Assembly (NCBI GenBank): GCA_001184205.1 | Contig: LBMP01000001.1 | Coordinates: forward strand, 1,268,001 to 1,332,000 | Origin: Desulfocarbo indianensis | GTDB lineage: Bacteria > Desulfobacterota > Desulfarculia > Desulfarculales > Desulfarculaceae | DNA: 64,000 bases | Direction: 5' to 3' | Shown: in pieces, positions 1-64,000 of the stretch | Layout: the number at the start of each line of letters is the position of its first letter | Position numbering within the stretch: the first letter of the stretch is position 1 | Translations under genes and position numbers: made by a program | The notes under the pieces: model-generated | Database searches by the model: none | The model's input: only the letters and a program-made list of their open reading frames with translations | Told to the model about the DNA's origin: nothing

Positions 1-1
1 G

Positions 2-595
2 CGGTTCAAGAACCACGGGCTGGCGCCGAAGAGCGCGGCCGACTTCGCCTTTCTGCTGCACGGGTTTCACTACCTCAAAGATGAGGGCGTGATGGCGATC
101 ATCCTGCCCCACGGCGTGCTGTTCCGGGGCGGCAAGGAGGCGGCGATCCGCAAGAAGCTGCTCGACGACGGGCACATCGACACGGTGATCGGACTGCCGG
201 CGAACCTGTTCTACTCGACGGGTATTCCGGTGTGCATTCTCGTGCTCAAGAAGTGCAAGAAACCCGATGACGTACTGATCATCAATGCCGCCGAGCACTT
301 CGAAAAAGGCAAGCGGCAGAACTATCTGAACCCCGAGCACATCGACAAGATCGTCGACACCTACCGGCAACGCAAGGAAGAGAAGCGGTATTCCCGGCGG
401 GTCGAGATGGAAGAGATCGAAGAGAACGACTACAACCTGAACATCTCGCGCTATGTCAGCACGGCCAAGCCGGAACCGGAGATAGACCTGAAAGCAACCC
501 ACGCCGAACTGGTCGAGGCGGAGAAGGAGATCAAGGCGGCCAAGGACAAGCACAACGCGTTTCTCGAAGAACTGGGCCTGCCGCCGTTGCCGTAA
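2..595 (+). CDS. hsdM: Type I restriction-modification DNA methyltransferase subunit M, 5'-truncated by window edge
   Basis: C-terminal 197 residues of an HsdM-type adenine-N6 methyltransferase, which methylates the recognition site together with the specificity subunit HsdS. The frame is open to the left edge, so the SAM-binding and NPPF catalytic motifs lie outside. Visible family features are the ILPHGVLFRGGKE stretch found just after the catalytic motif, a GLPANLFYSTGIP segment, and a charged, probably helical tail that ends the protein at its usual place. No hsdS or hsdR follows; the next gene is convergent. The partner genes could lie upstream of the window, or this could be an orphan methylase. 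Confidence 0.93.
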   Translation, partial: RFKNHGLAPKSAADFAFLLHGFHYLKDEGVMAIILPHGVLFRGGKEAAIRKKLLDDGHIDTVIGLPANLFYSTGIPVCILVLKKCKKPDDVLIINAAEHFEKGKRQNYLNPEHIDKIVDTYRQRKEEKRYSRRVEMEEIEENDYNLNISRYVSTAKPEPEIDLKATHAELVEAEKEIKAAKDKHNAFLEELGLPPLP

Positions 596-705
596 AGCTC
601 TAGGCGAGCTGCTCAAATTGTTAAACCTCATTATAATTAATGGGGCCATGGAATCATCGTTGCTGAAATTTTATTATGCTGAACTCAACGGGGGCCGCTT
701 TTTAC

Positions 706-1959
706 TCAGGCAACCTGGCGGACAACGTCCCCACCCAGGCGGTGGCGCACAATATGGCCGCCAATGAACAAGGTTAGCAGGCCGAAGAAACCCATCCCCA
801 CGAAAAAGACGGCGTAACCCACCGCATCGCCCCAAAAGCCGGCGATGGGCAAAACACCCAGAGACACCACGTGATGCAGGCTGCACAACACAGCGTAATT
901 TGTCGCCGCCTGGCGGCCCGCGCTCAGGCTCATGATCATGCTGTAGACCATCACCATCATGACCCCACGTATTAGCCTCTCTCCCCCCAACATGATTCCC
1001 GCCCCCCAGTTGAGATCGCACACGCCCCCAGGAAGAAGGGCCGAAAACCAGCACAGCCCCACGGTCATCAGACAGCCCAGGACAAAAACCCGCCAGGGGC
1101 CCCATCTATTCAGAAGGGCGCCCCCCGCGACAGACCCCAATATGTACAGAGGCGAGCCGATCCACAAAAGAAGCTCTCCCAGGTTTTGGGGGTTGAGGCC
1201 CAAGTCGGCCAGCATGGTCAAGCGCAGTTGGTCGTCCCCGTTTTCCGCCAGGCCCACCAGGACCAGAAACAACAAGAACCAATGGATGCGGGGCAGGCGC
1301 AAAAAGGCGCGGGCGCTGGGCTTGAACTCCCCGGCTGCTTCATTCATCTCCGGGTGGTCCACTGGGGGCAATTCGCGGTGGGCCAACACCGGCATTGTAA
1401 GCAAAAGATGCAGGCAGGTCATGGCCCACAGGGTGCTCGCCCAGCCCAGCCACTGGTAGACAATTAAAAACACGCCCGATCCCAGCATGTGGCCGATGAT
1501 GTATCCGGTTGCCTGGGTGGTGTTGCCCCAGGGCCTCTCCTTGGGTTTCAGAATGTCGGTGGCATATCCATCAACCGCGATGTCCAGGGTGGCCACGTTT
1601 ATATTAAGCAAAAAAACCACCAGCAAGACCGGAATAAGCTGGCCTTGGGGATTCATAAGGGCCAGAACCGGCAAGAAGCCCAGGGTGATCAAGGACAGGG
1701 GCACGATCCAACTTTTGCGCCGCCCCCAGCGAGGGCTGTAGTGGCGATCCACCTGGGAGGCCCAGAGAAACTTGAGGGCCCAGGGGCTGTAAAGCAGGGC
1801 GGTGAGGCCGACCATCCCCAGGCTTAGCCCCTGCTTGCGCATCAAAAGAGGCAACAGGGTCCAGGTGAACCCCAGGGAGATGTTCTGCAAGATAAACATT
1901 AGGAACAAAAGCCCCATCTTTCGCCAGGCAGGGGCCTCGCCTGGATGAGTTACGGCCAT
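706..1959 (-). CDS. MFS transporter, RhtX/FptX/AmpG-like, probable siderophore or small-molecule importer
   Basis: 417-residue integral membrane protein with about 12 hydrophobic segments and the MFS loop 2-3 signature (WASQVDRHYSPRWGRRKSW, residues about 66-84). It starts at ATG with a GGGGAG ribosome site 5 nt upstream. The RhtX/FptX branch of MFS carries ferric siderophores across the inner membrane in a single component. Assignment to that branch rests mainly on context: it is the last gene of a minus-strand run with an AraC regulator, a TonB receptor and a methyltransferase, the arrangement of fptX/ybtX loci. An AmpG-like muropeptide permease is the main alternative. Confidence 0.75.
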   Translation of the reverse strand: MAVTHPGEAPAWRKMGLLFLMFILQNISLGFTWTLLPLLMRKQGLSLGMVGLTALLYSPWALKFLWASQVDRHYSPRWGRRKSWIVPLSLITLGFLPVLALMNPQGQLIPVLLVVFLLNINVATLDIAVDGYATDILKPKERPWGNTTQATGYIIGHMLGSGVFLIVYQWLGWASTLWAMTCLHLLLTMPVLAHRELPPVDHPEMNEAAGEFKPSARAFLRLPRIHWFLLFLVLVGLAENGDDQLRLTMLADLGLNPQNLGELLLWIGSPLYILGSVAGGALLNRWGPWRVFVLGCLMTVGLCWFSALLPGGVCDLNWGAGIMLGGERLIRGVMMVMVYSMIMSLSAGRQAATNYAVLCSLHHVVSLGVLPIAGFWGDAVGYAVFFVGMGFFGLLTLFIGGHIVRHRLGGDVVRQVA

Positions 1960-2041
1960 GCATCTCCCCTAAAGGCGCGAACGGGCCCCTCCCCGCCTTG
2001 GGGAAGGGGCCCGGTTTATCGGCATTGCTCAAGGCGCGGTT

Positions 2042-3064
2042 TCAACTGGGCTTGACGGCCAAATCCAAATCCATGGGGCCAAAAGAGGTGTCCAGGGTGC
2101 GGGAACGCACCGGGGTGAAACCAACCTCCACCATGGCCTGGGCTATTTCCCCCTGATGAAAATTTTTCATGCTCCCCCGCAGGACAGCCATAAAGCAGCT
2201 CAGCACCATATCCTTTGGCTGGGTTCCCTGGTGGGTGAGGCCGTCCTGTAAGCAGGCGAAAACACCTCCCGGATTCATGGCCTGGTAAATTTTCTCGAAG
2301 ATAATCGGCAGGCTGTCGCGGTAGAAGTTCAAGGTGGCGCTGGCCCAGACCAGATCATATCCCTGCCCGATATCGTCCCTGGCGTAATCCGCGCCCAGGG
2401 CCCGCACCCGGCCGGAAAAACCGTACTTATCGATATACTCCCGGGCCACCTCGGCCACGGCCGGCTGGTCCAGGACCACCGCCTCCAGGTTGGGATTGGC
2501 CTCGGCCAGGGCCATGGCCACCAAGCCCGGCCCGCCGCCCAGGTCCAGCATCTTGCCCATGGCCGTGAACCCGGGCAGGGAGGATATCTGCTCCACCGCC
2601 AATTGGGCCAGGCCGGTCCTGGCGTACTGGGCGTTGGCATGGGCCATCTTGCCCCATAACTCCTCCCGATCCAATTCATTGTCAGGCGAGGGCGGAAAGC
2701 CCTCCTTGAGCCATTGGGCCAGGGACTCTGGGGGAAGCGCCAGCATTTTCCATGACTCAAGCAGAAGATCGCCTATATAGGCCGGGCTGGCGTTGGTCAA
2801 GAACCGCTGGCTGAGAAGGGTGTTTTGGTAGGTTTCCCCTTGTTTGCGGGCGTAACCGCAGGCGGTCAAGGTGTCCAGAAAGACTTGGCAGCGCTGTTCC
2901 GGCACCCCGATGACCGTTGCGAGTTGGCCGGCGCTTTGGGGCCGGGCCAGTTGGTCAAAGACCTTCAGCTCCAGGGCGGACATCAAGATGTGCCCCTGGA
3001 CCGCTTGATTGAGCAAATCGTGGAGTTCCTTGTAGTCGGTTTCGAAATCAGGCAGAAAGGACAT
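2042..3064 (-). CDS. SAM-dependent O-methyltransferase-like protein (Methyltransf_2 type)
   Basis: 340-residue cytoplasmic methyltransferase. An N-terminal dimerisation/winged-helix half (residues about 1-130) is followed by a Rossmann fold with the SAM-binding glycine motif LDLGGGPG near residue 168 and a later PGG loop (NPGGVFAC). Methyltransf_2 enzymes methylate O, N or C atoms of small aromatic or polyketide-like molecules. The chosen ATG has AAGGTGA just upstream; the frame extends 29 codons further but without a ribosome site. It lies between the TonB receptor and the MFS importer, so it may modify or detoxify an imported chelator. This role is inference from position. Confidence 0.8.
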   Translation of the reverse strand: MSFLPDFETDYKELHDLLNQAVQGHILMSALELKVFDQLARPQSAGQLATVIGVPEQRCQVFLDTLTACGYARKQGETYQNTLLSQRFLTNASPAYIGDLLLESWKMLALPPESLAQWLKEGFPPSPDNELDREELWGKMAHANAQYARTGLAQLAVEQISSLPGFTAMGKMLDLGGGPGLVAMALAEANPNLEAVVLDQPAVAEVAREYIDKYGFSGRVRALGADYARDDIGQGYDLVWASATLNFYRDSLPIIFEKIYQAMNPGGVFACLQDGLTHQGTQPKDMVLSCFMAVLRGSMKNFHQGEIAQAMVEVGFTPVRSRTLDTSFGPMDLDLAVKPS

Positions 3065-3219
3065 CTGGCTCACCTTGTTACCCTTGCGGTTCTGGTTGTG
3101 GTTAATCCGGAAGGTCCTTATCGACGCCTCGGCCCCCCACCCCCGCCTCATCCCCCGACCGCGCCCCTCGCGGCGGCATGGCCGGGATGCCAGGCAACTT
3201 CAGGGCCGACCATGCGGGC

Positions 3220-5331
3220 CTAATAGCGCCAGGTAAAGCTGACGCCCACCATCCTGGGGGGGGCATCGTAGCCCATGTAAGCGCCGCCCCAATCGTATTT
3301 CTTGGTGAAGTAGTCTTGGTCAAACAGGTTTTTGGCCCAGAGGATTATGTCGTAATGTTCGCTCTCATAACCCAAGCGCAGGTTGACCAGATTGTAGGCG
3401 TCGGTCTTGACCTGGTTGGTGGCGTCGTTGTAATAATCGCCCACCCCCAAAAAGTCCACCCTGCCCATGAAGCCAATGGGGTGACGGTATTGCAGGCCCA
3501 GGTTGTAGGTGTACTTGGGCACGTCGGGCAGGTCCTTGCCGTTGTAGTCGACCTGAATCACTTGGCCCGAGGAGTCAGTCTCGGTGGCCAGCCAGTCGTC
3601 GATCTTGGCCTCGGTGTAGCCAAAGCCGGCGAACACCTCGAAACCCTTGGCAATCCTGGCCTTGACCTCCAGCTCAAAGCCCTGGGAATGGGCCTCGGCC
3701 GCGTTGCGCAGCTTGTTGTTCATGATCTCCGGGCTGTACTCCAGCACCTGCTTATCCTGCATGTCGATGTAAAAAACGCTGGCGTTCAAGATCACGCGGT
3801 CGTCCCAAAAAGAGCTCTTAAGACCCAACTCGTAGTTCCAGGTGAATTCCGGCTCATAGGAGAACTGTTCCGGACAGGTGTTGTTCCAAATACGGTAGTC
3901 GCCGCTCAAATAGCCCTTGGAGGCCGAGGCATAGGCCATGACCTGGGGGGTGATATCATAGGCCGCCTCCAGGCGGGGCAGGAGCTCTTGGCTGTCCATA
4001 TCCTTGTCCCAACTCAGCGTGTCCTGCTGGCCGACCGCGGTGAAGGATTGGTCTCCGCTCTGATCGAGCCTTTCCAGGCGCGCTCCGCCGGTGAGATGCA
4101 ATTTGTCGAACATGGTGTAGGTGACCTGGCCGAACAGGGCGGTGCCCAGGATGGTTATGTCTGATTTGGTCAACCCGTAATAGTTGCTGAAAAATGACAC
4201 CTCATCCTTTTCACGAAACGCATAGAGTCCCAGCAGCCACTTCCAGGGGCCTTGGTCCCGAGCCGGCGAGGAAAACCGGAACTCCTGATTGAGCAGGGTG
4301 TTTTTATAGTCTGCCCTCCCATAGGCGTGGGGCAGGGGCGTCATGTCAGACTCCCTGGCGCTATCGGCATGCCAGTAGCGCCGGCCGCTGACCGAAACCA
4401 TGTCAAACCATTTTCCCTGGTATTTCACGCGCAGGTTGAGCCCGTTGCCGTCCTGCTTGAAGTAGGTTTCGGGGTAGTCGTAGTTGACCTCATTGCGGTC
4501 GGTCGCATATGATCCCGAGGTGAAACGATAAAAGCCGTCACCGTCGTCGGTGTCCAAGATGTCGGCCACAAGGGCGATGTCCCAGGCCCGGGCCGGCGTC
4601 CAACGCAGGGTGCCCCTCCCGTTGAACCGGTTCATTTGCCCGATGCTCTCGTCATCATTGTAGATGTTTTTCATATACCCGTCGGAGGACTCAAAGCGGC
4701 CGGCCAGACCCAAAAAAAGCTGTTGGTTGACAATGGGTCCGGATGCATCGGCCACCATCAAATAAGAAGGCACCGAGCCATGGCCGGTGTCGAAAAAGCC
4801 AAGTTCGCCGTGAACCTTGGCCCGCATGGTGTTGCCCGGCTGTCTGGTGATGATCTTGATCAAGCCGGACTCGGTGTTGTGGCCGTAAGTGGTCCCCTGT
4901 GGCCCCCTGAGCACCTCCACCCGCTCCAAGTCGTAAAGATCCCAATTGAACATGTAATTAAAAGGCAGGGGCACGTCATCTATGTAAACTCCGGCCGGGC
5001 TTCTAAGGGTGTCGCTGGTGGGGGCCACGCCGCGTATGACCAGGTTGTTTTCATAGCTGTTTCTTTGCAGAGAAACATTGGGCGCAAACCGGGCCATTTC
5101 GTCTACGTTGCGAACGCCGCGGTCTTCAAGCTGCTCCCCGGTGAAGGCATCCATGCTCACCGGGACCTTTTGAATGTTTGCCTCCCGTTTCTGGGCGGTC
5201 ACGGTTAAATGCTCCAAGCTGGCGGCATCTGATTGCCCTTCAGGTTCGGCCCGCGCCTCGCTATGCGCCAACAGCACGAAGCCCGCCAGGGCCGCGCATA
5301 AAAACGCCTTGACCTTCAGTGTGCTACCCAT
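3220..5331 (-). CDS. TonB-dependent outer-membrane receptor, siderophore (FyuA/FptA-like) type
   Basis: 703 residues: signal peptide (about 1-28, cleavage after SEARA), plug domain (about 45-165, with VTAQKRE, RGVAPTSD and the VLRGPQGTTYG motif), then a 22-strand barrel ending in aromatic FTWRY, the usual outer-membrane terminal signature. Such receptors use TonB/ExbBD energy to import iron chelates or corrinoids. The gene follows a same-strand AraC regulator and precedes a methyltransferase and MFS importer, the arrangement of yersiniabactin/pyochelin uptake. A cobalamin riboswitch lies further upstream on the same strand, so a corrinoid substrate cannot be excluded. GGGGAGAG precedes the ATG. 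Confidence 0.9.
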   Translation of the reverse strand: MGSTLKVKAFLCAALAGFVLLAHSEARAEPEGQSDAASLEHLTVTAQKREANIQKVPVSMDAFTGEQLEDRGVRNVDEMARFAPNVSLQRNSYENNLVIRGVAPTSDTLRSPAGVYIDDVPLPFNYMFNWDLYDLERVEVLRGPQGTTYGHNTESGLIKIITRQPGNTMRAKVHGELGFFDTGHGSVPSYLMVADASGPIVNQQLFLGLAGRFESSDGYMKNIYNDDESIGQMNRFNGRGTLRWTPARAWDIALVADILDTDDGDGFYRFTSGSYATDRNEVNYDYPETYFKQDGNGLNLRVKYQGKWFDMVSVSGRRYWHADSARESDMTPLPHAYGRADYKNTLLNQEFRFSSPARDQGPWKWLLGLYAFREKDEVSFFSNYYGLTKSDITILGTALFGQVTYTMFDKLHLTGGARLERLDQSGDQSFTAVGQQDTLSWDKDMDSQELLPRLEAAYDITPQVMAYASASKGYLSGDYRIWNNTCPEQFSYEPEFTWNYELGLKSSFWDDRVILNASVFYIDMQDKQVLEYSPEIMNNKLRNAAEAHSQGFELEVKARIAKGFEVFAGFGYTEAKIDDWLATETDSSGQVIQVDYNGKDLPDVPKYTYNLGLQYRHPIGFMGRVDFLGVGDYYNDATNQVKTDAYNLVNLRLGYESEHYDIILWAKNLFDQDYFTKKYDWGGAYMGYDAPPRMVGVSFTWRY

Positions 5332-5606
5332 TTTGCTTCTCTCCCCATAGAGGCAGGCGTACGGCTTCGCCGCCTGGTTGTTTTGGAGATGAAAGCTTAA
5401 GAAAGAACAAGGTGGTGTGTATTCAAATCAAGGCACTTTTTTTTTAACCCGGAGCACGTGGGAAGCCGGTCGCGCGCCCACTTGGTAATATATTGGCGTG
5501 CCCTTTGGAGCAACGAGCCGCTTAAAGGCTCATGTCAATGGTAAGGGACGCTCACGGAGTATCCGCCGGATGCCGCAGGGGTCTGGCCTAGGATCAGAGA
5601 CCGGTC
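5332..5606. other. Regulator-receptor intergenic region
   Basis: 275 nt between the AraC gene and the TonB receptor. It holds an A/T tract (a run of eight T on the plus strand near 5440) and no ORF worth calling. It is long enough for a separate, AraC-controlled promoter for the receptor operon. Confidence 0.4.
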
Positions 5607-6605
5607 TTAATGCGAAATGTCGGCTGAGTCCACTGGGTGTGTCTTTTTGCGGAATTGACCTGGGGGGACGCCGAATTGGGCTGTAAAGGCGCTGGTGAAA
5701 TGGCTCTGCGCGCAATAACCAGCGGCCTGGGCTATCTCCGCCAAGGACATTTGGCTGTTCTGTAAAAAGATTTTGGCCTTTTTCAGCCTTTCGGCCCGCA
5801 ATATCTCAAAGGCGGTGGCGCCATAAAGTTGGCGAAATCCCTGATTCAACTTGTTGCGGTTGAGTCCCACTTCCTTGGCCAGGTCTTTCAGCCTGGGGGT
5901 ATTGTTCAAATCGGTCAGCAGGGCCTCCCGGGCCGCGCGCACCGCCATAAGTTCATCCTCACCGAGCCGCCACGGCTTCTTGGCTTCCTTCTCATAGGCT
6001 GCCTGGGCCATTTGCAGGGCGATCAGTTCCATCACCTTGGCCTTGAGAAACAACTCGCGGACAGGTCCTGTGTAGGGGCAGTCCAGCATCTGCCCGACTG
6101 CCGCGAACATGGCCGGATTCATCAGGCCGTAGTTAAAGGTGGGGTTCCGTCGATCGCAACTGCGGCTGCTTTCCAGGACGGGACGCAACAGCCTGGAGGT
6201 ATGCCATGCATTTTGCCCGAGAGTCTTGGGCTCCAGGATTATGGACAGGCACAGGACTGGTTCGGAGGGCAGATATTCAATCTGGCCTTCGCATTTTTCA
6301 ACAGTATTAAATGCCCAGTGTCCTGGCTGAAGCCCGGGGAATGAGATGTCATTTTTATCGAAGAAATTATGGCGCGCTGCTCCTTGGAGATGAAACTCCA
6401 ATTCAATGTGGGGCTTATAAATTTTAAAAAATACTTTTTCAGCGCGCTTCTCCCTTTGTTGCCACAAAATCATCTGCATTCCCGGGTGGCAAAGAAGAGT
6501 GTGGGCCCGCAAAATTCTGCCTTGATCGTTAATGGAAAGCAGGAAATCACGTGAAATTTGGCCATGGCCCAAACCATTATATCGGATGAGTTGTCTTTCT
6601 TGCAT
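5607..6605 (-). CDS. AraC-family transcriptional regulator (PchR/YbtA-like)
   Basis: 332 residues. The C-terminal 100 residues form the double helix-turn-helix of the AraC family (first helix pair around LKDLAKEVGLNRNKLNQGF, second around SLAEIAQAAGYCAQSHF, ending in FGVPPGQFR). The N-terminal part is a sensing domain without obvious motif. PchR-type regulators bind the imported ferric siderophore in the cytoplasm and activate the receptor genes. The gene sits directly upstream of the TonB receptor on the same strand, about 275 nt apart, and its own upstream region holds a near-perfect inverted repeat and a riboswitch. AGGGGA precedes the ATG. Confidence 0.9.
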   Translation of the reverse strand: MQERQLIRYNGLGHGQISRDFLLSINDQGRILRAHTLLCHPGMQMILWQQREKRAEKVFFKIYKPHIELEFHLQGAARHNFFDKNDISFPGLQPGHWAFNTVEKCEGQIEYLPSEPVLCLSIILEPKTLGQNAWHTSRLLRPVLESSRSCDRRNPTFNYGLMNPAMFAAVGQMLDCPYTGPVRELFLKAKVMELIALQMAQAAYEKEAKKPWRLGEDELMAVRAAREALLTDLNNTPRLKDLAKEVGLNRNKLNQGFRQLYGATAFEILRAERLKKAKIFLQNSQMSLAEIAQAAGYCAQSHFTSAFTAQFGVPPGQFRKKTHPVDSADISH

Positions 6606-6687
6606 GGATGCTTCCCCTTTTTAATAAAATTTGATCACACCCATTAATGTACGATTCATTGCTTGATTTACAGATCATAACCACACT

Positions 6688-6707
6688 GTTTATCCTCAAT
6701 GATAAAC
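6688..6707. promoter_or_regulatory. Operator-like inverted repeat upstream of the AraC gene
   Basis: GTTTATC, six bases, GATAAAC: a perfect 7-bp inverted repeat that extends to 9 of 10 matches per arm. It lies 80-100 bp upstream of the AraC start in AT-rich DNA. It resembles part of a Fur-type box but is not the 19-bp consensus; the protein that binds it is unknown. Confidence 0.45.
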
Positions 6708-6867
6708 TGTAAGCCATTGCTCCACTCCCTTGCTTCGGTGTGTTAAAAACAGACAAGCGATTAAAACAAAGCGCTCAGGAAAGGCGTAAAAAACTCTCTC
6801 TTAAACCGCACTCGGTTTTTCTGCTCCAGTCATATCCCCTAGGCATGCCCCCGCGTCGAGGTTTTCG

Positions 6868-7027
6868 ACGAACAGGACTTCTGGCTTTCGGATCGACCTC
6901 CAGCCGCGGCTTCCAACCACTCCCATGGGTGGCAGCGGCCATTACGCGGCCTTTCCCCCGATCACTGTGGGAGGGCCACACCGGCTTTTCACCGGCCTCC
7001 CTATTAAACCCTGCGGGCATCCACCGG
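6868..7027 (-). ncRNA. Cobalamin riboswitch, divergent
   Basis: Read on the minus strand, the order of conserved blocks matches cobalamin riboswitches: GGTG/GCCCGC near the 5' end, TTTAATAGGGAGG, CCGGTGAAAAGCCGG, a block ending CAGTGATCGG, GCCGCTGCC (usual GCCACTG), a TTGGAAG block, GATCCGAAAGCCAG and the B12 box AGCCAGAAGTCCTG. The central CCCCGCAACTG element is altered and the whole is somewhat short, so binding may be weakened. The next gene on this strand is the AraC regulator, whose start is about 260 nt further. The riboswitch lies immediately beside an IS element on its upstream side. Confidence 0.78.
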
Positions 7028-7467
7028 AAAAATATACGGCAAGCTCTTAGCATCGTTTCGATAACATGTCAACCAGTCTGCCCTTTGCCCAAAGCATTGC
7101 ATAAGTCCCTGACACAGGGATCGTCTTCTGGCCTCAGCTATCTTCTGTGAATCGGCCCTTTTCATTGGGAAAAGATTTTAATTGGGCTGCTTGCGAGGCG
7201 TTAAGGCTAAGGGTTGTCGTCAAAGACACTGTTTGCCCTGCTGCACTCTTGAGATAAACAGTGTCTAAGCCTAGAAGTGGTACATTGGTTTGGTGACAGA
7301 TCAGTGGACGTAGTATTGAACCGCTAACACTTGCAACTCCTGTCTTCACAAAAAGGCTAAATTGGCCAGTTAAGCCTGTCGGCTATAGTTTTATTTGAGA
7401 ATGTTAAAGTTTCCCCGGTTTTGTGGACACCTTGAAAAGCATGATATGAGATGCTTGGAGGTGTTCA

Positions 7468-7764
7468 ATGGTGAAGAGGCGAAGGAGTTACAGCCGGGAG
7501 TTCAAGCTGGAGGCGGTTGCGCTGGTGACCGAAGGAGGCCTTAGCGTTGCTCAGGCGGCCAGGGACCTCGGCATTGCCGAGAGCGTTCTCGGCCGCTGGA
7601 AAAAGCAGTTTGCAGAGGTTCCTGAGCAGGCTTTTCCGGGGAAGGGGCGGCTCAAGCCCCAAGACGAGGAACTGCATCGTCTCAGGCGAGAGTTGGCCCG
7701 CGTACGCCAGGAGCGCGACATCTTAAAAAAAGCAGTGGGCATCTTCTCGCGGGTGCCCAAATGA
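7468..7764 (+). CDS. IS3-family transposase OrfA
   Basis: 98-residue helix-turn-helix protein of transposase family 8: RSYSREFKLEAVALV at the start, then GLSVAQAARDLGIAESVLGRW as the DNA-recognition helices and a leucine-zipper-like C-terminus (residues 67-92, heptad L/R pattern). It would bind the terminal repeats and pair with OrfB. It is intact, with GGAGGTG upstream of the ATG. The sequence reading AAAAAAGC near the end is where IS3 elements often frameshift into OrfB. Confidence 0.93.
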   Translation: MVKRRRSYSREFKLEAVALVTEGGLSVAQAARDLGIAESVLGRWKKQFAEVPEQAFPGKGRLKPQDEELHRLRRELARVRQERDILKKAVGIFSRVPK

Positions 7765-8619
7765 AATAGCAGTTTGTTCGGGACCATTGCGGTTTGTTTG
7801 CCGTGCGGTTCATGTGCCGAGTGCTTGAGGTGTCGGCCAGTGGTTACTATTCCTGGCTGGGGCGTGGCGAGAGCCGGCTGGCGCGCGAGGATCGCCGGCT
7901 GGTGGTTGAGATAAAGGCCATTCACAAACAGAACCGTGGCGTTTATGGCACCGTATTCATGCCGAGCTAAAAGACATGGAAATTGATGTGGGCCGGAAGC
8001 GGGTTGCCCGGTTGATGTGCGAGCATGGCATCAGGGCCAAGCAGAAGAAGAAATTCAAGGCCACCACTGATTCCAAGCATTCCCACCCGGTTGCGCCCAA
8101 TTTGCTCCAGCGTGACTTTGAGGCCGACAAGCCCGACCAGAAGTGGCTGGCCGACATCACCTACATTCCGACCCGTGAAGGCTGGCTGTATCTGGCGGCG
8201 ACCCTGGACCTGTATTCCAAGCTCATTGTGGGCAGGTCCATGTCTAGCCGCATGCCCAAGAAGCTGGTGATCGAGGCATTGGAGATGGCGGTGGGCGACG
8301 AAGGCCTGGGCGGGGCTTAGTCCACCACTCGGACTGCGGCAGCCAGTATGTTTGCGGGAAATACCAGATGGCGCTGATTTCACACGGCATGATATGCGGC
8401 ATGAGCCGAAAAGGTGACTGCTGGGACAACGCGCCCATGGAGAGCTGGTTTCACACCCTCAAAACCGAACTGGTCAACCACCGTGATTATATAAACCGCT
8501 TGCAGGCCAAGGCGGATATCTTTGAGTACATTGAGGCCTTCTACAACCGCGGTCGCAGACACTCAGCCCTGGGCTACATGACTCCGGCCCAGTATGAGAA
8601 AAGCAACATGGCTGCTTAA
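7761..8619 (+). pseudogene. IS3-family transposase OrfB, inactivated
   Basis: DDE integrase, recognisable throughout but broken three times. It begins ATG AAA TAG CAG TTT: an amber codon replaces the usual tyrosine at codon 3. A frameshift lies near 7950 (YGT, then RIHAELK in another frame). A second frameshift near 8315 precedes LVHHSDCGSQY. The three catalytic positions remain readable: D in LADITY, D in HHSDCGS and E in PMESWFHTLKTE. The reading then ends normally after YEKSNMAA. Confidence 0.92.
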
Positions 8620-8650
8620 CTGACTGTCCTCGAAGGGGGGGAAGATCAAA

Positions 8651-8933
8651 CCCCTCTGCGAGGGGCTATCAGGGCTTTTCTCTTTATTGAGTAAGAGGAG
8701 GCACGTACTTAATAGCGAGCTTATCGGAATAGAAAGTGATTGATTTAATTAAGCTGGCCAAGAACTCATTTTTATGTCTTTAAGACGCCTCCTTCAGGAG
8801 GAGCTGCACATCTTCAATTAGGCTTGAATGGCCTTCAAGGGAAAGCAGCCGATATTGGTTCGGGTCAGGTCCCATGTTATTGCAGCTTGTTCATGAACCA
8901 CTGATCCCCATCCTGGGACAACGTCGGCAACCT
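8651..8933. other. Intergenic, no gene seen
   Basis: Region between the IS right end and the sigma54 activator. It contains two short hairpins (CCCCTCTGCGAGGGG at 8651-8665 and a CCTCC/GGAGG stem near 8790), neither followed by a T run. It may be partly IS-flanking remnant; nothing coding is supported. Confidence 0.35.
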
Positions 8934-10487
8934 TTACCCGTAAATGCCTTTGGCCGTCCGCCCGAATGGTATGCCCATCCTCTTCATGCGCGATTGCAGG
9001 GTGCGGGGATTGATCTCCAGCAGTTCGGCCGCGCCTCCCTTGCCGTCCACCCTGCCGCCGGCGAGCTTCAGCACGCGGGCGATGTGCTGGCGGATCACCT
9101 TGTCCAGGGCCAGTTCGGCCGCCGGCCCGCCGGGATAGGGGAGTGAAGGCGCCGGCGCCGCGCTCAAGTCGGAGAAAGTGATGGGCTCGCCCCGGCTGAT
9201 TATGATCTGGCGCTCGATCACGTTTTCCAATTCGCGCACATTGCCGGGCCAGGCATAGCTCATCAGCCGGTCCACCGCGCCGTCAGCGATCCTGGGCAGA
9301 TCGGGCCGGGCCATTTCCCGGGCCTTTTTGGCCAGGAAGTGATAGGCCAGAGCCGGGATATCCTCCTTGCGCTCACGCAAGGGGGGTATGTTGATGGGCA
9401 GCACGTTGAGCCTGAACAGGAGGTCCTTTCTGAAAAGCCCCTCTTCCGCCATGGCGGGCAAATCGCGGTGGGTGGCCGCCACCACCCGGATATCCAGGGA
9501 CAGGGTTTGGCCGCCGCCCACCCGCTCCACCTGCTTGTCTTGCAGCACCCGCAAAAGCCTCACCTGGGCTTCCGGGGACAGCTCGGCGATTTCATCCAAA
9601 AAAATGGTGCCGCCGTCGGCCCGCTCAAAATAGCCGGGCCGGGTCTTGAACGCGCCGGTGAAAGCGCCCTTTTCATGGCCGAACAGCTCGGCCTCCAGGA
9701 GGCTTGCGGGAATGGCCCCGCAGTTGACCTTTATAAAAGGCCCCGAGGCGCGGGCAGAGCCCCGGTGCACCGCCCCGGCCACCACCTCCTTGCCCACCCC
9801 GGTTTCGCCCAAAAGCAGCACCGGCGCATCGCTGGGCGCCGCCTGCTCCACCATCTCCATCACGCTTTTGAGACCGAAGCTGGCGCCCACGATCTCGTCT
9901 TCCACCACCTTTAAGAGCTCCTGGCGCAGAAAATCGGCCTTTTCGCTGACGAGGTCCTTTACCCGCTCCAGTTCGCGAAAGCGGTGGAACTTGGCCGCGG
10001 TGGCGGCCAGGGGCGGATGCAGCATCAACATCAAGCGGCCGTGCTCGCCGGCGTATTCAATACCCCTGGTGTTGGTAACGGCCGCGATGCCCAAATATTT
10101 TCCTTCGTCCATGAGGTCCATGCCCAAACAGGGATCGTCGGGCGTGCCCAGGTCCAGCCCCAACTGGCGGGAGAATTCAAAGTCGCTCAGTTTGTTCATC
10201 AAGGTGTACTTGGGTTTGTTGCCCAACTTGCTGATCGCTTCCTGAAAAGCCTGGCGGGCCTCGGGGGTGAGGATGGTTTTTTGCGATACGGGCTCGGATT
10301 TTTCCGCGGTGGCGTCCACCACGGTTTCCACCACGCCCAGGCCGGGATCGAACAAATGCAGGCTGAGGAAATCGGCCGGGATGAACTGGTTGATATAAAC
10401 CAGGCACTTTTGCCAAGCCTTTTCAATGCGCACGTCACCCAGCAGGCGGCAGGTTGCTTCATAAAAAAATTCATGGGGGGATATCAT
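8934..10487 (-). CDS. Sigma54-dependent transcriptional activator (NtrC/NorR-type, GAF-AAA+-Fis)
   Basis: 517 residues in three parts: an N-terminal GAF-like sensing domain (about 1-175), an AAA+ ATPase (about 205-435) with Walker A GETGVGKE, the sigma54-contacting GAFTGA loop and Walker B FLDEIAE, and a Fis-type helix-turn-helix at the C-terminus ([20 protein letters not shown]). With no receiver domain, it probably responds directly to a ligand. It is divergent from a small protein and an amidinotransferase-like gene that carry a good -24/-12 promoter, so these are the likely targets. Confidence 0.95.
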
Positions 10488-10590
10488 CTCGGATCTCCGG
10501 CCGGGTCATTTATGAAATAAAGGAATTTCCAACGCCAATTTACTAAATATCATAATTGCATTATTGTATTAAATAGTTTTTAACCTGCCC

Positions 10591-10610
10591 GCCAGACGAT
10601 CTCCACTGGC
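10591..10610. promoter_or_regulatory. Candidate upstream activator binding site
   Basis: Inverted repeat GCCAG, ten bases, CTGGC, centred about 90 bp upstream of the transcription start predicted from the adjacent sigma54 promoter. Position and symmetry suit an enhancer site for the divergently encoded activator. Confidence 0.45.
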
Positions 10611-10663
10611 TTTCCGCGCATAACCACCCGCTATCATAAATAAATTTCAATTCAACCCCAGGA

Positions 10664-10679
10664 TGGCACGCAATTGGCA
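10664..10679 (+). promoter_or_regulatory. Sigma54 (-24/-12) promoter
   Basis: TGGCACG, four bases, TGGCA: the -24 element is a full match to consensus TGGCACG and the -12 GC falls at the required spacing (10 nt between the GG and GC pairs); one T of the TTGC element is G. It lies 70 bp upstream of the first ATG and faces away from the sigma54 activator gene. Confidence 0.85.
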
Positions 10680-10749
10680 TCAAGCCCACGCGCCGCCCCA
10701 AGCTCGAGCAATTCGGCCGACGCCAGGCCGAACGCGGCAAGGAGTTGAT

Positions 10750-11043
10750 ATGTGGAAGGAAATTATAAGAGTGCGTCTGCCGCTGCCGGACGCCAAACAG
10801 GCGGGCAAGGATTTTTGGGAGGTTTTCAACCTTGCCCACCCGCCCAAGGAACTTGCCAGTTTCCAGGTTTATGTGAGCCACGCTCCGGAGAATGAAGTGA
10901 TGCTCATGCTGGAGTGGGATTCAAAAGGTCCCATTCAAGGGGGCAGTGATTTGGGCAGAAGCCTGCTCGCGGCCCTCAAACCCTACGGCCGGGTCGAGCT
11001 GTCAACCTGGACCAAGGCGCCCATGCCCGGCAATGGCCAATAA
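10750..11043 (+). CDS. Small conserved-looking protein of unknown function, sigma54-controlled
   Basis: 97 residues, no signal peptide or membrane segment, with a mixed alpha/beta pattern (WKEIIRVRLPLP.., FQVYVSHAP.., EVMLMLEWD..). I recognise no family. The start is the ATG preceded by GGCAAGGAG; an upstream in-frame ATG at 10663 overlaps the sigma54 promoter and is rejected. First gene after that promoter and 49 nt before the amidinotransferase-like gene, so the two probably form one transcript. Confidence 0.7.
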   Translation: MWKEIIRVRLPLPDAKQAGKDFWEVFNLAHPPKELASFQVYVSHAPENEVMLMLEWDSKGPIQGGSDLGRSLLAALKPYGRVELSTWTKAPMPGNGQ

Positions 11044-11092
11044 GCGGTGGACCGGCAAGCAAGACAACCAGAGCAACCAAGGAGATCGAGTC

Positions 11093-12145
11093 ATGAGAAT
11101 CCACCTTTTGGCCTTATTGCTAGCTAGCTGCCTGCTCATCCCCCTAGCCCCGGCCCTAGCGGGCGATGCGCCTTTGGGAAAAATTTCGGTGCACCACGAG
11201 TGGGGCAAGCTCAAGGAAGTGGTGATCGGCCGGGGCGAGGGCCTGGTCATGCCGGGCTACTGCGAGGCGGTGAGCTTCATCTATGACCCGCAATACCTGG
11301 AAAAGATGAAGAAGACCGGCGGCATGCCCGCTTCCAAGATCGAGCCAGAACTCACCAAAAAGGTGATCGCCCAAATAGACAACCTGGCCGCGGTTCTGAG
11401 CGGACTGGGGGTCAAGGTGCATCGGCCGCGCCTGCTGGACAAGGAGCAGAGCCGCTATCTGGCATACGTGCAAAAGGGCCGCATGCAGCTCTATGCCCGC
11501 GATCCCATGCTGGTGGTCGGCAACAACGTCATCGAGACCGCGCTCAAGGTGCCCATGCGGGCCAAGGAGCGTTTCGGCCTGAGGCCCATCCTGCACAAGC
11601 GCGCCGTGGCAAGCGGAGCCAACTACGTGGCCATGCCGCCAGTGGAGCCCGGTTTCCCGGCGGACGGCATTTACATCGAAGGCGGCGATGTGCTTTTGAA
11701 CGGCTACGACATCTACGTGGGCAACTCCACCAGGGCCAGTTCCCCGGCCGGCATCCAGTGGCTGCAAAATTACCTGGGCCCCCAATACCGGGTGCACGAG
11801 ATCAAGCTGGAAGCCAACTGGGAGCACCTGGACTGCGTGATGGCGCTTTTGAAGCCCGGCCTGGGGCTGCTGCACAAAAAGGGCGTCAAGAGCGAGCTGC
11901 CCGAATCGCTCAAGGGCTGGGACTGGATCGAGGTCAGCGAGGACGAAGCCAGACGCCTGGGAGCCAACGCCCTGGTGCTGGACGAAACCACCTGCATCAT
12001 GGACACCCAGCATAAACGCATCATCGCCGAGGTGCGCAAGCGTGGCCACAAGGTGATCGAGGTGCCTTATGACGCGGTGGCCACCTGGGGCGGGGCTTTC
12101 CGCTGCTCTCATCATCCCCTGATCCGCCAAAGCGTTTTGCGATAG
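11093..12145 (+). CDS. Exported amidinotransferase/arginine-deiminase superfamily protein
   Basis: 350 residues with a signal peptide (about 1-24, cleavage near ALAGDA), then the pentein fold of glycine/inosamine amidinotransferases. Catalytic positions are visible: acid in IEGGDVLL, His-Asp in EHLDCVM and the nucleophilic Cys near the C-terminus in RCSHHPL. The family transfers or hydrolyses amidino groups of arginine or related guanidines. Export to the periplasm is uncommon for this enzyme class. AAGGAG lies 9 nt before the ATG. It is likely co-transcribed from the sigma54 promoter, so it may belong to nitrogen or guanidino-compound use. Confidence 0.85.
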   Translation: MRIHLLALLLASCLLIPLAPALAGDAPLGKISVHHEWGKLKEVVIGRGEGLVMPGYCEAVSFIYDPQYLEKMKKTGGMPASKIEPELTKKVIAQIDNLAAVLSGLGVKVHRPRLLDKEQSRYLAYVQKGRMQLYARDPMLVVGNNVIETALKVPMRAKERFGLRPILHKRAVASGANYVAMPPVEPGFPADGIYIEGGDVLLNGYDIYVGNSTRASSPAGIQWLQNYLGPQYRVHEIKLEANWEHLDCVMALLKPGLGLLHKKGVKSELPESLKGWDWIEVSEDEARRLGANALVLDETTCIMDTQHKRIIAEVRKRGHKVIEVPYDAVATWGGAFRCSHHPLIRQSVLR

Positions 12146-12253
12146 TACCGCTGGTCAAATCCCGCTGGCGGGCCAGAGGACGTTCATCAAAAGCATTCAG
12201 GCATCTCAACCGAGGAAAAACGCGGCGCGCGCCGCACGATCCGGAGCAGACCA

Positions 12254-13414
12254 ATGAAAAACAGGTTCCTCATGTTCTCCGTAGTATTTCTGAGTTTAAC
12301 GCTACTCCACACGACCTGCTGGGCGAACTCAGCCTGGGTCACCATTGCCGCGGAGGATGCCGACAACGTCTTTTCCTCCGAGATAACCTATGATGGTCAG
12401 ACTACGGCCAAGTGGGAATATCGAGTGGCCAATCTCAAGACCGCCGGGGATACGGAGGCGGTGCCGTTTTTGTTGCCCAGTGACCAAATCTCCATCGGAG
12501 ACATGGAAGCATTCCTTTCGCAAAGGAATATAACGGCCAAAGAGCTGGCCGATTATATCGACAAATACAAAGTCTCCTTGAGAGAGTTTATCGACCATGC
12601 CGACAGTTTCGGGACCAACACCGTCTTGTTCATAGAATTACTGGACGGAATAAACAAGGCGGCGGCCGAGCAGGGCCTGGGAGACTTTTTCGGTTTCCTC
12701 CGGGATACCGATACGAGCATGGCGGAATTCGTAGATACCATGGGACAGGTTTATGGCGAAAAAAGCGCTTATCTGGACAGGATGTATCAATATGAGCTGA
12801 ATTTCGATGAATGGTATGCTGGCTATCTCTCATCCGACGCGGAATCGTTTTCAGAATGGCTCGGCACCAGTGCGTCCCTTAGCTCCGGGTATGGCACGCG
12901 GTCGCCGATAGCCGTGATTGCGGGAATTTTTTCCATCATCGGCGTTGTGTACGACATCATCAAGAGCAGCAACGTGGTAACCGTATCCGATGCATCCACC
13001 AGAATCCTGCACAAAGACGATACCAATCCCATGGATTATGGAAACGCCAAGAGCAATAAGACCGGCAAGTGGAAATGGTTGGTGAAAAACTTCGCGGGCG
13101 TTACCTGCTTTGAGGTCGAATTGCACGCGGAGAGTCTCTATGACGGAAGGCACAACACGATTAGTGGACACTTTCTGCCGAGAATCAAGGTCGTGGTGGA
13201 CAAAGTCAACGCCACTTTCCCCTGGAGCGTGGACGCCAAGGTAACCATCGACAAGAATCTGGCCAATATCGGGACGGTGGAATTCCCCGATCCGCAAGGC
13301 CAAATGGATATACGCGTCGACTGCCACTGGCAGGTCCTTTTTATCAAAGGGTTCGACAATCGACATCTGACGGCTTCTTTTTCGGGGAAAAACGGAATAA
13401 AGGCGGATTGGTAA
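12254..13414 (+). CDS. Secreted protein of unknown function
   Basis: 386 residues with a clear signal peptide (about 1-25, ending TTCWA). The rest is moderately acidic and lacks motifs I recognise. There is one hydrophobic stretch in the middle (about 218-236, IAVIAGIFSIIGVVYDII), either a membrane segment or a buried helix. The C-terminal half looks beta-rich. Its codon use is less GC-biased than its neighbours, which suggests acquisition. GGAGCAG precedes the ATG. It starts 109 nt after the amidinotransferase gene with no clear terminator between. Confidence 0.7.
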   Translation: MKNRFLMFSVVFLSLTLLHTTCWANSAWVTIAAEDADNVFSSEITYDGQTTAKWEYRVANLKTAGDTEAVPFLLPSDQISIGDMEAFLSQRNITAKELADYIDKYKVSLREFIDHADSFGTNTVLFIELLDGINKAAAEQGLGDFFGFLRDTDTSMAEFVDTMGQVYGEKSAYLDRMYQYELNFDEWYAGYLSSDAESFSEWLGTSASLSSGYGTRSPIAVIAGIFSIIGVVYDIIKSSNVVTVSDASTRILHKDDTNPMDYGNAKSNKTGKWKWLVKNFAGVTCFEVELHAESLYDGRHNTISGHFLPRIKVVVDKVNATFPWSVDAKVTIDKNLANIGTVEFPDPQGQMDIRVDCHWQVLFIKGFDNRHLTASFSGKNGIKADW

Positions 13415-13584
13415 ATGACGGGCCCCGGCCCAAGGGCACGCCGGTTCCGAAGCCGGGCTTCATTGCCTAAAGCACAGCTACTATCGTGGCCGCTGGAATC
13501 GGGGGAAGGGCTTCCTTTGAAAATGGCATGCCGCCTGGCTCAAACACCAATGGGCGCCGGGCCGAGATTGTTCAGGAGAAAACG

Positions 13585-15138
13585 ATGCGCACCTTAAAGA
13601 CAGCCAAAGTCATTCTGCTGACCGCCCTGTTGACATGCGTGCTGACCGTCCCGGTTCCGGCGGCTCCGCTGGTCCAGACCAGCGGCGGCTTGCTGCAAGG
13701 CGTCAGTCTCGGCAAAGTCGACTGCTTCCTGGGCGTTCCCTTTGCCGAGCCCCCGGTGGGCGAGCTGCGCTGGCGGCCGCCCCGGGAAAAAGCCCCGTGG
13801 CGGGGGGTGCTGGTCGCGGACAAATTCGGACCCGTCCCCTGGCAGCATCCTGCCATCTCCCAATATCTGTCAGGGCTGGAAAACCAAGCCGAGGACTGCT
13901 TGTACCTGAACATCTGGGCCCCGGCCGGGGAGGTGTCCGATCTGCCGGTGATGGTTTGGTTGGCCGGAGGGATGTTCCAGTTCGGAGCCGGCTCCATGCC
14001 GCCCTACGATGGCACGGCATTGGCGAAAAAGGGCGCGGTGGTGGTGACCATCAACTACCGCCTGGGTCCCTTGGGTTATCTGGTGCACCCGGACATGGCT
14101 CTTGAACAAGCGCATTCGGGCAACTATGGCCAGTTGGACCAGCTGGCGGCGCTGCAATGGGTAAAGGAAAACATCAGCGCTTTTGGCGGCTCGCCCCACA
14201 AGATCACCATGTTCGGGCAATCCGCCGGCGGCTCCAGCGTATGGATGAACCTTTATTCGCCCTTGGGCAAGGGGCTTTTTGACCGGGCCATAATCCAGAG
14301 CGGCAGCGGACCCGGCAACCGGTTCGCCTTGCACGGATTCACGGGCTCCTGGCAAGAGGCCGCGGCTATGGGGCAATACCTGGGCGAACATCTGGGAGCT
14401 TCCAGCCTGGCTGAGCTGCGAGCCGCGCCGGCGGAATCAATCAACAGCGCGGCCGCCGAGCTCAACCTTTTTTTCGGTCCGGTGGTGGATGGCTATTACC
14501 TGCCGGATGATTTCCGCAATCTCGCGGGGACCGCCAATAATGTCCCGGTCATGGTGGGCACCACCGGAAACGACGCCATGGGATGGGACGATCCCCCCGC
14601 CAGCGTGGCTGAATATCAGGCCTATCTGCAACTCACCTTTGGAGAACAGGCGGCCCTGGTGGAGCAAGCCTATCCCGCGGCCAGTCCGGAAGAAGCCTGG
14701 AGCAGGTTCGATTTCGTGGGCACCACCGCCGGCTTCACCGAGCCGGCCCGGTTCACCGCGCGCGCCTGCCAGGCGCAAGGCCTGGACGTCTACCGCTACC
14801 TTTTCGCCTATGCCCCCGATACTGAACGGGGAAAGCTATGGGGCGCCCACCACGACGTGGAGATACCTTATTTGTTTGGCGCGGTCAGCCCTGATGAAGG
14901 CTACGGCGCCTTTGATCAGGCCCTGTCCGGCAGGTTGATGAAATACTGGGTCGCCTTTGCCGACACCGGCAACCCCAACGAGTTGGGGCAGTATTACTGG
15001 CCCGCCTATGGAGCCCAGGAGAACATCCTGCTCATCGGAGAGGCCCTGGCGGTGGTGCAAGGTTATTTCAATGGGGACTGCGACTTTTTCGAGGGCATGG
15101 CCCCGGCCGCGCCCCCGGATTATCCCGGCGTTGAATGA
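13585..15138 (+). CDS. Secreted type-B carboxylesterase (para-nitrobenzyl esterase family)
   Basis: 517 residues: signal peptide (about 1-26, VPAAP), then an alpha/beta hydrolase with N-terminal carboxylesterase signature (GVPFAEPPVGELRW), EDCLYLN, the nucleophile elbow GQSAGGSS (Ser near 212) and His in AHHDVEIPYLF. The acidic residue, normally Glu in GT..DEG, is Asp here (GTTGNDAM), a tolerated change. It hydrolyses esters in the periplasm or outside the cell; the substrate is unknown. The start is set by TTCAGGAG upstream of ATG; a longer in-frame start at 13486 lacks a ribosome site. Confidence 0.92.
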   Translation: MRTLKTAKVILLTALLTCVLTVPVPAAPLVQTSGGLLQGVSLGKVDCFLGVPFAEPPVGELRWRPPREKAPWRGVLVADKFGPVPWQHPAISQYLSGLENQAEDCLYLNIWAPAGEVSDLPVMVWLAGGMFQFGAGSMPPYDGTALAKKGAVVVTINYRLGPLGYLVHPDMALEQAHSGNYGQLDQLAALQWVKENISAFGGSPHKITMFGQSAGGSSVWMNLYSPLGKGLFDRAIIQSGSGPGNRFALHGFTGSWQEAAAMGQYLGEHLGASSLAELRAAPAESINSAAAELNLFFGPVVDGYYLPDDFRNLAGTANNVPVMVGTTGNDAMGWDDPPASVAEYQAYLQLTFGEQAALVEQAYPAASPEEAWSRFDFVGTTAGFTEPARFTARACQAQGLDVYRYLFAYAPDTERGKLWGAHHDVEIPYLFGAVSPDEGYGAFDQALSGRLMKYWVAFADTGNPNELGQYYWPAYGAQENILLIGEALAVVQGYFNGDCDFFEGMAPAAPPDYPGVE

Positions 15139-15350
15139 ACCTGTCGGGCAAAGGCGGGTTTATGGGTTCTGAATAATGCCCTTCCAATAATCTAGATAGG
15201 GGCGGCGGCGCGGCCGGGGATAGATTTTCCCCAGAAAGGCGGGTGGCAACCGATTGCATTTTCTCTAAAATAGAATACGGACCCAGACCGCGACCGGTGG
15301 TTATGTCGGGGGGATAAATATGGCGGCGCCGCCCCTAGCATGAGGCATCG

Positions 15351-16307
15351 ATGACCGAGGACCAACTGCGCTATCAGAACCTGCTTTTGCGGGCCCAGCA
15401 GGAGACCGCACCCGACGGCATCCTAGTGGTGGACCAGGACGGGGCCATCAAGTCCTGGAATCAGCGTTTCCTGGATATCTGGGGGCTCTCCGGGGAGTTG
15501 ATGCGGACCGGCGAGGCCAAACAGACCCTGGAGGTGGTGAAGCCTCTCGTGGCCGACCCCGAGGCCTTTGCCCAGCGGGTGCAGTACCTATACGACCATC
15601 TGGAGGAGCACGAAGCGGGCTGGGAGGTGGCCCTGGTCGATGGCCGGGTGTTGGTGCGGCACTCCCGCGGGCTGGTTGACGAGAGCGGCCGCTATTGGGG
15701 AAGGGTCTGGTTCTACAGGGACATAACCACCCGGGTGCGGATGGAGAGGGAGCTTCGCCAACACCATGAGCACCTGGAGGAGCGGGTGGCCGTTCGCACC
15801 GCCGAGCTGGAGGCCGAGATCGAGCGCCGCCGAGCCACCGAGGAGCAGCTGCGCCTCAAGGAAAAGGACCTGGAAGCCCAGGCCCTGCGACAGGAGGAAA
15901 CCAACATCGCCTTGCGGGTTCTGTTGAACCAACGCTCCGAGGACAAACAGGACCTGAGCCGAGACTTCCGCGCCAACCTGGAGACCATGGTGCTGCCCTA
16001 TCTCCGGGAACTGGAGGCATCGGCGCTCGACCGGCAGCAGCAGGCCCTGGTGGAAATAATAGGCTCAAACTTGGAGCAACTGGTCAGCCCGTTCGCGCGC
16101 AAGCTGGTGGAAACCCATCCCGAGCTTACCCAACGGGAGGTGCAGGTGGCCGATCTGGTCCGCGGGGGCAGAAGCAACAAGGAGATCGCGCCCCTTTTGG
16201 GCATCAGCTCGCGGGCGGTGGAGTACCACCGCGAGAACATCCGCCGCAAGCTGGGTCTCACCGGCCGCCGGGCCAATTTGCGCTCTCGCCTCTTATCCCT
16301 CAAATAA
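15351..16307 (+). CDS. PAS-domain LuxR-type transcriptional regulator
   Basis: 318 residues: PAS domain (about 5-125, ending in the PAC-like WGRVWFYRDIT), a long charged coiled coil (about 128-200), then a LuxR/GerE helix-turn-helix at the C-terminus (LTQREVQVADLVRGGRSNKEIA, ISSRAVEYHRENIRRKLG). There is no kinase domain, so it should bind a signal directly and regulate transcription. GAGG lies just before the ATG. The next gene downstream on the same strand is a small secreted protein, preceded by an inverted repeat that could be its site. Confidence 0.92.
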   Translation: MTEDQLRYQNLLLRAQQETAPDGILVVDQDGAIKSWNQRFLDIWGLSGELMRTGEAKQTLEVVKPLVADPEAFAQRVQYLYDHLEEHEAGWEVALVDGRVLVRHSRGLVDESGRYWGRVWFYRDITTRVRMERELRQHHEHLEERVAVRTAELEAEIERRRATEEQLRLKEKDLEAQALRQEETNIALRVLLNQRSEDKQDLSRDFRANLETMVLPYLRELEASALDRQQQALVEIIGSNLEQLVSPFARKLVETHPELTQREVQVADLVRGGRSNKEIAPLLGISSRAVEYHRENIRRKLGLTGRRANLRSRLLSLK

Positions 16308-16355
16308 AAAATAGCCATATTTAAATAATTATTTAAGAAGCTTATCCGCTGTTTA

Positions 16356-16381
16356 CCAGGTTTATACCAGTATTGACCTGG
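16356..16381. promoter_or_regulatory. Inverted repeat upstream of a small secreted protein
   Basis: CCAGGT, 14 bases, ACCTGG, in the 195-nt gap after the LuxR-type regulator. LuxR-family sites are often short dyads in such positions. No binding evidence beyond symmetry. Confidence 0.3.
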
Positions 16382-16501
16382 GAATAAAATGTAATGCTTT
16401 TTTCATTTTGTTTGTTAGTTGTATTTAGAAAAGCGATTTACATAACAAAATATCATAGACATATCTAATCGATTGTCGTCTTGGGCCGGGGGAGAAAAAG
16501 C

Positions 16502-16789
16502 ATGAAGACAAAGACGGCGGCCATCACCTTGGGGACCATCCTGGCTCTGGCCGGCGGTTTTTACCTGGGCTCCGGAGTGCAGGCCGGTAACTGCGATATT
16601 GGCGGCGACGTCGGCCCAGGCGTGAAGATCACCCTGGCCGAAAACCAGACCAAAGACACCGAAAAGAAGCCATGCCCCAACACCAAAGAGGATAAGGGCA
16701 AAGACGACAGCCAAAAAGCCGAGGGCCAGGACGCCAAGAAGCCCTCGCCGCCCGTGATTCCCCGCATAGCCCCGGACGAGGGTTGCTAG
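16502..16789 (+). CDS. Small secreted Lys/Asp-rich protein, function unknown
   Basis: 95 residues: signal peptide (about 1-28, ending GVQAG), then a low-complexity, highly charged, proline-ended mature part with three Cys (NCDIGG, KPCPN and terminal EGC). The GGGGGAGA ribosome site fixes the start; an earlier in-frame ATG at 16481 lacks one. No homologous family recognised. Confidence 0.65.
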   Translation: MKTKTAAITLGTILALAGGFYLGSGVQAGNCDIGGDVGPGVKITLAENQTKDTEKKPCPNTKEDKGKDDSQKAEGQDAKKPSPPVIPRIAPDEGC

Positions 16790-16926
16790 GCGTTAAAGCC
16801 TCCGATCAGGCATAAGACATAGTTTCCGGGCGCTTGCGTAGCCCGTTAAGAAGACGGGGCGCGTCTTCGGAGGAATGATGCGCCCGAAAGCCATAACCCC
16901 GAGAGGAACCCAACAGGAGGAATGCA

Positions 16927-18399
16927 TTGTTATCCAAAAGATGGCTCGCCTCGCTGACCGTTGCCGCGCTGGCGGCGGCTGGCGCGGTCGCGCTACCCGC
17001 GGCGGCCGCCCAGAAGGAAGCTGACAGGGCCTTGATGAAGGCTCCTGCCGCCGACTGCGCGGTGGTGGCCGATTTCGCGGGCATAAAGAACGTGACCACC
17101 AAAAGCTTCATTCGCAAGATTACCTTGAACGAGGGCTTGGTGATACGCCAGAGCCGCATCGAAGGCGGCAAGATCATCATTCCGCCCTCCGGTCTCTACT
17201 ACAGCACCCGCACCCCCAAAAGCGGCGTGCTGCAGGGCGACCAGGTGCTGATCCTGGGCAAGCTCTACCATTTCGTGGACCAGGCCACCAAGCTGGACGT
17301 CATCAAAGACGTCTGGGTGGACAAGGGCGGGGCCGCGCCCTTTGGCGACGGCACCAAGGTGCTTGAGCTTTCCAGCCTGCAAATGGGAGCCAACGGCTTC
17401 CCCGTGGCCAATGCCACCTTCAAGATTCTCAAGCAGTCCGGCAACTACTACGGGGTCACCTTTCCGGTGGCCACCAGCGAGCTGTTCACCGACATCGCCT
17501 CCGGCGCCCTGAACAAGGGCGCGGGCCGCGAGACCGGCTCCTACCTGCCCGAGCAGAAGGGCCAGGACTTTGAGACCGAGTATTACGCCAGTTCGGTGGC
17601 GGTCAGCGGTCAGACCTACCTGACGGCGGCCGAGGTGGGCCCCAAGGGTGCCAAGATCGTGGAGTTCGGCACCGGCGCCTTGCGCTTTATGCTGCTGACC
17701 GAGAAGGACCCCAAGCAGGCCCTCATGGGCGCCGGCGACGCCATTTCCTGCGGCGGATTCACCGTCAAGGTCACCGAGGTGGGCTCCGACTACGCCAAGG
17801 TGGAACTTAAGCACCAGGACAGCGGCAAGACCTGGACCAAGCAACTGGGGCCCTTGACCGCCGAGGTGATGAAGTACATGCCGGTGGACGAGGAGGAGCG
17901 CGGTCGCTTCATCCTGCGCGACGACCAGGACCGGGCCCAGGTGCAGATGAACCTTTACAAGGCCGGCGGTCCTTTCAAGGCCGGCAAAGTGGAGATCGCC
18001 CTGTACACCGACCTCATGAAGTTGGGCAACCCCAGCCGGTGGGCGGCGGACGATCGCTTCCTCTACCGCCCGGATACTTGAAGCACCTGCTCCATGTTCA
18101 TCGAGGGCATGCTTGAGAATGACAAGCAGATCGTCCTCGATGCAGCCAACAACGTGTTTGTTGGTCCCAACGGCTACTTCAAGATCGTTATCGACAAGTT
18201 TGACGGCAAAACCATCCAGGCCTGGCACGTTGAAGACGCCCAGGGCAACTCCACCGGCAACCTGGCGCGCCGCAGCGGCGGCAAGCATATCGACCTGCTG
18301 GTGAACAAGGATTGCCGCACGGTTTCTCATTTCCTCAAGCGCATCGCGCTGAAGGTGATCGCCGAGCAGCAAGACCTCCTAAGGAAGTTGGAGAAGTAA
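16927..18399 (+). CDS. Secreted protein with in-frame TGA, probable selenoprotein (490 aa, Sec385)
   Basis: Starts at TTG with AGGAGG 6-7 nt upstream; the nearby ATG at 16922 is in another frame. Signal peptide about 1-29, then a 460-residue mature protein without known domains. TGA at 18079-18081 interrupts the frame, but the same frame continues for 106 codons with unchanged codon bias and protein-like sequence. The ATG at 18094 after the stop has no ribosome site. The junction reads DT-U-STC-SM, a U-x-x-C pair like redox CxxC. A hairpin CATGTTC-ATCGA-GGGCATG follows, its loop 18 nt after the TGA. A nonsense mutation of a Cys or Trp codon is the alternative. Confidence 0.72.
18093..18111 (+). 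promoter_or_regulatory. SECIS-like hairpin after the TGA at 18079
   Basis: Seven-pair stem CATGTTC/GGGCATG (two G-U pairs) with loop ATCGA, extended by CTC/GAG across a three-base bulge. The loop begins 18 nt after the TGA, within the spacing of bacterial SECIS elements. The loop has a single G rather than the common GG, so this is the weakest of the four. Confidence 0.45.
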
Positions 18400-18420
18400 T
18401 CTCCCGCCTTCCCAGGCACA

Positions 18421-18460
18421 CCGGGCCGCCGGAACCATTCCGGCGGCCCGGCCTTTCATT
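18421..18460 (+). terminator. Rho-independent terminator
   Basis: Perfect 14-bp stem (18421-18434 with 18438-18451) and a CCA loop, followed by CCTTTCATT. It directly follows the 18399 stop, which supports that stop as the true end of the interrupted gene. Confidence 0.85.
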
Positions 18461-18751
18461 CCGCTCCCCGCTTATCCCAGCAGCGCTTGCACCCGCCAGG
18501 CGCGGTCGCCAAGGCCGTTATGCGCACCCGGCCGGCCTTGCGGCCGGCAAAGAGTGACGAGGGCCCTTGCTGACAACAGCTCAGCCAAGCGTTGCGGTTT
18601 CCCTTGGCGCGTAACCGGCGCAAGGGGCTCGGGACGCTCCAGGGCCGGGGCGCGATTGACCGGCGCGGCGAAAAGGGATTACCATGCCCTAAAGCGGGCC
18701 ATCCGCGATTTGGGCCGATGCTTCCTGAGAAAAAATCCGGGATAAGGCGGC
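18461..18751. other. Intergenic, no gene seen
   Basis: GC-rich spacer with a CCGGCC-TTGC-GGCCGG hairpin near 18531-18546. Short frames here lack ribosome sites. Nothing coding supported. Confidence 0.35.
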
Positions 18752-19702
18752 ATGAGGCTTGTCATTCTAATTTCAGCGCTTATTTGGGGGCTGCTTGCTA
18801 CCGCCGAGGCCGCCCAGCCGATAGCCCTGCCAGTAAACGGCGGAGCGCTTTACGGCGCCCTGGAGGTCCCGGCGGGCGCCCAGCCGTGGCCGGTCGCCCT
18901 GATCATTGCCGGTTCCGGCCCCACCGACAGAGACGGCAACAGCGCCCTGGCCGGCAGAAACGACAGCCTCAAGCTGCTTGCCCAGGGTCTGGCCGCCAAG
19001 GGCGTGGCTTCCCTCCGCTACGACAAAAGGGGCGTCGCGGCAAGCGCTCTAGCCGGATTGAACGAAGCTGACCTGCGCTTCGATAGCTATATCGAAGACG
19101 CGGTAAAATGGGGCGGGCTGCTCTCTCGAGATGAACGATTCACCCAACTGATCATCATCGGCCACAGCGAAGGGGCGCTTATCGGAGCAATCGCCTGTAG
19201 GAGACTCGGCGCACAGGGCTTCATTTCCATAGCCGGCGCCGGCTACCCGGCATATGAAGTGCTTGAAACCCAGTTGCGGAAAAACCTGCCGCCCGGTCTC
19301 CTGGCCGAGAGCGACAGGATACTCGCTTCGCTCAAGGCGGGCCAAACAACCGACAAGGTGCCGCCGCCGCTCCTGACCCTCTTCAGGCCCAGCGTGCAGC
19401 CCTATCTGATTTCCTGGTTCCGATACGACCCCGCACGCGAAATCGCCAAGCTCAAGGCGCCATGCCTCATTGTCCAGGGCGCAACCGATATCCAGGTGGG
19501 CGCCTCCGACGCGGAGCGGCTGGCCAAAGCCAACAAGCTCGCCCAGCTGCTCATCATCAAGGGCATGAATCATGTTTTAAAGATCGTGCCGCTGGACCCG
19601 GCGCTTCAGATGAAATCCTATGGCGACCCGGACCTGCCGGTTGCGCAAGAGTTGCTGGACGGCATGGCCGCTTTTATCGCGGAGGTGAGCCATAAGGAAT
19701 AA
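18752..19702 (+). CDS. Exported alpha/beta hydrolase
   Basis: 316 residues: signal peptide (about 1-20, ATAEAAQ), oxyanion region IIAGSGPTDRDGN, nucleophile elbow GHSEGA (Ser about 132), acid in QGATDIQV and His in GMNHVLK. This matches the family of secreted dienelactone-hydrolase-like or acyl esterases (YvaK/EstD-like). The substrate is unknown. A weak AAGG precedes the ATG. Confidence 0.88.
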   Translation: MRLVILISALIWGLLATAEAAQPIALPVNGGALYGALEVPAGAQPWPVALIIAGSGPTDRDGNSALAGRNDSLKLLAQGLAAKGVASLRYDKRGVAASALAGLNEADLRFDSYIEDAVKWGGLLSRDERFTQLIIIGHSEGALIGAIACRRLGAQGFISIAGAGYPAYEVLETQLRKNLPPGLLAESDRILASLKAGQTTDKVPPPLLTLFRPSVQPYLISWFRYDPAREIAKLKAPCLIVQGATDIQVGASDAERLAKANKLAQLLIIKGMNHVLKIVPLDPALQMKSYGDPDLPVAQELLDGMAAFIAEVSHKE

Positions 19703-19797
19703 CGGTTTTAAATGATCACGTCGAACCAGGCCTGGCCCTGGGACGGCGATGCCGTCGCGTTATATCAGCTCGGGTGTAGGCTAGATTCGCTGATTAC

Positions 19798-20067
19798 ATG
19801 GAATGCGCCATGAGCGGGAAAGACAAAGATATCTGGTTCCCTGCCATGAAATATGGCTTGGGGTGGGGGATGCCGGCTACCTGGCAAGGATGGGCCGTTT
19901 TCTTGCTGTATATCGCTCTGGCGCTGGCCGGAGTGTTTTTCATAAAGAGGTTTCCCTGGTTGACCATACCCTTTGTCGTTTATGTATTCTTGCTTTCGGG
20001 CCTCCTGTTTTTCATATGTTGGAAAAAGGGCGAAAAGCCGGAGCTGCGTTGGGGCAAAAAACTCTGA
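19798..20067 (+). CDS. Small membrane protein, function unknown
   Basis: 89 residues with two transmembrane segments (about 29-47 and 52-74) and a basic C-terminus (WKKGEKPELRWGKK). The start may be the second ATG at 19810. No family recognised. Confidence 0.6.
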   Translation: MECAMSGKDKDIWFPAMKYGLGWGMPATWQGWAVFLLYIALALAGVFFIKRFPWLTIPFVVYVFLLSGLLFFICWKKGEKPELRWGKKL

Positions 20068-20123
20068 AGCGATTGCAATGCCGTTGGGTGACCCGCCTGG
20101 CGCTGCCGGCGGCCGGCCGCTGG

Positions 20124-20149
20124 TTGACACCTCCGCCGCCAGGTGTTAA
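20124..20149. promoter_or_regulatory. Operator-like inverted repeat with embedded -35 element
   Basis: TTGACACCT, eight bases, AGGTGTTAA: 8 of 9 pairs symmetric. The left arm contains a perfect TTGACA. It lies about 150 bp before the ABC permease start, so a regulator here would cover its promoter. The factor is unknown. Confidence 0.5.
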
Positions 20150-20203
20150 TGCTTTACGAAAGCGCCGCTGAAGGCGCGGCTTAGCCGATAAAGAATAACA
20201 AGC

Positions 20204-20259
20204 AAAGGCCAGGAAGGCCCGGGAGGCGAACCGCCTCCGGGGGATTCCCGGCCTTTTTA
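20204..20259 (+). terminator. Terminator or attenuator before the ABC transporter
   Basis: Long stem: AAGGCC pairs with GGCCTT outside and GGAGGCG with CGCCTCC inside (AAC loop), followed by TTTTTATTT. It could end the small membrane protein transcript. Because it lies only 38 nt before the ABC permease start and after a promoter-like repeat, it could also act as a leader attenuator. Confidence 0.7.
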
Positions 20260-20296
20260 TTTGCCCGCCCATGAGGGCGATAGTGGTCCTTACACG

Positions 20297-21412
20297 ATGA
20301 AAGCTTCCCTGGCGGAACCGCGCGGCCCGGACACGGGCCGCTCCACGGCCGACGTGATAGCGCGCTATCTGTCGGCGCTCAAACGCCGCTATCTCTTAAT
20401 GGGGGCGTTGACCGTCCTGCTCATCGCGCTGGCCCTGCAGGCGGTGGCCCTGGGCGCCTATGATCTCTCGCCGCTGAAAGTGCTGTGGGCTCTGTTGGGC
20501 CGGGCGGAAGGCCCCCAGGCGGCGGTGATCTGGAACATACGCCTGCCCCGCATAGTGGCGGCGGTGGTCACGGGCTGGGGGCTGGGGCTTTCCGGCCTGG
20601 CCACCCAGACCCTGCTGCGCAATCCCCTGGCCTCGCCGTTCACCCTGGGCATAAGCCACGGCGCCATCTTCGGCGCGGCGTTCGCCATCGTGTTTCTGGG
20701 GGCGGGCGCCGTCAGCGCCAGCGCCTTGCACACGGCCGGGCCCGCCGATTTCATGTTCAGCGGCCTGTACGCCATCACCGGCCTGGCCTTCGCCGGGGCC
20801 ATGAGCGCCACGGTGGTGATCCTGATCCTGGCCCGCCTGCGCAAAATGAGCCCCTCGGCGGTGATCCTGGCCGGGGTGGCCATGTCGTCGCTTTTCATTT
20901 CCGGCACCATCTTGATTCAGTATTTCGCCACCGAGATAGAGATAGCCTCCGTGGTTTTCTGGACCTTTGGCGACGTGGCGCGTTCCAGCTGGGGCGAAAT
21001 ACTGCTTCTCGGCCTGGTCACCCTGGCGGTGACCCTTTATTTCCTGCGGCGCAGGTGGGAGCTTAACGCCTTGCTGGCCGGCGACGACAGCGCCCAGGGC
21101 CTGGGCGTGAGCGTCACCCGCCTGCGGCTCACCGGCATGTTTCTGGCGACCCTGGCCACCGCCCTGGCCAACGCCTTTCACGGGGTCATCGCCTTCCTGG
21201 GCCTCTTGGCTCCCCATATCGCGCGCCGCATGGTGGGAGGCGACCACCGCTTCCTGGTGCCCCTGTCCGGCCTGGTGGGAGCGCTCCTTTTGCTGGCGGC
21301 CGATACCCTGGGCCGGCTGGCGGTGGGCTCGGGCACCCTGCCGGTGGGGGTGCTCACCTCCTTCATGGGCGCGCCCCTGTTTCTCTATCTGCTCTTGAAG
21401 GACCGGCCATGA
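20297..21412 (+). CDS. FecCD-type ABC transporter permease (metal chelate/corrinoid)
   Basis: 371 residues from the chosen ATG, with about ten transmembrane segments and BtuC/FecCD signatures (RLPRIVAAVVTGWGLGLSG, NPLASPFTLGIS, GVIAFLGLLAPHIARRMVGGDHR). It forms the inner-membrane channel for siderophores, haem, corrinoids or other metal chelates. An unusual N-terminal cytoplasmic tail of about 35 residues precedes the first segment; an in-frame ATG at 20261 would lengthen it. The ribosome site is weak. It overlaps the ATPase gene by 4 nt. Confidence 0.93.
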   Translation: MKASLAEPRGPDTGRSTADVIARYLSALKRRYLLMGALTVLLIALALQAVALGAYDLSPLKVLWALLGRAEGPQAAVIWNIRLPRIVAAVVTGWGLGLSGLATQTLLRNPLASPFTLGISHGAIFGAAFAIVFLGAGAVSASALHTAGPADFMFSGLYAITGLAFAGAMSATVVILILARLRKMSPSAVILAGVAMSSLFISGTILIQYFATEIEIASVVFWTFGDVARSSWGEILLLGLVTLAVTLYFLRRRWELNALLAGDDSAQGLGVSVTRLRLTGMFLATLATALANAFHGVIAFLGLLAPHIARRMVGGDHRFLVPLSGLVGALLLLAADTLGRLAVGSGTLPVGVLTSFMGAPLFLYLLLKDRP

Positions 21413-22236
21413 CCCTGGAAACGCGCGGCCTGCATTTTTCCTATAACGGCCGGCCGGTGCTGGCGGGCCTGAGCCTTTCCCTGGCCAGGGGGGAGAGCGT
21501 CGGCATCCTGGGCGTCAACGGGGCCGGCAAGTCCACCCTCCTGCGCTGCCTCAACCGCAACCTGAAGCCCCAAAAGGGAGCCGTGCTGGTGGAGGGCCGC
21601 AACCTGGCGGATTTGAGCGGCGAAGAGATCGCCAGGCTGTTGGGCTACGTGCCGCAGAACCGGTTCACCGATCCCCTGAACGTTTTCGATTCGGTGTTGC
21701 TGGGCCGCAAGCCCCACATCAAATGGCAGGCCAGCGGCCGCGATCTCCAGGTGGTGGCGGAGGTGCTGGCCCAGATGGGGCTGGAGAAATTGGCCATGCG
21801 CCCGGTGGCCAGCCTCAGCGGCGGCGAGGCCCAAAAGGTGGTCATCGCCAGGGCCCTGGCCCAGGAGCCCCGCATGCTGCTCTTGGACGAGCCCACCAGC
21901 AATCTGGACCTGCGCAATCAATTGGAGCTGATGCGGCTTTTGGGCCGCGTGATGAAAGACAAGGGAATAGGCGCCGCCGTTTGCCTGCACGACATCAACC
22001 TGGCCCTGCGCTACATGACACGGCTGGTTCTGCTCAAGGAGGGCGGGATCAAGGCCATACTGACGCCGGAGCAATTGTCGCCGGAGCTGATAAGCGAGGT
22101 TTACGGCGTGGAGGTGATTCTGGCCCAGGTGGCGGGGCATCGCGTGGTGATCCCCCAGGAGGCGCGCGGCGAGCCAGCCGAGGGCGGGTTGGACGCCAAA
22201 CTTGACAGGGAGACGGTAGGACATGACTCGAATTAG
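21409..22236 (+). CDS. FecE/BtuD-type ABC transporter ATP-binding protein
   Basis: 275 residues with all ATPase motifs: Walker A GVNGAGKST (about 38), Q-loop VPQN, signature LSGGE, Walker B LLLDEPTSNLD and switch His CLHD. It powers the adjacent permease. ATGA overlap with the permease, 14-nt overlap with the binding protein gene. Confidence 0.96.
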   Translation: MTLETRGLHFSYNGRPVLAGLSLSLARGESVGILGVNGAGKSTLLRCLNRNLKPQKGAVLVEGRNLADLSGEEIARLLGYVPQNRFTDPLNVFDSVLLGRKPHIKWQASGRDLQVVAEVLAQMGLEKLAMRPVASLSGGEAQKVVIARALAQEPRMLLLDEPTSNLDLRNQLELMRLLGRVMKDKGIGAAVCLHDINLALRYMTRLVLLKEGGIKAILTPEQLSPELISEVYGVEVILAQVAGHRVVIPQEARGEPAEGGLDAKLDRETVGHDSN

Positions 22237-23332
22237 GATTTTTTCAGCCGGCGCGCTGGCGGCGTTGGCGTTGATCATATGCCTGGCCGGTGGGGCGCCG
22301 GCCGACGATCTCATGCGGATTCGCGACATGACGGGACGCTCGCTGACGGTGCCCCGCCAGCCGGACAGGGTCGTTTGCCTGGGGCCGGGTTGCCTGCGCC
22401 TCTTGGCGTATTTGCAAGCCACCAAAGAACTGGCGGGCATAGAGGAAATGGAAAAGCGCTTTCCCACCGGCCGCCCCTATTACATGGCTCATCCCGAATT
22501 GGGCGGCTTGCCCACCATGACCCCCGGCGGGGTGAGTGGCATAAACAAGAAGCCCAACCTGGAGGGGGTGCTCAAGGTCAGGCCCCAGGTGATCTTCGCC
22601 ACCTACATGCACGCGGCCACGGCCGAGGAAGTGCAAAGGCTGCTGGGGATTCCGGTGGTGGCGCTCTCCTATGGGCCCTTGGCCGGTTTTGATGCCAAGG
22701 CGGTCTACGGCTCCCTGCGTCTGGCCGGCCGCATCATGGGCCAAGAAAAAAGGGCCGAGGCGGTCATCGCTTATCTGGAAGCCGCCCAGCGGGATTTGCA
22801 GGAACGGGCCCGCGGAGCCGCGGAAAAGCCCCGCGCCTACGTGGGCGGCCTGGGATTCAAAGGGGCCCACGGCATAGAGAGCAGCGATACGCAATACCTG
22901 CCTTTCCGCTGGCTGGGCGTGGAGAACGTGGCCAAGGGGGAGGGCCGCAGGACGCAGATATTTATGAGTAAGGAAGTTCTGCTCCGCCTGGACCCTGAAG
23001 TGATTTTCCTGGACGGCGGCGGCTTGGCCCTGGTGACGGCTGACTACGCCAAGAAGCCGGAATATTACAGCCAGCTTTCCGCGTTCAAAATGGGCAAGGT
23101 GTTCCTGCTGCATCCCTTTAATTGGTACACCACCAACCTGGGCACCGCCCTGGCCGACGCCTATGCCATCGGCAAGATTCTCTATCCCCAGCGCTTCGCC
23201 GACATCGACCCGGCCCGCAAGGCCGACGCCATATACGATTTCCTGGTGGGCAAGCCGGTCTACCGGGAGATGAAAGGCATATACGGCCCCTTGGGAGCCG
23301 CGCCGCCCTTCAGGGGAGGTGACAGGCCATGA
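22223..23332 (+). CDS. Periplasmic metal-chelate binding protein (FecB/BtuF family)
   Basis: 369 residues: signal peptide (about 1-29), then a two-lobed class III binding protein starting MRIRDMTGRSLTVPRQPDRVVCLGP in blocks typical of the family. It collects the ligand from the outer-membrane receptor and passes it to the ABC permease. The distinctive IESSDTQYLPFRWLGVEN segment is seen in FmdE-linked relatives from sulfate reducers (from memory). The substrate is unassigned. Translationally coupled to genes on both sides. Confidence 0.92.
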   Translation: MTRIRIFSAGALAALALIICLAGGAPADDLMRIRDMTGRSLTVPRQPDRVVCLGPGCLRLLAYLQATKELAGIEEMEKRFPTGRPYYMAHPELGGLPTMTPGGVSGINKKPNLEGVLKVRPQVIFATYMHAATAEEVQRLLGIPVVALSYGPLAGFDAKAVYGSLRLAGRIMGQEKRAEAVIAYLEAAQRDLQERARGAAEKPRAYVGGLGFKGAHGIESSDTQYLPFRWLGVENVAKGEGRRTQIFMSKEVLLRLDPEVIFLDGGGLALVTADYAKKPEYYSQLSAFKMGKVFLLHPFNWYTTNLGTALADAYAIGKILYPQRFADIDPARKADAIYDFLVGKPVYREMKGIYGPLGAAPPFRGGDRP

Positions 23333-23943
23333 ACCGGGCCAAGGCGGAATTTTTCGACGCCCAGGCCCAGGCGCCTTGGGCCGCCGAGGAATACGGCGAA
23401 CTGGAGCGGCCCAAGATAGCCCGCCTGGTGCGCGAGGCGGAGCTGGCCAGCGGCCAGGCGGTGCTGGAGCCGGGCTGCGGCACCGGCCGCCTGAGCCGGG
23501 TGCTGGCCGAGGTGGTGGGCGGCCGGGGGCTGGTGGAGGCCCTGGATATCAGCGCCGCCATGGTGGCGGCCTGCCGCTCACGGGTGGCCGCCTATCCCCA
23601 GGTCAGCGTGCGCCATGCCTGCCTGGAGGAGTTCAGCGCGCCCTTGGCCGGCTTCGATCGCATCATCTGCCACCAGGTCTTTCCCCATTTCGACGACCAG
23701 GCGGCGGCCCTGGCCAGGATGGCCGCAATGCTGAAGCCGGGCGGGGTGCTGCTGGTGGCGCATTTCATAAGCGCCGAGGAAATAAACGACACGCATCGCA
23801 AAGCCGGCACCGTGGTGCAACATGATCTGCTGCCGGGCGACGAGGAAATGGCGGCCATGATCGCTGATACCGGCTTTCGCCTGGAAAGCTTGCAGGATGA
23901 TGAATTGGGCTATTTGCTGAAAGCCCGTTTGCCAACGCCTTGA
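23329..23943 (+). CDS. Class I SAM-dependent methyltransferase
   Basis: 204 residues: SAM motif I VLEPGCGTGRLSR (about 46-58), acidic loop ALDIS, and motif post-I PGGVLLVAHF. It overlaps the binding protein gene by 4 nt and is followed after 21 nt by an FmdE-like gene, so it belongs to the transport operon. A role in modifying or processing the imported chelate is inference. GGGGAGG precedes the ATG. Confidence 0.9.
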   Translation: MNRAKAEFFDAQAQAPWAAEEYGELERPKIARLVREAELASGQAVLEPGCGTGRLSRVLAEVVGGRGLVEALDISAAMVAACRSRVAAYPQVSVRHACLEEFSAPLAGFDRIICHQVFPHFDDQAAALARMAAMLKPGGVLLVAHFISAEEINDTHRKAGTVVQHDLLPGDEEMAAMIADTGFRLESLQDDELGYLLKARLPTP

Positions 23944-23964
23944 ATACAACGGGGAGGATGTGCC

Positions 23965-24579
23965 ATGTCCGGTTGTCGGATACCCGCGCAAAAAATCGAA
24001 CAGACCGTGGAGTTCCACGGCCATTGGTGCCCCGGCCTGGCCATAGGCATCAGAGCCAGCGAATATGTGCTGAACAACCTGGGCCGCGCCACGGACGAGG
24101 ATATCGTGGCCGTGGTGGAAACCGACATGTGCGGCGTAGACGCCATCCAGGTGCTGACCGGCTGCACCTTCGGCAAGGGCAACCTGCTGTACTCGGATCA
24201 GGGCAAGATGGCCTTCAGCTTTTATCATCGGGGGGACGGCAAGGGCGTGCGCCTGGTTTTCAAGTCGGAAAGGTTCTGGGAGGAGGCGGAAGGCTTTTTC
24301 GAGCTAACCCGCAAATGGCTTTCGGGCCAGGCCGCGCCGGAGGAAACCGAGAAGGTGCTGCGCATGCGGGAGGAACGCGCGCAGTACATAATGGCCGCTC
24401 CCTTTGAGGAGCTTTTCGCCGTGAAGGAACCCGCCAGGCCCATGCCCCGGCCGGCCCGCATCCTGCAAAGCCTCACCTGCGAGGCCTGCGGCGAGAGCGT
24501 GATGGAATCGCGCAGCCGCCGGCTGGAGGGGCGCACCCTGTGCCTGGCTTGCTTCGAGGCGCAGGACAAATGGCATTGA
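23965..24579 (+). CDS. FmdE-family protein with C-terminal zinc ribbon
   Basis: 204 residues. N-terminal FmdE domain (about 1-130) with FHGHWCPGLAIG, DMCGVDAIQ and TGCTFGKGN motifs, whose His/Cys residues bind metal. C-terminal four-Cys zinc ribbon (CEACGES..CLACFE, about 171-199). FmdE was named for co-occurrence with molybdenum formylmethanofuran dehydrogenase genes, but its function is unknown. No signal peptide, so cytoplasmic. It ends the tightly packed ABC operon, suggesting a metal chaperone or sensor for the imported metal. Confidence 0.92.
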   Translation: MSGCRIPAQKIEQTVEFHGHWCPGLAIGIRASEYVLNNLGRATDEDIVAVVETDMCGVDAIQVLTGCTFGKGNLLYSDQGKMAFSFYHRGDGKGVRLVFKSERFWEEAEGFFELTRKWLSGQAAPEETEKVLRMREERAQYIMAAPFEELFAVKEPARPMPRPARILQSLTCEACGESVMESRSRRLEGRTLCLACFEAQDKWH

Positions 24580-24715
24580 TCCCCCTGCCGTCATTGGGCG
24601 GCGGGGGCGATTCACGATAAGCGTATAGTGGAGGACGAGAGAGTGGCGTTGCTTTTCCTTATTTGATGACCATCTTGGGGGCGCGTCGCCAGGCAAGGTG
24701 GAACGGAGGCTGCGC

Positions 24716-25729
24716 ATGCGGAAAACGAGCAAAGTTGTTCTGGTGTTGTTGGGATTAATCATCTTGTCGGCGCAAGCCGTCATGGCCTTTGATTTGACAA
24801 GCCTGCTGAACGAGGGCATGGGGCGGCTGGAGGCGAAAAAGGGCAGCCAGAACCTCTGCCTCATCACCAACGCCCCTTACGTGCGTTTCAACGGCCAAAG
24901 CGCGGTGCGCTGCCTGGATGCCTGCAGCGAGCTCACCGGCTGCACCCTGGGGTCGGAGAGGCTCCTTTTTGTGCAGCGGCCCGTGGACGCACCCCTGGTG
25001 GCGGCGCTTTATGACCGTTCGCGCCAGCGGCTCTGGGCCCTGCGCTGGGACGGCCAGCAAGCCCAGAGCCGGCTTTGGGAGGTGGGCGACGCGGCCCTGG
25101 CCCAGGAAGCGACCTGGCAGGCCATGCAAAAGAGCCCCCTGGGGCGCGACGCCTTTTCGCTGGTCTCCATCGCCCGCGCCTGGGGCGGCGGCGCGCCCTA
25201 TGACCTGCTCAAATGCGCCGAATTCCACGACCACCTTTGTCCCGGCGTCACCTCCGGCTATTTGCTGGCGCGCTTCATTTTGCAGCGCTATCCGCTCCGG
25301 CCCGGCCAGAGATATTATTACGTGGGCAGCCCGGTCTGGTGCAAGGAAGACGCGGTTCAGGTGCTCCTGAACCTGACGCCGGGCAAGCGGGGGATGATCG
25401 TCAGGCCCTTGAATCAGGAGCAGAAGGAGGCGCTGCCCGATAAAACGCTGGGCGGTCTGTTCCTGCGGTGGGACGCCAAGGCCCAAAAAGGCCGCGCGCT
25501 GGCCTTGAGCTTTGATTGGCAAAAGGCCCGCGGCCTGGCCCGGCTGGGCAAGGAGAAAAAGCGCGACGACGGGGTGCGGCTCCTCCTGGCCCTGCTGCCG
25601 GTTCTCGACCGGCCCCAGGAGCTGGTGAGCGTGTGGAAGGAAAGCGATTTGACGCCGGCGCAATTCCAGGCGCTGATGCAAACCGGCGTCGACCCCTATA
25701 AGCAAATGGGATTCACGGACAAGCCCTGA
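24716..25729 (+). CDS. Exported FmdE-domain protein
   Basis: 337 residues: signal peptide (about 1-23, ending QAVMA), a variable domain with several Cys (SQNLCLITN, CLDACSELTGCTLGS), and a C-terminal FmdE-like domain (CAEFHDHLCPGVTSGY, then VWCKEDAVQ, about 165-230). The HxHxCPG motif matches the cytoplasmic FmdE protein just upstream. It may be its periplasmic counterpart, binding metal before import. GGAGG precedes the chosen ATG. Confidence 0.85.
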   Translation: MRKTSKVVLVLLGLIILSAQAVMAFDLTSLLNEGMGRLEAKKGSQNLCLITNAPYVRFNGQSAVRCLDACSELTGCTLGSERLLFVQRPVDAPLVAALYDRSRQRLWALRWDGQQAQSRLWEVGDAALAQEATWQAMQKSPLGRDAFSLVSIARAWGGGAPYDLLKCAEFHDHLCPGVTSGYLLARFILQRYPLRPGQRYYYVGSPVWCKEDAVQVLLNLTPGKRGMIVRPLNQEQKEALPDKTLGGLFLRWDAKAQKGRALALSFDWQKARGLARLGKEKKRDDGVRLLLALLPVLDRPQELVSVWKESDLTPAQFQALMQTGVDPYKQMGFTDKP

Positions 25730-25759
25730 CCGCCGGGCGGCCGAGGCTGGGCAAAAAGA

Positions 25760-25786
25760 GCGCCCTCCCCGCCATGGGGAGGGCGC
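25760..25786. terminator. Bidirectional terminator between convergent genes
   Basis: Perfect 11-bp stem GCGCCCTCCCC/GGGGAGGGCGC with loop GCCAT. In the minus direction it is followed by CTCTTTTTG; in the plus direction by CGTATTTAT. Confidence 0.85.
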
Positions 25787-25794
25787 CGTATTTA

Positions 25795-26310
25795 TCAGGG
25801 CTTGGCTTTTGGGGGCGCGTTGGGATTATAGCTGGGATCGGGGCCCAGAATGGCCGCCAGGGGATTGGTGCCCAGGTTCACCAGGCGGGCGTATTGATCC
25901 GCGCCGTCCAACTTTATCTGACGCCAGATGGAGACGAACTTTTCGGTCTCGTGCAGCCGCTTCATGAAAAACTTGTTGTAGGCCTGGTGCAGCCAGGCCT
26001 GGCCGCTGCCGAAAAGCGAGGTCCCGGTGATCTGGATGCCGGCCTGATTGCGCAAGGGCTCCAAAAGGGTGCCGGATATAATGGGCATCTCCAAGTCTTC
26101 AGGCGGCACCACGGACTGGCCCAGGGCCTCGTTGGCGGCTCCGGGGAAGCTGGCGGTCACCTGGACCTCTTCCTTCTTGTGGGTTCCCGCCGTTTTGCCG
26201 CTGTCTTGGTTGCTTGGGGACGCCTTTTCTTGGGCCGGGGCCGGTATGGCAAACCCCGCCAGCAAACAAAACGCCAGGGCCAATCCGCCCAGCCAGGTTT
26301 TGCGGTTCAT
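25795..26310 (-). CDS. Secreted protein, possible isolated TonB-plug-like domain
   Basis: 171 residues: signal peptide (about 1-26, ending APAQE). The segment KEEVQVTASFPG through PLRNQAGIQITGTSLFGSGQ loosely follows the pattern of a TonB-receptor plug start (VTAS.., then a PGVQV-like motif), but no barrel follows: the gene ends with TGA TAA. The C-terminal third is unrelated and ends in a proline-rich tail. Either a stand-alone plug-like protein or chance resemblance. GGGAGG precedes the ATG. It lies between the ABC/FmdE operon and the TonB receptor of the same island. Confidence 0.6.
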   Translation of the reverse strand: MNRKTWLGGLALAFCLLAGFAIPAPAQEKASPSNQDSGKTAGTHKKEEVQVTASFPGAANEALGQSVVPPEDLEMPIISGTLLEPLRNQAGIQITGTSLFGSGQAWLHQAYNKFFMKRLHETEKFVSIWRQIKLDGADQYARLVNLGTNPLAAILGPDPSYNPNAPPKAKP

Positions 26311-26396
26311 GATTTCCTCCCAGAGTGTGTAGTGCGCGGCCGTGCAAAGGCGGTCTTATGCGAACGGGCCTTGGCGCGGCCTGGGTATGGTTGCCT

Positions 26397-27005
26397 TTAG
26401 TCGCGATAGAGCTTGGCCAGCGGGTCCTGGCCGTGGGGGAACATGGCCCCGTAGGGCGCGCCTTTTCCCAGGTCCCGCACCGTGGCCCAATTCACCCCTT
26501 CCTCGTCCAGGCTGGCCATGAGCGGCTGGGCCTTGCTCAAATCCAGGCCGCCCTGGGGAGTAACGAAGCGCTCGTCCATCTCCAGGCGCAACACCTGCCC
26601 CACCACCAGCACATAGGACTTTTCCAGGTATTGCTTGCGCAGCCGGCATTCCAGCCAGGCCAGGCAGCCGGCCACACCTGGGGGGCGCACCAGGCGCGAG
26701 GGCTTGGCTTCCAGACCGGCCTGGCTGAATTCATCGACCTGAGGCGGGTAGTGCATGGCCGCGGGCATGATTTTGTCGGCCAGGGCCACTCCCGGCACGC
26801 TCACCACGAACTCGCCGGTGCGGCGGATGTTCTTGAGGGTGTCCCGCCGGTGCCAGGAGGCCAGGACTATCAGATCGGTGGAGCGCAGAAGCGGGGTGAC
26901 GTTGGAATAGGGGGCCAGGTTGCGCGTCCCGGCCTGGTCCACGGTGGAAACCAAGACCACGGGCAAGGTCAGGGCGAATTCTCTTTTTATCGGCGCCAGT
27001 TCCAT
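26397..27005 (-). CDS. Flavin reductase-like (flavoredoxin) protein
   Basis: 202 residues of the FMN-binding split-barrel flavin reductase family: N-terminal LPVVLVSTVD and NLAPYSNVTPL, flavin-binding ASWHRRDTLKNIRRTGEFVVSVPG, common in sulfate reducers as flavoredoxin. It binds FMN and transfers electrons from NAD(P)H or ferredoxin. The start at 27005 has AAGGAG 7 nt before the ATG. The cupin regulator gene just upstream on the same strand may control it. Confidence 0.9.
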   Translation of the reverse strand: MELAPIKREFALTLPVVLVSTVDQAGTRNLAPYSNVTPLLRSTDLIVLASWHRRDTLKNIRRTGEFVVSVPGVALADKIMPAAMHYPPQVDEFSQAGLEAKPSRLVRPPGVAGCLAWLECRLRKQYLEKSYVLVVGQVLRLEMDERFVTPQGGLDLSKAQPLMASLDEEGVNWATVRDLGKGAPYGAMFPHGQDPLAKLYRD

Positions 27006-27094
27006 ATCGGTTCTCCTTAAAAGAAAAAGGCCACGCGGCGGCCCCCGGGGGGACCGGCCTTCGTGGCCCATGACGGGCGGCTGTTCGAGCCGCT

Positions 27095-27607
27095 CTAGAT
27101 CAGTGCGTGATGGATTATCAGCAACTCGGCATCTTCGAGCACCTCCATGCTGTGCTCGCGCAATGCCAGGAATCCCAGGGCGTCGCCCTGGGTCATCTCG
27201 TGCGTCTTGCCGCCGATGCGCAGGCGCAGCCGGCCGGCCAGGAGGAGGATCATCTCTCCGGTTTCGCCGTGCCAGGCCGGATCAAAAGCGAGATTGCGCC
27301 CCGCCGCCGCCCGCAGATGGAAAACCTCCAGCGGGCCCAAGCGGTAGCGCTTGCCCTGGTAATGGGCCCGGCGCACCCGGCTGACCTGGGGGCGGTGGGG
27401 ATTGCTGTTTTCGGCCAGGCGCAGCAATTCGCTGCCCGTCACGCCCAAGGCCCCGGCCAGGGCCTCCACGGTTCCCACCGTGGGGTTGCCCTCGCCGGCT
27501 TCCATCTTGGCCACCGTGGCCCTGGTGAGGCCGGCCTGGGCCGCCAGCTCCTCGGCGCTCAAGCCCCGCTTCCTGCGCAGGCTCTTTATGACCGAAAAAT
27601 CGTGCAT
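27095..27607 (-). CDS. XRE-family regulator with cupin sensing domain
   Basis: 170 residues from the internal ATG at 27607 (a GTG at 27634 would add nine). Helix-turn-helix (about 1-60, LRRKRGLSAEELAAQAGLTRATVAKME) and C-terminal cupin (about 90-165, GETGEMILLLAGRLRLRIGG). This MerR-unrelated class senses small molecules or metals through the cupin. It probably regulates the flavin reductase gene downstream or the divergent TonB receptor. Confidence 0.9.
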   Translation of the reverse strand: MHDFSVIKSLRRKRGLSAEELAAQAGLTRATVAKMEAGEGNPTVGTVEALAGALGVTGSELLRLAENSNPHRPQVSRVRRAHYQGKRYRLGPLEVFHLRAAAGRNLAFDPAWHGETGEMILLLAGRLRLRIGGKTHEMTQGDALGFLALREHSMEVLEDAELLIIHHALI

Positions 27608-27779
27608 TCCGTTTTGCTTCGTCCTTTGGGACACCTAAATATAAAATATACAAAATATCAATTATAAAATACACAAGCTCCTTCCCGGCCTCAAGGTGGA
27701 AAGCCTTGCCGCCCCATGGCCGCGGGACCATGAGCCGGGATTTTCAGCGGCCTGGCGAATTGGCCGGAGCGGGTTTGCT

Positions 27780-27808
27780 TTGGCCGTGGAATCGGCTTTT
27801 GCGATAAT
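27780..27808 (+). promoter_or_regulatory. Candidate sigma70 promoter of the TonB receptor gene
   Basis: TTGGCC, 17 bases, GATAAT. A TTGACA hexamer follows at 27811-27816 but has no good -10 partner. The leader RNA described below begins about 60 nt downstream. Confidence 0.4.
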
Positions 27809-27873
27809 TCTTGACATCGCCGCGCAAGTGTTGGATTGTTCCAAAATAAGCGGGGGATTAATGTGTTCAACGA

Positions 27874-27955
27874 ATGAATACGCATAGATACTCCCTATAA
27901 GAAGTCCCACGGGGACCGTCCCTAACGGCAGGCCGCCTAACCGCCTGCCATTCAT
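27874..27955 (+). ncRNA. Structured 5' leader, candidate riboswitch of unknown class
   Basis: ATGAAT (27874-27879) pairs with ATTCAT (27950-27955) and encloses three hairpins: ATAG/CTAT (27884-27898), GTCCC-ACG-GGGAC (27904-27916) and GGCAGGC/GCCTGCC (27927-27949). This makes a four-way junction. A second GTCCC at 27918 could compete for GGGAC, and the CCGCC at 27941 could pair with the terminator's GGCGG. I could not match it to a named class; NiCo riboswitches also form four-way junctions, but the match was not verified. Confidence 0.55.
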
Positions 27956-27960
27956 GAAAA

Positions 27961-28025
27961 GAAAGCCACCAACGGCTCTCGACCGCCTGAAGGCGGGGAG
28001 GCGCGGGGGTGGTTTCTTTTTTTTT
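27961..28025 (+). terminator. Leader terminator (attenuator) upstream of the TonB receptor
   Basis: GAAA-g-CCACC pairs with GGTGGTTTC around an inner CCGCC-TGAA-GGCGG hairpin, followed by nine T. It ends 17 nt before the receptor ATG, so it must be bypassed for the receptor to be expressed. This is the hallmark of transcription-attenuating leaders. Confidence 0.85.
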
Positions 28026-28042
28026 AGGAGGGGAAGAGGAAC

Positions 28043-30154
28043 ATGCTTGCGAAATATTCACGAAGACGGCCCGCCAGGCTGCTGGGTTGCTTGCTGGCCG
28101 GCTGTCTGGTCCTGGCGGCGCCCCTGGCCGGCTCCGCCTCGGAGCCGGCGCGGGAAAAACCGCCGCAGGCCCTGAAACTGGACGAGATCACGGTGATCTC
28201 CACCCAGCCCGGCGTGGAGATCGCCCCGGACAAGACCGTTATCAAGATGGACGAGTTCCAAAGGCCCGCCGGGGTGCGGACCCTCACCGACGTGCTCACC
28301 GAAATCGGCGGGGTGGACGTGCAGCGCATCAACCCGCTCATGGCCAGCCCCGGCGACGAGGTGTCCATCCGCGGGCTCAACGAAGGCCGCATGGTCATCG
28401 AGATCGACGGCCGCCGGGTGAACCACACCGGCCACTCCGGCCGCTACATCGTGGACTGGTCCACCCTGAACATGGACGACGTGGAGCGCATCGAAATCAT
28501 CCGGGGAGGCCATTCGGTGCTGCATCCCTTCGCCATCGGCGGGGTGATAAACATCATCACCAAAAAAGGCAAGAGGACCGAAGACGCCAAGCCGGACATG
28601 AAGGTGGAGGGCGGCTACGGCAGCTTTGACACCCGCTTCGGCGCGGCCAGCGTCAACGGCGGGGCGGGCAAGTTCATCGGCTACAACATCTCGGCCTCCG
28701 AGGGCGAGACCGACGGCTACCTGCGCAACAACTACCAGAAGAATAGAAGCATCAACGGGCATCTGAGCTTTTATCTGCCCAAGGACATGACGCTCAGCTT
28801 CGGGGTCAAGCATTCCAACGTGGAGTACGGCTATCCCGTGCTCAACGATCCTTCCCGAGCCGACTGGGACCCCAGCTATCCCACCTTCAAGGGCACCGCC
28901 GACCAACTCAGGCACATTCCCCCCACCACCCAGCTCCCCGGCGGCGCCACGCCTTACTGGAGCCGGGACACCACCTACCTGGACTTGATCTTCACCGCCC
29001 CGGTCTTCGGCGGCGAGTTCAAGCTGCACGGCTTTTCCACCGAGGGCAAACGCTGGAACCATTATTACCGGGGCGAGACCTTCAACCAGGATTTCTCCGA
29101 CGACCTCACCAGGGGCGTGATCGCCCAGATGAGCGATCTCAAGATCGGCGATCATCACAGCCTGACCTTCGGCGCGGAATACCAGGAATTGGGCATGCCC
29201 AATCAGGAGAACCAGACCATCGGCTGGCCCCGCATAGAAAACGCGGTCTACCGGGTCACCTCGTTTTACATCCAGGACGTGATGCGCTACGGCCGCTGGA
29301 CCGTCACGCCGGGCGTGCGCTACTACAACGTGGAAATGGACACCTATTACGCCTGGTTTGAGCAGGGCAAGGATGCGGCGGATTGGCCGGTGGAGGGTAA
29401 GAAGCAAAGCGAGGACGATTTCTACCCCAGCCTGAAGGTCGATTATCAGGCTTCGCCGGACACGGCCCTGTACGCGGCGGTGAGCCGCTCCTACCGATTG
29501 CCCTGCCCGTGAGACTACTATTGGTGGGCGCGGTGCGCCCGCGAGGACAATCAGGAATTAAGGCCCGAATCGGCCTGGGAATACGAACTGGGCATCATCC
29601 AGGACTGGCGACCGGTGACCTATAGGGCCGCCGTCTTTTACTATGACATCAAGGACTTCATCAACGACAACGGCATCACGTCCCCCGGCAGCGGCCTGGG
29701 TTCCGACTGCCTCTACAACATTCCCCACGTAAAACTTTACGGCCTGGAGCTGGAGACCTCCTTGCGCATGGGCAAGCGTTTCAGCGCCACGGTTTCCTAT
29801 GTCTACCAGCAGGTGGACGCGGACCAAACCCAATACGACGAGGACTGGACTTATTACCTGCCCGAGCTGCTGCCCAAGCACAAGGTCAAGTTCCTGGGCC
29901 GCTACGAAATGTGGAAGGACGGGTTCCTGCAAGTTTCCGGCCGCCTGGTGGGCGAGCGCCAGGCGCAGAAGGGCGAAACCCTGGACGCCTACACGGTGCT
30001 GGACGCGGGGCTTGAGCAACGCTTCCATCTCGGCGGCACGGAATTCTCCGCCGGGGCCTATGTCAACAACCTTTTGGGCGAGGAGTATCAGGAGCAAGCC
30101 GGCTATCAGATGCCCCGCCAGGTCTACGGCCTGCGCCTGAGCGCCAAATTCTAA
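28043..30154 (+). CDS. TonB-dependent receptor with in-frame TGA, probable selenoprotein (703 aa, Sec490)
   Basis: Signal peptide about 1-34, plug about 45-165 (DEITVISTQPGV, VSIRGLNEGRMVIEIDGRR, VERIEIIRGGHSVLHPFAIGG), then barrel. TGA at 29510-29512 lies in YRLPCP-U-DYYWWARCAR. The same frame continues 213 codons through normal barrel sequence (WEYELGIIQDWRPVTYRAAV) to the aromatic end LRLSAKF at 30154, so receptor homology spans the TGA. A GGGCGC-GGT-GCGCCC hairpin starts 13 nt after it. Cys488, U490 and Cys496 cluster at a surface turn and could bind metal or do redox chemistry. The alternative is a single nonsense mutation. AGGAGGGG precedes the ATG. Confidence 0.8.
29526..29540 (+). promoter_or_regulatory. 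SECIS-like hairpin after the TGA at 29510
   Basis: GGGCGC-GGT-GCGCCC, a perfect six-pair stem with a GGU loop. The loop starts 19 nt after the TGA. Bacterial SECIS elements typically place a loop beginning with G/GG about 16-37 nt downstream. The stem is the same as that behind the CC/Se gene at 40 kb. Confidence 0.7.
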
Positions 30155-30164
30155 GGAAAGGCTG

Positions 30165-31136
30165 ATGAGAAAAAGCAACGAGTATAAACGCAAGCGTTGG
30201 GGCGCGGCCGCCGGGGTGGTCCTGGCCATAGCGGCCCTATGCTGGATGATCGCGCCGCAGATGGCCGGCGCCTGGGGTAGGGGGGCGTTCTACGTGATCG
30301 GCACCGGCCCGGCCGGGCCCCAGACCGCCACCCTGCAAGCCTTGGAAACCATGAAGAAGATGGACGCCATCATCGCCGACGAAAGGCACGCCAAGCTTTT
30401 CGCCGACTACATCGGCAAGGCCCCGCTGCTCTTCGACCCCTGGAAGGGCCGCTGGGATTACAAGGGCAAGCCCTACAACAAGCTGAACCCAAAAGAGCTG
30501 GCCGAGTTCCAGGTGGAGCGTTTCAAGGGCCGCGACCGCAACGTGGCCCGGATCAAGGAGCTATTGGCCCAGGGCAAGAACGTGGGCCTCCTGGATTCGG
30601 GCAATCCCTGCCTGTTCGGGCCCAGCCACTGGTACGTGGAGCACTTGGATCCGGCCGACCTGGTGGTGATAGCCGGCATGGGCTGCGACGCGGCGGGCAT
30701 GGCCGCCCTGAAAAGAAGCGCCATCCCGGCCCACGGAGCCCGCTTCGTGGTGCAGACCGCGCCGTTTTTCCTGGCCGGGCGCGAATCGCCGGACATGAGC
30801 TTCGACCCCGATGATCCCAAGGCGGCTGAGGCCCTGGCCGATTTGGCCAAGCACGAGCACACCATGGTGCTCTACATGGCCCTCAAGGAGCCTGAAAAGC
30901 TGTTCAAGAGCCTGGGCCGCTTTCTGCCGGCCGACATGCCGGCGGCCTGCGTGTTCTGGGCGGGCTATCCGGAAAAGGAGCGGGTGGTGCGCGGCACGGT
31001 GGGCGATCTGGGCCCCAAGCTGGCCCAGGACCCGGAGCGCTTCATGGGGCTTTTGTTCATCGGCCGTTTTCTGGAGGGCAAGCCCTACGAAGCGGCCATG
31101 CGCCGCGGCCAGGCCAAGGGCGTGAAAAAGCAATAG
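30165..31136 (+). CDS. Membrane-anchored or exported tetrapyrrole (corrin/porphyrin) methylase-like protein
   Basis: 323 residues. A basic N-terminus and one hydrophobic segment (about 13-35, ending QMAGAW) act as a signal peptide or anchor. The rest is a TP_methylase domain: FYVIGTGPAGPQTATLQALE (as in CobA/CbiF-type enzymes), the LDSGNPCLFGPSHWYVE substrate/SAM loop and VVIAGMG. The family C-methylates uroporphyrinogen-derived rings using SAM in the cytoplasm, so export is puzzling; it may have been recruited to bind a tetrapyrrole. It starts 10 nt after the TonB receptor, hence same operon. Confidence 0.87.
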   Translation: MRKSNEYKRKRWGAAAGVVLAIAALCWMIAPQMAGAWGRGAFYVIGTGPAGPQTATLQALETMKKMDAIIADERHAKLFADYIGKAPLLFDPWKGRWDYKGKPYNKLNPKELAEFQVERFKGRDRNVARIKELLAQGKNVGLLDSGNPCLFGPSHWYVEHLDPADLVVIAGMGCDAAGMAALKRSAIPAHGARFVVQTAPFFLAGRESPDMSFDPDDPKAAEALADLAKHEHTMVLYMALKEPEKLFKSLGRFLPADMPAACVFWAGYPEKERVVRGTVGDLGPKLAQDPERFMGLLFIGRFLEGKPYEAAMRRGQAKGVKKQ

Positions 31137-31203
31137 ACATAAAGCGCGGGGCGTGAGCAAACGCTTGATGAACGGGCGGCTGCCCCGCGCCTTAAAAAAA
31201 CCG

Positions 31204-31234
31204 CCGGGAGGCCGCGCGACGGCCTCCCGGTTAT
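31204..31234. terminator. Bidirectional terminator
   Basis: CCGGGAGGCC/GGCCTCCCGG stem with a seven-base loop, flanked by an A run on the left and TTATTTT on the right. It separates the convergent methylase and SGNH-like genes. Confidence 0.85.
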
Positions 31235-31261
31235 TTTATCAAACCTTGGGCGCTAGGGGCC

Positions 31262-32113
31262 CTAGGGCTGTTCCGGCCCGGGCCAGCCGGCCAAACGGGC
31301 CAGCAGCCACCAGAAGGCCTTGCCCTTTTGCTGGCAGTTCAGCGGGCGGGAATGGGCGCAGTCGCAATCCTGGCAGGCTCCGGGGTTGCGCTGGCACCAC
31401 TGATCGGCCCAGTTGCCGCCGTCGAACTCGCAGCCGTCGTCGGCGTTGCGGTCCAGAAAATAATTGCCGTCCGGGTCGTAGCTCTCGATGTCGGCGAAAT
31501 CGAACAGGACCTTGTTGTGGGCCCGGCAATATTCCCTTATCTGGTTGTTGCGCTGGTTGAGGTTGCCGCCCTCGCCGCCGCCGTCCAGATGGCCGGTCAT
31601 GTAGACGAAGGTCACCTGGGGAAACTCAGCCTCCAGCTGGCTCATGAGGTTGAGGTAGGCGTCGATCTCCTCCGGGCTGGAGTCGGAGACCTGGCCGCAC
31701 CAGGACCAGACGACCACGTTGCGGTCCTGGCCCCCGCCGCGCAAGAGCTCCCTGGTGCGCGCCGCCCAGGCGGTGCGGTCGGGGCTGCCCAGGTCGCCTT
31801 CCGGCTCGCAATCGTGCAGGGAGAGCGCGCCGTCGGAGCCGTCCCAGTTAAAGGCGTACAAGCCCGATTGCCAGCTCAGCACCTCCATGCCGGTGATCAC
31901 CTGGCTGCCGTGGGAGGTATGGCCGTAGGCCAGGCGCAGGTTCTGCCGGGCCGCCTCGATCCACTCCTGGGGCACCTGGCTCAGGTCGGTGGCGGCGTGG
32001 TCGGCGATGATGGGTTGTTCCAGGGCTTGGGCCGCGGGCGCGAGGCCAAGAAAGGCCAGGATTGCCGCGGCCAACAGTATGGCCTTGAAGCGGGGTTTGG
32101 GATGGTTAGGCAA
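31262..32113 (-). CDS. Secreted protein with GHTSHGSQ motif, function unknown
   Basis: 283 residues from a TTG with GGAAAGGAG 7 nt upstream; the frame is open further, but an ATG at 32179 would put about 30 extra residues before the signal peptide (about 1-23, ending PAAQA). The mature part has LAYGHTSHGSQVITGM near the start, WSWCGQVSD, FVYMTGHLDGGGEGG, DFADIESYD and several paired Cys near the end. The fold suggests an SGNH-like hydrolase, but no catalytic Ser block is clear. Function not assigned. Confidence 0.75.
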   Translation of the reverse strand: MPNHPKPRFKAILLAAAILAFLGLAPAAQALEQPIIADHAATDLSQVPQEWIEAARQNLRLAYGHTSHGSQVITGMEVLSWQSGLYAFNWDGSDGALSLHDCEPEGDLGSPDRTAWAARTRELLRGGGQDRNVVVWSWCGQVSDSSPEEIDAYLNLMSQLEAEFPQVTFVYMTGHLDGGGEGGNLNQRNNQIREYCRAHNKVLFDFADIESYDPDGNYFLDRNADDGCEFDGGNWADQWCQRNPGACQDCDCAHSRPLNCQQKGKAFWWLLARLAGWPGPEQP

Positions 32114-32311
32114 GGCTCGGCTCCTTTCCGGCAATGGCACGTCCAATTGCTGATACGGCTGCCGGCCCCCAGGCCTCACGGTAGCCAGTTCTAAATAATG
32201 ATAGCAAAAACCTGTCGGCCATGGTCAATAAAAACGCCGGCTTAGGAAACCGGGCCAGCGGCGGGGCGAGGCGGTCAGCGAGGTGATGACGCTGCTTTTT
32301 GCCGGGAAGGG

Positions 32312-34306
32312 CTAGAGCAGGGTCAGGTCCCAGTTGAAAACCGAGGAGCGGCGGGCGCGGGGCAGGCCGGGGGGGGCGTCCTCGTGCAGATGGGCCAGCC
32401 AGACGTAGCCGGCGGCCATAAGCTCCTGGCGATGGTGGCTCAGATCCAAGGGCCAGCCGGGATACAGCCAGGTGTTCTGCCCGCGCCGCAGCAGCCAGAA
32501 GGCTTCCTTAAGAGGCGAGGTGAAGGGCTGGTTGGCGCGCACCCCGGCCAGGGGCCAGCGGGAGAGGCCCATGGGCCAGAAGCCCTCCAGCACCGCGCCC
32601 AGGGGCAGGGGGCTCTGCCGGGGCAGGTCCAGGATTTCCCGGCCGGAAAGCTCCGGCGAGACAAAGGCCCCGCCCAAGCCCAGGTCCTGGAGGATTTTCA
32701 GTTCGGCGGCGTTGGAGGCGTTGCAAAAGGGGCCGGCGATCAGCTCGCATGGGGCGCCGGCGAAAAAACCGGTCTGCCAGGGCGAGCCCAGGACAAAGCG
32801 CGAGGCCCCTTGGCGCAGGGCCTGTTCGATAAGCTCGCGCCATTGGGCTTCCTCGTCCGGCCAGATGACCGGCGGCAGCCACCACCACAGGCGGGCGGCT
32901 TCTCCTTTAGGCGCGGCCGGCAGGGATTGGGGGGTAAGCCAGAGGGCGTTGATCCCGGGCGCGCCTTTCCCTTGCCTCCCCGGCATTTGCCAGGCCAGAT
33001 GCATATCCAGGGGCCGGGGCCGGCGGTCCGCGCTGATGGCCGGCGGCAACTGGGGCGTGAAATCCACGGCCGCCGGCTCGCCGCCCTGGCAGCGCTCCAG
33101 CTTGGCCTGCCATTCCTTGAGCTTGGCGCTCAGCTCCGGCTCCCGGCGGTCGATGAGGAAAACCGGGGTGCCCGGCTTGGGGCTCTTGCCGCCCGGCGGG
33201 CGCAGGGCCAGGACCTTGCCCTTGGCCACCGGCCTGGACACCCTAGTGGTGAAATGCCAGGTCTCTTCCTCGTTGCCCACCCGCAGGAAATCGCCGCCGC
33301 TAAGCTCCACCCGGGGCCGAAAGCCGAAGCCAGGCCTGCCCGCCTTGGCCGAGGCGGCGATGGCGTGCACCTTGCCGATGAACAGGCCGGAGCTGGTGGG
33401 CTGGCCGGCCTGGGCCGGGGGGCGCTGTTTCTGGGGCAGGAAGGTGGCCTTGGTGCGAGGCCGGCCCAGGGCGTGGGCCAGGATGTCCTCGGCCTGGTTG
33501 CGGGCCCCGGAGTCGCCGGGATGGTCGCGCAGGAGCTTGTAGGCCGCCACCACGTGATAGACGTAGTGGGGGCCTTTCTTGCGGCCCTCTATCTTCCAGG
33601 AGACCACGCGCTCCAGGCTCATGAGCGCCTTGGTCAGCACGTCCAGGGAGAGGTCCTGGCAGGAAAAAAAGTTGGCGAAGGAGCCTTGCTGCTGATAGGT
33701 GCGGCGGCAGGGCTGCACGCAGCGCCCGCGCAGGCCGGACTTGCCGCCCAGGTAGCTGGACCAGTAGCAGCGCCCGGACACGCAATAGCACAAGGCCCCG
33801 TGAATGAACACCTCCAGGGCCAGGCCCTGAGGGCAGGCCTCAGCGCACTGGCGCACCTCCTCCAGGTTCAGCTCCCTGGGCAGGATGACCCTGGCCGCCC
33901 CCAGGCCGCCTGCCGCTTGCAGGGCCAGGGGGTGGGTGAGGTTGGCCAGGGTGGAAAGATGCAGCTCGCCGCTAAAGCCCGCCTGGCGGGCCAGCTCGAT
34001 GGCCCCCAGGTCTTGCAGGATCAGGGCGTCGGGCCGCGCGTCGCGGGTCAGCTTGGCGATGAGCCGGCCGGCCGAGGCCAGATCGCCCGGCTTCAGCAGG
34101 CTGTTCAGGGCCACATAGACCTTGCGGCCCTCCTGGTGGGCCAATTCCACCAGACGGGAAAGCTCGGCCAGGGAGAAGTTCTCGCTTTCCATGCGGGCGG
34201 TGAAGGCCTTGAGGCCCAGATACACCGCGTCGGCGCCGGCGGCCAAAGCCGCCAAAAGGGCGCCGCCGCCGCCCACCGGGGCCAGGATTTCAGGTCTCGC
34301 GGTCAC
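32312..34306 (-). CDS. Peptidase U32 family protein (RlhA/YhbU-like, long form)
   Basis: 664 residues from GTG. N-terminal TIM-barrel-like U32 domain beginning ILAPVGGGGALLAALAAGADAVYLG, with the Cys cluster HGALCYCVSGRCYWSS..GRCVQPCRR (about 168-200) that binds iron-sulfur in relatives. C-terminal extension of about 380 residues corresponds to the DUF3656-type region. U32 proteins include RlhA (23S rRNA C2501 hydroxylation) and TrhP (tRNA U34 hydroxylation), so an RNA-hydroxylation role is more likely than proteolysis. Stands alone, with gaps of about 200-300 nt on both sides. Confidence 0.93.
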   Translation of the reverse strand: MTARPEILAPVGGGGALLAALAAGADAVYLGLKAFTARMESENFSLAELSRLVELAHQEGRKVYVALNSLLKPGDLASAGRLIAKLTRDARPDALILQDLGAIELARQAGFSGELHLSTLANLTHPLALQAAGGLGAARVILPRELNLEEVRQCAEACPQGLALEVFIHGALCYCVSGRCYWSSYLGGKSGLRGRCVQPCRRTYQQQGSFANFFSCQDLSLDVLTKALMSLERVVSWKIEGRKKGPHYVYHVVAAYKLLRDHPGDSGARNQAEDILAHALGRPRTKATFLPQKQRPPAQAGQPTSSGLFIGKVHAIAASAKAGRPGFGFRPRVELSGGDFLRVGNEEETWHFTTRVSRPVAKGKVLALRPPGGKSPKPGTPVFLIDRREPELSAKLKEWQAKLERCQGGEPAAVDFTPQLPPAISADRRPRPLDMHLAWQMPGRQGKGAPGINALWLTPQSLPAAPKGEAARLWWWLPPVIWPDEEAQWRELIEQALRQGASRFVLGSPWQTGFFAGAPCELIAGPFCNASNAAELKILQDLGLGGAFVSPELSGREILDLPRQSPLPLGAVLEGFWPMGLSRWPLAGVRANQPFTSPLKEAFWLLRRGQNTWLYPGWPLDLSHHRQELMAAGYVWLAHLHEDAPPGLPRARRSSVFNWDLTLL

Positions 34307-34619
34307 GGCTCGTTATTCCCGCTGGTTGATGAAAATCGGTATTCCGTCTTCGAGGTTGCCCAAACCAAGTCTAGGGCCGGAGCGGATTTTTCGCCACCCT
34401 GGGTTTGAAGCTCCTCCGCCCACGGCCCCGCGCGCCGGACGGCGCTACTGCGGCCCGCGGGCCACGTGGTACAATAGGCTTGCGCCCGGAGCGGCATAGG
34501 GGTTAATTAATGGTTTCATAGTCTATTAGACTGGATTCACCCGCGCGGATACATAATCCAGAGCCCATGAGACGCCGGAGCTCCGGCGCCGACACTCTCA
34601 GGGACCAAAGGAGCTTTAA
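34307..34619. other. Intergenic with divergent promoters
   Basis: Gap between the U32 and CheV genes, which are transcribed away from each other. It includes a TACAAT hexamer at about 34471 and an AT-rich stretch GGTTAATTAATGG (34500-34512) before the CheV gene. No coding feature seen. Confidence 0.35.
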
Positions 34620-35573
34620 GTGGCCACACGCGACTTTCGTTCCAGAGGCGCCGACAACATGGCCGAGGTGGCCGAGTTTCTGCTCGGCGGCCAAAGCTTC
34701 GGCATCAACGGCTCCAAGATCAAGCAACTGGTGCCCTATGACGGCATCGAGGTCACCAAGCCACCCTTCAATCATCCCTCCATTACCGGGGTGTTCGTGT
34801 TCCGTGGGCAGACGGTGCCCCTGATAGACCTGAGTTCGTATCTGGGCCTGACCGACATCGGCCAGACCGAGCGCCGGGTGGTGGTGGTGACCGAGTTCAA
34901 CGAAATGACCACCGCCTTCGTGGCCGACAAGGTCAACCGCATCCACCGCAAGGCCTGGGCCGAGTTCAAGCCCATGGACACCTTTCTCGCCTCCAACGCG
35001 CCCCAGATCCTGGGCTCCATCACCATCGAGGAGCGCGAGATCCTGGTGCTGGATCTGGAGCAGATCGTCGGCGAGATATTCCCCGCCACGGTGAGCAACT
35101 ACGACGAAACCGCTTTCGCCGACCGCCCCAAGCTGGATAGCCGTTCCGAGGCCGTGGTGTTCTTCGCCGAGGATTCCTATATCATCCGCAGCCAATTGGC
35201 CAAGGTGTTGGCTTCCATCGGCTATGCGCAGTTGCAGGCCTTTGAGAACGGCAAGGTCTGCCTGGAGGCCATCAGAAGCCTCAAGGCCGAGGCCGAGGCC
35301 GCGGGCCAGGCCATCACCGAGCGCCTGCAATTGGTGGTCACCGACATCGAGATGCCGCAGATGGACGGCATGGTGCTTTGCCGCACCTTGAAGGCCGAGA
35401 TAGACCCCAAGCTGCCGGTGCTCATGTTCTCCTCGCTGATAAACGAGCAGGTGGCCAAGAAATGCCAGGATGCGGGGGCCGACGCCTGGGTGAGCAAGCC
35501 CCAGACCGACAAGCTGGTTAACCTCATCGACCAACTGGCCCTGGGGGTGGAGATCGCGGCGGCGGAAGCCTAG
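34620..35573 (+). CDS. CheV-type chemotaxis coupling protein (CheW-REC)
   Basis: 317 residues from GTG with AAAGGAG upstream. CheW domain (about 12-160, GVFVFRGQTVPLIDLSSYLGL) couples chemoreceptors to CheA. Receiver domain (about 178-305) has acidic pocket ED, phospho-acceptor Asp in VVTDIEMPQMDG, and Lys in VSKPQ. Phosphorylation by CheA would tune adaptation. It is monocistronic, followed by a strong terminator; no other che genes in the window. Confidence 0.95.
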   Translation: MATRDFRSRGADNMAEVAEFLLGGQSFGINGSKIKQLVPYDGIEVTKPPFNHPSITGVFVFRGQTVPLIDLSSYLGLTDIGQTERRVVVVTEFNEMTTAFVADKVNRIHRKAWAEFKPMDTFLASNAPQILGSITIEEREILVLDLEQIVGEIFPATVSNYDETAFADRPKLDSRSEAVVFFAEDSYIIRSQLAKVLASIGYAQLQAFENGKVCLEAIRSLKAEAEAAGQAITERLQLVVTDIEMPQMDGMVLCRTLKAEIDPKLPVLMFSSLINEQVAKKCQDAGADAWVSKPQTDKLVNLIDQLALGVEIAAAEA

Positions 35574-35600
35574 CCGCTTAATAGCAGCTGAGCGCAAGCA

Positions 35601-35634
35601 GCCGGCGGGGCGAACGGGCCCCGCCGGCTTTTTT
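35601..35634 (+). terminator. Rho-independent terminator of cheV
   Basis: Perfect 11-bp stem GCCGGCGGGGC/GCCCCGCCGGC followed by six T. The convergent methyltransferase gene ends 10 nt beyond. Confidence 0.92.
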
Positions 35635-35643
35635 CATGCCGCG

Positions 35644-36690
35644 CTATTCATCCACGATGCCGTCCTTGGCGGTGCTCAGGCTGGGCACGGCCATGGGCAT
35701 CAGGGTTTGGGATTGGGGATTGAACATGAGCCGGTAGGACGAGCCCAGGTTGCCCTGGCGTCCCATTTCCTCCCAGCCCCCCACCAGATAGGGGCACACG
35801 TCGTTGAAGCAAACGTACATGTAGTCGATGTCCCATTCCGTGAAGGGAGTCTGGGGGATCTCCCACTTTTTCAATTGCTGGCCGCAATAGGGGCAGGCGT
35901 GGTCCTTGGCCACTTGGGCGGCCAGGGCCTTCAGGTCTCTCTTGGGCCGGCGGGCGCGGTCCGCGCCGGGCAGGGGCCGCGGCGGCCGGGCCGGATCGCC
36001 GCCCAAACGGTCGGCGAAAACCGCGTACACCGGGTCGCTGGGAATGTTCAGGTGGGCGTACTTGTCGTCCTGGGGCCGGGGCTTGTTCTTGGAGACAAAG
36101 GCCCGCGCCTCGGCAAAGCCGCCCGCCGCCCGCAGCCAGTCCTCCACCAGGAGCGGGCGCTCGGTTTCGCCGGCTTCGCGCCAGATATGGGTCACCTTGG
36201 GCTCGAACCAGCGGTTGGAGAAGATGACCAAATGCAGGCCGCCCGGCTTCAGCACCCTGGCCGCCTCGGCGAAAACCTCCACCGGCCTGACCAGGTAATC
36301 CACGGAGACCGTGTTCAGCACCACGTCGAAGGAGGCGTCCGCGAAGGGCAGGCTGGGGTCCTGGTTGAGGTCGTGGATAACGCATTCGTCCAGGGCCCGG
36401 TTGGCGGCCAACTCGCCCTGGTTCAGGCCCAGGCCCACCACCCGCCCGGCCCGCAGGGAGGGCGGCAGGTGGGAATCCCAGGAAGCCATCAGATCCAGGA
36501 TCACGGGGTCCTTTTCGACCACCAGGCTGCCGATGATGCGCTCCACGGTGTCCAGGGCGGTGCGGTCCAGATGGCTGACCATGCGCTCTTGGGCGTAAAA
36601 AAGGCTGTCGTCCGCTTCGTCCTGGCGGGCGAAATCTCCGGACTGGCCGACCGCCAGGCCGGCCTCCGCCAAGTTGCTCCGATTGTCCAT
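35644..36690 (-). CDS. SAM-dependent methyltransferase with C-terminal zinc-finger-like domain
   Basis: 348 residues from the ATG at 36690 (an in-frame ATG at 36771 is also possible; neither has a good ribosome site). Methyltransferase core about 60-200: ILDLMASWDSHLP, PFADASFDVVLNTVSVDYL and LKPGGLHLVIFSN. A C-terminal region has CPYCGQQ and CFNDVCPYLVGG, a probable zinc site. The architecture is known in Desulfobacterota as an uncharacterised methyltransferase (recollection, not checked). Role unknown. Confidence 0.85.
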   Translation of the reverse strand: MDNRSNLAEAGLAVGQSGDFARQDEADDSLFYAQERMVSHLDRTALDTVERIIGSLVVEKDPVILDLMASWDSHLPPSLRAGRVVGLGLNQGELAANRALDECVIHDLNQDPSLPFADASFDVVLNTVSVDYLVRPVEVFAEAARVLKPGGLHLVIFSNRWFEPKVTHIWREAGETERPLLVEDWLRAAGGFAEARAFVSKNKPRPQDDKYAHLNIPSDPVYAVFADRLGGDPARPPRPLPGADRARRPKRDLKALAAQVAKDHACPYCGQQLKKWEIPQTPFTEWDIDYMYVCFNDVCPYLVGGWEEMGRQGNLGSSYRLMFNPQSQTLMPMAVPSLSTAKDGIVDE

Positions 36691-36985
36691 ACAAACTTTA
36701 TTCCCTTCTCCACCCTGACCGGATGGGACAAGGCAGAGCCACAAACTGCGTAGGTTCAGTTTCCTAGGCATAACTTAAGCATGGCCGGCGACCGGCGCAC
36801 GCATCTGAACGAAATTATTTCCAGGAGAGCGGTGGGTTTGGGGTTGGGGAGCCGCGCCCCGCCGCAGGCCGCTTGGGCCGCGCCGCTTGGCGCAAATGAT
36901 GTTTGACGGGGTCGTCGGCAGAATATAAACTACAGCAATAAACTAGGGCTTAAGTGTTCGGCCCGCATATGCAAGAGGTGTCATC

Positions 36986-37438
36986 TTGAAGTTATCTACC
37001 AGAGGACGTTACGGCGTACGGGCCTTGCTGGAGATGGCCGTCAGCCAGGAGGCTGGCCCGGTTCCCATCAACAAGCTGGCCGAGCGCCAGGAAATATCAG
37101 CCAAATATCTGGAACAGCTATTGATTCCCCTCAAGGCCGCGGGCCTGGTCAACAGCGTGCGGGGGGCCAGGGGCGGCTATGTCCTGGCCCGGCGCCCGGA
37201 TCAGATCACCCTTTACGACATAGTGAGCGTATTGGAAGGGCCGGTGGTGGTGGTGGACTGCGTGGAAAACCCGGACAGTTGCGACCGGGTGGGGGGCTGC
37301 GTGGTGCACCTCTTATGGGACGAGATGAGCCGGCGGATGCAGCAATTTCTGACGGACGTCTCCTTGAGCGACATGGTGGCGAGAAGCCAACGCCAAAACT
37401 GTGAATACAAGGCGCAGCGGGCCGACGCCGTCGGTTAA
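36986..37438 (+). CDS. Rrf2-family transcriptional regulator (IscR/CymR-like)
   Basis: 150 residues: winged helix with MKLSTRGRYGVRALLEMA and GGYVLARRPDQITLYDIV, and three Cys in DCVENPDSCDRVGGCV at positions that ligate a [2Fe-2S] cluster in IscR (about 92-106). It probably senses iron-sulfur status or cysteine supply. No isc/suf genes follow here, but cysE-cysK and a HesB-like gene lie within 6 kb. A short hydrophobic ORF follows. Confidence 0.93.
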   Translation: MKLSTRGRYGVRALLEMAVSQEAGPVPINKLAERQEISAKYLEQLLIPLKAAGLVNSVRGARGGYVLARRPDQITLYDIVSVLEGPVVVVDCVENPDSCDRVGGCVVHLLWDEMSRRMQQFLTDVSLSDMVARSQRQNCEYKAQRADAVG

Positions 37439-37462
37439 GGGGATCATGCGGGGGAACGGTTC

Positions 37463-37561
37463 GTGAAACTGGACAGGGTGCCGAGTCAGGTGTGGTGGGT
37501 CGCGGCGTTGGCGGCCCTGGCCGCGGGCTGGTATTTCGGCCTCCTGCCCTTGCCGCTTTGA
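37463..37561 (+). CDS. Possible 32-residue membrane peptide
   Basis: GTG start, a single hydrophobic segment with Trp-rich ends (WWVAALAALAAGWYFGLL) and GGGGGA upstream. It lies 24 nt after the Rrf2 gene. Small size and lack of comparison make this tentative. Confidence 0.3.
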   Translation: MKLDRVPSQVWWVAALAALAAGWYFGLLPLPL

Positions 37562-37747
37562 ATCAGTTCGGTATGCGGGCTGCCCGGGCAGGCTCCCTAA
37601 ATAGTCGGGTTCAAGCGCCCGCCCGCAGGTTTGTCTTGCCAGGCCGGGCTGCAATTCTATATAACACAAAAAAGCGCTAAGGCCGGATTCGCCGCCGGGG
37701 CGGACCCGGCCTTGGAGCCTTCACACTCATTGACTCCTGGTGCTTCA

Positions 37748-39934
37748 GTGGACGACCTATCTGATCTGCCCCATAGCCTTGCTCAAGAGCTTCAGGATTT
37801 GCGCCGCGAGGTGGCCGAACTCAGGCTGCGCGACCTCGACCGGGTGGCGGCGGAGACGCGCCTGCAGGGCCTGGTGGAGGAACTGGCCGCGCAGGAAGAG
37901 GAGCTGCGGAATCAAAACGAGGAGTTGCAGGCCGCGCACGAGGAGCTGAAGGCCCAAGAGGAAGAGCTGCTTTCCCACAACGAGGAACTGCGCGAGGCCT
38001 ACGACAGCCTGGCCAAGAGCGAGGAAAGCCTGCGCCTGAGCGAAGAGCGCTTCCGTCTGGCCTTTTTCACCAGCCCCGATTCCATAAACATAAACCGCAT
38101 GGAAGACGGGCTGTACGTGGAGATCAATCCGGGATTCACCAGGCTCTCCGGGTATGAGCGCCGGGAGGTTATCGGCCGCAGCAGCCTGGAGATAAACGTT
38201 TGGGATGATCCCGCCGACCGCGACCGCCTGGTGGAAGGCCTGGAAAAATACGGCCACGTGGACAACATGGAGGCGCGCTTCAGGCTGAAGGACGGCAGCG
38301 TGACCACCGCGCTCATGTCGGCCTCGGTGATCACCATGAACGGCGAGCCGCATATCATTTCCATTACCCGCGATATCGGGGAAATGGTGCGGGCCAGGCG
38401 CGAGCTGGAGGCCAGCGAGCGCAAGTTCCGCACCCTTTTCAGCCAGGCCCTCAACCCCATCTTGATCGTGGACCAGGACGGGCATTACTTGGACGCCAAC
38501 CAGGCGGCCCTGGATTTCCTGGAATGCAGCCTGGGCGAGCTGCGCCACAAGGTGGTTTGGGACTGGGCGCCGCCGGGCAAGGAAAAAAGGACCCTGGAGG
38601 AGCACTCGCCCTTTCTGCATCCCCGGACCGTGGAAACCGATTATCTGGTGAACGGCCAGATAAAAACGCTCCTCCTGAACGTGGTGCCGGTCAAGGGCGT
38701 GCAGGGCACCTCGCTTTACGGCATCGGCCAGGACGTGACGGAGCGCAAGCGCCTGCGGGAAAAAGTCTTGCAGGCGCAGAAGCTGGAGAGCCTGGGCGTG
38801 GTGGCCGGCGGGGTGGCCCACGATTTCAACAACCTGCTCATGGGCATCATGGGTTATGCCGACCTGGCCCTGGAGGAACTGGCCGCCGGCTCCTCCGCCG
38901 CCGACAACGTGCGCCAGTTGCGGGGAGTGGCCCAAAGGGCCGCCCAACTGACCCAGCAGATGTTGGCCTATTCGGGCAGGGGCCGCTTCGTGAACAAGGC
39001 CATTGACCTTTCCACGGCGGTGCGGGAGATGTCGCCGCTTCTGGAGGCCGCGCTCACCTCGCATAACGTGCTGGAATTGAATCTGGCTTCCGGTTTGCCC
39101 GCCATGGAGGGCGATCCCGGCCAGGTCAACCAGGTGATAATGAATTTGATCCATAACGCGGCCGAGGCCTATGGCGACAAGGGCGGCGTGATCAGGGTGT
39201 GCACCGGCGAGCGTTTCTACCGGACCGGCGAGCTGTCCGCCAGCTATCTGTACGAAGACCAGGAGCCGGGCAGCTACGTTTTCCTGGAAGTGAGCGACCA
39301 GGGCTACGGCATAGACCTGGAACACCGCCAGCGCATCTTCGATCCTTTTTTCACCACCAAATTCACGGGAAGGGGCCTGGGCCTGGCCGCGGTGCTGGGC
39401 ATCGTGCGCGGGCACCGGGGGGCCATAATTCTGGAAAGCGCTCCGGGCCGGGGCAGTTGCTTCCGGGTGCTGTTCCCCGCCAGCGGGGATAAGAACGCGG
39501 CCGCCGAGCAGGAGCCGGAGCGGTTCCAGCCGGGACTCATCCTGCAGGGCACGGTTTTGGTGGTGGACGACAAGGCCGACGTCAGGGAAGTGGCCTCCAC
39601 CATGCTCTCGCGGGCGGGCATGCGGGTGCTCAGCGCGGCGGACGGCAGCGAGGCCTTGGAGATATTTTCGGCCAGGGCCGGCGAGATAGACGTGGTGCTC
39701 CTGGATTTGACCATGCCCGGCATGGACGGCGAGGAAGTGCTGGCGGAATTGCGGGAAAGGCATTGCCGGGCGCCGGTGGTGCTCTCCAGCGGCTATACCC
39801 AGCAGCACATCAACAAGCGCTTGGACAGCAAGGAAGTGGCGGCCTTCATCCAAAAGCCCTACCGCAAGCACGAGCTTTTAAATTGCCTGCAAGAGGTGAT
39901 GGCCGAAAATAGGAACAAGCGCGGCAAGCGCTGA
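37748..39934 (+). CDS. Hybrid PAS-PAS sensor histidine kinase with receiver domain
   Basis: 728 residues from GTG at 37748 (an ATG at 37631 is in frame but lacks a ribosome site). N-terminal coiled coil (about 10-95, repeated EEL/NEEL), two PAS domains (about 100-215 and 225-340), HisKA with the phospho-acceptor in GGVAHDFNNLLMG, HATPase with N box NLIHNAAEA, G boxes DQGYG and GRGLGLA, then a receiver (about 605-725) with Asp in VVLLDLTMPGMDG and Lys in FIQKPYR. No membrane segments, so a cytoplasmic sensor. Partner regulator not evident. Confidence 0.94.
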   Translation: MDDLSDLPHSLAQELQDLRREVAELRLRDLDRVAAETRLQGLVEELAAQEEELRNQNEELQAAHEELKAQEEELLSHNEELREAYDSLAKSEESLRLSEERFRLAFFTSPDSININRMEDGLYVEINPGFTRLSGYERREVIGRSSLEINVWDDPADRDRLVEGLEKYGHVDNMEARFRLKDGSVTTALMSASVITMNGEPHIISITRDIGEMVRARRELEASERKFRTLFSQALNPILIVDQDGHYLDANQAALDFLECSLGELRHKVVWDWAPPGKEKRTLEEHSPFLHPRTVETDYLVNGQIKTLLLNVVPVKGVQGTSLYGIGQDVTERKRLREKVLQAQKLESLGVVAGGVAHDFNNLLMGIMGYADLALEELAAGSSAADNVRQLRGVAQRAAQLTQQMLAYSGRGRFVNKAIDLSTAVREMSPLLEAALTSHNVLELNLASGLPAMEGDPGQVNQVIMNLIHNAAEAYGDKGGVIRVCTGERFYRTGELSASYLYEDQEPGSYVFLEVSDQGYGIDLEHRQRIFDPFFTTKFTGRGLGLAAVLGIVRGHRGAIILESAPGRGSCFRVLFPASGDKNAAAEQEPERFQPGLILQGTVLVVDDKADVREVASTMLSRAGMRVLSAADGSEALEIFSARAGEIDVVLLDLTMPGMDGEEVLAELRERHCRAPVVLSSGYTQQHINKRLDSKEVAAFIQKPYRKHELLNCLQEVMAENRNKRGKR

Positions 39935-40128
39935 GCGCCCGCCGCCGGCCGGGGCCGCGGTTCAGGCGCGCCTCGGCGCTCTCTGCGGGCGTCTTCGGAT
40001 TGGAAGGGGTGGCCGGGGCGGCTGGTCCCAGGTGAGTGAGGCCTGGTTCCGAGCCGCCCCGGCCCGGGGTTGGGGAGTGCATCGGGGCCCCACGGGGGTG
40101 AACGCGGGGCCCCGCACGGAGGAGTCAG

Positions 40129-40449
40129 TTAGGAATAGGAGCAAGCCGCGCCCTGGCCCATGGCCGCGGGCAAGTGGGCGGGGCTTATGCGAAACCCGCC
40201 ATACACGCCTTGATCCACGTAATCCACTTTCAAGTGTCCCGTCTCGGCGGCCAGCCGGCCCTCGATCAGGTAGCTGACGCCGTCGATGGTGAATCGTTCA
40301 TCGCCTTCTTGCGGTTCATCCAGAACCAGCTGCCAGGAAGGCCCGGCTCAGCCGCCGCCTTCCAGGGTGACCCGCACCGCCGATTGGGTGCCGCGCTGGG
40401 TCAGAAAGTCGCGCACCATCCTGCTTGCGCTCGGCGTGATCTCCAGCAT
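40129..40449 (-). CDS. HesB-like selenoprotein (106 aa, Sec34)
   Basis: IscA/HesB-fold protein read through TGA at 40348-40350: RVTLEGGG-U-AGPSWQLVLDEP, where the Cys of HesB/IscA is replaced by Sec, as in the known HesB-like (seleno)protein family. The frame begins at ATG with AAAGGAC upstream and ends TAA after GAACSYS-like sequence containing a late Cys. A GGTTC-TGGAT-GAACC hairpin follows the TGA. Probable role in iron-sulfur or selenium/sulfur handling; function not established. It lies 21 nt behind the CC/Se gene in the same operon. Ordinary gene calling misses it because the frame is broken. Confidence 0.9.
40313..40327 (-). promoter_or_regulatory. SECIS-like hairpin of the HesB-like selenoprotein
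   Basis: GGTTC-TGGAT-GAACC, five-pair stem with GG in the loop, which begins 25 nt after the TGA at 40348-40350. Confidence 0.7.
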
Positions 40450-40470
40450 GGGACAGTCCTTTCTCTCGTC

Positions 40471-40761
40471 CTAGAAGCTGCAGGCGGCCAGAGGAGCCGC
40501 GCCGCGCACTTTCAACCAGCGGAGCTTCCAAAAGCCCGCCAGATCGATGCTGACCTGCGGCCCGATCTGGGCCAGGCCGGGATGCACGAACACCTCCACG
40601 CCGTCAACCCGCACGCTGCCATAGCCGTCGCCCTTGGGCGCGCCGGGCGCAGCCTGCGCCCCGCCGCCGGCTCAACCGCCGCCTCCCACCGGGTCCAGGG
40701 TGAGCTGGGCGCCGCTTTCTCGTATCCAGGCTAGGGCGCGGGGCGCGATGACGATGTTCAT
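40471..40761 (-). CDS. CC/Se-motif small selenoprotein (96 aa, Sec30)
   Basis: Short protein reading MNIVIAPRALAWIRESG, then LDPVGGGG-U-AGGGAQAAP with TGA at 40672-40674, and a C-terminal half ending LAACSF. It matches what I know as the CC/Se motif family, in which a CC pair is replaced by Sec in some members. The family usually sits beside the HesB-like selenoprotein, as here. ATG preceded by AGGGAG. A GGGCGCA-GGC-TGCGCCC hairpin follows the TGA. Function unknown; probably related to the HesB fold. Confidence 0.85.
40645..40661 (-). promoter_or_regulatory. SECIS-like hairpin of the CC/Se selenoprotein
   Basis: GGGCGCA-GGC-TGCGCCC, seven-pair stem with a GGC loop starting 17 nt after the TGA. 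The core stem is identical to that in the TonB receptor gene. Confidence 0.72.
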
Positions 40762-41188
40762 GTTAAAGCTCCCTGGGCTATTGCGGCGTTGGGCCGCGTT
40801 GGAGAATAAGCTAAGCAAACAGCGTGCCTCAAAGAGTGACCAGCCCCAAACGCCAATTATAACAATGCCTTGATGGCATGGCCTCCTCTCCGGCGGGCTG
40901 GCGGGGCGAGAGCCGGCTTAACGCCGCTCGCAAGTTACTAACACATAACTACATGATAATAAAAGACTTGTCTTAAAATAGCCCAAGGCGCGGCTGTAAA
41001 GAAGGGCCTGGCTGGTGCGTTAACCTTAACGCCCACTTAACGCCACTCTCAAGGGCCGCTCAGCATAAATGCCGTCATAACGGCCACCTGAGCCCTCAAT
41101 TTACCAGGCGGGCCAAGTGGGCATGGTTTATGCTTTTTTATGATAAAAGACATTTTCAGGGCCTGGTTAGCAGGGAGGAAGAGCGACC
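40762..41188. other. Divergent intergenic region with direct repeats
   Basis: 427 nt between the selenoprotein operon and the Cys-rich protein gene. It contains an 18-bp direct repeat (CTTAACGCCxCTCxCAAG at 40917-40934 and 41036-41053, 16 of 18 identical), an AAGAC-TT-GTCTT palindrome near 40960, and a T-rich stretch (TTTTTTATGATAAAAG) before the Cys-rich gene. No additional gene seen. Confidence 0.5.
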
Positions 41189-41413
41189 ATGCAATGCATG
41201 CACCACCCGGACCGCGAGGCGAGCGTCACCTGCCAGAAGATGAACATAGGCTATTGCCAGGAATGCCTGGACAACTGCATGGCCTGCACCGACCCCTGCG
41301 GCCATTGCCAATACCGCAAGACCAACGCCTGCATAATATGGGAGCTTTGCCGCAAATCAGACCGGCGCTATGAACTGGAGCGCCTGGCCAAGGGCCTGGG
41401 CCTGTCCGAGTAG
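41189..41413 (+). CDS. Cys-rich small protein, probable metal-binding
   Basis: 74 residues with ten Cys. The first part (CMHHPDREASVTCQ..YCQECL) resembles a B-box-type zinc finger, followed by CMACTDPCGHCQYRKTNACIIWELC, which could bind zinc or an iron-sulfur cluster. GGGAGGAAG precedes the ATG. Divergent from the selenoprotein pair and convergent with cysK. Function unknown. Confidence 0.75.
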   Translation: MQCMHHPDREASVTCQKMNIGYCQECLDNCMACTDPCGHCQYRKTNACIIWELCRKSDRRYELERLAKGLGLSE

Positions 41414-41446
41414 GCCCTCTGGTTTGGAGGGGGCAAGCCCGTTGGG

Positions 41447-42373
41447 CTATTCCGCGAACAAGTCGGTGCTCAAGTAGCGTTCGGCCTGGCTGGGCAGGAT
41501 CACCACGATGGTTTTGCCCTGGTTTTCCGGGCGGGCGGCCTGCCGCAGGGCGGCCCACGCCGCCGCGCCCGAGGAGATGCCGCAGGCCAGGCCTTCCCTT
41601 TGGGCCAGCTGTCGGGCGGTGGCAAAGGCCTGCTCGTTGCTCACGGTCATGACCTCGTCCAGGATGGCGCTGTTGAGCACCTCCGGCACGAAGCCCGCGC
41701 CGATGCCCTGTATCTTGTGGGGGCCGGGCTTGCCGCCGGAGAGCACCGGGCTGTCGGCCGGCTCCACGGCCACGCACTTGAGGTCCGGCTTCAGGGATTT
41801 GAGGAATTCGCCCGTGCCGGTGATGGTGCCGCCGGTGCCCACCCCGCAGACCAGGATGTCCACCCGGCCCTCGCTGTCGCGCCAGATCTCGGGCCCGGTG
41901 GTGCGGCGGTGCATGGCGGGGTTGGCCGGATTGGCGAACTGGTCGGGCATGTAGGCGTCCGGCGCGCCGGCCACGATTTCCCCGGCCTTGGCGATGGCGC
42001 CCTTCATGCCCTCGGCGGCCGGGGTCAGCACCAATTCCGCGCCCAGATGCTTGAGCAGCTTGCGGCGCTCCAGGCTCATGCTCTCCGGCATGGTCAGGGT
42101 GAGCCGGATGCCGCGCAGCGCGCAGACAAAGGCCAGGGCGATGCCGGTGTTGCCGCTGGTGGGCTCCACCACCAGGCCGCCCGGCTTCAGCTCCCCCTTG
42201 GCCAGGGCCGCCTCTATCATGGCCACCCCGATGCGGTCCTTGACGCTGGCCAGGGGGTTGCGGTATTCCAGCTTGGCCGCCACCGTGGCTTTTAAGCCCT
42301 GGGTCAGATTGTTCAAGCGGACCAAGGGGGTCTCGCCCACGGTCCAGGCGGCGTTGGCGGCGATGCGGCTCAT
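41447..42373 (-). CDS. cysK: Cysteine synthase (O-acetylserine sulfhydrylase)
   Basis: 308 residues, PLP-dependent: Lys in [11 protein letters not shown] forms the Schiff base, [10 protein letters not shown] binds substrate, [14 protein letters not shown] binds the PLP phosphate, and the C-terminal region ends LSTDLFAE. It makes cysteine from O-acetylserine and sulfide. GGGAGG precedes the ATG at 42373, which overlaps the cysE stop by 4 nt. A longer in-frame reading to 42994 has Arg/Pro-rich shadow sequence and is not used. Confidence 0.96.
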
Positions 42374-43335
42374 GGCTTGCCTCCCTTTTGGCCCTTGATG
42401 ATCAGTTCCGGCCTTTTCAGGAACACCTTGGTATCCGGCGGCACGCTCTCGATGATCCACACGTTGCCGCCGATCACCGAGCGGGCGCCGATCACCGTGT
42501 CGCCGCCCAGGATGGTGGCCCCCGAATAAATGATCACGTCGTCCTCGATGGTGGGATGGCGCTTCAGGCCCCGCATGGTCTCGCCCGCGCCGGGGGGCAG
42601 GGAGAGCGCGCCCAGGGTGACGCCCTGGTATATGCGCACCCGGTGGCCGATCACCGTGGTTTCGCCCACCACCACGCCGGTGCCGTGGTCGATGAAAAAG
42701 CTCTCGCCGATTTCCGCGCCGGGGTGGATGTCGATGCCGGTGCGGGAATGGGCGTATTCGGTCATGATGCGCGGCAACAGCGGCACGTCCTCGTGGGTGA
42801 GGGCGTGGGCCAGGCGGTAGGTCATGATGGCGAACAGGCCGGGGTAGCTGAAAATCACCTCGTCCACGCTTTTGCTGGCCGGGTCGCCCTGGCGCGCGGC
42901 GCGCACGTCCAGGGAAAGCAGGCGCCTTAGCTCGGGCAGGCGTTGCAGGAAGCCGTCGGCGGCCTCCCGGCCCCGGTCGCGGCAATGGCTGCAAGGCAGG
43001 TCGTAGCGGAAACAGTCGTGGCGGATGGCGTGGGTCACCTGGGTGGCCAGATCGTGATAAAGCCTGGTCAGGCCCTGGCCCAGGTGATATTCAAGGTTGA
43101 TCTCCTCCAGGGGCTCCCGGCTGAAATAGCCCGGAAACAAGAGATCGCGGCAGCCCACCAAAAGGCCGATGACCTGCCTGCGGTCCGGTATGGGGGTGGG
43201 GCCCACGTGGTCGAAGCAATCCTTGCTGGCGCAAGTGGCGGCCAGCTCGCGGGCCAGGCGGGGAATGTTGGGACTGAGCCGGCTTTCCCGTTTTTCTTCC
43301 AAGAGGCATTTTCCCTCGGGCCTGACCGGCTCCAT
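42370..43335 (-). CDS. cysE: Serine O-acetyltransferase (EpsC/long type)
   Basis: 321 residues: an N-terminal helical region of about 180 residues with a [15 protein letters not shown] Cys cluster, then a left-handed beta-helix with hexapeptide repeats ([26 protein letters not shown]) and catalytic His, and [19 protein letters not shown]. It supplies O-acetylserine to cysK, with which it is translationally coupled. The start at 43335 has GGAGGAAGCG upstream. Confidence 0.95.
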
Positions 43336-43456
43336 ACGCTTCCTCCGCTGAGCTGCCGCCAATCCTAGCGATTTAATAAAGAATAGCCTTATGGGCGTCG
43401 AACCGCCAGGCCGGAGATCATCGCATCCCCGGCCTTAACGGTTCGCGGGACATCGC

Positions 43457-44659
43457 CTAAGCGAGCAGTCGGGAAAAATCGAAATCCTTTTTTTTCATTT
43501 CCGAGGCCAAATGGCCCACCTGCACCCCGCTTTCCATGGCTTGCAGGCACTCCTTGACGCCCTTGGTCAGGCCCAGAAACAGGCAGCCCTTGATGGTCCC
43601 CTCGGCCATGACGATCTTGCGGTAGGCCTCGTCGTCCTGGTACACCGCCGCTTGCAGGAGATCATCGGCGTCCACGTCGCCGGCCGAGGTCAGATCCACG
43701 CCCGCCACCTTCAGGGAATTGGACATGATGGTGCCCCGGTAGGAGGCCTCGCCGCCGGCCATGTCGATGCCCGCCGCCTCGCCCTGCTCCTTGGCTGCGG
43801 GCCAGATGCCGTAGAGGCGTCCCTGGTGCTCGATGTGGTCGCCGGCGGCCCAGACGCCCGCCAGGCTGGTGCGCATGCGGTCGTCCACCACCACGCCGTT
43901 GTTGATCTTGAGCCCCATGTCCTGGGCCAGTTGGATATTGCCCCGGATGCCGGCGGAAAAAAGCACCAGGCCGCCCTGGAGCTGGCGGCCGTCCTCCAGG
44001 CTCAAGCCGGCGGCCTGGCCGGAGCCCAGCACCTGCTTGGCCTTGGCGCCCAGGTAAAAGCTGAAGCCCATCCTTTCCAGGATGCCTTGCAGCTTGGCCG
44101 CGCCGGCCACGTCCATCTGGCGCGGCAACAGGCGGTCGAAAAATTCCACCACCTGCACGCCCAGGCCCAAGCGGATGAGGCCGTGACCAGCCTCCAGGCC
44201 CAAGAGCCCGCCGCCCACCAGCACGGCGGATTTCGCTTCCTTGGCCGCGGCGCGGATGGCGCGCGCGTCCTGGGCGCTGCGCAGGGCGAAGACGTTCTTT
44301 TTATCCGCTCCGTCTACGGGCGGGATAAAGGAATGAGCGCCGGTGGCCAGGAGCAGGGCGTCATATTCGGCGGCCAAACCCTTGGCCGTGCGCGCCCGGC
44401 GGGCGGCCCGGTCCACCTGGGTGACCTTCTCGCCCAGGTGAAGATCGATGCCGTGGTCACGGTACCAGGCCGGGCCGTGCAGGGTGAATGACTCCAGCTC
44501 GGCCGCGCCGGCGATAAGCTCGGGCAGGCGCGGGCGGTAATAAAAGGGGTCCGGCTCTTCGCTGAACATGGTTATCTTGGCCTGGCTGTCGTGGGCCAAT
44601 ATCTGCTCGGCCGCGCTGGTTCCAGCCACGCCGTTGCCGACTATCACGTAGCGCCTCAT
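43457..44659 (-). CDS. FAD-dependent NAD(P)H oxidoreductase (rubredoxin/nitrite-reductase-like)
   Basis: 400 residues, two Rossmann domains: FAD motif YVIVGNGVAGTSAAE at the start, LLATGAH, NAD(P) motif VLVGGGLLGLEAGHGL (about 146-161), and the FAD-binding GVWAAGDHIEH. Related to NirB N-terminal and NADH-rubredoxin oxidoreductases. The C-terminal 90 residues form the dimerisation or accessory domain. It probably passes electrons from NADH to a small carrier. Single gene with GGGAGGAATC before the ATG. Confidence 0.92.
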   Translation of the reverse strand: MRRYVIVGNGVAGTSAAEQILAHDSQAKITMFSEEPDPFYYRPRLPELIAGAAELESFTLHGPAWYRDHGIDLHLGEKVTQVDRAARRARTAKGLAAEYDALLLATGAHSFIPPVDGADKKNVFALRSAQDARAIRAAAKEAKSAVLVGGGLLGLEAGHGLIRLGLGVQVVEFFDRLLPRQMDVAGAAKLQGILERMGFSFYLGAKAKQVLGSGQAAGLSLEDGRQLQGGLVLFSAGIRGNIQLAQDMGLKINNGVVVDDRMRTSLAGVWAAGDHIEHQGRLYGIWPAAKEQGEAAGIDMAGGEASYRGTIMSNSLKVAGVDLTSAGDVDADDLLQAAVYQDDEAYRKIVMAEGTIKGCLFLGLTKGVKECLQAMESGVQVGHLASEMKKKDFDFSRLLA

Positions 44660-44815
44660 GATTCCTCCCTGGCTCCGCCCGGGGGCGACGGGCTTCCCTC
44701 GCTGGGTAGATGCAATAAGCTTCTAATAAAAAGTGTTGAGGCTGCCAGGCGAGTTGGCAAGTGGGTTTTTAAAAAAGTTGCGCTGTTTCGCCGCGCCGCT
44801 TCCTTTAGGGAGCGC

Positions 44816-45319
44816 CTAATAATCCCTGGGGCGCTTCTTGACCTGAAAAGGAGCCTCGAAGACCTCTTCCAGGGCGGCCACCGCCGTATCCAGCAGGTCT
44901 CCCGCCACCACGCAGCTCACGCTGGATATACTGGTGGCTATGGCCAGGGGCTCCACCCCGGCCTGGGCCAGGGAGGCGAACATGAGCCCCGGCACCAGGG
45001 GCTTTTCGCGCAGATGGGGCCCGAACACGCTTAAGACCGCCACGTCCCGCTGAAAGGATATCTCTTGCGCCCCCAGGCGGTCCCGCAGGCCCTCCACCAG
45101 GTTCAGGGCCTGCTCCAGGTCTTTTTGATCGAAGACCAGGGCGAAGTTCAGGTTGGCCTCCCGGTCCTGGGTTTCGGCCAAAAGCTCGATATTGACGCCG
45201 CCCTGGCCCAGGGCGCCGATCAGGGAGCCGGCCGCGCCGCTTTGGGCGGGAGCGGCCAGCGCCCGCATGAGGGCGCGGCCGTCGCTTTGCAGTATGCCGC
45301 CGATCTTTATGCGCTCCAT
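44816..45319 (-). CDS. Tandem ACT-domain protein
   Basis: 167 residues forming two ACT domains, like the regulatory C-terminus of aspartokinase without the kinase (VNIELLAETQDREANLNFALVFDQ in the first; LAQAGVEPLAIATSISSVSCVVAG in the second). These bind amino acids allosterically; partner unknown. The start is set at the internal ATG with GAGAGG upstream. Confidence 0.85.
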   Translation of the reverse strand: MERIKIGGILQSDGRALMRALAAPAQSGAAGSLIGALGQGGVNIELLAETQDREANLNFALVFDQKDLEQALNLVEGLRDRLGAQEISFQRDVAVLSVFGPHLREKPLVPGLMFASLAQAGVEPLAIATSISSVSCVVAGDLLDTAVAALEEVFEAPFQVKKRPRDY

Positions 45320-45567
45320 GGCCGCCTCTCCCAGGTTGCCCGCCGGTAGGTTAAAGCATCGGCCAAAGGCCCGCCCCCGGTCAAGGGGCAAGATCGCAAG
45401 CTCCCAGCCAAGATTGTTTAGAGAAGCTTCTTGACATGTCAGCTTGCCAATGGGGAAAATGTGAGCGCGTGCCGGCGTCGGCGGGTCCGGGCCGCGCGGC
45501 TGATCAATCCAGCGTTACTTGCTCGCGAATCACTCCACCAAAAACGGTGGCGATTTTGGAGGAAACC

Positions 45568-45948
45568 ATGGCCAAGAGAATTCTGATCGTGGACGACGAC
45601 CCCGATCTGGTGGAAGCTGTGAGCATGCTGCTGGAGGCCGAGGGCATGGAGCCCATCGCGGCCTATGGCGGGGTCGAAGGCCTGGCCAAGGCCAGGAGCG
45701 AAAAGCCGGACCTCATCGTGCTGGACATCATGATGCCGGACAAGGACGGCTACGCGGTGGCCAAAGAACTGGCCGATTCCGAAGACATCGCCGACATTCC
45801 GGTGATCATGCTGACGGCGGTCACCGATTACGTGAGCAAAACCAGCTATTCGCACAGTTCGGGCAAAGATCTGGTGGCCGATGATTTCTTTGAGAAGCCG
45901 GTCAAGCCCGAGGCCCTGGTGCAGCGGATTCTGCAATTGGTGGGTTAG
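45568..45948 (+). CDS. Single-domain response regulator
   Basis: 126 residues, receiver only: DDD acidic triad, phospho-acceptor Asp in LIVLDIMMPDKDG, Thr in IMLTAV and Lys in FEKPV. TTGGAGGAAACC fixes the ATG; the frame is open further upstream without a site. It acts as a phosphorelay or protein-switch component; no kinase adjacent. Confidence 0.95.
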   Translation: MAKRILIVDDDPDLVEAVSMLLEAEGMEPIAAYGGVEGLAKARSEKPDLIVLDIMMPDKDGYAVAKELADSEDIADIPVIMLTAVTDYVSKTSYSHSSGKDLVADDFFEKPVKPEALVQRILQLVG

Positions 45949-46011
45949 GGGCTCCAGCGGTCCATCGCGGCAAGGCAGGAGCGGAGCCGAGGGCTTCCGC
46001 CGTTAGAAGGG

Positions 46012-46260
46012 CTATCCGTCTTCTTGGCCGGAGAGGGATTGCTCCATATCCAAAAGGATCAGCACCACCGGCCGTTGGCTGGCCAGGGTCTCCGGACCTT
46101 GCCAAACCGGATTGCCCTCCCGGCGCCAGCGCCCCGCGAAATCCCGGCGCTTCATGCCCAAGTGCTGGTATATCATCATCTTTTGCAGGAAATTCCTCTC
46201 GTCGAAACTGAGCTGGCTGGCGGTGTCTATCTCCCTGCCGTTTTTGAGCGTGTAGATCAC
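46012..46260 (-). CDS. Small conserved-looking protein downstream of HDOD gene
   Basis: 82 residues from GTG with GAGGG upstream: IYTLKNGREIDTASQLSFDERNFLQKM, basic middle and acidic end. It begins 10 nt after the HDOD gene, suggesting a shared transcript. No known family recognised. Confidence 0.7.
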   Translation of the reverse strand: MIYTLKNGREIDTASQLSFDERNFLQKMMIYQHLGMKRRDFAGRWRREGNPVWQGPETLASQRPVVLILLDMEQSLSGQEDG

Positions 46261-46270
46261 GGTGCCCTCG

Positions 46271-47131
46271 TTATGCCCTGCGCCGGCTTTGCATCATCCC
46301 CTCCCACTGCTCCCTGATCTTGGGGGCCAGGTCCCGCAGTTCGCGCCGGCAATCATCCAAGGCGGCCAGGTCCATGCCCATGGCGGGTAAGGCCAGGGGC
46401 GACAACACGGGGGCGTCGCCGTTGCCCGAATCGCCGAGGGCCAAATCCCGCGCCAGGAAATCGGCCGCGTGGATCACGGCCACCAGGGGAAGGTGTCCCA
46501 TCTCCTTCTCCAGGCTGTGATGACGGCCGATGGCTTGCATTAAGACCGGCGGCAGGTCCCAAAACCCGGCCAGGTCCCGTCCCATGTTCTCATGGCTAAA
46601 TTCCAGGGCGCTTTCGGCTTCCAGATAGCCGCAGCCCTCCTGGGAGACGTAATCCAGCACGCTCTTGGCTTTGTCCGGGACGAAGGCCGCCATGATCACC
46701 TTGCCGATATCGTGCAGCAGGCCGGCGGTGAAGGCCTGGCTGGGTTCGCAGGCCCGGCTGCGCAGAGCCAGGATGCGGGCGGCCTCGCTGGCCGCCAGGG
46801 AGTGCAGCCAGAGCATTTCCGCCGCCCGGCGGTCGGCGAAGGTGGAGGGGTGCAGAAAACCCATCAGGGTGAGCCCCAGGCAGATATTGCGGACTTCGTT
46901 GAAGCCCACCGCCACCGCCGCCCGGCGAACCGTGGTTATCTCATGCTGAAAGCCGTAATAGGCGCTGTTGGCCACCGCCAGGAGCTTGGTGGTGATGGCC
47001 TGGTCGTTGCGGATTATGCGCTCCAGGTCGGCGGCGGAGGAGTTGGGGTCGTCCAAGGTATGGATTATTTGATTCATTACGTTGGGCAGCGTGGGAAGGC
47101 TGCGTATTTGCTTGATGGAAAAAGGCGGCAT
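46271..47131 (-). CDS. HDOD-domain signalling protein
   Basis: 286 residues. HDOD domain (about 5-205): LPTLPNVMNQIIHTLDDPNSS start, LLAVANSAYYG, AGLLHDIGKVIM and IGRHHSLEKEMG. HDOD proteins lack the full HD metal site and act in stress, motility or c-di-GMP signalling. A short C-terminal tail follows. Co-transcribed with the small protein after it. Confidence 0.93.
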   Translation of the reverse strand: MPPFSIKQIRSLPTLPNVMNQIIHTLDDPNSSAADLERIIRNDQAITTKLLAVANSAYYGFQHEITTVRRAAVAVGFNEVRNICLGLTLMGFLHPSTFADRRAAEMLWLHSLAASEAARILALRSRACEPSQAFTAGLLHDIGKVIMAAFVPDKAKSVLDYVSQEGCGYLEAESALEFSHENMGRDLAGFWDLPPVLMQAIGRHHSLEKEMGHLPLVAVIHAADFLARDLALGDSGNGDAPVLSPLALPAMGMDLAALDDCRRELRDLAPKIREQWEGMMQSRRRA

Positions 47132-47531
47132 GCCAAAGTCCCGTTACGAAAAAAAGATAAACACCAGACGCGTGCTTCAGCGACGTATCGCCCAGCCGCC
47201 TCGCGGGAGCCGCACAGGGCAACCACCCAATCCAACACGAAAATCCTCTTATTGCTTGCCATTAAAATAGCATTTTTTTAGCGGGCGGTCTTGGAAAATC
47301 TGATATTACAAATATGTAACCATATACGCCAGCAGTGGCAAAATAGATGACTTTTAATTACATTTACGAAAAATTGACTTGACCTTTTTTTGACAACGTG
47401 GGATTTTTCCGTTCCGCAAGGAAAATAAACACCAACTGAATATGCATTCATTTTTGCGGGACTCTGCCTGAGTTAGGCATGGGAGAAGCCTTAGTGATCT
47501 TCTGGGGAGACAACTAGTCTGGGGAGGCTTC
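47132..47531. other. AT-richer divergent intergenic region
   Basis: 400 nt between the HDOD and GGDEF-EAL genes, clearly richer in A/T than its surroundings. It contains TTGAC motifs near 47382-47396, a TTTTTCC/GGAAAAT hairpin (47405-47428) and a GCCT-GAGT-AGGC hairpin near 47467. No coding feature and no recognised riboswitch. Confidence 0.4.
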
Positions 47532-49694
47532 TTGCTTTTTTTCGAAGAAAAGGGCCTGGGCGCGGACAAGACGTCCCCAGGCAATGGGGCGACCGGTCAC
47601 GGCGGCTCCGGGGACCGCTTTTCCCTTGCGCCCGCCGAGCCGTCCCTGGGCGAGTCGCTTTATGAGACGCTTTGGGATCTGACCGACACGCCGGTTATGG
47701 TCTACACCCTGGCCGGCGAGGGCCGGCCCGGCCTCGTCCTGGAAGCCAACCAGGCGGCCTGCGCCTTGTTGGGCTTTGCGCCCGATGAGCTTAAAGGCAA
47801 GCATGTCAAGGAGTTGGTTAACTCGGACCTCCAACTGGCGGGTCTGCACGAGAAACTATCGCACGAAAGCCCGGCCGTGGGCGAGGTCACCCTTTTAGCC
47901 AAGGACGGGACGGCCAGGCTGGTGGAACTGCGCTGCCGCTTGCTGGTATCGCGGCGGAGCCAGCGCTCGGTGCTGGCCGTGGCCGTGCCCCGGCCCCAGG
48001 ACGAGGCCCTGCGCATGGCCATGGCCGTTCTGGACGGCGCCCTGGAGGCGGTGGCGGTTCTGGACCAGGACGGCCTGATTCAGACGGTGAATCCCACCTT
48101 CAGCTTCATCACCGCCTTTTCCGGCGAGGAGGCGCGCGGCCGCGGCCTGGAGTTCCTCTACGATTCCAGCCGCAACGGCCCGGATTGCTTCAAGCGGATA
48201 TGGGCGGACTTCGTGGCCCAGGGGCGCTGGAGCGGGGAGGTCTGGAGCCGCCGCAAGAGCGGCGAGATCTATCCCCAGTGGCTAAACCTCACCGCCGTGC
48301 GCGAGGTGGGGAGCGCTCGCTACGTGGCGCTGTTTCAGGACCTGTCCGAGAGCAAGCGCGCCGAGGCCCGGCTGCACTATCTTTCCCAATATGACGTCCT
48401 CACCGGCCTGCCCAACCGGACCCTGTTCAAGGACCGCCTGGAACAGGCCCTGGATAAGGCCCGCCGCCAGGGAAAGCGCCTGGGGCTGTTATGCCTGGAC
48501 GTGGATAATTTCAAGACGGTGAACGAGAGCCTGGGCCACGGGGTGGGCGATAAGATATTGCAAGGGCTGGCCACCCGCCTGGAATCCTGTCTGGGCCCGG
48601 CGGACACGGTGTGCCGGCCCGGCGGCGACGAGTTCGCCATAATCCTGGGCGACGTCTCCGGGAGCGAGGACGCCCCGGCGGCGGCCCGCCGGGCGCAGCA
48701 GGCCCTGGCCGAGCCTTTTCTGGCCGATGGCAACGAGCTGTACGTCAGCGTCAGCATGGGCCTGAGCCTTTATCCTGCCGACGGCGCTGACGCCGGCACC
48801 CTGCTTAAGAACGCGGAAATGGCCATGTACCGGGCCAAGGAGCAGGGCCGGGGCAGCTTCCGCATGTTCACCACCAACATGAATAAACGGGTGAACCGCC
48901 GCCTGAAGGTGGAGAACCTCCTGCGCAAGGCCATCGAGCGCAAGGAGTTCCGGGTGCATTACCAGCCCAAGGTGGAAATGGCCAGCGGCCTGGTGGCGGG
49001 GATGGAGGCCCTGGTGCGCTGGCAAAGGCCCGAGGTGGGATTGGTGCCGCCGGCCGAGTTCGTCCCCCTGGCCGAGGAGAGCGGGCTCATCGTGCCCATC
49101 GGCGAGTGGGTGCTGGTGAAGGCCTGCCACCAGGCCCAAAAATGGCGGGCCGAGGGGCACGGGGACCTGAAGGTTTCGGTCAACATCTCGGCCCGGCAAT
49201 TGCTCTGGCAGCACGACGTGGTGATGATGGTGGAAAGCGCTCTGGTGGGCTCCGGCCTGCCCAGCGAGGCGCTGGAACTGGAAATGACCGAAAGCGTGGT
49301 CATGCACAACGTGGAGGGCGCCATCGCGGCCATGCTGCGGCTCAAGGAAATGGGCGTGAGCCTGGCCATGGACGATTTCGGCATCGGCTATTCCTCCCTC
49401 AATTACCTCAAGCGCTTTCCCCTGGACGTGCTCAAGATAGACCGCTCTTTCATCCGGGGCCTGCCCGGCGAGCCCAATGACGCGGCCATAGTCTCGGGCA
49501 TCATTTCCATGGCCCACGACCTGGACCTGGCGGTGGTGGCCGAGGGCGTGGAAAACCTGGAGCAGTACCGTTTTTTACAGCGGAAGGGCTGCCGGGAGAT
49601 GCAGGGCCACCTTTTCAGCCCGGCGGTCAGCGCCGCCGAGATGACGCGCATCCTGACCATGGGCGTCCGCCTGCGCACCGGGGAAGAAACCTGA
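47532..49694 (+). CDS. PAS-PAS-GGDEF-EAL cyclic di-GMP enzyme
   Basis: 720 residues from TTG with GGGGAGG upstream. Two PAS domains (about 45-150 and 160-280), GGDEF domain (about 285-445) with intact active site CRPGGDEF, and EAL domain (about 460-710) with GMEALVRW, EMTESVVM, MDDFGIGYSSL and VVAEGVEN. Synthetic and hydrolytic sites both look complete. The RxxD inhibitory site normally upstream of GGDEF reads GPAD, so product inhibition of synthesis is likely lost. Confidence 0.95.
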   Translation: MLFFEEKGLGADKTSPGNGATGHGGSGDRFSLAPAEPSLGESLYETLWDLTDTPVMVYTLAGEGRPGLVLEANQAACALLGFAPDELKGKHVKELVNSDLQLAGLHEKLSHESPAVGEVTLLAKDGTARLVELRCRLLVSRRSQRSVLAVAVPRPQDEALRMAMAVLDGALEAVAVLDQDGLIQTVNPTFSFITAFSGEEARGRGLEFLYDSSRNGPDCFKRIWADFVAQGRWSGEVWSRRKSGEIYPQWLNLTAVREVGSARYVALFQDLSESKRAEARLHYLSQYDVLTGLPNRTLFKDRLEQALDKARRQGKRLGLLCLDVDNFKTVNESLGHGVGDKILQGLATRLESCLGPADTVCRPGGDEFAIILGDVSGSEDAPAAARRAQQALAEPFLADGNELYVSVSMGLSLYPADGADAGTLLKNAEMAMYRAKEQGRGSFRMFTTNMNKRVNRRLKVENLLRKAIERKEFRVHYQPKVEMASGLVAGMEALVRWQRPEVGLVPPAEFVPLAEESGLIVPIGEWVLVKACHQAQKWRAEGHGDLKVSVNISARQLLWQHDVVMMVESALVGSGLPSEALELEMTESVVMHNVEGAIAAMLRLKEMGVSLAMDDFGIGYSSLNYLKRFPLDVLKIDRSFIRGLPGEPNDAAIVSGIISMAHDLDLAVVAEGVENLEQYRFLQRKGCREMQGHLFSPAVSAAEMTRILTMGVRLRTGEET

Positions 49695-49857
49695 TCCGGC
49701 CCGGCCCCGTCGCGTCCCGCGCCTTTGCGCCCGCCGGGACGGGCGCATGACTTTTTGACGTCATCGGCGAAAAAAACCATATATGGGAGCGATGTTAGCT
49801 ATAATACACTAAGAATTGTGGTGCACTCACCTTTCACCCTAGCGAGAGGTGCCTACC

Positions 49858-51186
49858 TTGCCCAAGACATACGTGCTTGACACCAACGTGCTGCTTCACA
49901 ATCCTCAAGCCCTTTTCGCTTTCCAAGAAAATTCAGTGGTGCTTCCCCTGGCGGTCATCGAAGAGCTGGACGAGCAAAAACGCCGGCAGGACGAGATCGG
50001 GCGCAACGCGCGCATCGTGGCCAGGCAACTGGACGAGATGCGCCAGAAAGGCCGCCTGTCCGAGGGCGTGGACCTGCCGCGGGGCGGGGCGATCCGCATC
50101 GAATTGAACCATTCGGAATTCGCCGAGGGCTTTCCCGACATCCTGGATTTGAGCAAGCCGGACAACCGCATCCTGGGGGTGGCCTGGAATTTAAAACAGG
50201 ACGGCGTGGAGCCGGTGATCCTGGTGAGCAAGGACCTCAACCTGCGGCTCAAGGCCGACGTGCTGGGCATTCCGGCCGAGGACCTTCTGAACGACAAGGT
50301 GGATTTCGAAACCCTCTACCGCGGCTACCGGGAGTTGTTATTGGAGGCCGAGGACATCGACTCTTTCTACCGCGACGGGGCCCTGTATCTGGGCAAGCGC
50401 CGCCGGGCCTATCCCCACCAGTTTTTCGTGGCCAAATGCAGGGAGAATCCCTCGCTCTCGGCCTTGGGACGCTGGAGCGAGGGCGTTCTGCGGCCCTTGA
50501 ACCATCTGGAAGGCGAATGCATGGGCATAAAGCCGCGCAACAAGGAGCAGCGCTTCGCCCTGGATTTGCTTTTGGACGACGCCATAAAGATCGTGACGTT
50601 AGCCGGCGCGGCGGGCACCGGCAAGACCCTTTTGGCCCTGGCCGCCGGCCTGGAGCGGGTCATGGAAGACAAGAGCTTCGACCGCCTGCTGGTGACCCGG
50701 CCGGTGGTGCCCATGGGCAACGACCTGGGCTATCTGCCGGGCGAAAAGGAGGACAAGCTGCGGCCCTGGATGCAGCCCATCTACGACAACCTGGCTTATC
50801 TGTTCCGGGGTTATCCGGTGCCCGGCGGCGGCCGGGGCGGCAAGGTGTTCGGCCCGGAGGAATACCTTTTGTCCCAGGGGCTCCTGGAGATGGAGGCGCT
50901 CACCTACCTGCGCGGCCGCAGCATACCGCGCCAGTTCATAATCTGCGACGAGGCGCAGAACCTCACCCCCCACATGGTCAAGACCCTGATAACCAGGGTG
51001 GGCGAGGGCAGCAAGATAGTGTTCACCGGCGATCCGGAGCAGATCGACCATCCCTACCTGGACGCGGCCTCCAACGGGCTCACCGTCCTGGTGGAGCGCA
51101 TGAAGACCGAAGACCTGGCGGGCCACGTGACCCTGCTCAAGGGCGAGCGCTCGGCCGTGGCCGAGCTGGGCGCGCGGGCGCTATAG
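49858..51186 (+). CDS. PIN-PhoH fusion ATPase/RNase
   Basis: 442 residues. PIN nuclease domain (about 1-150: PKTYVLDTNVLLHNP, acidic residues in VIEELD and DNRILGV) followed by PhoH ATPase (about 220-440: Walker A GAAGTGKT, VTRPVVPMGNDLGYLPG, Walker B ICDEAQN, FTGDPEQID). This fusion (PhoH2/YlaK-like) unwinds and cleaves RNA. The start is placed at TTG with GAGAGG 8 nt upstream, giving the family-typical MPKTYVLDTN; a GTG at 49849 is possible. A strong terminator follows. Confidence 0.95.
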   Translation: MPKTYVLDTNVLLHNPQALFAFQENSVVLPLAVIEELDEQKRRQDEIGRNARIVARQLDEMRQKGRLSEGVDLPRGGAIRIELNHSEFAEGFPDILDLSKPDNRILGVAWNLKQDGVEPVILVSKDLNLRLKADVLGIPAEDLLNDKVDFETLYRGYRELLLEAEDIDSFYRDGALYLGKRRRAYPHQFFVAKCRENPSLSALGRWSEGVLRPLNHLEGECMGIKPRNKEQRFALDLLLDDAIKIVTLAGAAGTGKTLLALAAGLERVMEDKSFDRLLVTRPVVPMGNDLGYLPGEKEDKLRPWMQPIYDNLAYLFRGYPVPGGGRGGKVFGPEEYLLSQGLLEMEALTYLRGRSIPRQFIICDEAQNLTPHMVKTLITRVGEGSKIVFTGDPEQIDHPYLDAASNGLTVLVERMKTEDLAGHVTLLKGERSAVAELGARAL

Positions 51187-51223
51187 GCTCAGATCCGGCG
51201 TAGCCGGCGGCCCGGCAATGAAC

Positions 51224-51256
51224 AACCGCTCCCCACAAGGGGAGCGGTTAGCTTTT
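51224..51256 (+). terminator. Rho-independent terminator of the PIN-PhoH gene
   Basis: Perfect 11-bp stem AACCGCTCCCC-ACAA-GGGGAGCGGTT followed by AGCTTTTGG. Confidence 0.88.
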
Positions 51257-51373
51257 GGCTGCAAGCCGCCCAGGGCGGGGCGGCGGTCGCTTGCCGAAAA
51301 TCCGAGGCGGGCCTCCACCTCGGGGGCGTCCCGCCTCAGGCCGGGAAGCCTTGCCGCCGGCTTGGCCGGGGGC

Positions 51374-52024
51374 CTACTTGTAATCGCTATGGCAGGCCTT
51401 TTTCATGGCTCCCAACTGGGCCAGGGCCCCGGAGACGGCCTCCAGGTCGCCGGCCTCCGCCGCCGCCCGCAGTTCCTCCGTGTGGCGCAGAAACTCCGGG
51501 TAGTGCTCGTCGCCCTTGCCGGGGAAGGTGGCCATGAGCCGGCAGTCGCGGGCAAAGGCGCTCAGCTCCGCCGGCGCGGGCGCGCCGCCTTCCTGCAGGG
51601 TTTTCCTGAAGGCCTTGAAGGCCTTGCCCATGCGCTTTTTTAGGGTTTTGTAGGACAGGTCCTTTTCGTCCCCGCCTTGGCTTTCCGCGGGCTTCTCTTC
51701 CCGCGCGGCCGCTGCGGCGTCGCCCGCCGTTTGCGGCGGGGCCGCAGCGTCGTCCTCCTCGGGCTCCTCATCGGGAAGCTCGCCCAGGACGCCGCTCAAT
51801 TCCGGCGTGAGCGCGGTTTCATATTTCAGCTTGAGCTTGAAGGAAACCCTGTCCGATTTGGTCTTGACCGATTGCTTGACCTTGACCGGACCGTCGGTTT
51901 CTACCGTGACCTCGCCGAATTCCAGGCCGCCGGCTTCGAACTGATCGGCCAGGCGCCTTAAGAAAGCGGCGGCGTCGGCGGTGCTAAGGAGCATTTCGTT
52001 CTTATGGCTTTGGCTCTGCGACAT
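51374..52024 (-). CDS. GAK system XXXCH protein
   Basis: 216 residues. The N-terminal part (about 1-75) resembles an amphi-Trp-like domain (EVTVETDGPVKVKQSVK). The middle is acidic low-complexity (DEEPEEDDAAAPP). The C-terminal domain contains KKRMGKAFKAF..RDCRLMATFPG..HYPEF and ends in MKKACHSDYK, the Cys-His motif that names the XXXCH family. It resembles a CXXCH haem-binding motif with the first Cys missing. Last gene of the GAK operon. AAGGAGG precedes the ATG. Confidence 0.9.
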   Translation of the reverse strand: MSQSQSHKNEMLLSTADAAAFLRRLADQFEAGGLEFGEVTVETDGPVKVKQSVKTKSDRVSFKLKLKYETALTPELSGVLGELPDEEPEEDDAAAPPQTAGDAAAAAREEKPAESQGGDEKDLSYKTLKKRMGKAFKAFRKTLQEGGAPAPAELSAFARDCRLMATFPGKGDEHYPEFLRHTEELRAAAEAGDLEAVSGALAQLGAMKKACHSDYK

Positions 52025-52076
52025 GGCTTTTGGCCTCCTTGCGGGCTGGCGTCCTTTTTATGGCGGGCGCTCCGCT

Positions 52077-53291
52077 TTAAACCAATGACAGCAGCGCCTC
52101 CACCAGGCGCTCCTCGTCGATATAGGGCTGGCTGGCTTCGCTGACCAGGGGCAAATCCACCACTTGCACGCCCAGGCGGGTAATGGCCGCCATATCCAGC
52201 CCACCGGGATAAGCGCCGCCGGCCGAATCCACCAGCACGAGATTCAGCAGGCGCTGGGCGGGCTCCTCGCGGCCGCTGCTTTTCCCGAGATACTCCAGGA
52301 GGCGGGCCACGCAATCGGCCACCGACATGCCGACCTGCTCCAGGTCGGCGGCGGAATTGGGCACGTAGACCTTGGGGCAGTCGGTCTCCGCCACGCAACG
52401 GCCCACGCCCTTGGGCAGGAGATTGGCGATCAGGCTGGTGTAGAAGCTGCCCATGGGGTAGCAGATCAGCTCGGCCTGCTGAATCAGCGCGCTGATCTTA
52501 TCGCGTATGGACACCTCCACCTCGCGGCGGCAGTTGCCCTTCTCGTCCCCGTGGCAGAGGAACAGGCGGGTGACGGGGCTGGTCAAGGGCGGGGCCTCCC
52601 GCCCGGTTATCAGATGCTGCCCCACCAGGGAGGAGCCGTCGGCCAAATCCGCGGCCAGGTGCAGATGCTTGTTGATCACCGGCCGGACCACCCCCCGCAC
52701 CTCGGCCAGCTTGGAAAAAAGAAAAACCACCGGATCGATGTGGCGGTTGTTGTTCAGGTAGCCGCCGGTGAGCACCAGATTGCCCAGGCTGGCGCCCCGC
52801 AGGTCGAAGTCCGCCGGCATGCGCTCGGCGAAAAAACCCAGGTGGTTGCGGATGATCTTGCGCATGGGATCGGGCACCGCCCGTATCAGTTCATCCTTGC
52901 CGTCCACCATGTCCGCCAGCCGGGCGCGCAGGGCCTGGCTTTGGGCGGACGCGCCGTTTTTGGGGAAGCGCAGGGCGAAGAGGCGGGTTATGGCCGGATT
53001 GCCGGTCACGGATTGATCGGCCAGGGCCATCAGCCGGTTGCGCAGATCGCCCACCGCCAGCATGTCGAAGGCCCGCCGCAGCTTGGCCGAGGAGCCGCCC
53101 GAATCAAAGGGCGTTATCAGATGAATCGAATTATGGGTGTAGGAAATGAGCCGCCGAGACAAGGGCCCCAGGGCGCTGCCGCCGGAAAAGAAGGACAAAC
53201 GGGGGCCGAGTTCGGGGGTGCGCTGATAGCGGGCCAGGCGCAGGCGGTCGGGCAGGTTGAAGGTACGGGTCAAGCGCACCTGGGTGGTCAT
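52077..53291 (-). CDS. GAK system CofD-like protein
   Basis: 404 residues of the CofD/YvcK-like nucleotide-binding fold: FFSGGSALGPLSRRL at the start, FDSGGSSAKLR, LVLTGGYLNNN and CYPMGSFYTSLIANLLP. CofD itself transfers a phospholactyl group in F420 synthesis; GAK relatives form a separate branch with unknown substrate. The start at 53291 has GGGGGAGG upstream. It begins 5 nt after the HprK-like gene. Confidence 0.92.
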   Translation of the reverse strand: MTTQVRLTRTFNLPDRLRLARYQRTPELGPRLSFFSGGSALGPLSRRLISYTHNSIHLITPFDSGGSSAKLRRAFDMLAVGDLRNRLMALADQSVTGNPAITRLFALRFPKNGASAQSQALRARLADMVDGKDELIRAVPDPMRKIIRNHLGFFAERMPADFDLRGASLGNLVLTGGYLNNNRHIDPVVFLFSKLAEVRGVVRPVINKHLHLAADLADGSSLVGQHLITGREAPPLTSPVTRLFLCHGDEKGNCRREVEVSIRDKISALIQQAELICYPMGSFYTSLIANLLPKGVGRCVAETDCPKVYVPNSAADLEQVGMSVADCVARLLEYLGKSSGREEPAQRLLNLVLVDSAGGAYPGGLDMAAITRLGVQVVDLPLVSEASQPYIDEERLVEALLSLV

Positions 53292-53295
53292 GGGC

Positions 53296-54423
53296 CTATT
53301 CGCCTCCCCCGGCGGAGAGCAGCTCACGGCAAGCCAGCACCGCGCGCTCGAAATCCACTCCGCCGGCGATCTCGTAAACCGGGGTGCCGGCCAGGACCTC
53401 GATGTAGGCTTGCGGGTCCTGCCCGGCGGCGGCCGGGCTGCTGTTTCCGTTGGGCAGGTAGAACAGGCCGGGCGATTTCATGAAGGCCGCCAAAAGGTCC
53501 GGCCTCTGGGCCGGGTCCACCTGGCGCACCAGGGGCTTGCCGCCGCCCAGGGTCCAGGTGAGAACCACCAGGCCGGCCATGGCGGAGCTGAGGCGGAAGC
53601 GGTCGCGGCCGAAACAGTTGTCGATGAAAACGTCGTATTTATGCTCCAGGGCCCAGAGGTCTTTCTGGGGAAGCTTGGCAAAGGCCTTGGCCTCCTGGCG
53701 CGGCATTACCTTTTGCAGCGCGGGGTTGTTGAGCGCGGTGCCGGGGTTTATGCGGGGCAGTTTGGCCACCCCGCTCATGGTCAGGCCGTCTTCCCGGCGG
53801 CGGATCAGCAGCCGGTCGTTGCTTACGAAATCCAGGCCGTCGGCCATGAGGTGCAGGGCCAGGGTGCTCTTGCCGGCCCCGGACACCCCGGCCAGGGCCA
53901 GGCCCCGGTCGCCGCGGGATACCCCGGCGGCGTGGCACAAGAGCCAGTTGCGCTCCAGGAGCCATTGGATGTAGCGGCTGTTGAGGAAATTGACCACTTG
54001 ATTGTCGTTGGCCAGGCAGGGGCCGTAGGCCAGGTGCACCTCGGGGCCCATGAGGAAAAGCATGCCGGTGAGGACCTTGCGCACCAGGCGGCCGCCCGTG
54101 GGATCGGAGTATTCCTCCTTGACCTTGCGCTTGCCCGGATCGGGCTCCTTGGTGGTCAGCGCCCGGTCCGGCCGCCAGGCCGGGGCTTCCAAGGCGACCA
54201 CCGTCAGGTCGGCCGCGCTGAAGCTGGCCAGAAAGCCGCTGAAATAGGTTCGCATGCGCACGATCAGCTCCGCCGAGTTGGAGCGGAAGTCCATGCGGCA
54301 ATCGCCGAAGGCCAATTGCAGCCGGTGCTCGGCGGCTTGACCGGCGGTCAGCCCGGCGGCCAGCTCGGCAAGGTTAGATTCAGTCATCATCCTATCCGTC
54401 TCGGCAAGGTTAGATTCGGTCAT
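53296..54423 (-). CDS. GAK system HprK-related kinase
   Basis: 375 residues. HPr-kinase-like P-loop (GVSGAGKSTLALHL, about residue 174) and FVSNDRLLIRR, as in HprK-related kinases that lack HPr. The N-terminus starts MTESNLAETDRM, immediately repeated as MTESNLAE because of a 36-bp tandem duplication covering the start. The ATG at 54423 overlaps the ATP-grasp stop (ATGA); initiation at 54390 or 54387 would also work. The longer in-frame reading beyond 54423 is shadow sequence. The phosphoryl acceptor is unknown. Confidence 0.92.
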   Translation of the reverse strand: MTESNLAETDRMMTESNLAELAAGLTAGQAAEHRLQLAFGDCRMDFRSNSAELIVRMRTYFSGFLASFSAADLTVVALEAPAWRPDRALTTKEPDPGKRKVKEEYSDPTGGRLVRKVLTGMLFLMGPEVHLAYGPCLANDNQVVNFLNSRYIQWLLERNWLLCHAAGVSRGDRGLALAGVSGAGKSTLALHLMADGLDFVSNDRLLIRRREDGLTMSGVAKLPRINPGTALNNPALQKVMPRQEAKAFAKLPQKDLWALEHKYDVFIDNCFGRDRFRLSSAMAGLVVLTWTLGGGKPLVRQVDPAQRPDLLAAFMKSPGLFYLPNGNSSPAAAGQDPQAYIEVLAGTPVYEIAGGVDFERAVLACRELLSAGGGE

Positions 54424-54436
54424 TGTCCTATCCGTC
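54365..54436. repeat. 36-bp tandem duplication at the HprK-like start codon
   Basis: Two 36-bp copies (54365-54400 and 54401-54436) differing at 3 positions. Each contains an ATG and the codons for TESNLAE. Because 36 is a multiple of three, the frame is kept. Confidence 0.9.
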
Positions 54437-55298
54437 CCAGCACGTAGTCGGCGTAAAGGCCGGCGGCGTCCAAGCCGTTGGCCTGCTTGAGGCCCCGGAA
54501 GCCGCCAAAGGCCGAAACCTCGAAAACCATGGGGCCTTCCCCGGTCTCCACCACGTCCACGCAGGTGAAATCGAGCCCAAAGGGCTCCTGGGCCCGGCGG
54601 GCCAGTTCTATGATCTCCGGCGGGGGCTCGTGGGCCTCGTACTTGCCGCCGGAGTGGATGGTGGTGTTCCAGGAATTGCCGCGGTTGACCCGGGCATAGG
54701 TGGCCAGATACTCGCCCCCCAGGAAGGCCACGCCCAGGTCCTTGCCGGGCAGGTCCAGCTTTTGCTGCACGTAGATAATGTTGTTGCCTTCTTCCTTGAA
54801 CAGGCGCAGTTGCTCCAAGAGGCCGGGGCCCGGCTCCACCACCTGCATGCCCCGGGCCTTGCTGGAATAGAGCGGCTTTAGCACGCAGGCTCCCAGGCGC
54901 TCCACCGCCCGCGCGGCCTCGGCGGGATGCTCGGTGATGACGGTGGCGGGCATGGGGATGTCGTGCAGGCGCAGGGTGACGGTGCAGCTCAGGCGGTCCA
55001 GCACCCGCAGAATGGCCTCGGGCGGCGAGAACACGGGCAGGCCCTTGCCGCATACGAAGCGCAGCATCTCCAGGCGGTCCAGCAAATCCGGCGAATAGCG
55101 GGGCCCCGCCTTTTTGATGATGAGGCCGTCCAGCCCGCCCAGGTCCACCTTCCCGATGGCGAGGCTGCCCCCGTCCAAATCCAGGTGGGCCATCTCCATG
55201 TCCAACAAACATCGGAAGCCGGTGCGCTCCGCCAGGGCGTCGGCGAGGCTCTCTGAAGACCAGCCTCCGGCCACGCCGACCACGCCTATTTTTTTCAT
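54420..55298 (-). CDS. GAK system ATP-grasp enzyme
   Basis: 292 residues with ATP-grasp features: a RimK-like fold with LKPLYSSKARGM (phosphate-binding Lys), YVQQKLDLPGKDLGV, and the metal-binding end GLDFTCVDVVE..PMVFEVSAFGGFRG. The family ligates carboxylates to amines using ATP. Related to RimK/CofF-type ligases, which may fit with the CofD-like partner. Product unknown. Confidence 0.93.
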   Translation of the reverse strand: MKKIGVVGVAGGWSSESLADALAERTGFRCLLDMEMAHLDLDGGSLAIGKVDLGGLDGLIIKKAGPRYSPDLLDRLEMLRFVCGKGLPVFSPPEAILRVLDRLSCTVTLRLHDIPMPATVITEHPAEAARAVERLGACVLKPLYSSKARGMQVVEPGPGLLEQLRLFKEEGNNIIYVQQKLDLPGKDLGVAFLGGEYLATYARVNRGNSWNTTIHSGGKYEAHEPPPEIIELARRAQEPFGLDFTCVDVVETGEGPMVFEVSAFGGFRGLKQANGLDAAGLYADYVLGRIGQ

Positions 55299-55322
55299 AT
55301 CGACATCCCCGGATATCGCCGT

Positions 55323-56963
55323 TCAGTAGACGAGCACGTGTGGGGGCAGCCGGAAATCTTCCCAGGGCCGGCCGCCGTGATTATTCATTTTGTCCAGGAG
55401 GTAGCAGCTGCGCAGGAACATCTCCTTGGCGAAATCGAGGTTCAGCTCAAACCTGGTCGAGGTGAGGAAGGAACGGATCAAACCCAGACACAGCCTGGCC
55501 TCGAAGGTGGCGTCGCCTTGCTCCCGGGCGAAGTTCTGGGCGAAAAGCAAGAAATCGAGGATCACCCGGTTCAGGCGGGTCCTCAAGACCGACCTTTGCA
55601 CCGGCATGCGAAAATTGGAAACCAGGAACACGGATATGTCCTGGGCGTAATCGGAATCGGCCGAGCGGTGCAGGTCGATGAAATGCACCCTCTGCTGATT
55701 GTGATCATAGATCACGTTGTTGGCGTTGAAATCGCCGTGGATGAAAACCGAAAAGGGAGCCAAGAGCCGCCCCTGGGTCTTTTCCTGCAATTGCCGCAGG
55801 GATTCCTCCAGGGGCGCCAGGGCGAGATCGCCGATGGACTGGCAGCTCTGCTTGAAGTGGGGATGCACCCGGTAGACGTCGTCCAGGCGCGAAAGGAGCT
55901 GCGCCAGGAAATTGCCGTCGCTGGCCCGGTCCTTGCGGGTGTTTTGCCAGATCATCTTGAGGGTTTCGGTCACCAGGAAGAGCGCGTTTTCCTGATACTC
56001 CGTTTCGGAGTTCAATATCAGCTCCTGCAGGGTACAGCCTTCCAGGTATTCCAGGAGAATGGAAGCGCTGCCGTTGTCCCTTTGAAAGCCGAAAACCTTG
56101 GGCGCCAGCCCCGGCATGATGCTCTCCCAGCGCGCGATGTTGTCGCGCTCGCTGGCCAGCTTGTTGGCGTTGCCCTCCTTGAAGATGACCCTTTGGGCGC
56201 TTTCCCCGCCGGCCTTGTCCTGCACCTTGCCTATGCGGCAGCCGCTGCGGGTGCCCCAGATGGATTCGAACTCCACCTCGCTGATGGGGGTGTTCATGCC
56301 CGAGTTGGCCAGGGAATCGCGCAGGGCCTGGTACTGGTGGATTTTCAGGCGCTCGCCCAATAGGGCGAAGATGATGGCCTCGCCGATGTTCAGGAGGGAA
56401 TCGCCCATGCGCTCCAGGTAGCGGAAGATGAACAGCACCGTTACCAGGTCGCCGGTGTTGCGGCCCTGGGCCAGCTCCTGGAGCAGGCGGTTCATGGTGC
56501 CCTTGTAGAGATCGTCCAGATGAAACTCGCTCTGACAGATGCGGAAGGCCAGCGAGATGTCCTGGCTGGTGAAGGCCTCCAGGATGGTGTCCAGGCCTTC
56601 CTTCACCTCCTTGAAATAGGGCGGGTGGTCATAGGCGTTCACAAAGGCGGGATCGGTGAGGTATTGCATCTGCCCCACCACGTTCACCGCGAAATCGGCG
56701 ATGCGCTCCAGGTTGGTGGCGATGGTGTTCACCGAGCGCAGGAGGTTGGCCTGCCGCCGCTCCATCACGGTGGACATGAGCAGCGAATAGACTTTTTCCT
56801 CGATGAGGCTTTTCAGGCCGTCGATGTAATCGTCGCGGCCGGTGATGCGCTCCATTTGGCGCTGGCTGGGCGCTTGCAGAAAGGCCAGCGTCTCTTCCAC
56901 CTGCTTGCACACTTCCAAGACCAGGAAACGAAAGTTTTCTTGTAGTCCGCCGGGCAGTTGCAA
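55323..56963 (-). CDS. GAK-operon PhoU-domain/phosphotransferase fusion
   Basis: 546 residues from TTG at 56963 with GGAGGGGG upstream (a TTG at 56993 is also possible). N-terminal tandem PhoU-like helices (about 1-200: SVNTIATNLERIADFAVNVV, RYLERMGDSLLNIGEAI). The C-terminal half is an APH/choline-kinase-like domain: VFIHGDFNANNVIYD (catalytic loop HGDxxxxN) and FIDLHRSADSDYAQD (DxD-type metal site). It would phosphorylate a small molecule. The fusion is unusual. Confidence 0.88.
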   Translation of the reverse strand: MQLPGGLQENFRFLVLEVCKQVEETLAFLQAPSQRQMERITGRDDYIDGLKSLIEEKVYSLLMSTVMERRQANLLRSVNTIATNLERIADFAVNVVGQMQYLTDPAFVNAYDHPPYFKEVKEGLDTILEAFTSQDISLAFRICQSEFHLDDLYKGTMNRLLQELAQGRNTGDLVTVLFIFRYLERMGDSLLNIGEAIIFALLGERLKIHQYQALRDSLANSGMNTPISEVEFESIWGTRSGCRIGKVQDKAGGESAQRVIFKEGNANKLASERDNIARWESIMPGLAPKVFGFQRDNGSASILLEYLEGCTLQELILNSETEYQENALFLVTETLKMIWQNTRKDRASDGNFLAQLLSRLDDVYRVHPHFKQSCQSIGDLALAPLEESLRQLQEKTQGRLLAPFSVFIHGDFNANNVIYDHNQQRVHFIDLHRSADSDYAQDISVFLVSNFRMPVQRSVLRTRLNRVILDFLLFAQNFAREQGDATFEARLCLGLIRSFLTSTRFELNLDFAKEMFLRSCYLLDKMNNHGGRPWEDFRLPPHVLVY

Positions 56964-57006
56964 GGAGTAACCCCCTCCGATGGCTATGCGCAACGCGTCA
57001 TGGACC

Positions 57007-57294
57007 CTATTGGTCCTGATCCACGCTGGTGATGACCAGGGGCTTCATGGTCAGCTCCTCGCCGTTGGGCTCTTCGGTCCAGCGTATTTTTATGCCCAAT
57101 TTGATCTCGTTGTTCTTTTTCTTGGCCTCTACTTCCAGGGCCACCAGCCCCTGGGGCTTGAGCACCAGCCTCTGGTTGTCCGAAGCGAAGAGCAGCGCTC
57201 CGCTTTGAAAGCCGTCGCACAAGGCTTGCAGATAGCTAACTATGGACTCCTGGTCCTGCAGAGACTCATGCTTGAATCTATCGTCCGATGACAT
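57007..57294 (-). CDS. GAK system amphi-Trp domain protein
   Basis: 95 residues: FKHESLQDQESIVSYLQALCDGF, then LVALEVEAKKKNNEIKLGIKIRW, an amphipathic helix-strand domain with the late Trp that gives the family its name. Function unknown; the domain recurs within the XXXCH protein of this operon. GGGGAGAGCC precedes the ATG. Confidence 0.9.
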   Translation of the reverse strand: MSSDDRFKHESLQDQESIVSYLQALCDGFQSGALLFASDNQRLVLKPQGLVALEVEAKKKNNEIKLGIKIRWTEEPNGEELTMKPLVITSVDQDQ

Positions 57295-57332
57295 GGGCTC
57301 TCCCCTTGGGGACGTGTTAGCGCGGGCGCCGC

Positions 57333-58517
57333 CTAACCCAGGCGGGCCCGGTATTCCTGTATGACCTTGAGCCGGTCCACGTTGGCCACGATCAGGCTTT
57401 TCTTGATGTCCAAATCATCCCAGGCCGGCTGCCAGCCCACCTCGCGCGCGGCCTTGTCTCGGTTTTGCAGATGGGGCGGCTTGGCCTTTTCCCCCATGTG
57501 GGTGTCGTCGCCCATGAAGACCAGGATGCGGCGGTCGCTTTTGGCCAGGCTGCGGTTGTTGCGGTTGACCACGTTGATCAGAAATTCGGTGTATTCGCGC
57601 GACTGGGGATTCCACACCTCGTAGCCGTCCACGTCGTAGTCGGCCAGAAGGATGGGCCAGAACTGCTCGGGGTGGGGAATCACTATGCAGCCGCCCACGG
57701 AGCGGGCCTCCTCGATCACCTCCGAGGCGCGGTAAAAATATTTCAGCGAGAAGTTGGCCTTCACGATCTGCTTCACCGCTTTCAGGAGAAGCTGGGCCCG
57801 GTTGATGAGGCGATCGGGGTATGACCCGCGCAGGGTGTCGAAATACTCGCTGAACAGCTTGTTCTTGATCACGGCGGCCGGCGTGGCGGCTTCGTTGGCC
57901 TCCAAGAGCTTTTTGAAGCGCGTCGCGTACAAGCGGGTGAATTCCACCAGCTCCTCGGTGGCTCCGGTTTCGGCCGCGCCCTGCTGCAGGCGCTCCTCGC
58001 GGGCCGGGTCCACCACGCTGTCCACGAATTCGAAAAGCTGGCCGGAGCGGTACTTGAAAGTGTGGGCCAGCATGGATTTGAAAACCTCGGCGCCCTTGAC
58101 CCTATCGGCGCGGAAGTGCATGAGGAGCTGGACCTTGCGCTTGAAGCCCGAGGAATAGCAATCCACCTCCACGCCGGCATAAGCGTCCCAGGTCATGAGC
58201 TGGTTGTGCTGGGTGGGGATTATGAGCTCCACTTCCCGGTTGGGATAAAGCGCCGCCAGCCGCCTGTCGATCAGGTCCAGGGGGATATGCTCGGGATGCC
58301 AGTGAATGGCCAGCACCGCCCGCTGCTTGGGGAATACCTCGGGCGGCGTGACTATGCGCTGCTGTTGCTCCGGGCTCAACTCGGTTGAGATCAGGCCTTC
58401 GTATGCCTTCTGATCTTGCTCCTCCGGGTCTGGTCCCAGGCCTTTCAGGTTCAGGGTGCGGCGCTCTTCAACCTCGCCGGGCCATTCCTTGGGCTGCTTG
58501 TCTTTGATAAGTTCCAT
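57333..58517 (-). CDS. GAK-operon PHP-like protein, function unknown
   Basis: 394 residues from the ATG pair at 58517-58520, preceded by AAGAGGG; the frame is open 34 codons further. It contains HWHPEHIPLD near residue 75, SMLAHTFKYRS, VIPHPEQFWP and DVDGYEVWNP, a spacing of His/Asp reminiscent of PHP phosphoesterases, which use a metal cluster. First gene of the operon after an AT-rich promoter region. The PHP assignment is from motif spacing only. Confidence 0.75.
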   Translation of the reverse strand: MELIKDKQPKEWPGEVEERRTLNLKGLGPDPEEQDQKAYEGLISTELSPEQQQRIVTPPEVFPKQRAVLAIHWHPEHIPLDLIDRRLAALYPNREVELIIPTQHNQLMTWDAYAGVEVDCYSSGFKRKVQLLMHFRADRVKGAEVFKSMLAHTFKYRSGQLFEFVDSVVDPAREERLQQGAAETGATEELVEFTRLYATRFKKLLEANEAATPAAVIKNKLFSEYFDTLRGSYPDRLINRAQLLLKAVKQIVKANFSLKYFYRASEVIEEARSVGGCIVIPHPEQFWPILLADYDVDGYEVWNPQSREYTEFLINVVNRNNRSLAKSDRRILVFMGDDTHMGEKAKPPHLQNRDKAAREVGWQPAWDDLDIKKSLIVANVDRLKVIQEYRARLG

Positions 58518-58754
58518 CATCCCTCTTGCTTGCGTTTCCCATCGCCGATGGGGCCGGCGCATGACGACCGCCCGCCGACATGACGGAATCGCTTGCGACC
58601 AAGCTGGTCTTTCCCGCACGCGGCACCGTCGGTGGCTCAGATATATACCGGAGACAGGTTACGAATTAGTGACAATATGGTGCCAATTATGGATAACTCT
58701 TTGGCATTAAATTATTAATTAATAATAGCAAGAATGGACCTGGAGGGCATCTTT

Positions 58755-59642
58755 TTAGGCGGCCGCGAACCCCCTTTCGGTGGGGCGGGCCAGGCCCCGC
58801 TTCACCAGTTCCTTCAGGTGCTCCTCGATCATGCGGCCTTCCCAAAAACGCATCAGGGGTTCGGCATAGGGGAAACGGCGGTAGATGGGCGCCTGGTCCA
58901 CCAGCTGGGCCAGGGTCTGTTCCTTTTTGATGAGGCCGAGAATCAAATCCGACCTGCGGTCCCAAACCGCGGCAAAGGCGCGCAGGGCCTCGGGGAAGCC
59001 CTGGAAAAGGGGTTCGCGGTGGGCCGAGAGCACCGCCTTGGGCTTGAGCCCAGCCAGCCTGGCCAGGGAGGCGCGGAACAGGCCCAGGTCGGATTCGGTG
59101 TGGCCGTACCAGGGGCCGAAGGAGGTCAGGTCCACGTCGGCGCTGATGAGCAGGTCCGGGCCCGGCAGGTAGAGGCAGCAATGGTCCACGGTGTGGCCGG
59201 GCAAATGCATGACGCGCAGGCGGGTGCGCCCCACCTGGATCTCCTGGTCCGGCTGCAGGAAGCCGGTGGCCCGGTATTCGTGGAAGCCGATGAGCTGGCG
59301 GGCGAAATTCCGCCAAAGGCCGGCCAGGCGCCCCGGCCGGGCGAAGCGCCGGGAAAGCGCCTGGATGTCGCCGGCGCTGTCCCTGGCCTGCGCCGGGACC
59401 AGCACCTCGCTTTCGCGGAATAGATAATTGCCGGAGGTGTGGTCCGGATGGGTGTGGGTGTTGATCACCAGGTCCACCCGCCCCGCCAGAGGCTCCAAGA
59501 CCTCTTTACCGCAGCCGGGGTCTATGAGCGCGGTTTCCCGGTCCTGGATCAACACGGCGTGGCAGCGGGGAAAGGCGCCCTGGTTCATCCCCGCCACCAA
59601 GCTCACCGTTTCCGTGACCGGCAGGATTTGGCCCGGCTTCAA
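58755..59642 (-). CDS. Metallo-beta-lactamase-fold hydrolase
   Basis: 295 residues from TTG with GGGGAG upstream. MBL metal motif NTHTHPDHTSGN, distal His in HLPGHTVDHC, Asp in LISADVDL and His in LSAHREPL; C-terminal helical domain. It resembles glyoxalase-II-like or LACTB2-like hydrolases. ATP-independent; substrate unknown. The start overlaps the stop of the 5-oxoprolinase B/C gene, so it is the last gene of the pxp operon. Confidence 0.9.
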   Translation of the reverse strand: MKPGQILPVTETVSLVAGMNQGAFPRCHAVLIQDRETALIDPGCGKEVLEPLAGRVDLVINTHTHPDHTSGNYLFRESEVLVPAQARDSAGDIQALSRRFARPGRLAGLWRNFARQLIGFHEYRATGFLQPDQEIQVGRTRLRVMHLPGHTVDHCCLYLPGPDLLISADVDLTSFGPWYGHTESDLGLFRASLARLAGLKPKAVLSAHREPLFQGFPEALRAFAAVWDRRSDLILGLIKKEQTLAQLVDQAPIYRRFPYAEPLMRFWEGRMIEEHLKELVKRGLARPTERGFAAA

Positions 59643-61279
59643 CTGGGCTCCCCCAGGCGGGCCAGGTCGTGGGCCAGGGCGCGGGCCTCGGCCAGGGCCT
59701 GCTCCAGGGTGGTCTCCCGGAACCTGATGCGCGAGCCGGGCAGCAGGCGGGCCAACACGCCCAGGTCCGCCGAGATCACGGTGGCTATCTTGGCGTAGCC
59801 GCCCACGGTTTGCTCCCTGAGCTGGATGATGGGCTGGCCGCCCGAGGGCACCTGGATCACGCCGGGGGCGTTGGGCTCGCTCAGGATGGAATCAGGCATG
59901 TCGGGATTCAATGGGATGCCCGGACCGCTTAAAAGCATGCCCCGGCGGTCGGAGCCCTGGGTCAGCTCATAGGCGGACGCGTAAAACGCGCGCAAGCCCG
60001 CCTCGCTGAAAAAATCCAGGTTGGGGCCCGGCAGCACCCGGATTTCCACCTCTTTTTCTTCCGCCGGCAAGAGATGGGCGGGCAGGGTTTTTTCTCCCCG
60101 GCCTGGGGGAGCCGGCCCGGCCAGGAGGACTTGTCCCTTCTTAAGGGGCTCGCCCAGGCGGCCCAGGGGATAGACTGAGCGCGAGCCCATCATGATGGGC
60201 CCCCACACGCCGCCTTCCAGGGCCAGGATGGCCCTGGCGCCTTTCGGCGGGCCGTTGAAGCTCAAGACCTGGCCGGGTTGCAGGGCGATGACCCGGTCCC
60301 GGGATACCGGCTGGCCGTCCAAGAGCGCCCCCAGGTCGGCCCCCGTGAGCGCCGCCTTGATGGCCGCCACGGCCTTCAGCCTGGGGCCCACCAGGGTCAG
60401 CTCCAGGGCCGCCGCCTGCATGGGATTGCCCAAAAGCAGGTTGGCCGTTGCCAGGGCGCTTTGGTCCAGGGCCCCGGAAACGGGCACCCCCTGGAACTGA
60501 TAGCCCCAGCGCCCCGCGTCCTGCACCGTGCTGAAAACGCCGGGTTGCAAAACCTCCAGCACTGGGCGGCCGCCGGCCGGCAGATGGCCGGCCGAATCGG
60601 GCAGCTCCGGAAACTCGTCGGCTTGGGCGGGCCGGAAGAGCACCCGGTCGCCGGCCTGGATCAGACCGGCCGGATGCCGGCGGGGATCATAGACCAGGAG
60701 CGGGGTGCGGCCGATTATGCGCCAGCCGCCGGGGCCGCCCAGGGTGTAGAGCCCGGTTTGAGCGCCGCCGATGCCCACCGCCCCCACCGGCAGAGCGGGG
60801 CGGGGCGATTCCAGGCGGGGGCAGGCCAGGCCGGGGTCCATGCCCCCCAGAAAGGGGAAGGCCGGGCTGAAGCCCACCACGTAGCAGAGGTAATCCGGGG
60901 CGCTGTGGCGGGCGATGACTTCCGCGGGGGTGATGCCCGCCCGGCTGGCCACGAAATCCAGGTCCGGGCCGTGCTCGCCGCCGTAGACCACCGGCACCTC
61001 CACCACCCGGCCGCCGCCGGCCGACGCGTGGGGAAGCTTGGCCAGGTGCTCGCCTATCCAGACCCGCACCTGGTCGGGGTGGATGGCCAGGGGATCGAAC
61101 TGCACCTGCAGGCAGCGGTAGGCGGCCAGCACCTCGCGCACCCCGGCGATGGGCTGCGCCGACAGGGCGGCGGCCAGGTCGCGCACCCGCTGGTTGAGGT
61201 CCGGGTCGATGCCGCGGCCCAGGTAGACCAACAGGGCCGCGTCGCCCTGGCTGGCGTAGCGGGGATAATCCTCGGGCAC
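59639..61279 (-). CDS. 5-oxoprolinase subunit B-C fusion (KipI-KipA)
   Basis: 546 residues from GTG. PxpB/KipI-like part (about 1-215: ASQGDAALLVYLG, YVVGFSPAFPFLGG), then PxpC/KipA-like part (about 225-540: VLQPGVFSTVQDAGRWGYQFQGVPVSGALD, GVIQVPSGGQPIIQL). With PxpA these form the ATP-dependent prokaryotic 5-oxoprolinase, which opens 5-oxoproline to glutamate. In many genomes B and C are separate genes. Followed with overlap by the MBL hydrolase. Confidence 0.93.
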   Translation of the reverse strand: MPEDYPRYASQGDAALLVYLGRGIDPDLNQRVRDLAAALSAQPIAGVREVLAAYRCLQVQFDPLAIHPDQVRVWIGEHLAKLPHASAGGGRVVEVPVVYGGEHGPDLDFVASRAGITPAEVIARHSAPDYLCYVVGFSPAFPFLGGMDPGLACPRLESPRPALPVGAVGIGGAQTGLYTLGGPGGWRIIGRTPLLVYDPRRHPAGLIQAGDRVLFRPAQADEFPELPDSAGHLPAGGRPVLEVLQPGVFSTVQDAGRWGYQFQGVPVSGALDQSALATANLLLGNPMQAAALELTLVGPRLKAVAAIKAALTGADLGALLDGQPVSRDRVIALQPGQVLSFNGPPKGARAILALEGGVWGPIMMGSRSVYPLGRLGEPLKKGQVLLAGPAPPGRGEKTLPAHLLPAEEKEVEIRVLPGPNLDFFSEAGLRAFYASAYELTQGSDRRGMLLSGPGIPLNPDMPDSILSEPNAPGVIQVPSGGQPIIQLREQTVGGYAKIATVISADLGVLARLLPGSRIRFRETTLEQALAEARALAHDLARLGEPS

Positions 61280-61281
61280 TT

Positions 61282-62055
61282 TTATACCAACCGCCCCAGG
61301 GGCGTCGGCTCCACGCCCGCCTGGAGCAGGGTTTGCTCGATGCGCTTGACCATTTCCACCGCGCTGGGGGTGTCGCCGTGCACGCAGATGGTGTGGGGCT
61401 TGAGAGGTATCAGGCTGCCGTCGATGGCCTGCACCACGCCCTCTTGGGCCATGCGCAGGCAGCGCTCGGCCACCAGCTCCGGGTCGTGGATCACCGCGCC
61501 GGGCTGACCCCGGGGCGCCAGGCGGCCCTCCGGCGTGTAGGCCCGGTCGGCAAAGGCTTCGCAGGCGACCTTGAGGCCGTGGTCCCGCGCCATGTCGCGG
61601 ATCACCTGGCCGCCCGGCCCGGCCAGCGCCACCAGCACCAGCTCCGGGTCATAGGCCGCCAGCCCGGCGCATATGGCCCGGGCGGCTTTTTCGTCGCCGG
61701 CCGCGGTGTTGTACAGGGCGCCGTGGGGTTTGAGGTGTTGCAGCTTCAGGCCCCGGCTGCGGGCCAGGGCGGCCAGGGCGCCGGCCTGGTATATCAGATC
61801 CGTGCGTATCTCCTCGGGATCGCAATCCAGCTTGCGCCGGCCGAAACCCCGCAAATCCAGATAGCCGGGATGGGCGCCCACCGCCACGCCGTGCTCCTTG
61901 GCCAGGGCCAGGGTGCGGTCCATCACCTGGGGGTCGGAGGCGTGGAAGCCGCAGGCCAGGTTGGCGCTGGTGATGTGGGCGATCACTTCGGAATCGCGCC
62001 CCAGGTCGTAGCGCCCGAAGCTTTCGCCCATGTCGCAGTTTATGTCTATCCTCAT
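61282..62055 (-). CDS. pxpA: 5-oxoprolinase subunit A (LamB/YcsF family)
   Basis: 257 residues: IDINCDMGESFGRYDLG start, ITSANLACGFHASDP, GAHPGYLDLRGFGRR, LKPHGALYN and HGDTPSA, all family hallmarks with metal-binding His/Asp. It acts with the PxpB-PxpC fusion 3 nt downstream. First gene of the minus-strand operon. Confidence 0.95.
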   Translation of the reverse strand: MRIDINCDMGESFGRYDLGRDSEVIAHITSANLACGFHASDPQVMDRTLALAKEHGVAVGAHPGYLDLRGFGRRKLDCDPEEIRTDLIYQAGALAALARSRGLKLQHLKPHGALYNTAAGDEKAARAICAGLAAYDPELVLVALAGPGGQVIRDMARDHGLKVACEAFADRAYTPEGRLAPRGQPGAVIHDPELVAERCLRMAQEGVVQAIDGSLIPLKPHTICVHGDTPSAVEMVKRIEQTLLQAGVEPTPLGRLV

Positions 62056-62280
62056 ACGCGCCCTTCGCGGAAACCAAGCCGGCGGATTTTTGGCGCCAAG
62101 CTGAAACCCGCTGATTGCCTTAGGGGTTTTGGCGCTTAAAAACCGCTTGGTAATACTCTAAGCCATTATCTATAATTTGCTAATAGCATGTAAACATGAT
62201 AAAGAAGTGCCTCGCCTCGGATTACGCATCATAGACAAGCAGAGGGGGGGATCAACCAACATGCCCCGGGACAGGAGGAT

Positions 62281-63111
62281 TTGCCTGCCTTGGAACATGA
62301 AGAGCAAAGCCCCGCCAACATCCGCGCCAGCATAGGCGCTGGACGCATCACCTGCAACACCAGCAGCCTTTGTCCTGGTTACGTCCAGGCCAACTTGGTG
62401 ATCCTGCCCCTGGCGTGGGCCGAGGACTTTTTTCTGTTTTGCCGGGCCAACCCCAGGTCTTGCCCCTTGCTGGAGGTGCTGCCGCCCGGCGAGCCCACAA
62501 CCAGCCGCCTGGCCAAGGGCGCCGACGTGCGCTGGGAGCTGCCCCGCTACCGGGTTTGGCGAGAGGGGCAATTGGAAGGGGAGCCGATCGACATCGGCCA
62601 CCTCTGGCGCTCCGATCTGGTCAGTTTTTTCCTGGGTTGCAGTTTTTCCTTTGACCTGGCCCTGCAAAGAGCCGGTTTGCCGGTGCGGCACCTGGAGCAG
62701 GGATGCAACGTGCCCATGTACGTGACCAACCTGCCCAACGCCCCGGCCGGGCGCCTGGGCGGCCCCCTGGTGGTTTCCATGCGGCCCCTGCCCGGCGAGC
62801 TGGTGGACAAGGCGGCGGAGGTCTCGGGCCGCTACGGCGGAGCCCACGGCGCGCCGGTGCACCAGGGCGACCCGGACCTCATCGGCATCGCGGATTTGAG
62901 CCGCCCCGAGTTCGGGGAGGCGGTGGAAATGAGGCCCGGCGAGGTGCCGGTGTTCTGGGCCTGCGGGGTGACGCCCCAGGCGGCGCTCATGCACGCCCGG
63001 CCGCCTTTAGCCATAACCCATGCCCCCGGTCACATGTTCATCAGCGATTTGCTCTCCGAGGAATTGGACCAGTTGGGCCAACTGCCCACGGAACCACCCT
63101 GGCGGCGCTGA
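62281..63111 (+). CDS. DUF1445/YcsI-family putative hydro-lyase
   Basis: 276 residues (start ambiguous: TTG at 62281 is too close to AGGAGG at 62273; TTG at 62290 is better spaced). Motifs: TSSLCPGYVQANLVILP, SFFLGCSFSFDLAL, VPMYVTNLPNAP, FWACGVTPQAAL and ITHAPGHMFISDL. YcsI proteins accompany pxp genes, and a related eukaryotic enzyme is a D-glutamate cyclase, so a role in 5-oxoproline/glutamate metabolism is plausible. Divergent from pxpA across a shared 225-nt region. Confidence 0.9.
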   Translation: MPALEHEEQSPANIRASIGAGRITCNTSSLCPGYVQANLVILPLAWAEDFFLFCRANPRSCPLLEVLPPGEPTTSRLAKGADVRWELPRYRVWREGQLEGEPIDIGHLWRSDLVSFFLGCSFSFDLALQRAGLPVRHLEQGCNVPMYVTNLPNAPAGRLGGPLVVSMRPLPGELVDKAAEVSGRYGGAHGAPVHQGDPDLIGIADLSRPEFGEAVEMRPGEVPVFWACGVTPQAALMHARPPLAITHAPGHMFISDLLSEELDQLGQLPTEPPWRR

Positions 63112-63172
63112 TTCCGCCGGACAGTTAATAAATCCATTGTCGATTCACACGCAAATTTAGGGAGGTGGACCT

Positions 63173-64000
63173 ATGCGCAAAACCATGTTTTTGATGGTGG
63201 CCCTCTTGGCGGCGACCCTGGCGTTTTCTGCGGCGGGTCTGGCGGCCGACAAGGAGGTCAAGATCGGCGTGCTGTATCCCCTGACCGGCGGCGCGGCGGC
63301 GGCGGGCCGGGTGCTGCGGGCCGGGGCCGAGCTGGCCGCCGAGATCGCCAACCAGCAGATGAGCGGCATAGACATGGACATGGCCAAGAACGCGGGCGTC
63401 AAGTCCATGGGCGGGGCCAAGATCGTGCTCATCGTGAAAGACCACCAGGGCAACCCCCAGCTCGGCGCGGATTTGGCCAAGAAGCTCATCAAGGACGACA
63501 AGGTGGCGGGCATCCTGGGCTGCTACCACAGCTCGGTGACCAAGACCGTCTCGGCGGTGTGCGAACGCTACGGCGTGCCCATGATAAACGGCTCCTCCAC
63601 CAGCCCGGCCCTGACCACCCGCGACTTCAAATGGTTCTGGCGCACCACCCCCCATGACAAATGGTTCACCAAGGACCTGTTCGAGCTTTTGATCGGCCTG
63701 ACCGAGGGCAAGGTGAAGGGCGTGAAAGCGGTTCCCCGCCAGGAGCTGAACATCCTGGCCGCGGCCTGCGAAAAGACCGAATGGGGCAGCCACGTGAGCG
63801 AGGAGATCAAGAACTTCGCCGGCGAATACAAGTTCGAGCTGGCGGTGAATCTGCTCTACGCCGCCAAGAGCCCCGACCTCTCCTCCGAGGTGCAGAGCAT
63901 GATAGCCCCCAAGCCCGGCGCCATGCTTTTCGCTTCCTACGCCTCCGACGCCATCCTCATGGTGAAGACTTTAAAGTCGCTCAAGGCCAAGCCCAAGCTG
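63173..64000 (+). CDS. Branched-chain amino-acid-type ABC substrate-binding protein, 3'-truncated
   Basis: 276 residues visible, continuing past the window. Signal peptide (about 1-24, ending AAGLAA), then a LivJ/LivK-like fold: VKIGVLYPLTGGAAAAGRV, ELAAEIANQQ, IVLIVKDHQGNPQLG, GCYHSSVTKTVSAVCERYGVP. GGGAGG before the ATG. It follows the DUF1445 gene by 61 nt, so it may import 5-oxoproline or a related acid. This is inference. Confidence 0.93.
   Translation, partial: MRKTMFLMVALLAATLAFSAAGLAADKEVKIGVLYPLTGGAAAAGRVLRAGAELAAEIANQQMSGIDMDMAKNAGVKSMGGAKIVLIVKDHQGNPQLGADLAKKLIKDDKVAGILGCYHSSVTKTVSAVCERYGVPMINGSSTSPALTTRDFKWFWRTTPHDKWFTKDLFELLIGLTEGKVKGVKAVPRQELNILAAACEKTEWGSHVSEEIKNFAGEYKFELAVNLLYAAKSPDLSSEVQSMIAPKPGAMLFASYASDAILMVKTLKSLKAKPKL

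Follow-up and report, generated by a model that had tools for sequence, protein, structure and literature searches.

A putative exported selenoprotein of an uncatalogued family, with a UGA/Cys column in a U-x-x-C motif, from Desulfocarbo indianensis

The window analyzed here, a stretch of 64,000 nucleotides from Desulfocarbo indianensis, contains a reading frame that opens with TTG at position 16927, is interrupted by one in-frame TGA and closes with TAA at 18397-18399 (Table 1). The first-pass annotation had described this architecture from the sequence: a TTG start, a signal-peptide-like N-terminus (judged by eye), a lone TGA at codon 385 and a frame continuing beyond it. All of these features are borne out, the continuation comprising 105 sense codons before the TAA. 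The terminator proposed 3' of the final stop was likewise recovered as a 14-pair stem, and four relatives carry comparable GC-rich stems downstream of the gene (flanks inspected by eye). Nearly the entire gene is also covered by an antisense ORF of 459 aa (16993-18372, minus strand). The sense frame is identified as the true gene by homology at 20-33% identity in that frame together with an excess of differences at third codon positions before the TGA (0.326, vs 0.225 and 0.147 at the other two). In G004, G008 and G010, too, the gene is overlapped by long antisense ORFs; GC-rich codon structure probably gives rise to them, and they could mislead annotation.

Table 1. Features at the selenoprotein locus (window coordinates).
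Feature	Position	Strand	Remarks
PAS-LuxR regulator gene, upstream	15351..16307	+	Pfam; by tblastn a neighbour in G010 too
Small secreted protein, 95 aa, C-terminus IAPDEGC	16502..16789	+	Adjoins the selenoprotein gene in relatives too
Shine-Dalgarno AGGAGG	16915..16920	+	6 nt upstream of TTG; by eye
Putative selenoprotein gene, uncatalogued family, predicted secreted product	16927..18399	+	490 codons: TTG start, internal TGA, TAA stop
Predicted Sec-UGA, codon 385, motif U-S-T-C	18079..18081	+	Masked-column count 7 TGA / 12 Cys, n=19
Candidate SECIS hairpin, interrupted 15-pair stem	18087..18129	+	-14.5 kcal/mol
Cys388 codon, U-x-x-C partner Cys	18088..18090	+	Column: Cys 16/19, Gly 3/19
Second hairpin GCCAACAA-CGTGT-TTGTTGGT	18145..18165	+	Identical in five orthologues
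Terminator-like stem, 14 pairs, 3' of final stop	18421..18451	+	

To examine the frame across genomes, we searched 60 related genomes, including that of D. indianensis itself, and obtained matches in seven. Five of these carry the full-length gene (again counting our own), and in every one a single TGA interrupts the frame, always at the same codon and within the surroundings RPDT-U-STCSMFIEGMLEND; the other four full-length orthologues share 67-74% identity with the window protein. A sixth copy, in G019, is cut short ahead of the TGA position. Across the taxonomic family, the gene was found in 6 of 20 genomes, a patchy distribution. Conservation of the gene peaks directly after the TGA—27 of the first 29 residues are invariant, and nucleotide identity over this stretch reaches 0.94.

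More distant relatives were retrieved from 395 genomes of the phylum (matches in 9), from searches around these phylum-wide matches (1/1, 2/5 and 8/85 genomes) and from a scan of genome contigs, which yielded four loci, two of them new—one in a Thermodesulfovibrionia and one in a Nitrospirae bacterium. Two of the distant relatives, those in G140 and G498, also have TGA at the column matching codon 385, within the motif U-P-Q-C, and all remaining relatives that reach this column have Cys there. The Cys types include a C-G-H-C form, borne by double-domain proteins (about 950-1000 aa) in their second half, and a C-P-Q-G form that makes up a third group of relatives. The first-pass proposal placed the UGA within U-S-T-C, which is confirmed, and had set beforehand a search for homologues spanning the UGA and an inspection of the column for Cys. 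When Sec was replaced by X ahead of the alignment, the codon 385 column came out as 7 TGA, 12 Cys and no other residue (n=19); the homologues continue past the UGA, and neither Trp nor Arg occurs at this position. Three residues downstream, Cys is found in 16 of the 19 sequences and Gly in the three CPQG sequences, so that the C-x-x-C pair is not universal. No column besides these two has Cys in at least 8 of the 19.

This count leaves out fragments lacking the column (L014, L015, L029/L062 and L069), duplicates of the same gene (L009, L016, L017, L018, L021-L024 and repeated double-protein loci) and the first-half repeats of double proteins, e.g., L025 and L026, which by eye have no Cys at the matching place. 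The partial sequence L061 is counted among the 19 and excluded from the 18-row tree. On that tree, the UGA forms fall into two clades, USTC and UPQC, and the Sec/Cys label needs two changes; a single origin of the UGA state may be compatible with the starred branches. The same-column TGA occurs in seven genomes from three taxonomic families (f1, f15 and f38), and Sec and Cys forms are found together within one genome in G004 and in G498. As separate observations, L025, L026 and L027 are tandem duplications of the Cys type (about 950-1000 aa) with C-x-x-C only in the second copy (by eye), and L015 (1006-1257 in G031) is an N-terminal fragment of a relative with an early stop, likely a gene remnant.

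The D. indianensis genome encodes a tRNA-Sec (75.4 bits, anticodon tca) and has matches to SelA (519.5 bits) and to the SelB wing (71.5 bits). Weak matches to the tRNA-Sec model occur even in each of the 14 control genomes, and for this reason strong matches alone were counted. In six of the seven UGA-bearing genomes, tRNA-Sec scores at least 69 bits; in the seventh, G013 (70% complete), no strong tRNA-Sec match was obtained. Of 16 additional genomes that have a member of the family, 13 reach at least 69 bits, the three without a strong match being G013, G105 and G486, and in G105 and G486 only Cys forms were found.

Neither Pfam nor NCBIfam contains a model that matches the protein above its cutoff (for NCBIfam, no match at E≤1), in keeping with the initial description of a protein with no recognizable domain. 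The family is also absent from a 2026 table of 119 selenoprotein families (PMC13188914), a catalogue comparison made through Pfam and NCBIfam models and covering every table entry except those identified solely by a cd or PTHR number; a literature search did not find the family in print. Against Pfam, NCBIfam and that table, the earlier claim of a new selenoprotein family holds and is supported at the level of sequence comparison. Structural searches were equally unproductive: the best sequence match among solved structures was at chance level (E 0.31), and Foldseek with the C-terminal model returned no match at E≤0.001, its phosphatase matches being short and weak. The AlphaFold models are of low confidence (mean pLDDT 45.5 for the whole protein and 62.9 for the C-terminal part, poor around the motif) and consist mostly of beta strands. 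No sequence match to a thioredoxin fold around UxxC was detected, in a region where these models are poor.

Selenoproteins with UxxC listed in the PMC13188914 table include GrdB, Sec-thioredoxin and DsbA/DsbG-like proteins. The window protein resembles such bacterial selenoproteins in its in-frame UGA within U-x-x-C, its C-x-x-C Cys homologues and the Sec machinery in the genome, but differs from them in having no above-cutoff Pfam or NCBIfam match. Unlike the small thioredoxin-like UxxC selenoproteins, it is long, predicted to be exported and beta-rich in the low-confidence models. A further parallel is offered by DG, DW and DF, described in the deep-Sep study (PMC12013277) as hypothetical selenoproteins from sulfate-reducing bacteria with alternating UGA and Cys, as seen here; however, the models NF049953, NF041197 and NF049942, listed for them in the PMC13188914 table, fail to match the window protein at E≤1.

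With regard to function, an alternative is that the protein contains selenium but binds metal in the manner of NosL (PF05573), instead of acting in redox or sulfur handling—a reading that would leave Sec decoding unaffected and that we regard as unlikely. NosL binds Cu(I) through Cys and Met, and USTCSM resembles the CPVCGM of NosL proteins, a similar CxxCxM motif, with a faint likeness extending over some 35 residues. Pfam registers this as a weak NosL match over residues 383-440 (E 0.027), but its 15.2 bits lie below the cutoff of 24. A profile comparison with the CPVCGMFV pair scored 25.6-27.1, yet 2 of 20 column-shuffled controls exceeded 27.1, and the match disappears once the motif is removed. 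The Met, moreover, is absent from most Cys forms. Membership in NosL is accordingly not supported, given the sub-cutoff score and the lack of any profile match beyond the motif.

As for the UGA itself, its occurrence at one fixed UGA/Cys column, the conservation extending across it and the presence of tRNA-Sec, SelA and SelB lead us to read it as Sec; judged from these sequence data, the product is very probably an exported selenoprotein of 490 residues with Sec at codon 385. Three other readings were weighed against this one. In the first, the TGA would be a true stop followed by a separate small gene, with coupled translation yielding proteins of 384 aa and 101 aa. The sole notable start after the TGA is an ATG at 18094 (ORF 18094-18399, 101 aa), five codons after the TGA and kept in both USTC and UPQC forms, as such a gene would require. 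As the initial annotation had noted for a second gene, no Shine-Dalgarno sequence was seen by eye upstream of this ATG; furthermore, the four codons separating TGA and ATG, which include Cys388, are all kept in the five orthologues, and the 12 Cys-type sequences run unbroken across the site—making a separate gene highly improbable. Reading of the UGA as Trp, Arg or through a suppressor tRNA is scarcely credible, given that relatives have neither Trp nor Arg there, that every non-UGA form has Cys and that tRNA-Sec, SelA and SelB are all present. Finally, a nonsense-mutated pseudogene or a sequencing error, to which a lone stop in an otherwise open frame might point, can be dismissed in view of the recurrence of the TGA in seven genomes of three taxonomic families and the superior conservation of the stretch directly after it.

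By analogy with established bacterial Sec biology, the UGA of the proposed selenoprotein gene would be decoded by SelB and Sec-tRNA with the aid of an RNA hairpin just downstream. The 7-pair hairpin originally reported with its loop 18 nt downstream was not reproduced; the best fold is instead the interrupted 15-pair stem, whose loop, GGCATG (18106-18111), lies 24 nt past the UGA, and the perfect 7-pair hairpin of the window sits elsewhere than claimed, about 64 nt downstream of the TGA. The published bSECIS model (loop 16-37 nt after the UGA) is passed by the window, but also by 215 of 400 random window TGAs; being non-discriminating in this GC-rich DNA, it was rejected as proof. Orthologues in G010 and G008 have a compatible hairpin like that of the window, with a GG loop; G013 passes the model only via another hairpin, and G004 fails. 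In G140 and G498, the UPQC forms have 8-pair stems (-12.3 and -9.6 kcal/mol) that place a GGUCU loop 21 nt past the UGA, the only strong SECIS candidates obtained, and fdhF of E. coli yields a GGUC loop in the same test. Neither the window stretch nor L028/L063 gave a SECIS match with Rfam. Overall, a SECIS for the UGA group of the window appears plausible.

Constraint at the nucleotide level was also assessed through synonymous codons. Among 28-codon windows, the one with the best synonymous identity in the whole gene begins at the codon after the UGA, with 19/24 vs 116/238 elsewhere (hypergeometric 0.0036, for a single window and uncorrected for scanning). A run of nine identical synonymous codons is not significant alone, such a run being reached in 1313 of 5000 shuffles. 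The second hairpin, with seven perfect pairs (eight with G-U), spans about 64-85 nt after the UGA, beyond the usual SECIS distance, and coincides with the rare codons GTT (0.117) and GGT (0.081), adjacent to GCA (0.045; values are fractions of their amino acid).

We also surveyed the genomic context. In the window and in G004, G008 and G013, a small protein ending in IAPDEGC is encoded upstream of the selenoprotein gene; it combines a divergent low-complexity linker with a conserved C-terminus and an invariant terminal Cys. A search of the 20 family genomes recovered the small gene in 5, all of which have the selenoprotein gene, complete or cut; the copy in G013 was found by direct comparison. 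The window gene is flanked by the PAS-LuxR regulator and an alpha/beta hydrolase, with a FecCD-type transporter further on, and its own neighbours include no sulfur genes. Among the relatives, the Cys form of two Nitrospirota adjoins DsrE genes and, in one of them, rhodanese as well; in G105, an arylsulfotransferase and cytochrome c554 are nearby. The Cys form of G084 lies near a molybdopterin oxidoreductase, NrfD, an arylsulfotransferase and a protein of PF03601, the family to which YeiH presumably belongs. PMC12423496 describes YeiH as exporting sulfite.

The UxxC/CxxC motif, the sulfur-gene neighbours of relatives and the Cys-ended small protein upstream point to thiol/selenol redox or sulfur handling outside the cytoplasm, and we infer from motif and neighbourhood that the family may perform exported sulfur or thiol chemistry. 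Sec385 and Cys388 of the exported protein would form a redox pair of the selenenylsulfide/dithiol type, which could reduce, exchange or carry sulfur on a periplasmic substrate, with the small secreted protein and its conserved C-terminal Cys as redox partner or substrate. We advance this specific role tentatively, as a possibility at rather less than even chance. A bolder version, more speculative still and on balance improbable, is an exported two-component selenium relay in which a non-thioredoxin, beta-rich Sec-x-x-Cys protein would work with a tethered small protein bearing a Cys on a flexible arm (IAPDEGC), its synthesis involving an unusual SECIS that includes the second, strictly conserved hairpin (64-85 nt past the UGA); if true, the Sec-x-x-Cys pair would swap sulfur or electrons with the terminal Cys of the small protein. 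In either version, the Cys-ended neighbour is a concrete candidate partner.

Because no domain is annotated in this family, standard annotation would stop at residue 384, losing 105 residues that open with the best conserved stretch. The existence of Sec and Cys forms in related bacteria, sometimes in one genome, makes a direct comparison of Sec with Cys possible. Further downstream in the window (20261-23332), we additionally observed genes for a FecCD permease, an ABC ATPase and a periplasmic binding protein, corresponding to an importer of the metal-chelate or corrinoid type.

Follow-up and report, generated by a model that had tools for sequence, protein, structure and literature searches.

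A TonB-dependent receptor of Desulfocarbo indianensis with a conserved in-frame TGA, very likely a selenocysteine codon

The genome of Desulfocarbo indianensis carries a gene for a TonB-dependent receptor whose reading frame is interrupted once, by a TGA at codon 490, and this UGA is very likely decoded as selenocysteine (Sec). Insertion of Sec is argued for by the recurrence of the UGA in related genomes, the invariant codons of the hairpin that follows it, the presence of the Sec machinery and the use of TGA as an ordinary stop. That the gene specifies a Sec-decoded TonB importer is, with the incorporation of Sec itself inferred, also highly probable. All coordinates count along the window, that is, the whole stretch of 64,000 nt that was analysed (contig LBMP01000001.1, positions 1,268,001-1,332,000, forward strand).

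The receptor gene and the recurrence of its TGA

The features of the receptor gene are as follows.

28026..28042, +: ribosome-binding region AGGAGGGGAAGAGGAAC ahead of the ATG (sequence)
28043..30154, +: TonB-dependent receptor, predicted selenoprotein of the PCPU type, 703 aa with Sec at codon 490 (one-TGA frame, NF049947, Pfam Plug and TonB barrel)
29504..29506, +: Cys488, invariant (18/18)
29510..29512, +: in-frame TGA, predicted Sec490 (TGA in 18/18 aligned PCPU genes)
29513..29545, +: candidate bacterial SECIS region, stem GGGCGC/GCGCCC, loop GGU 19 nt past the TGA (fold, 13 members, invariant codons 496-497)
29534..29536, +: Cys498, invariant (18/18)
29708..29710, +: Cys556, invariant (18/18), at the end of extracellular loop 8 in the model topology

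A sequence-only reading of this DNA had proposed that the receptor is continuous through the TGA, and this was borne out. The frame starts with an ATG behind AGGAGG, ends with a TAA and is otherwise open; Pfam places the plug at residues 64-168 and the barrel at 192-677, the latter spanning the TGA, and the GC content by codon position is coding-like both 5′ and 3′ of it. The C-P-U context seen in that reading also stands, with the correction that the third Cys, placed there six residues on, lies eight residues past Sec, at C498.

The TGA occupies the position of codon 490 in all 19 related genomes that have the site, which belong to seven families of the phylum; two partial genes without the Sec site (L067 and L127) are outside this count. 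Among 98 related genomes, a search at the protein level found three other receptors with 62-78% identity and one TGA each, including that of Dethiosulfatarculus sandiegensis. Searching 395 genomes of the phylum with the family model gave ten matches above the cut-off, the window's own included, each with one TGA, and one additional fragment with a TGA, and six more TGA-bearing receptors came from a search of family f54. Around the TGA, the motif LPCPU-DYYWWARC is invariant across the relatives. Such recurrence in all 19 genomes excludes that the TGA is there by chance. The recurrence likewise refutes the explanation that the locus is a pseudogene, or that a sequencing or assembly error has made two fragments of it, which standard gene calling might suggest by splitting it into two open reading frames (28043-29512 and 29615-30154); with an identical TGA in 19 genomes, and with both flanks encoding barrel and showing a normal codon pattern, the probability of such an explanation is negligible.

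The earlier expectation that homologues would repeat the UGA, rather than carry an ordinary residue, therefore held for all close homologues, whereas the pairing of UGA with Cys, which that reading had proposed to look for, did not appear: neither Cys nor any other sense codon was found at position 490 among PCPU members in the 19 genomes with the site. Ordinary receptors that are more distant carry Pro in place of Sec and Thr in place of the first Cys (for example, LPTLPEYYW and MPTPPEHYW). No Cys-for-Sec homologue was found, the non-Sec receptors having Pro or other residues there, so that a catalytic or ligand role of the residue draws no support from substitutions. Cys homologues at the Sec position are the usual aid to the discovery of selenoproteins, and not a necessary feature of them.

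The hairpin after the TGA and the decoding of UGA

The hairpin GGGCGC-GGU-GCGCCC, noticed from the sequence, its loop placed 19 nt 3′ of the TGA, proved real: the region after the TGA, folded alone, reached −16.4 kcal/mol (z −2.45), and the hairpin formed in all 13 members that were folded. Two codons inside it, 496 and 497 (GCG CGG), are identical in the 18 aligned sequences. In this alignment only four of the 180 invariant degenerate columns use a single codon, and two of the four are these adjacent codons; codon 498 is TGC in 17 of the 18 sequences. An earlier set of 12 sequences had given GCG CGG TGC as three of the six single-codon columns among 205. As the constraint was noticed post hoc and the sequences are related, weight is put on its position rather than on a p-value: it falls exactly where a SECIS should sit, as expected of such an element. 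RNAalifold returned the inner hairpin together with a different lower stem only, and synonymous-codon constraint was used in place of covariation, which cannot be demonstrated because the hairpin columns hardly vary.

The sequence-only reading had made selenocysteine depend on the genome having selB and tRNA-Sec. Both are present together with selA and selD, all scoring above the curated cut-offs (tRNA-Sec, 75.4 bits; SelB, 393; SelA, 606; SelD, 376), and the SelD gene itself contains an in-frame TGA. The aromatic stretch DYYWW that adjoins the site could suggest that the UGA is read as tryptophan, or by simple readthrough, with no selenocysteine involved. This is very improbable: of 49 longer genes selected from the window, 18 end in TGA, no relative in the 18-sequence alignment has TGG at the site, the hairpin codons are constrained and the genome has the Sec machinery. 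Because TGA serves as an ordinary stop, and given its recurrence at codon 490 in 19 genomes, reassignment of the code was ruled out.

The window contains a second likely selenoprotein gene (16927-18399, +; TGA at 18079-18081), which encodes an exported-looking protein of 490 aa with the motif DTUSTC. The TGA, which is followed by a weak hairpin, recurs in four relatives with 67-74% identity, and in the distant homologues L137, L138 and L139 the site is occupied by Cys (DVCGHC), which makes a Sec/Cys pair. Since no Pfam or NCBIfam model matched the protein, it may represent an undescribed selenoprotein family. The sequence-only reading had counted two recognised selenoprotein genes 10 kb from the receptor; one TGA-joined gene is indeed there, though it matches no model and so does not count as recognised, and the GC-frame scan revealed no second.

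Related receptors and the structure model

The receptor is, by its sequence, a member of an already catalogued family of predicted selenoproteins. It matches the NCBIfam (20.0) model NF049947, 'TonB-dependent receptor, PCPU motif-type', with 1232.2 bits against a cut-off of 800 over positions 7-685 of 685; the motif is the same, no difference was found and the model states no function. Three sister models, NF049945 (FCYXU), NF049946 (CU) and NF049944 (PUIUD), likewise describe predicted Sec-containing TonB receptors with full-length similarity, and the Sec of the CU type aligns with Sec490. Their motifs differ from PCPU, the PUIUD type having two Sec residues, and the window protein scores below all three cut-offs. 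Further, a TonB receptor selenoprotein was predicted in Desulfosarcina sp. BuS5 by deep-Sep in 2025 (PMC12013277), also similar over the full length and with a different motif, and a 2026 review lists the FCYXU type (PMC13188914). The statement of the sequence-only reading that no Sec-containing TonB receptor had been described is thus outdated; no paper on the PCPU type was found in the literature searched.

Two observations were made on the sister types. Two PUIUD-type receptors (L125 and L126) have two TGA codons two residues apart. Beside CU-type Sec receptors there is a gene for an NMT1-type ABC binding protein that itself has an in-frame TGA (L112:10031-10990, −; L113:10125-11087, −; L111:4257-5363, +), in the context UDP[TV]ATML and followed by a stable hairpin; the protein does not reach the cut-off for SaoX. 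The joint occurrence, in one cluster, of a Sec receptor and a Sec binding protein suggests that selenium handles a single substrate twice.

Membership among BtuB or heme receptors was rejected, as the scores are far below the curated cut-offs (BtuB model TIGR01779, 79.9 bits against 599.7; heme-receptor model TIGR01785, 140.4 against 316.85). HemR-type heme receptors conserve FRAP and NPNL boxes together with His128 and His461 (PMC6449446). In an alignment with PhuR, the Sec segment of the window protein falls between YRLP, which corresponds to the FRAP box, and DNQELRPE, which corresponds to the NPNL box; the protein has no His aligned with those of the heme receptors PhuR, ChuA and HemR.

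The AlphaFold model (mean pLDDT 78, pTM 0.81) has a plug followed by 22 barrel strands, and its strand order places residues 485-509 in extracellular loop 7 and residues 543-556 in loop 8. The best structural match is BtuB (Z 34.5), which does not identify a corrinoid or any other substrate since FecA, OprC, PqqU and ChuA follow within about 2 and the fold is common to all TonB receptors. The only Cys/Sec residues invariant across 18 members are C488, U490, C498 and C556; all four fall in loops 7 and 8 of the model and may be clustered in space, the local confidence being moderate (block means from 60 to 77 near these positions). The placement in loops 7 and 8 agrees with the earlier proposal of a Sec/Cys cluster at the outer surface.

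A precedent for the holding of a bare soft metal by a TonB receptor is OprC, the copper importer of Pseudomonas, which uses thiol and thioether ligands (PMC8610252) and shares the fold (Z about 33). Its ligands C143, M147, H323 and M325 are located in the plug and the barrel wall and do not include Sec, in contrast to the Cys/Sec residues of loops 7 and 8, and equivalence with OprC was rejected because the ligand positions differ.

Gene neighbourhood and the role of the Sec/Cys cluster

The genes that may cooperate with the receptor are the following.

20261..21412, +: FecCD/BtuC-type ABC permease, possible inner-membrane partner (PF01032, 281 bits; in L102 and L103 a homologue lies downstream of the receptor gene)
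21409..22236, +: ATPase subunit of this ABC transporter
22223..23332, +: periplasmic binding protein belonging to this transporter (PF01497; a homologue with 55% identity lies near the receptor of L108)
30165..31136, +: apparently exported tetrapyrrole-methylase-fold protein, conserved operon partner, 10 nt after the receptor (PF00590, 94.5 bits)

The product of 30165-31136 has a charged start and a hydrophobic stretch, as signal peptides typically do. A tetrapyrrole-methylase-fold gene is found beside 17 of the 18 PCPU receptors with flanking sequence, the exception being genome G475 (L124), in which the reading frame of the receptor is itself broken. Relatives of this gene also adjoin non-Sec sister receptors (L003, in the same genome, and L021, L022 and L023), and the PUIUD receptor of L125 lies beside a similar one, which indicates that the pairing is older than Sec or independent of it. 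Because S-adenosylmethionine (SAM) is not expected outside the cytoplasm, the exported protein is supposed to bind a tetrapyrrole or a metal complex. Two such genes flank the PCPU receptor at two loci, where a second one lies 5′ of it (L105:6713-7645 and L109:4465-5349), and in several loci DUF4198 proteins come next. CU operons differ in that an NMT1-type ABC system and a double-cubane reductase-like protein replace the tetrapyrrole-methylase partner.

The FecCD-type ABC transporter, accompanied by a methyltransferase, lies upstream of the receptor in the window and downstream of it in L102 and L103; in most PCPU loci the ABC genes do not adjoin the receptor. In the window, two FmdE-domain proteins, possibly involved in metal handling, are encoded 3′ of the ABC and methyltransferase genes (23965-24579 and 24698-25729, +), the second with a signal-like stretch at its N terminus. 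A 171-aa protein without a Pfam match (25795-26310, −) is weakly similar to the start of FepA-type receptors and is perhaps a receptor remnant. Elsewhere in the window, a cobalamin riboswitch (6854-7039, −; 50.8 bits) has a TonB receptor gene (3220-5331) further downstream on the same strand.

In the mechanism that we propose, UGA490 would be decoded as Sec by means of the hairpin just 3′ of it, and the product would be a TonB-dependent outer-membrane importer exposing Sec490, Cys488, Cys498 and Cys556 in extracellular loops 7 and 8. At the cell surface, the resulting cluster of selenolate and thiolates would capture either a soft metal or, by way of its metal, a tetrapyrrole or corrinoid complex; the captured metal or complex would be imported by the action of TonB and handled onward by the exported tetrapyrrole-methylase-fold neighbour and a BtuCDF/FecCD-type ABC transporter. 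Direct ligation of the transported metal or metal-tetrapyrrole by Sec490 and the three Cys residues at the outer surface is the best functional reading, tentative as it is; the identity of the ligand and the role of the partner are likewise inferred.

The main rival, which seems possible but somewhat unlikely, is that the cluster is a redox switch or a (seleno)disulfide lock that gates or stabilises the receptor through loops 7 and 8 without contact with the substrate. The four invariant residues, an even number divided between two neighbouring loops, are consistent with it, and most uncharacterised selenoproteins are likely redox in function according to a recent review (PMC13188914). Against this, C-P-U followed by aromatic residues is not a typical CxxU redox motif, and a structural disulfide would probably not require the costly Sec. 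Direct capture of mercury or another toxic soft metal by the Sec/Cys residues, as proposed for other metal-linked selenoproteins such as the Sao system, was also considered, since the sister CU-type receptors adjoin SaoA/SaoP-like ABC genes and the Sec-containing NMT1-type binding protein. These ABC proteins, however, score below the cut-offs (SaoA, 266 against 360; SaoP, 166 against 295), PCPU loci do not have them and import of mercury would be odd with no detoxifying enzyme nearby, which makes this possibility quite improbable.

Selenocysteine, a rare and costly amino acid, would not be expected in a surface-exposed loop of an importer of the outer membrane. The existence of models for four sister receptor families that differ in motif suggests that selenium either entered the cell surface receptors of these bacteria on more than one occasion or diverged within them. 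With a conserved partner gene and four fixed residues to work on, the question of what is imported is directly testable. Although this kind of receptor was already catalogued, its biology is surprising and open to experiment: if direct ligation is true, it would, to our knowledge, be the first importer of the outer membrane to hold its substrate in this way, with an exported homologue of tetrapyrrole methylases turned into a binding protein.
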